Assembly (NCBI GenBank): GCA_019306365.1
Contig: JAFDLS010000006.1
Location: 1-32,492 of the forward strand
DNA from: Deltaproteobacteria bacterium
Lineage (GTDB): Bacteria > Desulfobacterota > Desulfarculia > Adiutricales > JAFDHD01
Length of the DNA: 32,492 nt
Direction of reading: 5' to 3'
Shown here: piece after piece, positions 1 to 32,492 of the stretch
Numbering within the stretch: position 1 is the stretch's first letter
Layout of the letters: each line of letters starts with the position of its first letter
Notes under the pieces: generated by a model
What the model was told of the DNA's origin: nothing
The model's input: only the letters and a program-made list of their open reading frames with translations
Databases searched by the model: none
Position numbers and translations under genes: made by a program

Positions 1-2
1 GA

Positions 3-824
3 TGGACCGGCGGGTTAATGTTCCTGGGCTATGGTCTTCTTGCCGGAGTCATGGCCGAAAGTATGCTTTTATCGCTGCCTCCTGAAAAGGTGATTGGTTA
101 CCCCGCGGCAGCCCTGTTGGGAATGGGTCTCGCGGTTTTGATCATGTCAGGCCTTTTTAATAGTCAAAGTCCCTGGGCTTACGGTAGGAGTGTTATCAAA
201 AGCCAGGTCGAGGAGTCGTTTCAAATATACCAAGAGGTTTTGAACGCCGCGCAGCGAGGCGGCGCGCCTCTGAAAAAAGACCAGGAACCGGTGTCATCCG
301 GATTGAATGATAATATGGAAACCCGGGAAGGTGAAACTCAGCCGCCCTCAGCTCCTCTTGATGATTATATAAAACAGCTTACGCGCTTGTTTATAGTTAT
401 TTTCCCGGGGCTTACGGTTATAGGTACTATTTTGGTGACCTGGATCAACTTCATGGCCGGGAGGCTGTTTCTGGCCCGGAGTGAGACGCTTCCGTCACAC
501 CTGGCTGATCTTAAAAAATGGAAAGCGCCGGAAACCTTGGTTTGGGTGGTTATCGCTTTTGGAATTTGCGTTGTTCTGCCTTTTGATACAGTTCGAAATA
601 TTGGAATCAATGGGCTGCTGGTATTATCTTTAATTTATTTCTTTGCGGGGCTGTCTGTTGTATCATACTATTTTGATCGTAAAGCGGTGCCGCGTTTTTT
701 TCGTATACTGACCTATTTTTTCATCGCGCTTCAGCAGTATCTGGGCCTGGTCGTAGTTGGTTTGGGTCTGTTTGATCTTTGGTTTGATTTCAGAAAATTA
801 AAAAAAGCGCAGTCGGGTCCCTGA
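3..824 (+). CDS. DUF2232 (YybS-like) membrane protein, 5' truncated
   Basis: The reading frame is open to the window edge, so the true start lies upstream; the ATG at 18 is only the first internal methionine. About six hydrophobic segments are visible: two near the N-terminus, then near residues 120-150, 172-190, 196-220 and 228-260 counted from that ATG. A hydrophilic acidic/polar loop (about 60-115) separates the first pair from the rest. Hydrophobic pattern, size and position directly before rplI fit the DUF2232/YybS family, which commonly sits between rpsR and rplI in deltaproteobacteria. The molecular function of the family is unknown to me. It ends 38 bp before rplI and is probably co-transcribed with it. 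The family call rests on context and topology, not on a sequence search. Confidence 0.75.
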   Translation, partial: WTGGLMFLGYGLLAGVMAESMLLSLPPEKVIGYPAAALLGMGLAVLIMSGLFNSQSPWAYGRSVIKSQVEESFQIYQEVLNAAQRGGAPLKKDQEPVSSGLNDNMETREGETQPPSAPLDDYIKQLTRLFIVIFPGLTVIGTILVTWINFMAGRLFLARSETLPSHLADLKKWKAPETLVWVVIAFGICVVLPFDTVRNIGINGLLVLSLIYFFAGLSVVSYYFDRKAVPRFFRILTYFFIALQQYLGLVVVGLGLFDLWFDFRKLKKAQSGP

Positions 825-862
825 GCTTAAAGCTCGGGTATGATATAGAAAGGAGAATAACA

Positions 863-1312
863 ATGAAGGTCATCCTTACCCAGGATGTTGATAACCTGGG
901 TTTAACGGGTCAGATAATCGACGTTTCCAGGGGCTATGCCCGAAACAAGCTTATCCCCAGTCTGTGGGCGGTGGAGGCGACTCCAGGTAACTTAAAGTCC
1001 TACGAAAAGGCAAGGACTGAATTCGAGATTCGATCCATGAAAGAAAAAGAAAGGGCTCAAAAACACGCGCAGCAGATTGAAAGCATTGTCCTGACTATTG
1101 CCCAGAAAGCTGGCGAGAAGGATAAACTTTATGGCTCTGTTACCAGTATGGATCTGGTTGAAGCCATGAGCGAACAGGGCTTGGAAATGGATCGCCGTAA
1201 AATCAAGCTGGCTGAACCAATCAAGACCCTGGGTGATTATGAAATTCCAATAAGACTTCATTCGGAAGTTACGGCGACCATCAAGGTTTCCGTGATCAAG
1301 GCAGAGGATTAG
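863..1312 (+). CDS. rplI: 50S ribosomal protein L9
   Basis: L9 binds 23S rRNA near the base of the L1 stalk and supports reading-frame maintenance. The 149-residue length is typical. The N-terminal domain begins MKVILTQDVDNLG and continues with the signature G-x-I-I-D-V-S-x-G-Y-A-R-N-x-L-I-P (about residues 15-33). A long charged helix (about 45-75) and a C-terminal domain with the K-L-Y-G-S-V-T motif follow. A good Shine-Dalgarno (aaaggag) stands before the ATG. It lies between the DUF2232 gene and dnaB, the usual bacterial order. Confidence 0.98.
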   Translation: MKVILTQDVDNLGLTGQIIDVSRGYARNKLIPSLWAVEATPGNLKSYEKARTEFEIRSMKEKERAQKHAQQIESIVLTIAQKAGEKDKLYGSVTSMDLVEAMSEQGLEMDRRKIKLAEPIKTLGDYEIPIRLHSEVTATIKVSVIKAED

Positions 1313-1368
1313 TTCGCCTTGATGTGACGACGTTTAAGGTCAGATGGTAAAGAAAGGATGGGTGCGGC

Positions 1369-2832
1369 TTGGTCGAAGGAGTGAAAACATCTGAAGCCAT
1401 GGATAGGAAGGGTAATTCCGTTAAGGCCAAGGTTGAAGAACTTAAACTCCCTCCGCAGAGCCTTAAGGCTGAACAGTCGGTGTTAGGCGCCATCTTACGG
1501 GATGAGTCAGCCTTGCCCCGTGTATTTGAGGTACGCCTCAGTGCGGATGATTTTTACCGTGAAGCGCATGGACTTATTTTCACGGGTATGCAGAACCTTT
1601 TTGACCGAAGCGAGCCTGTAGACCTGGTTACCCTTTCTGAAAGTTTACATAAAGCCGGTACGCTGGAAAAGATCGGCGGTCCAGCCTATCTGGCCGAACT
1701 GGCTGACGCGATCGGTACCGCGGCCAATGTGGAGCATTACGCCCGCATCGTGCGGGAAAAGGCGGTACTCAGGAGGTTGATAACCGCATCTGGTTATATT
1801 TCGGAACAATGTTATGCCACCGTGAACGAGGTGGACCAGGTTCTGGACGACGCGGAACGGGAAATCTTCTCCATTCGCGATACGCGTCTTGAGCAAACGC
1901 TTCAGGCCGTGGACAGCGGGATGCTCACCAAGACCATTCAAATCATCGAAGATCGTTATGGCAGCACCGGATCAATTATTGGCGTTCCCACGGGTTTTAA
2001 GGCTTTGGATCAACTCACCTCCGGTTTTCAGCCTTCAGACTTGATTGTAATCGCCGGCCGTCCTTCGATGGGCAAAACCGCCCTGGCCCTCAATATAGCC
2101 ATGAACGCGGCTATTCCGCATGAGAGGGATGTAAGAGAGGGGAGTCCCTCGAGTGTGGCCTTTTTTTCTCTGGAAATGTCCCAGAACCAGATTTTAATGC
2201 GTCTGCTTTGTTCACTCGCCCAGATAGATCTGCACGCCGTTCGCACCGGTCGGCTGCGCGGTTCGGATTTCACTCTTTTAACCGAAGCCGCCACCAAATT
2301 GTCTGAGGCGCCGATTTACATTGATGACAGTGGATACCTGGGCATTATGGATATTCGGGCCAAGGCGCGGCGTCTGAAGTCCAGGTTATTGAATCAAGGC
2401 CAGGATCTGGGTATGATCCTTATAGATTACCTTCAGCTTGTGAGAGGCAGTAGTGGCCAGGGAAGCCGGAATCGAAGCGATTCGCGTGAACAGGAGATTT
2501 CTGAAATCAGCCGCTCTCTAAAAGCCCTGGCCAAAGAGCTGAATGTGCCGGTAGTGGCATTGTCTCAGTTGAACCGTCAGGTGGAAAATCGGCCTGATAA
2601 GAGACCCATTCTAGCTGATTTGCGTGAGTCTGGGGCCATTGAACAGGATGCCGACGTGATCGCATTTGTCTTTCGTGAGGAATTATATAAGCCTGACATT
2701 GAAGATTTGAGGGGGAAAGCCGAGCTTCGCGTCAGCAAACAACGTAACGGACCCACTGGAGTGGTTCCTCTGACTTTCCTCCATCAATGCGCCCGTTTTC
2801 GTTCCGCGGCCGTTTATGAAGCGGAATATTGA
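1369..2832 (+). CDS. dnaB: Replicative DNA helicase DnaB
   Basis: Hexameric 5'-3' helicase that unwinds DNA at the replication fork. The N-terminal DnaB domain (about residues 30-130, with S-L-K-A-E-Q-S-V-L-G-A-I-L) precedes a RecA-like domain. Walker A is GRPSMGKTA (230-238), Walker B is MILIDYLQL (about 346-354), and L-S-Q-L-N-R-Q-V-E and R-E-S-G-A-I-E-Q-D-A-D motifs follow. The 487-residue length is close to the family norm. The chosen start is TTG at 1369, about 10 nt after a GAAAGGA Shine-Dalgarno. The in-frame ATG at 1399 lacks a well-spaced site. No intein is present. It lies 56 bp downstream of rplI. Confidence 0.96.
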   Translation: MVEGVKTSEAMDRKGNSVKAKVEELKLPPQSLKAEQSVLGAILRDESALPRVFEVRLSADDFYREAHGLIFTGMQNLFDRSEPVDLVTLSESLHKAGTLEKIGGPAYLAELADAIGTAANVEHYARIVREKAVLRRLITASGYISEQCYATVNEVDQVLDDAEREIFSIRDTRLEQTLQAVDSGMLTKTIQIIEDRYGSTGSIIGVPTGFKALDQLTSGFQPSDLIVIAGRPSMGKTALALNIAMNAAIPHERDVREGSPSSVAFFSLEMSQNQILMRLLCSLAQIDLHAVRTGRLRGSDFTLLTEAATKLSEAPIYIDDSGYLGIMDIRAKARRLKSRLLNQGQDLGMILIDYLQLVRGSSGQGSRNRSDSREQEISEISRSLKALAKELNVPVVALSQLNRQVENRPDKRPILADLRESGAIEQDADVIAFVFREELYKPDIEDLRGKAELRVSKQRNGPTGVVPLTFLHQCARFRSAAVYEAEY

Positions 2833-2866
2833 TTTTTTAGGGAAATTTTCAACCAGTATTCAAGCC

Positions 2867-2883
2867 AGGAGCTATAACTTATC
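2867..2883 (+). promoter_or_regulatory. hflX: Shine-Dalgarno and candidate ATC start codon of hflX
   Basis: AGGAG at 2867-2871 is followed after 9 nt by an ATC codon at 2881 in frame with hflX. An in-frame stop (TAA, 2875-2877) lies just upstream, so no canonical start exists between that stop and the ATG at 3007. Translation from here adds 42 residues that match the conserved HflX N-terminus. ATC is a rare but known start codon (for example in some infC genes). Confidence 0.55.
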
Positions 2884-4542
2884 AGTAAGTTAGAAGGCCA
2901 GATCACAGGGCTTAAAGCAAACCAGCTTCACCGGCTGCGCAGATTTTACCGCCGCCGCGTCCCCCCCGCACTCCTTATCAGTCCCGAGCTGGCAAGAGAT
3001 ATTTCAATGCTTTCTTCCGAGATCGGCCGGCAGGTTGGCTTGCTGCTCGACCGAAGCGGTTCTGTGAGCTCGGTTGTGATCGGTAATAACCGGGGCTTGT
3101 TTCTTCCTGTCATGGGCCGTCAGAGAGGCGGTTTAACCCGTCTAAAAGGCCTGCGGCTTGTCCATACTCATCTGGCCGGTGAAAGACTCACCCAAGACGA
3201 TTTCAATGACCTGGCCGCGCTCCGTCTGGATATGATCGCGGCCATACAGGTCAATTCTGAAGGGTTACCTGAAAAAATCGAGGCCGCTCATCTTCTGCCG
3301 GTCAATGACGGTGGACAAACGGTGGCTCGCTTATCAGCCGCCAACGTTACCAGTCTAAACCTCGATTTTACCGCCTTAATTCAAGCGCTCGAAGATGAAC
3401 TGGCCATGACTCAGGCGGCTGCTCAGGTAACCGGGCTTAAAGATCGAGCCATTTTGGCCAGCGTGACACCCGCAAACAGAGCGGAGGCCGAGGACAGCCT
3501 TGTAGAACTGGAAGAACTTGCCAGAACAGCGGGGTTAGAGGTCCTGGACAAAATTATTCTTCGTCAGCGTAAAGGTAAATCGTCGCATTTGCTTGGCAGG
3601 GACCGGCTGAGTGAACTCACTATCAGGGCTTTTCAGCTGGGGGCGGACATATTTGTTTTTGAGCAGGATTTAAGTCCGGTTGAAATCAACCGGCTGACCG
3701 ATTTAGTTGAATTGAGAATCATCGACCGCACTCAGCTCATCCTGGACATCTTCGCTCAACGCGCTCGAACTCGGGAAGGTAAGATCCAGGTTGAGATGGC
3801 CCAGCTCAAATACATGCTTCCGCGCTTGATCAAGAAGAACACGGCCATGTCACGCCTCACAGGAGGTATTGGCGGAAGAGGGCCGGGTGAAACCAAACTG
3901 GAAATCAACCGCCGCCGGGTGCGGGAAAGGATATCAAGACTCAAAAAGGAATTGGATCAGATCAAGGCTCAGCGCGGCCGGCATCGCGCCCGCCGGGCAA
4001 GAGAAGGCCTGCCTGTAGTCTCCATTATAGGCTACACAAACGCAGGCAAATCGACCCTTTTGAATAATCTGACAAATAGTAATGTACTCGCGGAAAATCG
4101 CCTTTTCGCAACACTTGATCCCACCAGCCGCCGGCTCAAGTTCCCCCGAGACCGGGCGATTCTTATCACCGATACGGTTGGTTTTATCCGAAATTTACCG
4201 CCTGATCTTATAGAAGCCTTTGCGGCGACACTGGAAGAGTTATCAAGCGCGGATCTGCTGCTTCATGTTATCGATGTTTCTAATCCACAGTTTTCTGAAC
4301 AAATTCAAGCTGTTGAGGAGATTCTTGGCAAACTTGATCTTTCTCATATTCCGATCTTGCCGGTTTTGAACAAGGCTGATCTGGCTGACCCCGAAGCTAT
4401 CCCGGGACTGGTTAAGCTCTACGATGCGCTGGCTCTGTCCGCCATAGATCCTGATACATTTCCCCCTTTGATCGAAGAACTTCAGCGCCGCCTGCATTGG
4501 GCAGAAAGTGTTACACCTAAAGCTAAAGGGTACAGCTTTTAG
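2881..4542 (+). CDS. hflX: GTPase HflX (start probably the non-canonical ATC at 2881; first ATG is 3007)
   Basis: Ribosome-associated GTPase that splits stalled or stress-inactivated 70S ribosomes. Counting from 2881 (553 aa): the N-terminal HflX domain includes the KSSHLLGRDRL and glycine-rich TGGIGGRGPGETKLE segments before the G domain. G1 is GYTNAGKST (384-392), G3 is DTVGFIRNLP and G4 is NKAD. The ATG at 3007 would give a 511-aa protein. However, the frame upstream stays open to a stop at 2875 and encodes a stretch with LEGQITGLKANQL and YRRRVPP, which resembles the normal start of deltaproteobacterial HflX. I therefore extend the gene to the ATC at 2881, which has a well-placed Shine-Dalgarno. 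It follows dnaB by about 50 bp in the same direction. The identity is certain; the start is an inference. Confidence 0.93.
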   Translation: MSKLEGQITGLKANQLHRLRRFYRRRVPPALLISPELARDISMLSSEIGRQVGLLLDRSGSVSSVVIGNNRGLFLPVMGRQRGGLTRLKGLRLVHTHLAGERLTQDDFNDLAALRLDMIAAIQVNSEGLPEKIEAAHLLPVNDGGQTVARLSAANVTSLNLDFTALIQALEDELAMTQAAAQVTGLKDRAILASVTPANRAEAEDSLVELEELARTAGLEVLDKIILRQRKGKSSHLLGRDRLSELTIRAFQLGADIFVFEQDLSPVEINRLTDLVELRIIDRTQLILDIFAQRARTREGKIQVEMAQLKYMLPRLIKKNTAMSRLTGGIGGRGPGETKLEINRRRVRERISRLKKELDQIKAQRGRHRARRAREGLPVVSIIGYTNAGKSTLLNNLTNSNVLAENRLFATLDPTSRRLKFPRDRAILITDTVGFIRNLPPDLIEAFAATLEELSSADLLLHVIDVSNPQFSEQIQAVEEILGKLDLSHIPILPVLNKADLADPEAIPGLVKLYDALALSAIDPDTFPPLIEELQRRLHWAESVTPKAKGYSF

Positions 4543-4781
4543 TAAATGTTCGCTCATTGCTTCCCGGAGGATGACATTTTATCAATGGATTTTATATGAA
4601 ATAAACATCGGCCCGTTATACCTGGTTTAATTTTTGAAGATTATGTTTGGAATTGTATTATATGGCGTGCGGAATCAAACCCTCATATTGCCTGGGTGAA
4701 AGTTTTGGACTGTGAGCAAATTTGGTGCTATTCTTAGGCATACTTGGAGATATTAATTTTTTATCCTAAAGGATGTGAGTT

Positions 4782-5294
4782 GTGCGCGGCGACAGGATTG
4801 TTCGGATTATTGCTTTGGTCCTTTTGTGTGCCCTGGTATATTATTTTAGTTATGATCAGGGGAAGCGGGCTTATAAACCCCGCGTTGACAAGCTTGAACA
4901 GGCTTTGAGCGCCAAGGAAAAGGTCATCGAAGCATTAGCTCTGGAAATCCGGCTTCAGAAGAAAAAGGCGGCCAGGCTCGAGGAACAATTGACTAAAGGC
5001 GGTCAGGCAGAGGAAAAAAAGAGTACTGTCCAACCATCAACCAGAGTTACGATCCGGCTTGGATCATCACGAACCTTACTCGACCAGCGTCTTGTAGTGG
5101 CATGCCTTGAAATCAATCGTGAGGCTAAAAAGGCCAAGCTTCAATTTAACTTTGTCCAGGAAAACAGAGTTGAGCCTGTACTCGTCAAGGTGGGTCAAAG
5201 TGTAGCCTTTAACTTGGCCGATCAAAAATATATAGTAATTCTGGATCAGATATATACTGCTTCGGTGAGTCTGCAAATCATTAAACAATCCTGA
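4782..5294 (+). CDS. Uncharacterised single-pass membrane protein with coiled coil
   Basis: Not recognised. The 170-residue protein has one N-terminal membrane anchor (about residues 8-24, flanked by basic residues). A charged helical coiled-coil segment follows (about 34-75, KLEQALSAKEKVIEALALE type), then a polar linker. A beta-rich C-terminal domain (about 88-168) has alternating hydrophobic residues. This layout suggests an inner-membrane protein with a periplasmic domain. The GTG start has an AAAGGA site 8 nt upstream. A gap of about 240 bp after hflX shows no clear terminator. It ends 10 bp before the next gene and probably forms an operon with it. No function is proposed. Confidence 0.72.
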   Translation: MRGDRIVRIIALVLLCALVYYFSYDQGKRAYKPRVDKLEQALSAKEKVIEALALEIRLQKKKAARLEEQLTKGGQAEEKKSTVQPSTRVTIRLGSSRTLLDQRLVVACLEINREAKKAKLQFNFVQENRVEPVLVKVGQSVAFNLADQKYIVILDQIYTASVSLQIIKQS

Positions 5295-5304
5295 TGGATC
5301 AGCC

Positions 5305-5925
5305 ATGAACACCGACCTGGATATTATCTTGAACGCCTTGAAAAAGCGGTTGGCGCGAACTCAGGATTGGATTCAATCTCCTTATCTATACCTTGATCCA
5401 GAGGGAGTCCTGTATTTATTTCAGCATTTAAGCGGCTTGAACAATCTTCCTTTGGCCAGGCTGAATCCCGGAGGAAACGAACAAGTTGAATTAAGTCATA
5501 GAGAAGGCACAGGCGGCGCCATCCCGATTCATATTGTTTACCAGGCGCTGTTCCCGCTCCTGAAGGAAAAAATACCTCAGCCAGCCAAAAAGGAAGATTT
5601 CCATGGATTACGCCAGCGTTATGCCTGGGTTAAAGGCACGCTTCAGGGAACTCATTTTCCTGACGGTAATTTCAATGTGGAAATTTTAATAGGTGATATT
5701 CGCGGTGTGCTTTTTTTTACGAAAGATTTTTTTAGCTCGACGGTAAGACCTCTTTTGGATCATGACCGGATTTTTACCTTGCAGTGTCCGGTAGAGGCTT
5801 TGGTATACGTTCATGGTGAAGTAAGGAATCAGGTATTTTATCATCAAACATTTGGCGACAACAAGGAGCATGATTGGCTGCCTTTGGTACCAGTGGCCGT
5901 GCAAAGCGTCAGCACGGCGGATTAA
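5305..5925 (+). CDS. Hypothetical protein, 206 aa
   Basis: Not recognised. It is a soluble protein with no signal peptide or membrane segment. It begins with an amphipathic helix (LDIILNALKKRLARTQDWI), followed by mixed alpha/beta sequence rich in aromatic residues. I see no nucleotide-binding, metal-binding or catalytic motif. The ATG lies 10 bp after the preceding stop and its Shine-Dalgarno is weak, consistent with translational coupling to the upstream coiled-coil membrane protein. The two may work together, but the sequence gives no more than that. Confidence 0.68.
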   Translation: MNTDLDIILNALKKRLARTQDWIQSPYLYLDPEGVLYLFQHLSGLNNLPLARLNPGGNEQVELSHREGTGGAIPIHIVYQALFPLLKEKIPQPAKKEDFHGLRQRYAWVKGTLQGTHFPDGNFNVEILIGDIRGVLFFTKDFFSSTVRPLLDHDRIFTLQCPVEALVYVHGEVRNQVFYHQTFGDNKEHDWLPLVPVAVQSVSTAD

Positions 5926-6031
5926 AGCCCATAAAACAATATCATATTATTGCGTAAGGGGAAAAATAACCCATTCCCTGTGGTTATCCGCCAGGGAAGG
6001 TAAATCAATCTTTAAAAATAGGTTAGGACTT

Positions 6032-7075
6032 ATGATCCTTTTACTGCTTTTCTTTTTTATCGTGCTTTTCGTCTCATTCATTTGCTCTTTCTCCGAAGCG
6101 ATTCTCCTGTCACTTACACACAGCCACGCCGCCTTAATGGAGAAGGAAGGCTTTAAAAGCGGACCAATACTGGTAGCCCTGAAGGAACGAATTGATCGCC
6201 CCCTGGCCGCCATTCTAACATTGAATACGATATCCCATACCGTAGGCGCTGCTGGTGTCGGCGCTCAAACACTACATCTGTATGGAAGCAAGTGGGTGGC
6301 CCTTTCATCGGGAATACTTACTTTTTTCATCTTAATTTTTTCTGAGATCGTGCCTAAAACATTGGGGGCGGTTTATTGGAAACAGTTGTCGTCGCCAGCC
6401 GCCTATTTGATCCGCTTTTTAATCGTTATTGCTTATCCTGTCGTCGTGATTATCGAAGCTATATCCAAGTTAATTGCCTCAGGAACCGTTCAAACCAAAA
6501 TGACACGGGAAGAAGTGATTGTGGCGACTGAGATTAGCGAGGATGAAGGAGAATTGTTTAAACGAGAAGAGCGTGTTATTAAAAACCTCCTTCATTTAAA
6601 TAAAATTCACGCCAGGGATATCATGACACCAAGAGCGGTACTTTTCGCCCAGCAGAAGGATAAAACCATTGGTGAGGTGATAAAAGAGAACACACCGCTT
6701 CAATTTTCCCGTATCCCGATTTTTGGGGAGGATTTGGATGATATCGTAGGCATGGTTTACCGGTTTGATCTCTTGAACCTATTTGCCCGGGAACAGACAA
6801 CCAAGACACTGGAAACAATTGCCCATCCTGTTCATGTGGTGCCTGATTCCAAATCCGTAGCTGAAACCCTGGATGATTTTATTAAACAGCGGGAGCATCT
6901 CTTTTTAGTCGTGGACGAATATGGAGGCACCGCCGGATTAGTAACCCTGGAAGATACGATTGAAACCTTACTTGGGGTTGAGATAGTCGATGAATCTGAT
7001 TCGATTGAAGATATGCAGGAATACGCCAGGAAAAAATGGGCCCGAAGAAGGAGGGATGAGGGCCTTTATGAATAA
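6032..7075 (+). CDS. DUF21/CBS-pair (CNNM/CorB-type) membrane protein
   Basis: Member of the CNNM/CorB/HlyC-like family linked to Mg2+ or cation transport. The DUF21 domain occupies about residues 1-155, with hydrophobic segments near 1-20, about 60-110 and 125-150. It contains the conserved S-E-A-I-L-L-S-L and F-S-E-I-V-P-K-T-L-G motifs. A CBS pair follows (about 190-320, with A-R-D-I-M-T-P-R and V-D-E-Y-G-G-T-A-G-L-V-T-L-E-D). The protein stops about 30 residues after the CBS pair and lacks the usual C-terminal CorC/HlyC domain. The frame is open upstream to 5852, but that extension overlaps the previous gene and has no membrane character, so ATG 6032 was chosen. The chosen protein is 347 residues. 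Transport function is a family inference. Confidence 0.88.
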   Translation: MILLLLFFFIVLFVSFICSFSEAILLSLTHSHAALMEKEGFKSGPILVALKERIDRPLAAILTLNTISHTVGAAGVGAQTLHLYGSKWVALSSGILTFFILIFSEIVPKTLGAVYWKQLSSPAAYLIRFLIVIAYPVVVIIEAISKLIASGTVQTKMTREEVIVATEISEDEGELFKREERVIKNLLHLNKIHARDIMTPRAVLFAQQKDKTIGEVIKENTPLQFSRIPIFGEDLDDIVGMVYRFDLLNLFAREQTTKTLETIAHPVHVVPDSKSVAETLDDFIKQREHLFLVVDEYGGTAGLVTLEDTIETLLGVEIVDESDSIEDMQEYARKKWARRRRDEGLYE

Positions 7076-7132
7076 TTGAATAATGAATCGATCAACGTGA
7101 AAAATCCTGCCGCCGGTGTGTTCCTTCAGGAC

Positions 7133-7160
7133 TTGACAGATCAGCCCCATACTCTATACT
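7133..7160 (+). promoter_or_regulatory. Sigma-70-type promoter of the 54-aa gene
   Basis: TTGACA (7133-7138), a 16-nt spacer and TATACT (7155-7160) form a near-consensus promoter. The start point would be near 7167, about 18 nt upstream of the small ORF at 7185. Confidence 0.7.
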
Positions 7161-7184
7161 TGAAAGTAGAGAGGCGGTTTTATT

Positions 7185-7349
7185 ATGGGTTATTTGAAGA
7201 GGATAAAAGAAGAGTTTTCGTTCAGCCGGCAGATACGCCGTGAAAGAGTTGAGCGCAGGATAGGTGAACTTACGTCCCGGGAAAAAAGGTTGTATCTTTT
7301 CCGCAATACCCTTGAGTCTATTTCCAAGGTCGAATCGATCAGATCCTAA
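7185..7349 (+). CDS. Small charged protein, 54 aa
   Basis: Not recognised. ATG at 7185 and TAA at 7347-7349 give a 54-residue, very basic and helical product (MGYLKRIKEE..., ending ...KVESIRS). About one residue in three is Lys, Arg or Glu. Support comes from a purine-rich Shine-Dalgarno (GAGAGGCGG) about 7 nt before the ATG and a near-consensus promoter just upstream. A GC-rich hairpin lies about 20 bp after the stop. The sequence has no signal peptide or cysteines. It could be a small regulator or a nucleic-acid-binding protein, but that is speculation. A 110-codon ORF on the opposite strand covers this region and has weaker support. Confidence 0.55.
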   Translation: MGYLKRIKEEFSFSRQIRRERVERRIGELTSREKRLYLFRNTLESISKVESIRS

Positions 7350-7370
7350 TAAAATTAAGACGGAAAGAAA

Positions 7371-7404
7371 AAGGGGCCTGCACCTAATAAGTTTCGTGCC
7401 CCTT
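7371..7404. terminator. Hairpin between convergent genes, possible terminator
   Basis: Inverted repeat AAGGGGC (7371-7377) / GCCCCTT (7398-7404), loop 20 nt. On the minus strand the stem is followed by a U-rich run (TTTTTCTTT); on the plus strand it follows the 54-aa gene. It could serve either or both genes. The long loop keeps confidence low. Confidence 0.35.
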
Positions 7405-7411
7405 AAAATTT

Positions 7412-7552
7412 GAGACCCCTGCAAAACTTCGTCCTATAGCTGTCCTCTTTGTCAGGCTCAAATTTAAGTCCCCGAAATATTAGTAATATTCCTGCGGGTT
7501 AAATTTTCACCTTCCGCGATTTCAATAAAATTACCGGTTTTGCAGAGGTCTC
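7412..7552 (+). mobile_element. MITE-like repeat, copy A
   Basis: 141-bp copy of the dispersed family. It has terminal inverted repeats GAGACC(C)CTGCAAAAC ... GTTTTGCAGAGGTCTC (one mismatch in the left end). Perfect 5-bp flanking duplications AATTT occur at 7407-7411 and 7553-7557. Compared with copy C it lacks about 30 bp of the GC-rich left-centre module and instead reads ctctttgtcaggct. No coding capacity. Confidence 0.8.
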
Positions 7553-7669
7553 AATTTATAGTTAAAAGTGACTGCCAAAACGTTCCTTGTCAGTTTACAA
7601 CCTCTACTAATACATGAACACTGTCTTCTGTCAGGTCTAACTAATTTTAAATCTAATTTTATAAGTTGG

Positions 7670-8266
7670 TTATTTTGATAGAAATGATTTGACGTCCAGG
7701 TTGTTAATGGCCAACGAGAAGGCCTCATTCAGGACCTGTTGGCCTGTTTTTTGACCAAAAAGATTGTACTTTTCGGTCTTTCCCGTAACTCGTTCCTTAT
7801 GAAAGACAGTGCCATCTCGTGAAACCCTGGCGAAATAAGTTACAGTAGCGATAAAATTACTGCCCGACATGTCCAGCAGAACACGCTCGATGTCAATTGT
7901 CATAGTGGTTCCCTCGTCAGAGATCACCGGGATGACAGTCACACCGAGGTTGTTTAACCGCAGGCTCATGGCATCTCTAAAATCACGTTTTATATCAGCC
8001 TCTCCCTGGGAGGCAGCCCCTGCCTCGGTTCGCTTCGCGGCTCGTTTGAACAGGTTTATAACAGAGCCGGTACCCGACCAGATCTTCATCTCATTGACCT
8101 TCGGGCTGAGAATTTCCTTGGTCTGGCGGACATCTTTAACTTGAATATATATTTTTTTAATGGCCAAGGGGCTCTCGCTGGCTGATTTGTAAGTAAGGCC
8201 TTTTTCCTGGGTGGCGCAGCTACCCAAAAAAAACAAAACTAAGATAGCTGGTATAATCCTTTTCAT
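7670..8266 (-). CDS. YajG-like lipoprotein
   Basis: A 198-residue predicted lipoprotein. The signal peptide MKRIIPAILVLFFLGSC carries a lipobox L-G-S-C with the acylated Cys at 17, so it should be membrane-anchored and face the periplasm. The mature part resembles the YajG lipoprotein family: a V-K-D-V-R-Q-T-like segment, a long helix, then paired beta strands with TMTIDIERVLLDMSG. That family has no firmly assigned role. The start has a good Shine-Dalgarno (GAGAGGA) about 5 nt upstream on the minus strand. It stands alone between the repeat copy A and the kptA-like gene. Confidence 0.75.
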   Translation of the reverse strand: MKRIIPAILVLFFLGSCATQEKGLTYKSASESPLAIKKIYIQVKDVRQTKEILSPKVNEMKIWSGTGSVINLFKRAAKRTEAGAASQGEADIKRDFRDAMSLRLNNLGVTVIPVISDEGTTMTIDIERVLLDMSGSNFIATVTYFARVSRDGTVFHKERVTGKTEKYNLFGQKTGQQVLNEAFSLAINNLDVKSFLSK

Positions 8267-8309
8267 AAGGTTCCTCTCTTTCTTTAATGATTATCTAATA
8301 TTATCTCAA

Positions 8310-8352
8310 GCTGGCCTTCAATTCAATAAAATATTGAAGGCCAGCATTTTTT
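8310..8352 (+). terminator. Strong plus-strand hairpin with T tract
   Basis: Perfect 13-bp stem GCTGGCCTTCAAT / ATTGAAGGCCAGC (8310-8345, loop 10 nt) followed directly by ATTTTTT on the plus strand. It has the form of an intrinsic terminator, yet no plus-strand gene lies just upstream. It sits in the 5' region of the minus-strand lipoprotein gene. The rest of 8267-8585 shows nothing else recognisable. Confidence 0.6.
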
Positions 8353-8585
8353 ACGGATTTCGCACTATTTGTAACCTTGTTGATTTTTTTTAACGTTCTC
8401 AGGTGGTTTCCTTGAGATGACAGGTTTAATTGAAAAGCGTTTCAGATAACAACCGAAGCATTCATCTCCTTTTTTGCCTAAGAGTCAAACGACGGGGGGC
8501 TTTAAAAGCAAATTGTTATTTCCCCGGGGACCTCTTACTGAGCCGTATCTTGCCTGAATTTAAATTTTGTCTTCAATTTTTTTAA

Positions 8586-9347
8586 TTATCTATATTTCTC
8601 ACGCCGTTTTTTGCGAGAAGCGCGTTTCCAGTCCTGGCCTTTCTTCTCTTTCTTCTTTTTTTCTAATTGTTGGCGTCTCGTTGGATCCGGATCCCGGAAC
8701 GGATCCAGCACAAAGGTTCCAGGGGTAGTGGGTTCTGGAGCTGTTTGGGGTTTCTTTTTTTCAAGAACAGGTTTTTTCTTTGGCTGAGGAGGCGCATAGA
8801 AAAATTTGGGGCTCAATTCTTTGACCAAATAGATCAATTCCTGCGAACGATAAAAAATCGTGCCTTGTTGACTGGCCTTTGCCGCCTGGATCGTAAGTAG
8901 AATCGGTTGGATCTCCCGGCGGGAGCCCACGCGCAGGGCCATCTCCTTCGTCTGGAATAAGGGGACCCATGGCCACTGGCCAGGTTTGAGACCGTGTTGA
9001 TGGATAGCTGGGTAGGCCTTGCGCCGGGCGGCGTAATACAGCAGAGCAGGGGGGGTGGCTTCTGGAAACGGTCCCAGTTCAAGGTGTGAGTCCTCCGGCG
9101 CTACTCGCACCTGTTTGCCAACTATTTCAAACGAGGTGTCTTCCGGTTCTCTTATAAGTGTTTCCAGGTGACTTTCTCTTACAAACGACCAGCCTTCTTC
9201 CTCTCGCAGGGCGATCAGGAGTTCTTTGATTGAAATAAAACCCTCTTCATCCGTAAATAAACCGAATTCATCCGGCCTGCGGCCAAGTATATAAGCCAGC
9301 ATTCGGCTCAGGCTTTGTTTTTGCTGTTTGTGTTTTTGTTTTGCCAT
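8586..9347 (-). CDS. Tpt1/KptA-like (RNA 2'-phosphotransferase family) protein, likely non-canonical
   Basis: A 253-residue protein. The N-terminal region (about residues 12-95) has the KptA winged-helix layout: S-R-M-L-A-Y-I-L-G-R-R-P-D-E-F-G-L, then D-E-E-G-F-I-S-I-K-E-L-L. The middle (about 95-185) matches the ADP-ribosyl-binding half, with A-L-L-Y-Y-A, a G-L-K-P-G segment and an I-L-L-T-I-Q-A strand. KptA normally transfers a splice-junction 2'-phosphate from RNA to NAD+. Here the usual LRH, YHGT and RHHVHLS motifs read LGRRP, YYAA and WPWVPLF, so classical activity is doubtful. The C-terminal tail (about 190-253) is low-complexity and rich in Lys, Arg and Pro, likely binding nucleic acid. 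The 5' end and upstream DNA recur at 18718-18880. Confidence 0.72.
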   Translation of the reverse strand: MAKQKHKQQKQSLSRMLAYILGRRPDEFGLFTDEEGFISIKELLIALREEEGWSFVRESHLETLIREPEDTSFEIVGKQVRVAPEDSHLELGPFPEATPPALLYYAARRKAYPAIHQHGLKPGQWPWVPLFQTKEMALRVGSRREIQPILLTIQAAKASQQGTIFYRSQELIYLVKELSPKFFYAPPQPKKKPVLEKKKPQTAPEPTTPGTFVLDPFRDPDPTRRQQLEKKKKEKKGQDWKRASRKKRREKYR

Positions 9348-9433
9348 TCCTAAATTTATCCGGGCTTCCTCTCTTTGATTGGGATTTTAGCACGACAGGG
9401 AAATAAAAAAAAGGCCGGCTTGGTTAGCCGGCC
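9269..9433. repeat. 165-bp direct repeat, left copy (island boundary)
   Basis: About 95 percent identical to 18718-18880 and in the same orientation. It covers the first 26 or so codons of the kptA-like gene, its upstream region and the hairpin at 9413-9433. Differences are a few substitutions plus one-base length changes in T and A runs. Similarity stops abruptly at both ends. Confidence 0.9.
9413..9433 (-). terminator. Intrinsic terminator, minus strand (duplicated)
   Basis: Perfect 8-bp stem GGCCGGCT / AGCCGGCC with a 5-nt loop, followed on the minus strand by eight T. The same terminator stands after hsp20 at 18860-18880. Here it faces island DNA, so it is probably a carried-over copy of the hsp20 terminator. 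Confidence 0.8.
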
Positions 9434-9485
9434 CCAGACCGTTGACAAAGTCCCCACTGTGGCGCCTGTCTTCTTTTAATAATTT

Positions 9486-9640
9486 GAGGCCTCTGCAAAA
9501 CTTCGTCCTTTAGGTGACCTCATGAGCGCCGCTTCGCTGACGCGGCGGCGGCATATATCAGACTCAAATTTAAGTCCTCGAAATACTTGGTAATATTCCT
9601 GCGGGTTAAATTTTTTCTCCGCGATTTTGACCAAAACACT
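9486..9640 (+). mobile_element. MITE-like repeat, copy B (right end lost)
   Basis: Left terminal repeat GAGGCCTCTGCAAAAC at 9486 and the internal GCGCCGCTTCGCT, CTCAAATTTAAGTCC and TTCCTGCGGGTTAAATTTT blocks match the family. The right 16-bp end is missing; similarity fades after the GCGATTTT block near 9640. Confidence 0.75.
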
Positions 9641-9679
9641 AATATTAAAATAGCTTCTGTCAACTTGGGATAAAAAACA

Positions 9680-9713
9680 ACGGGCGGCCTTGGATTAACT
9701 CAAGACCGCCCGT
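9680..9713 (-). terminator. Intrinsic terminator of the solute-binding protein gene
   Basis: Stem ACGGGCGG-x-CTTG / CAAG-x-CCGCCCGT (one internal mismatch, loop 8 nt), followed on the minus strand by TTGTTTTTTAT. It lies about 30 bp beyond the stop codon of the gene ending at 9745. Confidence 0.8.
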
Positions 9714-9744
9714 AATGAGCCTTTAAATCAGCTTCAATGCGAAA

Positions 9745-11631
9745 TTATGGATGACCATCCTTGAACCATAAAGGATGTGTCCATCTGAACGCTTCTCTAT
9801 GTTCCAGATACATCTTATTGTTCCAGCCCATAACGTTTTTACGCCAGGCCCTGATCTCCATGGAATACCATAACCAGGCGTCTTCATAGTTGTCATAAAG
9901 GACTTTTTCGAGTTCAAAATAATTTTTCTGTCTCTGATCCGGATCCACCAATTCACGGCCGGCTTCAATAAGCTCAATGGCCTTCTGATTGGCGGATCGG
10001 CCGTAATTGAAACCGCCCTGGGTATGATACATTCCGGTTGCAGCCAGGTCCGGATCGTGCACCCAGGGCCACATACCAAAGAGAATATCATACTCGAGGT
10101 TTTTCAGCCGGTCTGAAACAGCGACCTTATCCAATGCCTCCAGTTCCCAGTCTATGCCAACTCTCGCCAGCATAGCCTTCACAGCCACGCCAACCGATTG
10201 AGACTCCGGATTGTTGGGTACATTGCCTTTTATTTTCAGGCCTTGAGCATAACCGGCTTCAGCCAGAAGCTTTTTAGACAACTCGGGATCATAGGCCACC
10301 GGTTTCAAATTGGGGTTGTGAGCCCAGTGATCCACAGGGTACAAGCAACTGGCGATTCTGGCCAAACCAAACTGCGTTCCAGCGATCAGGGCTTTCCTGT
10401 CGATCGCATGAGAGATAGCCTTACGCACTCGAATGTCCTGACACACCCCTTTTGTATGGTTAAAAAATAAATAGTTTACGTGAGGCACGGGATTGACATG
10501 AAATGTGAGACGCGGGTCGTTCTTGACTATTTCATACTGAGATTTATTAATGTCCATCTCATCGACTTTGCCCGCTTTTAGATTGGCGAGTTGAATCGAA
10601 GGGTCAGGGATGACCGGAAATTTGATCCCATCGAAATAAGGCATGTCAGGACGCCCGACATGCTTACCGAACCACCAGTTAGGGTTCCTTTTAAGCAGGA
10701 GATAGTTGCCGGGCTTGGCGGTATCAAGCATGTAAGGGCCGCTGCCAACCGGGTGTGTATCTAAATTTTGAGCTCCTTTGGCTTTAGCAGCCGCGTCATC
10801 GGCCTTTTTTTGCGCCGAGATGGCGGCCTTACGCGCTTTTTCCGCCTTTTTTTTGGCCTTCTCCGCTTCGGCGCCACCCTTGGAAACGGCTTTCTTGGCT
10901 TCTGCTTCAGCTTTGACCGCCTTGGTTTTCGCGGCTTTGGCCTTTTTAGCTAACTTCTTCGCTTCCCCCAAAGCCACGTCCCCTTTAAGGGCCTTGGCTG
11001 ATATCACCATTCCGGGAACGCTGTTTAAGATACCGAGAGCTCCAGCCCATGGTCTTTTTGTATGCAGCTTGACAGTGTATTCATCCACCACCTCGACCTT
11101 TTTAATCGGCTTGAGCCAGGCCCGGCTCCATGCTCCGTTTTTTTTGTTCTTGATCCAATCAATCTGATATTTGAAACCTTCTGCGTTAAAAAAGGAGCCA
11201 TCATGAAACTGAACGCCTTTTCTCAACCGCATAATGATGGTAACCGGATCGACGTACTCCCAGGATTCAGCCATAAATGGGGTTGAGGGTTTGTATTCAC
11301 CATTAATCCAAATAAGTCTGTCGTACATAAAATTTATGGGTATCCAGGAATTAACCGGCCAGTGGTTTGGGTTCATCAAACCGACGTATTTCGAGGCGGC
11401 GATGCGGTACACGCCGCCTCGTACCGGTTTGGTTGGCCAGTACCTTTCACCATATTCCATCCAGGAGGTCTCGTCTTGTGAGCTCTCCTGTCCCATCACT
11501 GGAAGCACCAACGGAGAAATCAATAAACATAAGGCCGCCAGAACGAATACGCTAAAGCTATACCATACGGGCATCCCGGCCATTGGAGCAACAAGTCCAT
11601 TGGAGCTTAACGCTTTCTTTTTTTCTCCCAT
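9745..11631 (-). CDS. ABC transporter family-5 solute-binding protein with Lys/Ala-rich insert
   Basis: Periplasmic binding protein of the OppA/DppA/NikA class (SBP_bac_5). A signal or anchor segment occupies about residues 21-47. The fold signature appears at 110-150 (Y-K-P-S-T-P-F-M-A-E-S-W, L-R-K-G-V-Q-F-H-D-G). Later landmarks are P-V-G-S-G-P-Y-M-L (about 294-302) and D-I-R-V-R-K-A-I-S-H-A-I-D-R. Residues about 218-288 are a foreign-looking, highly charged Ala/Lys/Glu helix that other members lack; without it the length is near the family norm (about 555). No permease or ATPase gene is in the window, so it is an orphan component. The ligand (peptide, sugar acid, nickel or aromatic) cannot be read from the sequence. 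It lies 101 bp after the flavoprotein gene in the same direction, probably under the same control. Confidence 0.9.
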   Translation of the reverse strand: MGEKKKALSSNGLVAPMAGMPVWYSFSVFVLAALCLLISPLVLPVMGQESSQDETSWMEYGERYWPTKPVRGGVYRIAASKYVGLMNPNHWPVNSWIPINFMYDRLIWINGEYKPSTPFMAESWEYVDPVTIIMRLRKGVQFHDGSFFNAEGFKYQIDWIKNKKNGAWSRAWLKPIKKVEVVDEYTVKLHTKRPWAGALGILNSVPGMVISAKALKGDVALGEAKKLAKKAKAAKTKAVKAEAEAKKAVSKGGAEAEKAKKKAEKARKAAISAQKKADDAAAKAKGAQNLDTHPVGSGPYMLDTAKPGNYLLLKRNPNWWFGKHVGRPDMPYFDGIKFPVIPDPSIQLANLKAGKVDEMDINKSQYEIVKNDPRLTFHVNPVPHVNYLFFNHTKGVCQDIRVRKAISHAIDRKALIAGTQFGLARIASCLYPVDHWAHNPNLKPVAYDPELSKKLLAEAGYAQGLKIKGNVPNNPESQSVGVAVKAMLARVGIDWELEALDKVAVSDRLKNLEYDILFGMWPWVHDPDLAATGMYHTQGGFNYGRSANQKAIELIEAGRELVDPDQRQKNYFELEKVLYDNYEDAWLWYSMEIRAWRKNVMGWNNKMYLEHREAFRWTHPLWFKDGHP

Positions 11632-11732
11632 CCTACTGCCTTCCTTTCAAATTGTCTAAACAGGTTTCAGACGCAACCAAAATCAACTTGATATGCTTCT
11701 CCTCAATCGCGATAATCCTCCATGTTTAAGCG

Positions 11733-13178
11733 CTAATCAGAAATCCCGGCCAAACTCTTAGCCCACTCTTTTTTAGTTTCAAGATCGCTCTCCCGCTCGA
11801 TGAGAAGTTTCTGGCCTTGCGGTGAGCCCGCTCCGTGAAGAGCTTCGCTAAGAAAGTACACAGATCCTTGACCGTAGCAAAAATACTCAATGAGCCGCAT
11901 AAGTTTCATACGATTCTCAGTTGGAACCCCGTCAACGCCTTTGAGGTATTTATTTACATATTTTCCGATTATCGGATCAGTAAAATCCTTGTGAGACGGC
12001 ATGGTCGCCACCAGCCCTCCGGCGATATCTTCAGCCAGCCGAGCGATTTCATAAGTCAATCGACCTACATGCAGCTTGGTGACATTGGTATACATAAGGT
12101 TCACGTTGAATATGCCCGAGGGTGTACTGTATCCTTCGACGCAACTGGTCAGGCCGCAGGCATAAATAGTTCTGGCCATATGCACCATTTCCGTGAGTTT
12201 GTCGCGAATGATTGAATTTTTCGCCGTGCCGTTATATTCAGCCATGAGAGCGGCCGCGCCGATCACGATATCCGCAATAGCGCTTTTACCCGCGCCGTAG
12301 CAATTGCGGTGATACCCGGCAAAACGATGGATCATGGGAAAGGACCATTTCCATTCCCCGCACATGAAGACTCTATCCCAAGGAACAAAGACGTCATCGA
12401 AGATCATAAGGGTTTCATTGCCGCCTTGATTAATGCCGCCCAAATCGAAGAGGTCCCCTTCAAGCCTGCGCGTATCGGAAGGCTGACGTCCCATAATGTG
12501 AAAAAGACCTTCAGCATCCGCAGGCACCGCAAAGGCTACCGCGTAATCCTGCTCTTCCTCTCTCAAGGTCGTACATGGAGCGACAATGTGTTCATGGGCG
12601 TGCACGGCTACTGACTGATGCATCTTTGCTCCCCGAACCACGATGCCATCGCTTTTCTTTTCCACGACCCTGACATACATATCAGGATCAGATTGCTGAA
12701 TAGGCCGAAGACTGCGATTGCCCTTAGGATCGGTAATGGCCCCGCTGATGGTAAAATCATTGTCCTGGATATATTTAAGATACTTAAGAAACCTTGGATG
12801 ATATTCCGTTCCCAGATCATCGTCCATTTCATAGCTTACACTCCCAATAGCGTTGATCGCGTCCGCCCCTACGGTTCGGGAGTTTCCTCGCCCGGTAAGC
12901 CGGGCGGTTATCTGGATCATTTTGTATTTCTTGATCAGGTCTTCAGCGTTTTTCCAAAATGTTACGCATCGGTTCACCTTCTCGCCGGATTCCAGGGTTG
13001 CCGTGAAAAGTTCCTCGTATTCCGGGTTGAAACAGAGTTCATAAGTGAGGGCCACTGAATTCAGAGCGGGCTGTGCCAGCGGATGTTCCGTGATATTGAT
13101 CAGTTCCCCCATGAAATAAACTCGTTTTTTGATTTTTGTCATGCTTTCCACGTATTGTTCTGCTGTCATCAAAGCCAT
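11733..13178 (-). CDS. AbfD/HpaB-family flavoprotein lacking the Fe-S ligands
   Basis: A 481-residue member of the family that holds 4-hydroxybutyryl-CoA dehydratase (AbfD) and 4-hydroxyphenylacetate 3-monooxygenase (HpaB). Length and order match: N-terminal helical domain, H-E-H-I-V-A-P (195-201), a flavin-contacting middle domain, F-D-D-V-F-V-P-W-D-R-V (260-270), and a C-terminal helical domain. AbfD binds [4Fe-4S] through Cys99, Cys103, His292 and Cys299. Here the equivalents, from my motif alignment, are Gly98, Thr102, His290 and Gly297. The protein should therefore bind FAD but not the cluster, and is not expected to act as AbfD. HpaB-type hydroxylation needs O2 and a reductase, neither evident here. 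Shine-Dalgarno AAGGAG is well placed. It is the first gene of the minus arm facing the LacI operators. Confidence 0.87.
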   Translation of the reverse strand: MALMTAEQYVESMTKIKKRVYFMGELINITEHPLAQPALNSVALTYELCFNPEYEELFTATLESGEKVNRCVTFWKNAEDLIKKYKMIQITARLTGRGNSRTVGADAINAIGSVSYEMDDDLGTEYHPRFLKYLKYIQDNDFTISGAITDPKGNRSLRPIQQSDPDMYVRVVEKKSDGIVVRGAKMHQSVAVHAHEHIVAPCTTLREEEQDYAVAFAVPADAEGLFHIMGRQPSDTRRLEGDLFDLGGINQGGNETLMIFDDVFVPWDRVFMCGEWKWSFPMIHRFAGYHRNCYGAGKSAIADIVIGAAALMAEYNGTAKNSIIRDKLTEMVHMARTIYACGLTSCVEGYSTPSGIFNVNLMYTNVTKLHVGRLTYEIARLAEDIAGGLVATMPSHKDFTDPIIGKYVNKYLKGVDGVPTENRMKLMRLIEYFCYGQGSVYFLSEALHGAGSPQGQKLLIERESDLETKKEWAKSLAGISD

Positions 13179-13289
13179 GGTGAATATCTCCTTAAAATCT
13201 TGATTGGTAAATTAAAATCGAACCTTGAGTTGTTTTTCAAAAAGGTTTTTTTGTTTTTAATTACTAAAAATCACCTAAATAGTTATTAT

Positions 13290-13303
13290 TGAAACCGTTT
13301 TCA
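13290..13303 (-). promoter_or_regulatory. LacI-type operator O1 (minus arm)
   Basis: Read on the minus strand the site is TGAAAACGGTTTCA, an imperfect palindrome with the central CG typical of LacI-family operators. It lies 39 bp downstream of a minus-strand TTGACA (13342-13337) and 112 bp before the flavoprotein start. The -10 hexamer for that promoter is not clear. The regulator is presumably the LacI protein encoded at 15016. Confidence 0.6.
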
Positions 13304-13426
13304 TTTTTTTTGACAGGTATCACCCTTATCCATTTTTGTCAAGAATTATTTTCATTCATCAAGAGATCATTTTTTGGCTAATTGATTTAATTAATTGAAA
13401 AATAAAATTAAAAATTTCATTTTCAC

Positions 13427-13454
13427 TTGACATCTTTATCTTTTTACATAATAT
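13427..13454 (+). promoter_or_regulatory. Promoter of the plus arm (UroD-LacI-epimerase-LarA)
   Basis: TTGACA (13427-13432), a 16-nt spacer and TAATAT (13449-13454) predict a start near 13461. The operator at 13463-13476 lies at about +2 to +16, where a bound repressor would block initiation. The transcript would have a leader of about 370 nt (to 13834), with no gene I can support and one modest hairpin (about 13524-13556). Confidence 0.6.
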
Positions 13455-13462
13455 TCATGATA

Positions 13463-13476
13463 TGAAAACGGTTGCA
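13463..13476 (+). promoter_or_regulatory. LacI-type operator O2 (plus arm)
   Basis: TGAAAACGGTTGCA differs at one position from O1 read on its own transcribed strand. Both operators point the same way relative to their promoters and lie 36-39 bp after a TTGACA. The paired sites, 160 bp apart, suit co-repression or looping by one LacI dimer or tetramer. Confidence 0.62.
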
Positions 13477-13834
13477 GTAAATAGAAAGATTCACAAACAG
13501 TAATGTACTAATTCAGCCCGGTTGCCGAATTAACCGTCAGGGCGGTTCGGAGAATGTTTCTAAAATAATGACCGTTGATAGGGGTAAAAGCCATCAAATA
13601 AAAATTGAACGATCTGTCTGGATTGATTACCAGAAACATTTTCCCTTTAATCAAGACAATTGCTTGAATGTTTAAAGAATCCAAAAGCGGCGATGGTGGC
13701 GGCAACCGCTCCCATTGGCCGGGTATAATTTATAAGGAAGGGTTTCAAAAAAATAACAACCTGGTAGAAAGAGCTGCGGCGAAGGCCCTATAATCTCGAC
13801 TCAGTTTTTTGTTAATAATACAAGAGAGACGCTT

Positions 13835-14977
13835 ATGGAAAAGTTATCATCACGAGAAAGAGTATTAGCGGCGCTTAATCATGAGGAACCTGACAGAGTT
13901 CCCCTAGACCTGGGGGGAAACGCGACAACAATCGAGGCAGCGCCTTATGAAGAGCTTAAAAAGCATTTGGGGATAAAAGGCGAACCCAGGCTTTTTGTCA
14001 GGGATCATGTGGACCCGCCGGAAGAATTGCTGAAAAAGCTCCATATAGACACACGATACGTCAGGCTGAAACCGCCCCGTCATTTCAAAATCCAGATTGA
14101 TTCAGACAATTCTTATCTTGATGAATGGGGCACCAGGTGGAAAAAAGCTGAATCTAGCTTATACTGGGATCCTGTTGATTATCCTTTAAAAGATGCCACT
14201 ATAGATGACTTGGAATCCTATCCATGGCCGGACCCTGGCGATCCGGGAAGAATAGAGGGATTAAGAGAAGAAGCAAAAAAACTGCGAGAGAGCGCTCAGT
14301 ACGCCATTGTAGCTGACGCGATAGGCCTGGGCGTCTTTGAATCATCATGGGTACTTCTCAGGGGGCCTGAGCGGTTTTTCATGGATATGGCTCTGGACAA
14401 ACCTTTTGTTAACGCTCTCTTGGAAAAATTAACAGATTTGCATATTAAGTTTCATCAAAATTACCTCGACGCGGTCGGTGAGTTTATTGACGTGATTGCT
14501 GTCAGTGATGACCTGGGGGGTGAAAATGGGCCCTTGATTTCTCCGGCCTCCTATGAAGAACTGATAAAGCCTTTCCAGAAAAAACTCTGGAAATCCATAA
14601 AAAACAACACGGAAGCCTTTTTGTTCCTGCACAGCTGCGGGAGCATTCACAGGTTTATACCAGACCTGATAGAACTGGGCGTAGACATTATCAACCCGGT
14701 TCAGGTAGCGGCCAGGGATATGGATACCAGGAAACTTAAAGAAGAATTTGGTGATAAAATTACTTTTTGGGGCGCTGTTGACACCCAGAGGATTCTTCCT
14801 TTTGGTTCACCTGATGATGTTGAGCGTGAGGTCAAAAAACGAATCTCGGATCTAGCCCCTGGCGGCGGCTACGTACTTAGCGCCGTTCATAATATTCAAG
14901 CGGGAGTGAGTCCGGAAAATGTTTGCAGGATGTACGAAACGGCCCGTCAATACGGGAAATACCCTGTTGATATTTAA
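13835..14977 (+). CDS. UroD-family (corrinoid methyltransferase type) protein
   Basis: A 380-residue member of the uroporphyrinogen decarboxylase superfamily, MtaA/CmuA branch, not a heme enzyme. The start S-S-R-E-R-V-L-A-A-L-N-H-E-E-P-D-R-V-P and the segment L-H-S-C-G-S-I are hallmarks of the zinc-dependent cobalamin:thiol methyltransferase group, where H-x-C supplies two zinc ligands. The third ligand, normally Cys near the C-terminus, reads His in S-A-V-H-N-I-Q-A-G-V-S-P-E-N (about residue 350). Such proteins take part in O- or N-demethylation together with a corrinoid protein, but no corrinoid protein gene is in the window. It is the first gene of the plus arm and should be derepressed with the rest of the island. 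Substrate unknown. Confidence 0.85.
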   Translation: MEKLSSRERVLAALNHEEPDRVPLDLGGNATTIEAAPYEELKKHLGIKGEPRLFVRDHVDPPEELLKKLHIDTRYVRLKPPRHFKIQIDSDNSYLDEWGTRWKKAESSLYWDPVDYPLKDATIDDLESYPWPDPGDPGRIEGLREEAKKLRESAQYAIVADAIGLGVFESSWVLLRGPERFFMDMALDKPFVNALLEKLTDLHIKFHQNYLDAVGEFIDVIAVSDDLGGENGPLISPASYEELIKPFQKKLWKSIKNNTEAFLFLHSCGSIHRFIPDLIELGVDIINPVQVAARDMDTRKLKEEFGDKITFWGAVDTQRILPFGSPDDVEREVKKRISDLAPGGGYVLSAVHNIQAGVSPENVCRMYETARQYGKYPVDI

Positions 14978-15015
14978 TGGTTCGCGTGAACTGATATTTG
15001 AAAATTGGAATTAAG

Positions 15016-16047
15016 ATGGGAAAAATAACTATCAAGGAAATAGCCAAACTCGCGGGAGTTTCTAACGCGACCGTTTCTAGAGTCATACATTCCCCTCACC
15101 TGGTCAATCAAAAAACACGGGAACGTATCCAGCAGGTCATGGAAAGCAACAACTATGTCTACGATGCCGTTGCCGGTGATCTATCCCGGAAAAAGGCTTC
15201 AGTAATTGGCCTCATCATTCCAACAATTAAAAACTCGATCTTCAGCAGTACGGTCTACGGCATTCAGGAAAAAGCTGAAGAAGGAGGATACACAACCATA
15301 ATCGGTAACTCCAATTATGACACCAAATCCGAACTAAACATCATGACGCTTTTTCAGCAGCGGCGAATCGCCGGACTGATCCTGACCGGATTGTCAGAGG
15401 GAGTTTCGAAAAGGATCAGGGAATTTATGCAGCTTGGTATCCCTAGTGTGGTGACCTGGGAAAAACTGGATTCAAGCGATATATGCTATGCGGGCTTTGA
15501 CAACTTCAAAGCCGCTTACTCAATGACCAACCACTTGATCGGCCTCCGACATAAACGGATCGGACTCATCATCGGGCCCTACACCAGAGTAAGAAGGGTT
15601 CGAAGCCGTCTAGACGGATACAAGACGGCCCTAAACGAGCACAGCATTCCTTTTGATTCTGATTTTATCTTTGAATCCGAGTACACCCTGGTTGACGGCA
15701 AGGAGGCCATGCAAAGGCTTCTATCATTACCTGATCCTCCCACAGCGGTATTCGCGGCCAGCGACGTGCTGGCCATGGGAGCTTTGACAGCCGTAAAAGA
15801 AAATGGCCTGAGGGTGCCTCAAGACATCTCGATCGCTGGGTTTGATGACCTTGATTTCACCGCCTACTTGGACCCTCCTCTCACCACGGTCAGAATTCCC
15901 GCCTTTGAAATGGGGCAGTTGGCCGTGAAAATGCTTTTTGAAATGATAGATGGAGAGATGAATCAAGTGCGGCAATACTGTCTGGACACGGATCTGATTA
16001 TCAGACAATCCTGCGCCGAACCCGCTTTAGACAATATAAGCCTTTAA
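15016..16047 (+). CDS. LacI-family transcriptional regulator
   Basis: A 343-residue repressor of the catabolic LacI/GalR type. The helix-turn-helix is at the N-terminus (I-T-I-K-E-I-A-K-L-A-G-V-S-N-A-T-V-S-R-V, residues 4-23). The hinge helix (D-L-S-R-K-K-A) follows, then a periplasmic-binding-like sensor domain with V-I-G-L-I-I-P-T and A-S-D-V-L-A-M-G-A-L-T-A and I-S-I-A-G-F-D-D motifs. ATG 15016 gives the normal N-terminus; a TTG at 14998 would add six residues. It lies 38 bp after the UroD gene, so it is probably in the operon it controls, with operators at 13290 and 13463. The inducer is unknown but is likely a substrate or intermediate of the island enzymes. Confidence 0.95.
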   Translation: MGKITIKEIAKLAGVSNATVSRVIHSPHLVNQKTRERIQQVMESNNYVYDAVAGDLSRKKASVIGLIIPTIKNSIFSSTVYGIQEKAEEGGYTTIIGNSNYDTKSELNIMTLFQQRRIAGLILTGLSEGVSKRIREFMQLGIPSVVTWEKLDSSDICYAGFDNFKAAYSMTNHLIGLRHKRIGLIIGPYTRVRRVRSRLDGYKTALNEHSIPFDSDFIFESEYTLVDGKEAMQRLLSLPDPPTAVFAASDVLAMGALTAVKENGLRVPQDISIAGFDDLDFTAYLDPPLTTVRIPAFEMGQLAVKMLFEMIDGEMNQVRQYCLDTDLIIRQSCAEPALDNISL

Positions 16048-16094
16048 TAAAATTCAAGTAATCAATTAACTGAAGTTTATAGGAAGAAAGTGAA

Positions 16095-17066
16095 ATGAAT
16101 ACATCGGAACAAGGATTTCAAAATAAGACTTCTTCGGTAAAGGTGCTGGTTACCGGCGCTGGCGGTTTCATCGCGTCATATCTCATCCCTGAGCTTCTTG
16201 ATCTGGGCGCGGAAGTAGTAGCCTTTGATATCGCGAAAAATCCAGCCGGCCTGGAAGGCATAAGGGACCGTATAATTTACGTTAGGGGTGATCTGGCTTC
16301 ACCTGCCGATTTATATCGAACCATGATGACATATCGGCCCACCGAGGTCTTTCATCTGGGGTCCATCTTGGCGGGACCCTGTGACGACAACCCCATTCAA
16401 GGATTTAAAATCAATTTCGAATCCACCATGACCCTGCTGGACGCCTCCCGGGCGTTAAATGTGCGGCGTTTTGTGATGATCAGCTCTATTGCTGTCTTTG
16501 GTAAAGACGCGGTTGAACCGGTTCAAGACGAAGCCGTAAAAAATCCAGCCAATGTTTACGGTCAGACCAAGCTGGCCAGTGAACATATGCTTCTATGGTA
16601 CGCGCGCCAACACGGCCTCGACACCCGCGCCCTGCGTTTTGCCTGGGTTTTCGGACCTGGCCGGAAAACCGGCATTACGGCTTTATACTCCTCTTTACTG
16701 CTGGACGCCATAGCTAATGATGAGTCCCTTGAAGTGACAAACCCGGATGAAACGGGGGATTGGCTTTATGTCAAAGACGCGGTCAAGGCAATCCTGACCG
16801 TCTGGCAGGCAAAGGAACCCGGCCAGAGGATTTACAACGTCGCCGGGGGAGTGCATTCGATCAGGGATGTCATTGAGATAGCGAAACAAATAAAACCAGG
16901 GGCTCGGATAACCTTGCGTGAAGGCGGTGCTGCCGCCTCTCCCTACCCATCCGCTTATGACGATCAGGTTTTTCGAAAAGAGACCGGCTTCAAACCGGAT
17001 TACACCATTGAAAAGGCTGTCAGGGAGCATCTGGAAATCGTTTCAGGGAAGAAAGTTGTTTCGTAA
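16095..17066 (+). CDS. NAD-dependent epimerase/dehydratase (extended SDR)
   Basis: A 323-residue extended short-chain dehydrogenase. The Rossmann motif V-L-V-T-G-A-G-G-F-I-A-S (about 18-29) has Ala where the third Gly of TGxxGxxG usually stands. Asp42 after the second strand (V-V-A-F-D) indicates NAD(H). The catalytic set is visible: Ser in M-I-S-S-I-A-V-F-G and Y-G-Q-T-K (Tyr and Lys). A C-terminal substrate domain carries N-P-D-E-T-G-D-W-L-Y-V-K-D-A-V. Family members act on nucleotide sugars, sugar acids or threonine-like substrates. In this context a hydroxy or sugar acid is plausible, but that is inference. The ATG has an AGGAAG site 8 nt upstream. Third gene of the plus arm. Confidence 0.9.
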   Translation: MNTSEQGFQNKTSSVKVLVTGAGGFIASYLIPELLDLGAEVVAFDIAKNPAGLEGIRDRIIYVRGDLASPADLYRTMMTYRPTEVFHLGSILAGPCDDNPIQGFKINFESTMTLLDASRALNVRRFVMISSIAVFGKDAVEPVQDEAVKNPANVYGQTKLASEHMLLWYARQHGLDTRALRFAWVFGPGRKTGITALYSSLLLDAIANDESLEVTNPDETGDWLYVKDAVKAILTVWQAKEPGQRIYNVAGGVHSIRDVIEIAKQIKPGARITLREGGAAASPYPSAYDDQVFRKETGFKPDYTIEKAVREHLEIVSGKKVVS

Positions 17067-17128
17067 TTACCTATCAAAAGAAAGACGGTTGTGTTTTCAA
17101 GGCACAGCGGCCTGATTTGGAGATAGCA

Positions 17129-18559
17129 ATGCAAGAAGTAAAACTGGACTATGGAGATGGTTATATGACGGTTGAGCTCCCGGACTCGGCTACCGTGGTG
17201 CGATACGGTCAAACCTATACGGATCCTCCTGGGGTTGTTGATCCTGTAGAAGCCACGAGAACGGCGCTTCGAAATCCTCTGGGCTTCCCTCCGCTTCGAG
17301 AGCTGGGGGGGGCTGATAAAAAAGTCGTGATTGGTTTTCCTGATCGTGTTAAAGGGGGGAATCAAACAAATTGCCACCGGCGGATTGCCATCCCCCTTAT
17401 TGTGGAGGAACTCCTGCAAGGTGGCACGAAGATAAAAAATATCACCCTCGTATGCGCCATCGGACTCCATCGCAAAAACACCCTTGAGGAATGGTACTGG
17501 TATCTTGGTAAGGAAATAGTGGACCGTTTCTGGCCGGACCGATTGGTGAATCATGATGCTGAAGCCCCGGACCTCTGTGATTTCGGGACAGATGAAATGG
17601 GCAATGTGGTTCAATGCAACCGGCTCATGTCCGAGGCCGATCTATCGATTGTCTTGGGTCACTGCGCGGGCAATCCTTACGGCGGATACAGCGGCGGGTA
17701 TAAGATGATAGTGACCGGTTTATCCGGGTGGAGATCTATTGCTTCGCATCATTGTCCGTCAACCATGCATCGTGACGATTGGCTGGGTGCTTCCGTGCAC
17801 TCACACATGCGTAATCAATTTAAATCCATTGGCCAGGCCATGGAAAAAGGTATCAATAAAAAATTCTTTGCTGTGGATGCTGTAATAGGGCAAAAGTCTC
17901 AAATTTTAGACGTACAAGCCGGAGACCTTGAGGCGGTTGAAAAAGCGACTTGGCCTTTGGCGGGTAAACGAACCGATGTATTTTTGGACATGGAAGAACC
18001 CGCTGATATCTTAATCATGGGTCTGCCGCGTAATTTTCACTACGGTCCGGGTATGGGCACTAATCCTATCCTCATGAGTCTGGCTGTCGGGGGACAGCTT
18101 TCGAGAGCCTGGAACGCCTTTCGAGAAGGGGGGGTCATTATCGCCGCTTCAGTTTGCGACGGCTGGTTTAATCCGAATTGGTTCCCCTCTTACGAAGAGA
18201 CCTATCGCGCCTTGCAAAAATATTGCGACCCTGCCGACTTTCTCGTGTCAGAGGACGCCCATCGCATCGCAACAGATATTGAATACTGTTTTAGATACTC
18301 AAATTGTCACACCTATCACCCTTTTCACGCCATGTCGATGATCAGCGGAGGCAGTGTCACAGCCCTTCGAACAGCCGCCGCTTTTATGCCCGGAGCTAAA
18401 GCTCCTCAATATGCGCGAGGAATGGGTTTTATCCCAACAACAACCTTTGAGGAGGCATACGAGCGCGCCCAGAAAATCGTAGGCAAGAATCCTCGTATCC
18501 TTTGCACTCCTGAAGCCTTTTCAGGAGGTGTAGGCGTTCACCTGCACGCGAAAGCCTGA
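17129..18559 (+). CDS. LarA-like (nickel-pincer) enzyme, catalytic His replaced
   Basis: A 476-residue homologue of lactate racemase LarA (DUF2088), whose members use the nickel-pincer nucleotide on 2-hydroxy acids. L. plantarum LarA uses His108 and His174 as acid/base pair, Lys184 to hold the cofactor and His200 as a Ni ligand. Here, numbered from 17129, His114 (A-I-G-L-H-R), Lys192 (G-Y-S-G-G-Y-K) and His208 (S-H-H) are present, but the His174 position is Asn182 (G-N-P-Y-G-G-Y). A one-base mechanism, oxidation, or a different substrate is likely. ATG 17129 was chosen over TTG 17117 because GGAG lies 6 nt before it. No larB, larC or larE is in the window, so the cofactor must be made elsewhere. 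Last gene of the plus arm. Confidence 0.85.
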   Translation: MQEVKLDYGDGYMTVELPDSATVVRYGQTYTDPPGVVDPVEATRTALRNPLGFPPLRELGGADKKVVIGFPDRVKGGNQTNCHRRIAIPLIVEELLQGGTKIKNITLVCAIGLHRKNTLEEWYWYLGKEIVDRFWPDRLVNHDAEAPDLCDFGTDEMGNVVQCNRLMSEADLSIVLGHCAGNPYGGYSGGYKMIVTGLSGWRSIASHHCPSTMHRDDWLGASVHSHMRNQFKSIGQAMEKGINKKFFAVDAVIGQKSQILDVQAGDLEAVEKATWPLAGKRTDVFLDMEEPADILIMGLPRNFHYGPGMGTNPILMSLAVGGQLSRAWNAFREGGVIIAASVCDGWFNPNWFPSYEETYRALQKYCDPADFLVSEDAHRIATDIEYCFRYSNCHTYHPFHAMSMISGGSVTALRTAAAFMPGAKAPQYARGMGFIPTTTFEEAYERAQKIVGKNPRILCTPEAFSGGVGVHLHAKA

Positions 18560-18583
18560 CATTTCAGAAAAATCTTTTTTAAT

Positions 18584-18615
18584 AACCTGGACCGGCCATT
18601 AAAGTGGTCGGGTTT
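18584..18615 (+). terminator. Possible terminator after the LarA-like gene
   Basis: Interrupted inverted repeat AACC-tg-GACC / GGTC-gg-GTTT with a 12-nt loop, then TGTCT. It starts about 25 bp after the stop. The T tract is weak. Confidence 0.4.
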
Positions 18616-18665
18616 GTCTATCCAAAAAAGTAGTTAGTTTAAGGTGGATTTCCCATCCATTAACT

Positions 18666-18712
18666 CGGCTTCAAGGGAGCGAAAGGCATAGCCTGAAGCG
18701 GAGTTGAAGCCG
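18666..18712. repeat. Inverted repeat with nested hairpin at island right end
   Basis: CGGCTTCAA (18666-18674) / TTGAAGCCG (18704-18712), enclosing AGGC-ata-GCCT. It ends 5 bp before the right direct-repeat copy begins. No function is assigned; it could be debris of the event that brought in the island. Confidence 0.5.
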
Positions 18713-18717
18713 TCAGC

Positions 18718-18880
18718 CATCCGGCCGGCGGCCAAGTATATAAGCCAGCATTCGGCTCAGGCTTTTTTTTGCTGTTTGTGTTTTTGTTTTGCCATTCCTA
18801 AATTTATCAGGGCTTCCTCTTTTTGATTGGGATTTTAACACGACGGAGAAATAAAAAAAGGCCGGCTTGGTTAGCCGGCC
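18718..18880 (-). pseudogene. Severed 5' end of the kptA-like gene (163-bp direct repeat, right copy)
   Basis: About 95 percent identical to 9269-9433. It contains the start codon region and roughly the first 25 codons of the kptA-like gene on the minus strand, a one-base loss in the T run that breaks the frame, the upstream spacer and the terminator hairpin. The gene body is missing: just beyond lies island DNA. Hsp20 follows immediately on the other side, so before the insertion hsp20 and the kptA-like gene were probably neighbours. Confidence 0.85.
18860..18880 (-). terminator. Intrinsic terminator of hsp20
   Basis: Stem GGCCGGCT / AGCCGGCC, loop 5 nt, followed on the minus strand by seven T. 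It lies 21 bp beyond the hsp20 stop codon. Confidence 0.88.
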
Positions 18881-18901
18881 TTTAAACAGATAGTTAGTTG
18901 C

Positions 18902-19342
18902 TTAGTGAACTTTGATATCGATCTTCTTGGGCTTGGTTTCTTCCTTCTTGGGTAAAGTCACCTTGAGAACTCCATGTTTCATTTTGGCGTCAATTTTTTC
19001 ATGATCAACGTTTTCTGGTAAACTAAACCTTCGAGTATATTTGCCAAATCTGCGTTCCCTCAGGTGATATTCTTCTTTCTTTTCTTCCTTTTTTTCAGAA
19101 TGCTCGGCCGAAAGTCTTAATTCTCCATCGTTGATTTCAAGCTTAATTTCTTTTTCAGTAAACCCAGGCAGTTCAGCCCGTACAATGTATTCGTTCTCTC
19201 TCTCTGAAACATCAACTCTCGGTATCAAAGTACTCTCAGTTTCCTCAAGAGTTTCAAGGAAGAAAGGTTTGAAGAAATCATCGAACATTCTCCTTCTTGG
19301 AAGCAAACCCCGAAACGGCTCATAAAGCGTTAAAGATGTCAT
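18902..19342 (-). CDS. Small heat-shock protein, Hsp20/alpha-crystallin family
   Basis: A 146-residue ATP-independent holdase chaperone. The N-terminal arm (about 1-40, E-P-F-R-G-L-L and F-F-K-P-F-F) precedes the alpha-crystallin domain (about 42-135). That domain carries P-R-V-D-V-S-E, Y-I-V-R-A-E-L-P-G-F and the conserved H-G-V-L-K-V-T-L-P-K motif. The C-terminal tail K-K-I-D-I-K-V contains the I-x-V-type oligomerisation element. Shine-Dalgarno AGGAGG lies 7 nt before the ATG. It is transcribed divergently from the sigma-32 gene, the expected partner in heat-shock control, although the visible promoter is of sigma-70 type. Confidence 0.96.
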   Translation of the reverse strand: MTSLTLYEPFRGLLPRRRMFDDFFKPFFLETLEETESTLIPRVDVSERENEYIVRAELPGFTEKEIKLEINDGELRLSAEHSEKKEEKKEEYHLRERRFGKYTRRFSLPENVDHEKIDAKMKHGVLKVTLPKKEETKPKKIDIKVH

Positions 19343-19378
19343 TTTTCAATCCTCCTTTCTTCAGGTTCCTTTAATTCT

Positions 19379-19406
19379 AAATTAAGTCGTAAAGAGCCCG
19401 TGTCAA
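19379..19406 (-). promoter_or_regulatory. Promoter of hsp20
   Basis: On the minus strand TTGACA (19406-19401), a 16-nt spacer and TAATTT (19384-19379). I see no CCCCAT-type sigma-32 -10 element in the hsp20/rpoH intergenic region. Confidence 0.55.
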
Positions 19407-19449
19407 GTCTCGATGAAATATAAAATCTCAACGATAAGAATCATGATGA

Positions 19450-19478
19450 TTGACACAAGATGTGCATTGAGATATTTT
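19450..19478 (+). promoter_or_regulatory. rpoH: Promoter of rpoH
   Basis: TTGACA (19450-19455), a 17-nt spacer and TATTTT (19473-19478). The predicted start is at about 19485, on the first ATG of the gene. Either the mRNA is leaderless or translation begins further down (ATG 19572). Confidence 0.6.
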
Positions 19479-19484
19479 TAGATA

Positions 19485-20471
19485 ATGATGGAACGAAATG
19501 ATAAAGAAGTTGAGGTGATTCAGGAAAACCTCAATGAAATCGAACCCCTGGCTGAGGAGAGCCTTCCGCTCATGGTAAAAGGCCAGGCTGAGGCCCCGGC
19601 TCATTACGATCCTCTGAAGCGTTACTTCTATGAAGTCGGCAAGCATCCCCTTCTTTCTCGTGAAGAAGAGATAGAGTTGGCCATCAGAGTCAGGGAACAT
19701 CGAGACCAGGAAGCCGCCTACCGTTTGGTGACATCTAACTTGAGGCTTGTGATCAAGATCGCTTTGGATTTCCATCGTAACTGGACGAAGAACCTGCTGG
19801 ACCTGATCCAGGAAGGCAACGTAGGCTTGATGCAGGCTGTAACCAAATTCAATCCTTACCGGGGCGTTAAATTTTCTTATTACGCCTCCTTCTGGATCAA
19901 GGCATATATTCTCAAATTCATACTGGATAACTGGCACTTGGTGCGGGTTGGCACGACCCAGGCCCAGCGAAAGCTATTTTTTAACCTGAAGAAGGAAAAG
20001 GAAAAATTGTTGGCCCAGGGGATTGTTGCGGGTCCGAAACTTCTGGCTGAAAAACTTGACGTTAGGGAAAAAGACATTATTGAAATGACTCCCCGGCTGG
20101 ATGGAGCGGAGATTTCTTTGGATTCCTCGACACAGGATGAATCGAAGGATGGTCTTTTGAATTTCATACCGACTGATGAGTCCGGGATAGATGATCTTTT
20201 GGCGAAAAAAGAGCTAAAAGAGCTGCTGCGTTCGATTATGATGGATTTTCGGGAAACCCTTAAAGACCGCGATCTTGATATCCTCGATAATAGAATTTTG
20301 GCTGAAAATCCAATGACTTTGCAAGAAATGGGCGAGAAGTACGAGATTTCTCGCGAGCGAGTGAGGCAGCTTGAGGATCGTATAAAAAACAATCTGCGCC
20401 AACGTTTCATAGAAGAGCTTCCCGAGTTCACCGCTGATGACTTCCTGTCCGCGATCGGGGTGGAGGATTAA
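19485..20471 (+). CDS. rpoH: RNA polymerase sigma-32-type factor (RpoH)
   Basis: A 328-residue heat-shock sigma factor. Region 1.2/2 is at about residues 42-145 (L-L-S-R-E-E-E, N-L-R-L-V-I-K-I-A, D-L-I-Q-E-G-N-V-G-L-M). The RpoH box Q-R-K-L-F-F-N-L-K-K (161-170) distinguishes sigma-32 from RpoD and RpoS. Region 4 is at about 255-310 with the helix-turn-helix M-T-L-Q-E-M-G-E-K-Y-E-I-S-R-E-R-V-R-Q-L-E. E. coli RpoH is 284 aa; this protein carries an extra acidic N-terminus of about 30 residues if it starts at 19485. That ATG has no Shine-Dalgarno. ATG 19572 (299 aa) has GAGGAGA about 12 nt upstream and fits the family length better. The stop abuts the radical SAM gene. Confidence 0.95.
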   Translation: MMERNDKEVEVIQENLNEIEPLAEESLPLMVKGQAEAPAHYDPLKRYFYEVGKHPLLSREEEIELAIRVREHRDQEAAYRLVTSNLRLVIKIALDFHRNWTKNLLDLIQEGNVGLMQAVTKFNPYRGVKFSYYASFWIKAYILKFILDNWHLVRVGTTQAQRKLFFNLKKEKEKLLAQGIVAGPKLLAEKLDVREKDIIEMTPRLDGAEISLDSSTQDESKDGLLNFIPTDESGIDDLLAKKELKELLRSIMMDFRETLKDRDLDILDNRILAENPMTLQEMGEKYEISRERVRQLEDRIKNNLRQRFIEELPEFTADDFLSAIGVED

Positions 20472-21341
20472 TTGCGTTACCAGGGTCCGGTGTACAGGCC
20501 GCCCAGTGAAGCTGGAAGCCTGCTTATTCAGGCGACGCTGGGCTGTCCGCACAACAAATGCCGTTTTTGTTCCATGTATAAGAACAAACGGTTTAAGATC
20601 AGGCTGCTCAGAGATATTTTTGAAGACCTTGACCGCGCACTGGAGTTCTACGGTTCAAATATCCATACTTTGTTTCTGCCTGACGGCAATACCATTGTCG
20701 TGAAAACGTCAAGCTTGATCAAGATTATTGAACGCGCCCGCAGAAACTTTCCGGAACTCGAGCGAATAACAGTTTACGGCTCGGCCAGATTTCTATTATT
20801 GAAGAAGATTGAGGAACTTAAGGCTCTGCGTGAGGCAGGGCTTTCGCGGGTGCATATGGGGCTTGAATCCGGGGATGATGAAGTTTTGAAAGAGATGGAA
20901 AAAGGGGCGACAGCGGCGGAATGCGCAGAAGCCGGCCGAAAGGTCAAAGAGGCGGGTATTGAGCTTTCCGTCTATTACCTTCTTGGTCTTGGCGGGCTGG
21001 CGCGCCTTGAAGAACATGCCCGAAAAAGCGCCGAGGTTATTAATGCCATCGGGCCGGATTTCATACGCATTCGTACTTTAAGCCCTCTTGAAGGAACACC
21101 GCTCTACTCGGATTACCTGAGCGGGCATTTTACTCTGCCTTCTCCGCATGAGGCTATGCGGGAGCTCAAGTATCTGGTTGAGGGTTTAGAAGGGCCTTTT
21201 ATGCTCCTGAGCGATCATATCAACAATTATTTAAATCTTACCGGAAAGCTGCCCGATGACAAGAAGGATTTCCTGGCCGAGATCGAGGCGGCCAGAGAAT
21301 GTGATGATTCGTGGTTCGTTCGTCGCCTGATGGTTTTATAG
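20472..21341 (+). CDS. Radical SAM protein
   Basis: A 289-residue radical SAM enzyme of unknown substrate. The cluster motif is C-P-H-N-K-C-R-F-C (Cys25, Cys30, Cys33), a CX4CX2C spacing instead of the usual CX3CX2C, followed by S-M-Y-K. The Elp3-like barrel shows L-F-L-P-D-G-N-T (about 76-83), V-Y-G-S-A-R (about 101-106), H-M-G-L-E-S-G-D-D-E-V-L and Y-Y-L-L-G-L-G-G. The TTG start directly follows the rpoH stop codon, with GGAGG 5 nt upstream, so the two genes are translationally coupled. The family is common in anaerobes next to housekeeping genes. Function not assigned. Confidence 0.88.
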   Translation: MRYQGPVYRPPSEAGSLLIQATLGCPHNKCRFCSMYKNKRFKIRLLRDIFEDLDRALEFYGSNIHTLFLPDGNTIVVKTSSLIKIIERARRNFPELERITVYGSARFLLLKKIEELKALREAGLSRVHMGLESGDDEVLKEMEKGATAAECAEAGRKVKEAGIELSVYYLLGLGGLARLEEHARKSAEVINAIGPDFIRIRTLSPLEGTPLYSDYLSGHFTLPSPHEAMRELKYLVEGLEGPFMLLSDHINNYLNLTGKLPDDKKDFLAEIEAARECDDSWFVRRLMVL

Positions 21342-21410
21342 TCAAGGCGCGCTTCGGTATAGCCGACAGCCGGAAAAACTTTTTAAATAACAGGCAGGAA
21401 GGAAAAAACT

Positions 21411-23168
21411 TTGTTTAGAATTCGGTCATTGTTTCATTGGGGTACATGTATTTTATTAATGTCAATTTATGCCTGTGCCCCTGTCGCTACTCCACCGCCT
21501 TCAGCCTCAGCCGCCGATGCCGAAAGACCAAAAGCCCGGGAGGGTTCTTCTGAAATAAAGCTGGATCGCCTGCCCCAGGCAGCGGCCTATTACTATTTTT
21601 TTATAGCTGACCAGTTGCTTGCCAGCGGCCAAAACGAGCTCGCGCTTGAACATCTGAATACAGCGAGTCAAATAGACCCTGACTCGGCTTTTATAGAAGG
21701 GGAGTTTGCTCACTATTATATTAGACGAGGTCAGTCGTCTGAAGCATTGAAACACGCCCGCCTGGCTGTAAGCAAGAATCCCGATTACAGACCCGCCCGT
21801 ATGTTGCTGGCTGGGATATTGAGGGTCATGAAGCGTCCTGAAGAGGCCATCACCGAGTACAAAGCCATTTTAGATAAATCCCCAAACGATGCAAAGGCCC
21901 TGCTGCGCCTGGGGATGTCATATATGGACCTGAAGCAGTATGATCAGGCGGAGGCGGTTTTGACACGTCTGGCCGAGATTAAACCAAGGTCGCACACGGC
22001 TTTTTTCTACCTGGGTCGAATTGCCCTGACCCGGCAGGATTTCTTAACGGCGGAAAAGCATTTCAAGGAGGCTTTGAAGATCACCCCGGAATTTGAACCC
22101 GCCTTCAATAACTTGATTCTTATATATGAAAAGTTGGAAAAAACGGGTCAAATCGAAGAGATATATAAAAATTTAATTCGCCTCAAACCCCCAGCGAATC
22201 AAGCCAGGCTCCTCATGGGCCGGCTTTACCTCAAGCTCGGACGGCATAAAGAGGCGCAAAAGCTATTCGAGGAGTTGAAGGTTCACCCTCAAAGCACTGA
22301 GAATGCAACCCTTCGCATTGGCTTGATTTATTTTGAACAGAGTTCATTTGAGGAGGCAATTAAAGAGTTTCAACTCGTGCTTGACGCTGACCCGGACAAC
22401 GAGCAGGCTCAGTACTATCAGAGTGTGGCTTATGAGGAATTAAAAAAGTATCAAAAGGCCGTGGATGGTTTTTTAAAAATTGAACCGGATTCCGATTTTT
22501 ATTCTGAAGCACGACTGCATCTGGCTTATGTTCTTGGCGAAATGGATAATCTGGAAGCCGGAATTGCTTATTTAAAAAAGGCCATTGAGCATAAACCGGA
22601 CAAGTCTGTTTTTTATCATTCCCTGGCTGCTCTTTATGAGGAAAATAATCAATTTGAATTGGCCAGGAATACAGTGGAAAAGGGGTTAAAACTGGACCCG
22701 AAAAGCCTTGGCCTCAACTTTCGGCTTGGTGTGATTCTGGATAAACTCAAAGATAAAGATGGTTCCATCAAGCAGATGAAGCGGGTTATCGAGTTGGACC
22801 CCGAGAATGCCGACGCTTTAAACTATCTGGCTTATACCTGGGCTGAGTTGCGCAGAAATTTAGACGAGGCTTTAATTATGGCGCAAAAGGCCGCGAAGAT
22901 AAAGCCGAACGCCGGATATATTGTCGATACAATTGGGTGGATTTATTTCCAAAAAGGCAGTTACCCCTTGTCCCTGAAACACCTGAAACGGGCAGCTCAA
23001 CTCATGCCTGACGACCCCGTTATCAACGAACATCTGGGGGACGTCCATTTTAAACTTAAACAGTTTAAAAAAGCCCTCGAGGTATACTCAAAAGTTCAAA
23101 AACTTGGTCCTGAAGATAAGGCCCGCCTTGAAAAGAAGATCAGAGAGCTTAAAGAATTCATGCACTAA
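21411..23168 (+). CDS. TPR-repeat lipoprotein
   Basis: A 585-residue predicted outer-membrane lipoprotein. The signal peptide ends in the lipobox I-Y-A-C (Cys22), followed by a short Pro/Ala/Ser-rich linker. From about residue 50 to the end it is built of some 15 tandem tetratricopeptide repeats, recognisable by repeated A-x-x-x-L and P-D-x-x-x-A-x-x-x-L patterns. The second half includes A-D-A-L-N-Y-L-A-Y-T-W-A-E and the Y-I-V-D-T-I-G-W-I-Y-F-Q-K-G motif seen in many deltaproteobacterial TPR proteins. Likely a scaffold for an envelope complex. The TTG start follows an AAGGA site. It overlaps the next lipoprotein gene by about 41 bp, pointing to a shared operon. Confidence 0.9.
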   Translation: MFRIRSLFHWGTCILLMSIYACAPVATPPPSASAADAERPKAREGSSEIKLDRLPQAAAYYYFFIADQLLASGQNELALEHLNTASQIDPDSAFIEGEFAHYYIRRGQSSEALKHARLAVSKNPDYRPARMLLAGILRVMKRPEEAITEYKAILDKSPNDAKALLRLGMSYMDLKQYDQAEAVLTRLAEIKPRSHTAFFYLGRIALTRQDFLTAEKHFKEALKITPEFEPAFNNLILIYEKLEKTGQIEEIYKNLIRLKPPANQARLLMGRLYLKLGRHKEAQKLFEELKVHPQSTENATLRIGLIYFEQSSFEEAIKEFQLVLDADPDNEQAQYYQSVAYEELKKYQKAVDGFLKIEPDSDFYSEARLHLAYVLGEMDNLEAGIAYLKKAIEHKPDKSVFYHSLAALYEENNQFELARNTVEKGLKLDPKSLGLNFRLGVILDKLKDKDGSIKQMKRVIELDPENADALNYLAYTWAELRRNLDEALIMAQKAAKIKPNAGYIVDTIGWIYFQKGSYPLSLKHLKRAAQLMPDDPVINEHLGDVHFKLKQFKKALEVYSKVQKLGPEDKARLEKKIRELKEFMH

Positions 23169-23949
23169 GACCGCCGGATTAAAATTAATCCTGCTGGTTT
23201 TTCTTGTTTTTGGAATCACGGGGTGTGCTCCCTGGGCTCCAATAATTCCAGAGCCTCCTCTTCCTGAAGCCTCGGAACTTATAAACCAGTTTCACCTCGA
23301 TGAAAACCTGATCAAGAATTTCGCGGCTCGAGGCCGTCTAAAGCTCAACAGCCCTCAGGCAAATTACCGGGTCGATATTAACCTGGCCGCTATCCGTCCC
23401 GATCGTTTCAGGTTGACAGCTATCGATTTCTTTGGACGATTTGTACTGACTTTAGTCTCCAACCAGCAGGAGATTAGATTCTTAGACCATAGACAGGCGA
23501 AAATATACAAGGGCCCGAACAATAGGAAAACCCTGGGTCGCTTTTTGCCTCTTGGTTTTGATGTATCTGAAATTATAACTCTTTTTGCGGGCGGCGTTTT
23601 ACTGCCTCCCCACCGCCAGGCTAGCGTTTCAAGAATAGAGCCAGGGTTGTGGCGCTTGAGCCTTGAAGGAGTCGAAAAGGGGACCGTTGAAAGGGTGTAC
23701 GTGGATCCATTAACCAGACGCGTTAAAAGAATCGAGATACAACGGGAAGGGAAGTCCATGATTCAGGTTGACTATTCTGATTATCATAATCTGGATGATC
23801 GATGGGTACCTTTTTTTATTCGTCTGACGGATAAACAGAGGGAATCGGAATTAATTTTGGAGTATAAAGAAATGAAGCTCCATCTTGAGTTTCCAGAACG
23901 GTTTTTTCACCTGTCAACGCCACCTGGCGTTGAGGTCATCGATTTATAA
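23128..23949 (+). CDS. LolB/DUF4292-like outer-membrane lipoprotein
   Basis: About 273 residues from TTG 23128 (AAGG 6 nt upstream); a TTG at 23104 would add eight residues. A basic N-terminus and a hydrophobic core lead to the lipobox I-T-G-C (Cys33). The mature domain (about 60-270) is a run of beta strands, as in LolA/LolB half-barrels: F-A-A-R-G-R-L-K-L-N-S, Y-R-V-D-I-N-L-A, P-D-R-F-R-L-T-A, and a late V-D-Y-S-D-Y segment. It could accept or hold lipoproteins or lipids at the outer membrane. The gene starts inside the 3' end of the TPR gene and is followed after 12 bp by the Mut7-C gene. No canonical ATG exists near its start. Confidence 0.78.
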   Translation: MKRRSESLKNSCTKTAGLKLILLVFLVFGITGCAPWAPIIPEPPLPEASELINQFHLDENLIKNFAARGRLKLNSPQANYRVDINLAAIRPDRFRLTAIDFFGRFVLTLVSNQQEIRFLDHRQAKIYKGPNNRKTLGRFLPLGFDVSEIITLFAGGVLLPPHRQASVSRIEPGLWRLSLEGVEKGTVERVYVDPLTRRVKRIEIQREGKSMIQVDYSDYHNLDDRWVPFFIRLTDKQRESELILEYKEMKLHLEFPERFFHLSTPPGVEVIDL

Positions 23950-23961
23950 ACGGAGAGGAAC

Positions 23962-24423
23962 ATGCAGCCCAAACTGGCCGCTGACAGCATGTTGGGAGGT
24001 TTAGCAAAATGGCTGCGGCTGCTTGGTCTTGATACGTATTATTTACGGCATGGGCCAAAGAAACCTTTACCGGATCGCATCTTGCTCACCCGTCGATCCA
24101 ACCGACCGCATCAACCCAGGCTTCACGGGTGGCTGGAAATTATCAACCTTTCCTCAAATGACACAAAATCACAGTTGAGAGAATCTGTCCAGCGTCTCGG
24201 CCTTAACAAGGAGGATGCGCGTCCCCTGAGCCGATGCAACACCTGTAATCGCTTGCTTGAAAAAGTTTCCAAAGACGATGTTTTGGGCCGTGTCCCCGAG
24301 TTCGTGTTTTCTTACCATAATGAGTTTTCGCTGTGTCCGGGGTGTGGACGCGTTTATTGGCCCGGTACTCACCATGGCCGCATGTCGGCGGTCATTGATG
24401 GGTTGTGGGACGAAGCATCCTGA
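23962..24423 (+). CDS. Mut7-C RNase-like/zinc-ribbon protein with reduced active site
   Basis: A 153-residue protein of the Mut7-C (PIN-fold) family. The N-terminal signature is A-D-S-M-L-G-G-L-A-K-W-L-R-L-L-G-L-D-T. The C-terminal zinc ribbon has C-N-T-C (residues 93-96) and C-P-G-C-G-R-V-Y-W-P-G-T-H (about 131 onward). Family members usually read L-L-T-R-D with a second acidic pair near D-x-E-L. Here the sequence is L-L-T-R-R-S and the acidic pair is absent, with the middle shortened, so nuclease activity is doubtful. It may be an RNA- or protein-binding module. Last gene of the rpoH-side plus-strand run. Confidence 0.8.
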   Translation: MQPKLAADSMLGGLAKWLRLLGLDTYYLRHGPKKPLPDRILLTRRSNRPHQPRLHGWLEIINLSSNDTKSQLRESVQRLGLNKEDARPLSRCNTCNRLLEKVSKDDVLGRVPEFVFSYHNEFSLCPGCGRVYWPGTHHGRMSAVIDGLWDEAS

Positions 24424-24452
24424 GAAAATCATTCGAGAACCCTGTAAAAGAA

Positions 24453-24493
24453 ACGCGCTTTTTGAATGACTGCCAGCCGTTCAATCAGCGCGT
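24453..24493. terminator. Hairpin between convergent genes
   Basis: Interrupted stem ACGCGCT-ttt-TGAA / TTCA-atc-AGCGCGT, placed between the convergent Mut7-C and MogA/MoaB-like genes. No clear T tract on either side, so termination is a guess from position and structure. Confidence 0.4.
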
Positions 24494-24518
24494 ACTGTTT
24501 GGTATATATTAATTTGGA

Positions 24519-25004
24519 CTAAGCGCAGTCCATTGGGTCACCCTTGATTTTATCCAAAGCGTGGGGCAGGGCGGGCAGTATGGTTTCCAGCCCTTCGAGA
24601 GCCCCTTTAGGACTGCCTGGAAGATTGACAATAAGACTTTGACGGCGTATCCCGGCCAGTCCCCGGGAAAGATCGGCGTGAGGTGTTTTGGAGCGGCCCG
24701 CCGCCCGGATGGCTTCTGCAAGACCAGGGACCTCTCTTTCAATCAAGGCCCTGGTGGCTTCGGGGGTTACATCATTAGGGGTCAGGCCAGTCCCGCCTGA
24801 GGTCAGGATCAGGTCAAGCCCCTCTTCATCGATCCACCTGCGAATTTGCTCGATAATCGAGTCTACATCGTCAGATACAACACTTAAGGCACGAACTTCA
24901 AAACCAGCCTCAATGAGTCGGGCTTTAAGCTGAGGACCGCTGGTGTCGTCTCGCAATCCAGCTGCCCCTTTTGTACTGGCCATTAACAGCCCGCAAAGAT
25001 ACAT
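24519..25004 (-). CDS. MogA/MoaB-family molybdenum cofactor protein
   Basis: A 161-residue MoCF-domain protein. It shows D-D-T-S-G (about residues 19-23), the molybdopterin-binding loop L-I-L-T-S-G-G-T-G-L (about 64-73) and N-D-V-T-P-E-A-T-R. P-G-S-P-K-G-A near 130 is also typical. MogA adenylylates molybdopterin before metal insertion; MoaB-type paralogues may act similarly on tungsten cofactors. The E. coli-type N-terminal I-S-D motif reads M-A-S-T here. The gene lies 15 bp downstream of the EF-G-like gene and is probably co-transcribed with it. Confidence 0.86.
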   Translation of the reverse strand: MYLCGLLMASTKGAAGLRDDTSGPQLKARLIEAGFEVRALSVVSDDVDSIIEQIRRWIDEEGLDLILTSGGTGLTPNDVTPEATRALIEREVPGLAEAIRAAGRSKTPHADLSRGLAGIRRQSLIVNLPGSPKGALEGLETILPALPHALDKIKGDPMDCA

Positions 25005-25019
25005 CTTGTTTCCCTTATG

Positions 25020-27095
25020 CTATCCCTCAGAATCCTTAGCAGTCTCGGCCACAATTTTTTCATAGATGTGAGGCGGAACCTCTTCGTAGTGATCAAATTC
25101 GATTGTAAAAGAGCCTCGTGCGCCAGTTATGGACTTCAGGGTTGGAGCATAATCCATTACATCCGCCTGGGGTACCTGAGCGCGAATGTATTGCTTCCCG
25201 CCCTTAGTATCCACGCCCTGAACCTTCCCTCGGCGGCTGTTCAAATCTCCAATAACATCGCCCATGTATTCATCCGGCACATTGACCGTGAGAAGCATAA
25301 TCGGTTCGAGCAGGGTCGGACTGCTCTCAAGAAATCCCTTTTTGAAACCCATCGATCCCGCGATTTTAAAAGCTATTTCTGACGAATCCACAGCGTGAAA
25401 GGAGCCGTCAACCAGTTTAACTCTGAGATCCACAATAGGGTTGCCGGTGATCACGCCTCCGGCCATGGCCTCGACAATGCCCTTTTCCACAGCGGGAATG
25501 AACTGCTTGGGTATTGCTCCGCCAACAATCTTATTTTGAAATTCGAACCCCATACCGCGCGGTAACGGCTCGATTTCCAGCCAGGTATCGCCGTACTGCC
25601 CGCGGCCGCCGGTTTGTTTTTTGTATTTGCCTTGAACGCGAGCCTTTCCCTTGACAGTTTCCTTGTAAGGCACCTTGGGTGTATTGAGCTGAACTTCAAC
25701 CCCAAATTTACGCTTGATTCTTTCAAGTGTAACTTCAATGTGAATTTGGCCCATGCCAGAGAGGATAACTTCCTTGGTCTGGTCATCCCTGGAAAGCTTC
25801 AGTGTTACGTCCTCTTCTATTATCTTGGACAAGGAGCTAAAAACTTTTTCCTCGTCGCCTTTCGTTTTCGGGCTTACCGCGTAGGAGACAATGGGCGGCA
25901 TGGGGTCGAGAGTGGGGTATATGATCGGTTCGGACTCATCACAGATGGTATTGCCGGTGGTGGTCCCTTTAAGCTTGGCCACGGCAACAATGTCTCCCGG
26001 GCCGGCTGATTCAACCGGTTTCTGACTTTTACCTTCCAGAGATAAAAGCTGGCTAAAACGTTCCACCTTCTGACTGGAGGAGTTGTAAAAGGTGGAATCG
26101 TGAGTAATTGTACCAGAAAAAACACGGAAAACAGATAGTTGGCCAGCATAAGGGTCGGTAATGGTTTTAATAACCAGGCCTGAAAAGGATTCATCCTCTT
26201 TGGGTTCCCGCGCGATTTCACTGTTGTCTTTGGGGGAAAACCCTTTAACCGAACCCCTGTCCTGAGGCGAAGGTAATGCGCTGACAACCAGGTCCAGCAG
26301 ATGCGATATGCCAATAAGCGATGATCCCGCGCCGCAGCAGATCGGCGCAAGACTTCTGGACTTGACCCCGTTGACCAGACCCTGATTGATTTCTTCGTCT
26401 GTTAGTTCCCCGGCGTCAAGGTACTTTTCAAGCAGTTCATCGTCTGTCTCAGCGATATTTTCGATTAATTGTTCGCGCCAGGTCTGGACAGTTTCCGCCA
26501 GGTCCTCCGGAATATCGCCCTGTTTGAATTCGGCAGTGTTTGCTTCATATATGTAGGCTTTTTCATCCAGGAGGTTAACTAAACCCTTAAAATCGTGCTC
26601 AGCCCCAATCGGTACTTGAACAGGCACGCATTTCATGTCAAATAAATCACTCAACTCATTAACAATTTTAAAAAAATCGGCTCGTTCCCGATCCATCTTG
26701 TTAATAAAGACAATTCGAGGCAGTTCGCGGTTGTCGGCAAATCCCCAGACTCGTTCAGTACCGATTTTTATTCCGTCTACGGCGTCGATCAGCACCAGGG
26801 CGCCATCCACTCCCTGAAGGCAGGTCATGGTATCGTTAATAAAATTTTCATCCCCAGGTGTGTCGACAAAGGAGACTACCCTTTTCTTCCACGAAAAATT
26901 ATGAAAAGCGGAGCTTAAGGAAGCTCTGCGTTTGATCTCTTCCGGTTCAAAATCAAGAATACTGGTGCCCTCATCCGGTCTGCCTAAACGAGTGGTTACT
27001 TTCGTAAAATATAAAAAGGCTTCGGCAAGCGTTGTTTTGCCTGCTCCGCCGTGAGAAATGAGGGCAATATTGCGTACTTGAGTGATGTCTTCCAT
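25020..27095 (-). CDS. Elongation factor G, variant (FusA2-like)
   Basis: A 691-residue translational GTPase with all EF-G domains. G1 is S-H-G-G-A-G-K-T-T-L (14-23), where canonical EF-G reads AHxDAGKTT. G3 is D-T-P-G-D (about 78) and G4 is N-K-M-D (about 131). The switch I signature R-G-I-T-I is replaced by R-R-A-S-L-S-S-A-F. Domain IV (G-R-G-Q-Y-G-D and G-G-A-I-P-K-Q-F-I-P-A-V-E-K-G) and domain V (G-D-V-I-G-D-L-N-S-R-R-G-K-V-Q-G) are intact. These features fit the second, divergent EF-G found in many bacteria, not the str-operon FusA. Its role (elongation, recycling or stress) is not settled for this branch. It has a strong promoter and an AAGGAG Shine-Dalgarno. Confidence 0.9.
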   Translation of the reverse strand: MEDITQVRNIALISHGGAGKTTLAEAFLYFTKVTTRLGRPDEGTSILDFEPEEIKRRASLSSAFHNFSWKKRVVSFVDTPGDENFINDTMTCLQGVDGALVLIDAVDGIKIGTERVWGFADNRELPRIVFINKMDRERADFFKIVNELSDLFDMKCVPVQVPIGAEHDFKGLVNLLDEKAYIYEANTAEFKQGDIPEDLAETVQTWREQLIENIAETDDELLEKYLDAGELTDEEINQGLVNGVKSRSLAPICCGAGSSLIGISHLLDLVVSALPSPQDRGSVKGFSPKDNSEIAREPKEDESFSGLVIKTITDPYAGQLSVFRVFSGTITHDSTFYNSSSQKVERFSQLLSLEGKSQKPVESAGPGDIVAVAKLKGTTTGNTICDESEPIIYPTLDPMPPIVSYAVSPKTKGDEEKVFSSLSKIIEEDVTLKLSRDDQTKEVILSGMGQIHIEVTLERIKRKFGVEVQLNTPKVPYKETVKGKARVQGKYKKQTGGRGQYGDTWLEIEPLPRGMGFEFQNKIVGGAIPKQFIPAVEKGIVEAMAGGVITGNPIVDLRVKLVDGSFHAVDSSEIAFKIAGSMGFKKGFLESSPTLLEPIMLLTVNVPDEYMGDVIGDLNSRRGKVQGVDTKGGKQYIRAQVPQADVMDYAPTLKSITGARGSFTIEFDHYEEVPPHIYEKIVAETAKDSEG

Positions 27096-27135
27096 GTCTG
27101 CTCCTTTTTGACAATCAATGAACCTAAAGTAAAGA

Positions 27136-27164
27136 AGTTTAAGTAAACATTAGGGAAATGTCAA
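27136..27164 (-). promoter_or_regulatory. Promoter of the EF-G-like gene
   Basis: On the minus strand TTGACA (27164-27159), a 17-nt spacer and TAAACT (27141-27136). The start would be about 35 nt before the ATG. Confidence 0.7.
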
Positions 27165-27167
27165 GGA

Positions 27168-27305
27168 AAAGAAATAGGCCCAGTATGTAGTTTTAAAACA
27201 TGGGTAACGCTCCGAAGGTATATTTTATGATGAGGATATGCTAATCTTCATCGTACTCAACGGAGGTTACCCATGTTTGAAATTACGACAAAGAAATAGG
27301 CCCAG
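27168..27305. repeat. Palindromic element between 16-bp direct repeats
   Basis: AAAGAAATAGGCCCAG occurs at 27168-27183 and again at 27290-27305. Between them lies an 83-bp inverted repeat (27196-27278): AAACATGGGTAACgCTCCG matches the reverse complement of CGGAGGTTACCCATGTTT with one extra base. It is probably the remnant of an insertion sequence or a small non-autonomous element. Confidence 0.6.
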
Positions 27306-27590
27306 CGCGATGATAGAAAAATATTGAATTTACATTTTTTACTCGTTAAGAACCTTGCCCAAAGAAAAGAAGCATTAATTTTTAGTATTAATAACAAATA
27401 GTTACATATTATAATCTATTTTTGGCATCAGTTTGTGAAAAAGACTATTTGAAAATCTATATTCCAGCCGGTCTCTATACAGCAAGGTCGATGGAGTTTG
27501 TTAGACAGGCAAAAACATCCAAAAGATGAAGCAGCTTTGTTAAGCCTTCAGAAATTTGATCTTTTGTTATGCTTTGAATTATCATAACTT

Positions 27591-27763
27591 GAGACCTCTG
27601 CAAAACTTCGTCCTTTAGCTGATCTCATGAGCGCCGCTTCGCTCACGCTGCAGCGGCATATGTCAGGCTCAAATTTAAGTCCTCGAAATATTAGGAATAT
27701 TCCTGCGGGTTAAATTTTCACCTTCCGCGATTTCAACAAAATTACTGGTTTTGCAGAGGTCTC
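27591..27763 (+). mobile_element. MITE-like repeat, copy C (intact, reference copy)
   Basis: 173 bp with perfect 16-bp terminal inverted repeats GAGACCTCTGCAAAAC / GTTTTGCAGAGGTCTC. Exact 5-bp flanking duplications AACTT occur at 27586-27590 and 27764-27768. Internal blocks, in order: TTCGTCC, a GC-rich hairpin module (GCGCCGCTTCGCTCACGCTG), GTCAGGCTCAAATTTAAG, a near-palindromic AATATTAGGAATATT centre, and CTGCGGGTTAAATTTTC. No ORF. Confidence 0.88.
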
Positions 27764-27859
27764 AACTTAACAATTATGTTCATTTTTTCGGCATGTTACA
27801 AGTAATTTTGAAATAATACTTTAGATCTCAAAAATAAGAATTTTATTTTTGGTAGGTCA

Positions 27860-27907
27860 GGAGTCCTGGTCGTTTTCGCCTTTGGATAGAGCCGCGTCCA
27901 GGACTCC
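27860..27907. other. Long-loop hairpin of unknown role
   Basis: Perfect 10-bp inverted repeat GGAGTCCTGG (27860-27869) / CCAGGACTCC (27898-27907), loop 28 nt. No T tract follows on the plus strand, and no gene lies nearby. It could be an element end or a structured RNA. Confidence 0.4.
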
Positions 27908-28243
27908 GGAAGGTATTTATGGTTGGTTTACATTTGGTTGGTGAATAATTTCTCATTCGCCGTTCAATATACCATTTTTTTAGAAAAAAGCAAGGGGTTT
28001 GGGTTGTTTTTTTAATATGATTTTTTTACGAGCAGATTAGGTCCATTCATAAATTTTTCAGGTAATCTTATTTATATTACAGAACAATTTTAATCTTATG
28101 CAAGAGGCTAACTCCAGGGATTTCAATCAGCATCATCAAGCGATACGCATATGCGCCTGATTTCACGAAATGGTTATGTTATCAACTCGCCTCAGCGCTG
28201 AAAAATTTCGAGCGATAATCCTTAATGCGCGCACCGGTTATGT

Positions 28244-28368
28244 GAGATCTCGGAAAAACGACTTCCTTGAGTCGAACTCATATACGCCGCCATGCGGCTT
28301 CGCTGAAGCTGCAGCGGTATATGACAATTTTCACGATTTCAACAAATTGCTGATTTTGCAGAGTGTTC
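28244..28368 (+). mobile_element. MITE-like repeat, copy D (degenerate, shortened)
   Basis: The left end GAGATCTCGGAAAAAC and the right GATTTCAACAAATTGCTGATTTTGCAGAG match the family with several changes. The GC-rich module is present in altered form, and the central CTCAAATTTAAG...GGGTTAA part is deleted. An old, decayed copy. Confidence 0.6.
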
Positions 28369-28517
28369 TTTTATATAGATTCGCAAAAAACATCCGGATT
28401 AAACGCTTGAAGAGCGGGTAGACAGGTGAATTCCTTCACCTTTCAAAACGCGGTGAAGGTCTGGCCGCGTATTATCTTACCAATCAAAACACGTTTATCC
28501 CCTATGATTTATCTATT

Positions 28518-28689
28518 GAGACCTCTGCAAAACCAGCAATTTGTTGAAATCGCGGAAGGCGAAAATTTAACCCGCAGGAATATTACTGATATTTCGAGGA
28601 CTTAAATTTGAGACTGACATATGCCGCTGCAGCGTGAGCGAAGCGGCGCTCATGAGGTCAGCTAAAGGACGAAGTTTTGCAGAGGTCTC
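28518..28689 (-). mobile_element. MITE-like repeat, copy E (intact, inverted)
   Basis: 172 bp with perfect terminal 16-bp inverted repeats, in reverse orientation to copy C and nearly identical inside. The flanks are AT-rich and share TATT, offset by one base. Confidence 0.88.
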
Positions 28690-28936
28690 TATTAGGACTG
28701 CAGAAGTTTCTTGTGGTTTGCAGTTGTAAAGCATTATGTTAAAAGATTTTTATCAGACGTGACTAAACAAAATTGTATCCATACAAAATTTTGTTATTTG
28801 AATATGTAGGGGAATTTCTTTGACAAAAAAAGGAGGTATATAAAAAAGGGCATAATACTCCCTCTTGTCTCTTTTTGCCTTTCCCTCATCTGCTATTCTT
28901 ATAAACCTAATAGAAATTTTCTGAGGAAATTTTTCA

Positions 28937-28957
28937 GAAGCTTTTATAAAAAGCTTC
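28937..28957. other. Short AT-rich hairpin
   Basis: Perfect 9-bp stem GAAGCTTTT / AAAAGCTTC with a 3-nt loop. It could act as a weak terminator downstream of the cold-shock gene; a better one lies at 29003-29029. Confidence 0.35.
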
Positions 28958-29002
28958 CTTAAAGAAACAATCGAATAATTTGGAACTGCTCTAAAAAATA
29001 GG

Positions 29003-29029
29003 GCATCTCATGGTGAAGAAATGAGATGC
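29003..29029 (-). terminator. Intrinsic terminator of the cold-shock gene
   Basis: Perfect 9-bp stem GCATCTCAT / ATGAGATGC (loop 9 nt), followed on the minus strand by CCTATTTTTTAG. It lies 25 bp after the stop codon. Confidence 0.78.
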
Positions 29030-29053
29030 TTTCAAATACGATAAATCAGATAA

Positions 29054-29254
29054 TTAATCCTTCTTGACGCCTTTGGCTTCAGGACCCCGGTCACTTTCTT
29101 CAACCTCAAAAGTAACGCGATCTCCGCCTGCGAGAGTCTTGAACCCAGGCGCGTCAATAGAGGAATAGTGAACAAATATGTCCCCCCCCTCATCTTTTTC
29201 GATAAACCCATAACCCTTCTTCTCACTAAACCATTTTACCGTTCCTCTTGACAA
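29054..29254 (-). CDS. Cold-shock protein, CspA family
   Basis: A 66-residue single cold-shock domain that binds single-stranded RNA and DNA. RNP1 is K-G-Y-G-F-I (about 13-18) and RNP2 is D-I-F-V-H-Y (about 25-30). The start G-T-V-K-W-F is typical. The start codon is TTG with AGGAGG 8 nt upstream. The transcript would have a 5' leader of about 125 nt, as is common for thermosensing csp mRNAs. A terminator follows directly. Confidence 0.96.
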   Translation of the reverse strand: MSRGTVKWFSEKKGYGFIEKDEGGDIFVHYSSIDAPGFKTLAGGDRVTFEVEESDRGPEAKGVKKD

Positions 29255-29386
29255 AGTGCTGACCTCCTTCTTTATCTGGTGCCTTTATACAGTACCACCC
29301 AACAAGGCAATCCCCCTTAATATTGAGATACTTCTTTCTTGCGCATGCGGTTATATTGGTACTGCCCAAACATAAGACTTTAGAGT

Positions 29387-29416
29387 ATCTTAAAACATTT
29401 TTTTCCTGTAGGTCAA
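29387..29416 (-). promoter_or_regulatory. Promoter of the cold-shock gene
   Basis: On the minus strand TTGACC (29416-29411), an 18-nt spacer and TAAGAT (29392-29387). It implies a 5' leader of about 125 nt with room for the folding typical of cspA mRNAs. Confidence 0.5.
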
Positions 29417-29459
29417 GTGAAAAAAGAGTGCAAAGTTAAAATAAGTATTAAATATACCA

Positions 29460-30461
29460 CTAATTCTCACTATTACCTGTTAGTAACCTGTCAATATCCG
29501 CTTTTTCTTTCAACTCTTCAGCATATAACCTGATTTCTTTTTGAATTTTATTTTGCTTCAAGTAGGGGCTGATTTTACTTTTTGCATTTTCATAGCCGGT
29601 TATTTTTTCAGCCTTTTTATCGGTTACTTTTATGAGGTGATAACCGAATCCGGTTTCTACGATATCACTTATTTTATCTGGCTTTAAAAGAAATGCCGCT
29701 TCTTCAAATGGTTTTACCATTTGTCCCCGCTTAAAATAACCCAGGTCGCCGCCTTTGTCCGCGCTGGGACAATCGGAAAACTCTTTAGCAAGGGCCGCAA
29801 AATCCTCGCCTTTACTAAGCCTCTGTTTGATCTTTTCTATCTTTTTTCGCGCTTTTGTTTTCAGCGCCTTGTCTGCCTGGGAATCCACCTTAATCAGTAT
29901 ATGGCTGGCACGCACCTGTTCAGGCTGTTTAAAGGAGTCTAGGTGCTCATCATAGTATGCCTTTATTTCCTTTTCGGTAATAGTTGTCTTTTGGGCAAAT
30001 TGCTTTTCGATGAAACTCTGAATTACCATCCCTTTTTCAATCTGTGTTTTCAAATCAGCCTCAGAAAGCTTTCTGCCGCTTAACGCTTTTTTAAATTCTG
30101 CTTCACTGGGGAATCTTTTTTTCAGATTCTCAAATTGTTCATTGACTTTAGATTTATCAGCCGCGGCCCCCGCTTTTTGACCTGCCTGATAGAGCAGTTC
30201 ACGGGTTATGAGATTTTCAAGAATGTCTTTTTTTATTAAGGGAATTTGGGCGTCGCTAAGTGGTTTCCCCTGGCTTTTAAACCGCTGTTTAAAAAAAGCA
30301 AGTTCGTTATCGAACTCCGCTTGAAAAATGGCGGTTCCATTGACAATAGCGACCTTGCCGTTACCAGGCCTCTTTGCCTCTGCCGCGCCGGCGGCCGGAA
30401 CATTCGCTGCCAGTAGCAGAGTAATTATTAGTGCTGACGCGTAATTTAGATGCTTTCGCAT
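29460..30461 (-). CDS. Parvulin-type peptidyl-prolyl isomerase (SurA/PrsA-like)
   Basis: A 333-residue periplasmic folding factor. The signal peptide is about 1-27, with cleavage near A-A-G-A. A SurA_N-like helical chaperone region follows (about 35-165), with [11 protein letters not shown] and L-I-T-R-E-L-L-Y-Q. The PPIC rotamase domain (about 180-280) reads [31 protein letters not shown] and G-Y-H-L-I-K-V. It catalyses proline isomerisation in exported proteins. The start has an AAGGAG site 8 nt upstream. The repeat copy F lies just upstream, so the gene's promoter may overlap the element. Confidence 0.93.
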
Positions 30462-30515
30462 TAAATTTTCTCCTTTTTGATGAAAAAAACACTTATAGAA
30501 TGTTTTTAATATTTT

Positions 30516-30687
30516 GAGATTTCTGCAAAACTTCGTCCCTTAGCTGACCTCATGAGCTCCGCCTCGCTCACGCTGCGCGGCATATGTCAGGCTCAGATTT
30601 AAGTTCTCGAAATATTAGTAATATTCCTGCGGGTTAAATTTTCACATTGCGCGATTTCAACAAAATTACTGATTTTGCAGAGGTCTC
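30516..30687 (+). mobile_element. MITE-like repeat, copy F
   Basis: 172 bp. Left end GAGATTTCTGCAAAAC and right end GATTTTGCAGAGGTCTC have mostly matching inverted repeats. Flanks ATTTT (30511-30515) and ATTTA (30688-30692) agree at four of five positions. It sits in the gap between the SlyD-like and parvulin genes, about 55 bp before the latter's start. The remaining 150 bp of this gap shows nothing else. Confidence 0.85.
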
Positions 30688-30838
30688 ATTTATGTAATGC
30701 AGGATACTGTTTTAGACGGATACTTTTTCCTTATATTATTAAAAAAATAAATCTAATCACAGGCGCCAATACTGTGCGCCGGTGAGTTTATTCTTAGCTT
30801 TGTAAAAAGGCTTAAAAGAAAAAAAATAGGGGGAAACC

Positions 30839-31273
30839 TCAAGCGATCTCGATCAACTCAGTCTCGAAAATCAGTGTCTTCCCGGCCAACTGGTGATTAG
30901 CATCGAGGGTCACGGAATCCTCATTTATCGCCGTGACGGTCACGTTGATAAGGTCGTCATTCGCTTGTCGAATCCGCAGCTGCTGCCCTATGGCAGGTGT
31001 AACGTTATCAGGAAAGTTACCTTTTGGCACCTCGACTACCAGCTCATCGCGCCTGGCTCCGTATGCGTTATCAGCCGCGATGGTAATCTTTCTTTTGTCA
31101 CCAACCTTCATGCCGATAATACCATTTTCGAATCCCGGGATTACCTGTCCGCTTCCAATGGTGAATTCAAGCGGTTCACTCCCCTCCGAGCTGTCAAATA
31201 CTGTTTGGTCTTCCAATTTTCCAGTGTAGTGAACCTTAACAGTATCCTTAATCTGTACTTTTTTTGTGATCAT
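30839..31273 (-). CDS. SlyD-like FKBP-type peptidyl-prolyl isomerase
   Basis: A 144-residue FKBP of the SlyD type. It has the N-terminal FKBP part (V-K-V-H-Y-T-G-K-L, F-D-S-S-E-G), then G-S-G-Q-V-I-P-G-F-E-N-G-I-I-G-M-K-V-G-D. The IF (insert-in-flap) chaperone domain occupies about 70-120 (A-Y-G-A-R-R-D-E-L-V-V-E-V-P), with a final strand returning to the FKBP core. The His/Cys-rich nickel-binding tail of E. coli SlyD is absent. ATG 31273 was chosen because GGAAGG lies 5 nt upstream; an upstream GTG (31306) would add 11 residues with no such site. Likely a cytoplasmic folding helper. Confidence 0.93.
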   Translation of the reverse strand: MITKKVQIKDTVKVHYTGKLEDQTVFDSSEGSEPLEFTIGSGQVIPGFENGIIGMKVGDKRKITIAADNAYGARRDELVVEVPKGNFPDNVTPAIGQQLRIRQANDDLINVTVTAINEDSVTLDANHQLAGKTLIFETELIEIA

Positions 31274-31416
31274 TTTAACCTTCCATAAATGATAAATATT
31301 TTGCACAGTCTATAGACATCATTTAATAAATCAAGCGATTTCTTTAAAGTTTTTTGAAAAATTGCCAAGAATTGGTAAAATTATACATTATTTGTCCAAG
31401 CGAAAATTTTTTATTT

Positions 31417-31558
31417 GAGACCTCTGCAAAACCAGTAATTTTGTTGAAATCGCGGAAGGTGAAAATTTAACCCGCAGGAATATTACTAATATTTCGAGGA
31501 CTTAAATTTGAGCCTGACAAAGAGGTTGTATATTCACGAGGTCAGTTAGTTCTACTTT
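31417..31558 (-). mobile_element. MITE-like repeat, copy G (inverted, one end decayed)
   Basis: Begins with the terminal repeat GAGACCTCTGCAAAAC at 31417 and runs in reverse orientation through GGTGAAAATTTAACCCGCAG and TTAAATTTGAGCCTGAC. It then reads CAAAGAGG as in copy A and fades near 31558 without the second terminal repeat. Confidence 0.75.
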
Positions 31559-31650
31559 GTGGTATAAAATAGGATTTATGAACACGCCCTGAGGTTTTCG
31601 ACTATCCCGGTCCGCATATCCCGTCTGACGTGATTCCAAAGATCGGTGGA

Positions 31651-31680
31651 TGATAAAAACGTTCGTTTATCATTATTTTT
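31651..31680 (+). terminator. Weak hairpin with T tract upstream of gltX
   Basis: Stem TGATAAA / TTTATCA (31651-31672, loop 8 nt) followed by TTATTTTT. No plus-strand gene lies upstream, so it is either in the gltX leader (attenuator-like) or incidental. The stem is AT-rich and weak. Confidence 0.35.
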
Positions 31681-31701
31681 CTTGTATCAAAGGAGGATTT
31701 T

Positions 31702-31749
31702 TTGTTAAATACATTCCTTTGGAAAGATAGGATGAATATGAAATTATGA
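31702..31749 (+). CDS. Candidate 15-codon leader ORF coupled to gltX
   Basis: A TTG start at 31702 lies 5 nt after a strong AGGAGG (31691-31696). The frame runs 15 codons and ends in TGA at 31747-31749, overlapping the gltX start as ATGA. The gltX ATG has no well-spaced Shine-Dalgarno of its own. Ribosomes loading on the leader could therefore feed gltX by termination-reinitiation. The peptide contains no run of Glu codons. Alternative: the AGGAGG is used by chance spacing and the ORF is not real. Confidence 0.4.
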
Positions 31750-32492
31750 GTAAAATTCGAACACGCTTTCCCCCCAGTCCTACTGGGTATTTACACATCG
31801 GCAGCGCCAGGACAGCCCTGTTCAACTGGCTGCTGGCCAGGGCTCAAGGCGGCACTTTCATACTGCGCATTGAAGATACGGACGTTCAGCGTTCGACCAG
31901 GGAAGCAACCGAGGTTGTTCTGGAGTCAATGGCCTGGCTTGGGTTGGATTGGGATGAAGGACCGTATTTTCAAAGTGAACGAACCCCGGTTTATCTTGAA
32001 TACATTCAAAAGCTGCTGGATTCCGGTCGAGCTTACTACTGTCACTGCGCACCGGAGGAATTGAACGTCCGGCGAGAAGAGGCGCTCAAGCAGGGCGGTA
32101 AACCCAAGTATGATGGGAAGTGTCGAGATAAAGATCTGGGACCTGCTCCGGGGGCGGTGGTTCGGTTCAGGGGCCCACTGACAGGAACCACCGGCTGGAC
32201 AGATCTGATTAAAGGACCCATTGAGTTTGACAATACGGAAATGGATGATCTGATCATACTGAGGAGCGACGGAATCCCGACTTACAATTTAGCCGTGGTT
32301 GTCGATGATCTGACCATGGGCATAACACACGTTATTCGCGGGGACGATCACGTCAACAATACGCCTCGCCAGATTTTGCTCTATCAGGCCCTTGAAGCTT
32401 CACCGCCTGAATTCGGCCACATGCCCTTGACACTTGGCACCGACAAGACACGCCTTTCCAAACGCCATGGGGCCACTTCCGTGCTGGCGTAC
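31746..32492 (+). CDS. gltX: Glutamyl-tRNA synthetase, 3' truncated by window edge
   Basis: The first 249 residues of a class I aminoacyl-tRNA synthetase that charges tRNA-Glu. The HIGH motif reads Y-L-H-I-G-S-A-R-T (about 15-23). The zinc site is kept: C-H-C near residue 100 and K-Y-D-G-K-C about 20 residues later, as in E. coli Glu[13 protein letters not shown] is present, and the KMSKS equivalent is K-T-R-L-S-K-R-H-G (about 235-243). The anticodon-binding half lies beyond the window. ATG 31746 overlaps the stop codon of a short leader ORF. Confidence 0.97.

Follow-up and report, generated by a model that had tools for sequence, protein, structure and literature searches.

Lateral insertion of a metabolic gene block with probable target duplication between hsp20 and a kptA-like gene in a deltaproteobacterial genome

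Results and discussion

Duplicated sequences around the insert

In the deltaproteobacterial genome studied here (G000), an insert of approximately 9.3 kb carrying uptake and metabolism genes separates a kptA-like gene from hsp20. The explanation that we favor, with a probability of roughly 0.78, is that a laterally transferred block was inserted between these two genes and that its target was duplicated in the process. The window, that is, the whole stretch of DNA that was analysed, spans 32,492 bp. The features that frame the insert are:

8586..9347, minus strand: intact kptA-like gene (RNA 2'-phosphotransferase family; Pfam PTS_2-RNA, PF01885, E = 2.5e-16)
9269..9433: left repeat copy (kptA codons 1-26, 86-bp upstream region and terminator hairpin)
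9411..9435, minus strand: terminator hairpin GGCCGGCTAACCAAGCCGGCC of the left copy; the repeat homology ends where the hairpin ends
18718..18880: right repeat copy (terminator, upstream region and dead kptA 5' fragment)
18902..19342, minus strand: hsp20, presumably the kptA neighbour before the insertion (Pfam HSP20, 1.3e-26); it adjoins kptA in the congener G001

A preliminary description of this DNA had reported direct repeats of about 95% identity at 9269-9433 and 18718-18880. BLASTN recovers them on the same strand with 157/165 identities (95.2%), two 1-base gaps and E = 5e-73. As had also been described, the left copy reads into the full-length kptA-like gene, whose first 26 codons lie inside the repeat (the G001 orthologue is 72% identical in amino acids), and the right copy leads, via its terminator hairpin, to hsp20. 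A search of the complete assembly (3,586,339 bases, 383 contigs) found no third copy of the 165-bp segment; with just two copies assembly-wide, the segment is not an independent dispersed repeat.

The kptA fragment of the right copy is dead, since a frameshift at codon 11 leads to a stop at codon 13 (12 codons, then the stop), and the left copy is intact. The copies differ at 8 positions, a divergence of 3.7% (CI 1.4-7.8%). The changes were polarised by eye using G001, a single congener at about 72% identity that leaves some differences without known polarity; five were assigned to the right copy and one, synonymous, to the left, a distribution which is not significant by itself (binomial p = 0.22). 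Homologous excision between the repeats, now 8 changes apart, is possible in principle.

The empty site in a congener

The preliminary description had proposed that hsp20, the terminator and kptA were once contiguous. This is the arrangement found in contig C18 of G001, where the three elements adjoin with one copy of the segment and without the island, in a context of synteny on both sides that extends from the window start to about 24.4 kb. The comparison is made with one congener, at about 72% identity to G000, and thus does not fix the exact ancestral sequence. Neither a further segment copy in the assembly nor a repeat-less island between the kptA-like gene and hsp20, the two observations that had been named as contradicting the proposal, was found. 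The hsp20-kptA adjacency is not a conserved trait of the order: among the 30 kptA loci that were checked, hsp20 was nearby in the congener's alone.

Gene content of the insert

The insert contains the following features:

9680..9713, minus strand: terminator of the solute-binding protein gene; homology with the G001 block starts here (9683)
9745..11631, minus strand: family-5 extracellular solute-binding protein (SBP; Pfam SBP_bac_5, 5.6e-74; 93% amino acid identity in G001 contig C121)
11733..13178, minus strand: HpaB-family flavoprotein (4-hydroxyphenylacetate 3-hydroxylase N and C domains; 96% amino acid identity in C121)
13290..13303: probable LacI-family operator TGAAACCGTTTTCA (a perfect TGAAAACGTTTTCA in G001)
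13463..13476: second probable LacI-family operator TGAAAACGGTTGCA (likewise a perfect TGAAAACGTTTTCA in G001)
13498..13800: 303-bp stretch missing from the G001 block, by comparison with that block
13835..14977, plus strand: UroD/MtaA-like methyltransferase-family protein (Pfam URO-D, 4.8e-27; 91% amino acid identity in C121)
14998..16047, plus strand: LacI-family regulator (88% amino acid identity in C121)
16095..17066, plus strand: NAD-dependent epimerase/dehydratase family protein (Pfam Epimerase, 4.8e-42)
17117..18559, plus strand: LarA-family (nickel-pincer-nucleotide) 2-hydroxyacid racemase/epimerase homologue (Pfam Lar_N, 1.6e-35)

Protein-family searches of all the island genes agree with the gene content first described, including the lack of an integrase or IS transposase; they also found no directionality factor or mobilisation gene. 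There is no tRNA gene or Rfam match within the window, which speaks against an island targeted to a tRNA or other RNA gene. The insert as a whole is not bounded by a short target duplication or by terminal repeats. The SBP gene has no permease or ATPase genes alongside, and the HpaB-family flavoprotein scores below the equivalog cut-offs. Among 395 genomes of the phylum, the best match to the UroD/MtaA-like protein after G001 is 57% identical. The 303-bp stretch corresponds either to a later insertion in G000 or to a deletion in G001.

The LarA homologue has the Lar_N domain of the LarA superfamily of nickel-pincer nucleotide racemases and epimerases (PMC7583248, PMC11770544) but, unlike the named LarAH equivalogs, it remains far under all the cut-offs (best 180 bits vs a cut-off of 740). 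Its close relatives (60-81%) occur at 40 loci of the genome-contig collection, and a search of 40 other genomes of the order gave no match. LarA genes beside LacI and/or epimerase genes, as here, recur in several other genomes, often with ABC transporter genes in between. The complete six-gene block was not found in named genomes.

A second copy at another locus and lateral transfer

G001 carries most of the block at a different locus, beside other genes on contig C121, where the SBP, HpaB, UroD and LacI genes are found in the same order and orientation, together with the beginning of the epimerase gene. The contig ends inside the epimerase gene, of which it includes the first ~22 codons, so it gives no view of an epimerase-LarA half. 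The shared block is 90.7% and 86.4% identical in DNA between both genomes, vs 69-74% in long backbone alignments. Likewise, dS between G000 and G001 is 0.23-0.68 for the island genes and ranges from 1.32 to saturation for the backbone genes, in a comparison that left out the CBS-domain gene (5852-7075 ORF). The block has 46.4% GC in G001, vs 51.4-51.8% in its surroundings.

A contrast in GC and codon usage between the island and its flanks had been put forward as a check of the insertion in G000. That contrast did not appear: GC, GC3, synonymous codon use and tetranucleotides all agree. The block is therefore compositionally foreign in G001 and host-like in G000. The lack of contrast in the latter does not count against the insertion, as the lateral history is visible in the dS values and in the foreign composition inside G001. 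Taken together, the dS contrast, the GC contrast in G001 and the lack of LarA matches in the 40 other genomes of the order imply that the block was laterally transferred, and it sits at two different sites. It has moved between genomes without a recognised DNA-moving enzyme and was not vertically inherited at the kptA/hsp20 site. A plasmid origin was rejected because the plasmid collection has no close LarA match, its LarA homologues all being below 60% identity. Since the divergence of the repeat pair (3.7%) is lower than the dS of the island genes, the insertion at kptA/hsp20 looks younger than the divergence of the G000 and G001 block copies.

The edges of the insert

The preliminary description had the whole of 9434-18717 enter with duplication of the junction. 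The insertion stands but the left edge does not, since 9434-9682 (~250 bp) lies outside the block shared with G001, which begins at about 9683. The edges are made up of:

9434..9485: ~50 bp of unmatched sequence (a 24-bp probe, 9440-9463, matches nowhere else in the assembly)
9486..~9628, plus strand: truncated copy of a MITE, right TIR lost (173-bp high-copy family with 16-bp TIRs and 5-bp target duplications)
18600..18714, plus strand: dispersed repeat of 115 bp, ending 3 bp before the right repeat copy

The unmatched sequence has no match in the G001 contigs examined or in the relatives' loci. The lost end of the MITE lies about 195 bp from the left repeat copy. The dispersed repeat on the right recurs three times elsewhere in the assembly (C236, C378 and C287), and contig C133 has just the first ~27 bp of it, in palindromic form. 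In C378 two such repeats are fused, which indicates that repeat-repeat rearrangement happens in the G000 genome. Since the edges consist of truncated dispersed repeats, rearrangements during or after the insertion may hide the original junctions. A composite transposon is ruled out, as the left MITE and the right repeat are unrelated and no two copies of one IS flank the block.

Possible scenarios for the insertion

According to the explanation that we favor, the ancestral G000 lineage would have had the hsp20-terminator-kptA arrangement still kept by G001 and, after the split of the congeners, a segment with the predicted LacI-controlled block (SBP, HpaB, UroD, LacI, epimerase, LarA) would have entered between hsp20 and kptA. 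This segment would have carried no recombinase, and approximately 165 bp of the target (terminator, kptA upstream region and first 26 codons) would have been doubled, one copy per side. The duplication kept both neighbours whole, since hsp20 retained its terminator, and kptA both its upstream region and a full 5' end; the spare kptA fragment beside hsp20 would have decayed later. The most likely way of joining, albeit a tentative one at somewhat under even odds, would be illegitimate recombination at a long staggered break or template switching, namely an insertion with long target duplication.

Next in rank, and possible though less likely, the joining could have been driven by homology: a circle, through a single crossover, or linear DNA homologous at one end would have brought in the terminator-kptA 5' segment of a near relative, and the 5% difference between the copies would partly be donor divergence. 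Single crossovers of circularised incoming DNA and homology-facilitated illegitimate recombination are both documented (PMC3240628) and could integrate non-replicating foreign DNA while duplicating the homologous segment; the crossover of a circle yields exactly the order hsp20-segment-island-segment-kptA. Yet the incoming DNA would need to bear the 165-bp segment already, there is no known reason for a circle to do so, and no such donor was seen. The assembly has no third segment copy, and the plasmid collection has no close LarA match. Moreover, the frameshift of the right copy looks like decay after the insertion rather than an imported allele.

The closeness of dispersed repeats to both repeat copies and the fusion in C378 would also suit a larger duplication or merodiploid, with hsp20-kptA twice around the island, later trimmed by deletions ending in such repeats until 165 bp remained. 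This scenario is unlikely, as it requires several additional steps and neither the self-BLAST of the window nor the search of its own genome found a remnant of a second hsp20 or any kptA beyond codon 26.

We consider an integrase-driven island, with the repeats as attL and attR, improbable. Islands of this kind, such as the dusA-specific ones and SXT at prfC, do interrupt a gene at its 5' end and restore a complete 5' end (PMC8409611), as is seen here. In contrast to them, the insert lacks an integrase as well as any directionality factor or mobilisation gene, the block of the congener is at another locus instead of kptA, the hsp20-kptA adjacency is seen in this genus alone, the window has no tRNA gene, and the duplication covers the whole upstream region and the terminator rather than a short core. 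The site itself is the 5' end of kptA, which is not a known target.

Least probable of all is an assembly artefact merging strains with and without the island, for although G000 is a fragmented metagenome-type assembly (383 contigs) with dispersed repeats, where assemblers misjoin, at both edges, the right kptA copy is frameshifted and so not simply the intact empty-site allele, 8 positions distinguish the copies, and the independent assembly of the block in G001 shows that the gene block itself is real.

Relation to known systems

The insertion is best seen as a further example of a known pattern, the closest known being the insertion with long target duplication of restriction-modification (RM) genes in Helicobacter (Nobusato et al. 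2000, Gene 259:99, as related in PMC1643837, PMC3874152, PMC3031569 and PMC4978471). For RM genes, the duplicated target is given as "in the order of 100 bp" (PMC3874152), and the likeness to our case includes the lack of a recombinase, a direct target duplication of this order and a related genome in which the site is empty. The pattern as related there concerns mainly RM genes in Helicobacter strains, whereas here a 9.3-kb predicted LacI-controlled metabolic block is involved, in another lineage, and the duplication is older and has decayed.

As the 165-bp duplication illustrates, DNA can enter between two genes and spare both of them. To our knowledge, many accessory gene blocks in environmental bacteria lack mobility genes, and how they entered is not known. 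In the present case the sister species offers the empty site as well as a copy of the block at a second site, which allows the sequence of events to be placed in time with respect to the species split. If the same arrangement were repeated in more strains, insertion with long target duplication would extend from RM to metabolic genes.

Insertion between hsp20 and the kptA-like gene

The region between hsp20 and the kptA-like gene is bordered by two direct repeats:

8586-9347, minus strand: kptA-like gene
9269-9433: left repeat
9434-18717: insert, carrying a block of SBP, HpaB, UroD, LacI, epimerase and LarA genes
18718-18880: right repeat
18902-19342, minus strand: hsp20

The repeats were described in the preliminary description as about 95% identical and in the same orientation, and they do align over their full length in direct orientation (157/165 identities, two one-base gaps, E = 5e-73). 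Along the minus strand, the segment consists of the hsp20 terminator, the 86-bp kptA-like upstream region and the first 26 kptA codons. The complete kptA-like gene continues from the left copy and not from the right one, which is a dead kptA fragment, since it lacks one G at codon 11 and meets a stop at codon 13. A search of the whole assembly (3,586,339 bases, 383 contigs, 90.5% complete) finds the segment at these two places only, with no third copy that would mark it as an independent dispersed repeat.

In the sole other genome of the genus compared (G001), hsp20 (C18:27809-28246) and the kptA-like gene (C18:26938-27693) lie on the same strand, separated by one terminator and a single copy of the segment. 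The alignment of the window with G001 spans both flanks, from the window start (f1, rplI, dnaB, hflX and others) to about 24,428, and places none of the 9434-18717 sequence at this locus. The ancestral hsp20-terminator-kptA contiguity that had been proposed is thus found in the congener. Since the G001 site is empty and only two segment copies exist, neither a dispersed repeat nor a relative keeping the island between these genes without the repeat, the two findings held to contradict an insertion, was encountered.

Regulation and function of the block

The HpaB and UroD genes are divergent, and the spacer between them contains two 14-bp LacI-operator-type palindromes:

13290: TGAAACCGTTTTCA
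13463: TGAAAACGGTTGCA

At the corresponding places in G001 both are perfect (TGAAAACGTTTTCA), and this supports the view that the block is one regulated unit. In many genomes LarA genes are again accompanied by LacI genes, epimerase genes or both, in some with ABC transporter genes between them. We infer that the block serves the use of a hydroxyacid-type substrate. The window proteins stay below the equivalog cut-offs of the named LarAH and HpaB families, and the earlier label "catabolic" is thus a guess. The SBP (9745-11631) contains a Lys/Ala/Glu-rich stretch of about 65 residues (about residues 223-290) within its family-5 domain, a stretch that G001 also has. The SBP gene has neither a permease nor an ATPase gene beside it.

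A second copy of the block in the congener

A protein 96% identical to the window HpaB is encoded in G001 on a different contig (C121), where SBP, HpaB, UroD, LacI and the first epimerase codons have the same order and orientation as in the window. This contig stops inside the epimerase gene, leaving the rest of the G001 block outside the assembly. DNA identity is 90.7% over window positions 9683-13497 and 86.4% over 13801-16159, against 69-74% in long backbone alignments of the two genomes. Synonymous distances between the window and G001 (Nei-Gojobori count; the CBS gene was left out for a frame error) are 0.23 for SBP, 0.39 for HpaB, 0.45 for UroD and 0.68 for LacI, while usable backbone genes range from 1.32 to saturation. 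The G001 block has a GC content of 46.4% against 51.4-51.8% in its contigs; the same check, proposed earlier for the window, does not set the block (46.1%) apart from its flanks (45.7%). These contrasts in identity, dS and GC indicate that the block passed laterally, with either a window-like lineage or a shared donor of similar GC as its source. For UroD, a survey of 395 phylum genomes gives 57% as the next best match; LarA of the window's kind turns up in none of the 40 other genomes of the order; and elsewhere in G001 the epimerase has only weak matches.

Identity between the block copies is about 91-96% over SBP and drops to about 84% over LacI (window 9683-16159, C121 9940-16126), possibly because the block is a mosaic. 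The 303 bp at 13498-13800, between the LacI operators and UroD, are missing from the G001 copy and have one weak partial match in their own genome (C250, 69 bp at 78%).

Divergence between the two repeat copies amounts to 3.7% substitutions (CI 1.4-7.8%), although partial constraint on one copy and gene conversion could lead to an underestimate of the pair's age. This divergence is much smaller than the synonymous distance between the block copies, and that distance in turn is much smaller than the one for the backbone. Given this ranking, the simplest order of events places the species split first, followed by the sharing of the block and, last, by the insertion between hsp20 and kptA.

Edges of the insert

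The following dispersed repeats were found:

7412-7552, 27591-27763, 28518-28689, 30516-30687 and 31417-31525: MITE copies
9486-9628: truncated MITE copy, right end lost
18600-18714: right-edge repeat, with three more copies on contigs C236, C378 and C287

The part shared with G001 starts at about 9683, at the SBP-gene terminator. It is separated from the left repeat by the truncated MITE and about 50 bp, a 24-bp probe of which matches nowhere else in the assembly. The MITE family (173 bp, 16-bp TIRs GAGACCTCTGCAAAAC, mostly 5-bp target duplications) has at least 40 scored copies in the 3.6-Mb assembly, with 434 first-look candidates, and none in C18 and C121, the two G001 contigs checked. The right-edge repeat stops three bases short of the right target copy. 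Near the C287 copy is an ORF with weak IS481-type domains (a transposase remnant), and the repeat's motif TTAAGGTGGTCGGGTTTGTC forms a 40-bp palindrome on C133. On C378 the repeat is fused to a MITE (L129:1501-1760), which suggests that dispersed repeats recombine in this genome. The two edge repeats of the insert may be signs of later rearrangement there. A composite transposon is ruled out, as the left MITE and the right-edge repeat are unrelated.

Mechanism of insertion

A survey of the insert found no integrase, transposase, tRNA gene or Rfam RNA, in line with the earlier statement on integrases and IS transposases. The geometry, in which roughly 100 bp of host sequence is duplicated around an insert without a recombinase and the site is empty in a relative, is that of the "insertion with long target duplication" described for genes of restriction-modification systems (PMC1643837, PMC3874152, PMC3031569). 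A single crossover of incoming DNA that already carried the segment would yield the same geometry, and we regard it as a plausible, somewhat less probable route. An integrase-driven island whose integrase has since been lost, for which the islands at dusA and prfC (PMC8409611) are the nearest model, is less likely because the congener block lies at a different site and the repeat takes in the whole upstream region. The window comes from a metagenome assembly, as G001 probably does to judge by its fragmentation. A simple mosaic of two strains is improbable, since kptA is frameshifted in the right copy and the block was assembled independently in G001. After the insertion, hsp20 still has its terminator, and kptA is complete in both coding sequence and upstream region; these intact neighbours may be the reason why the insertion survived.
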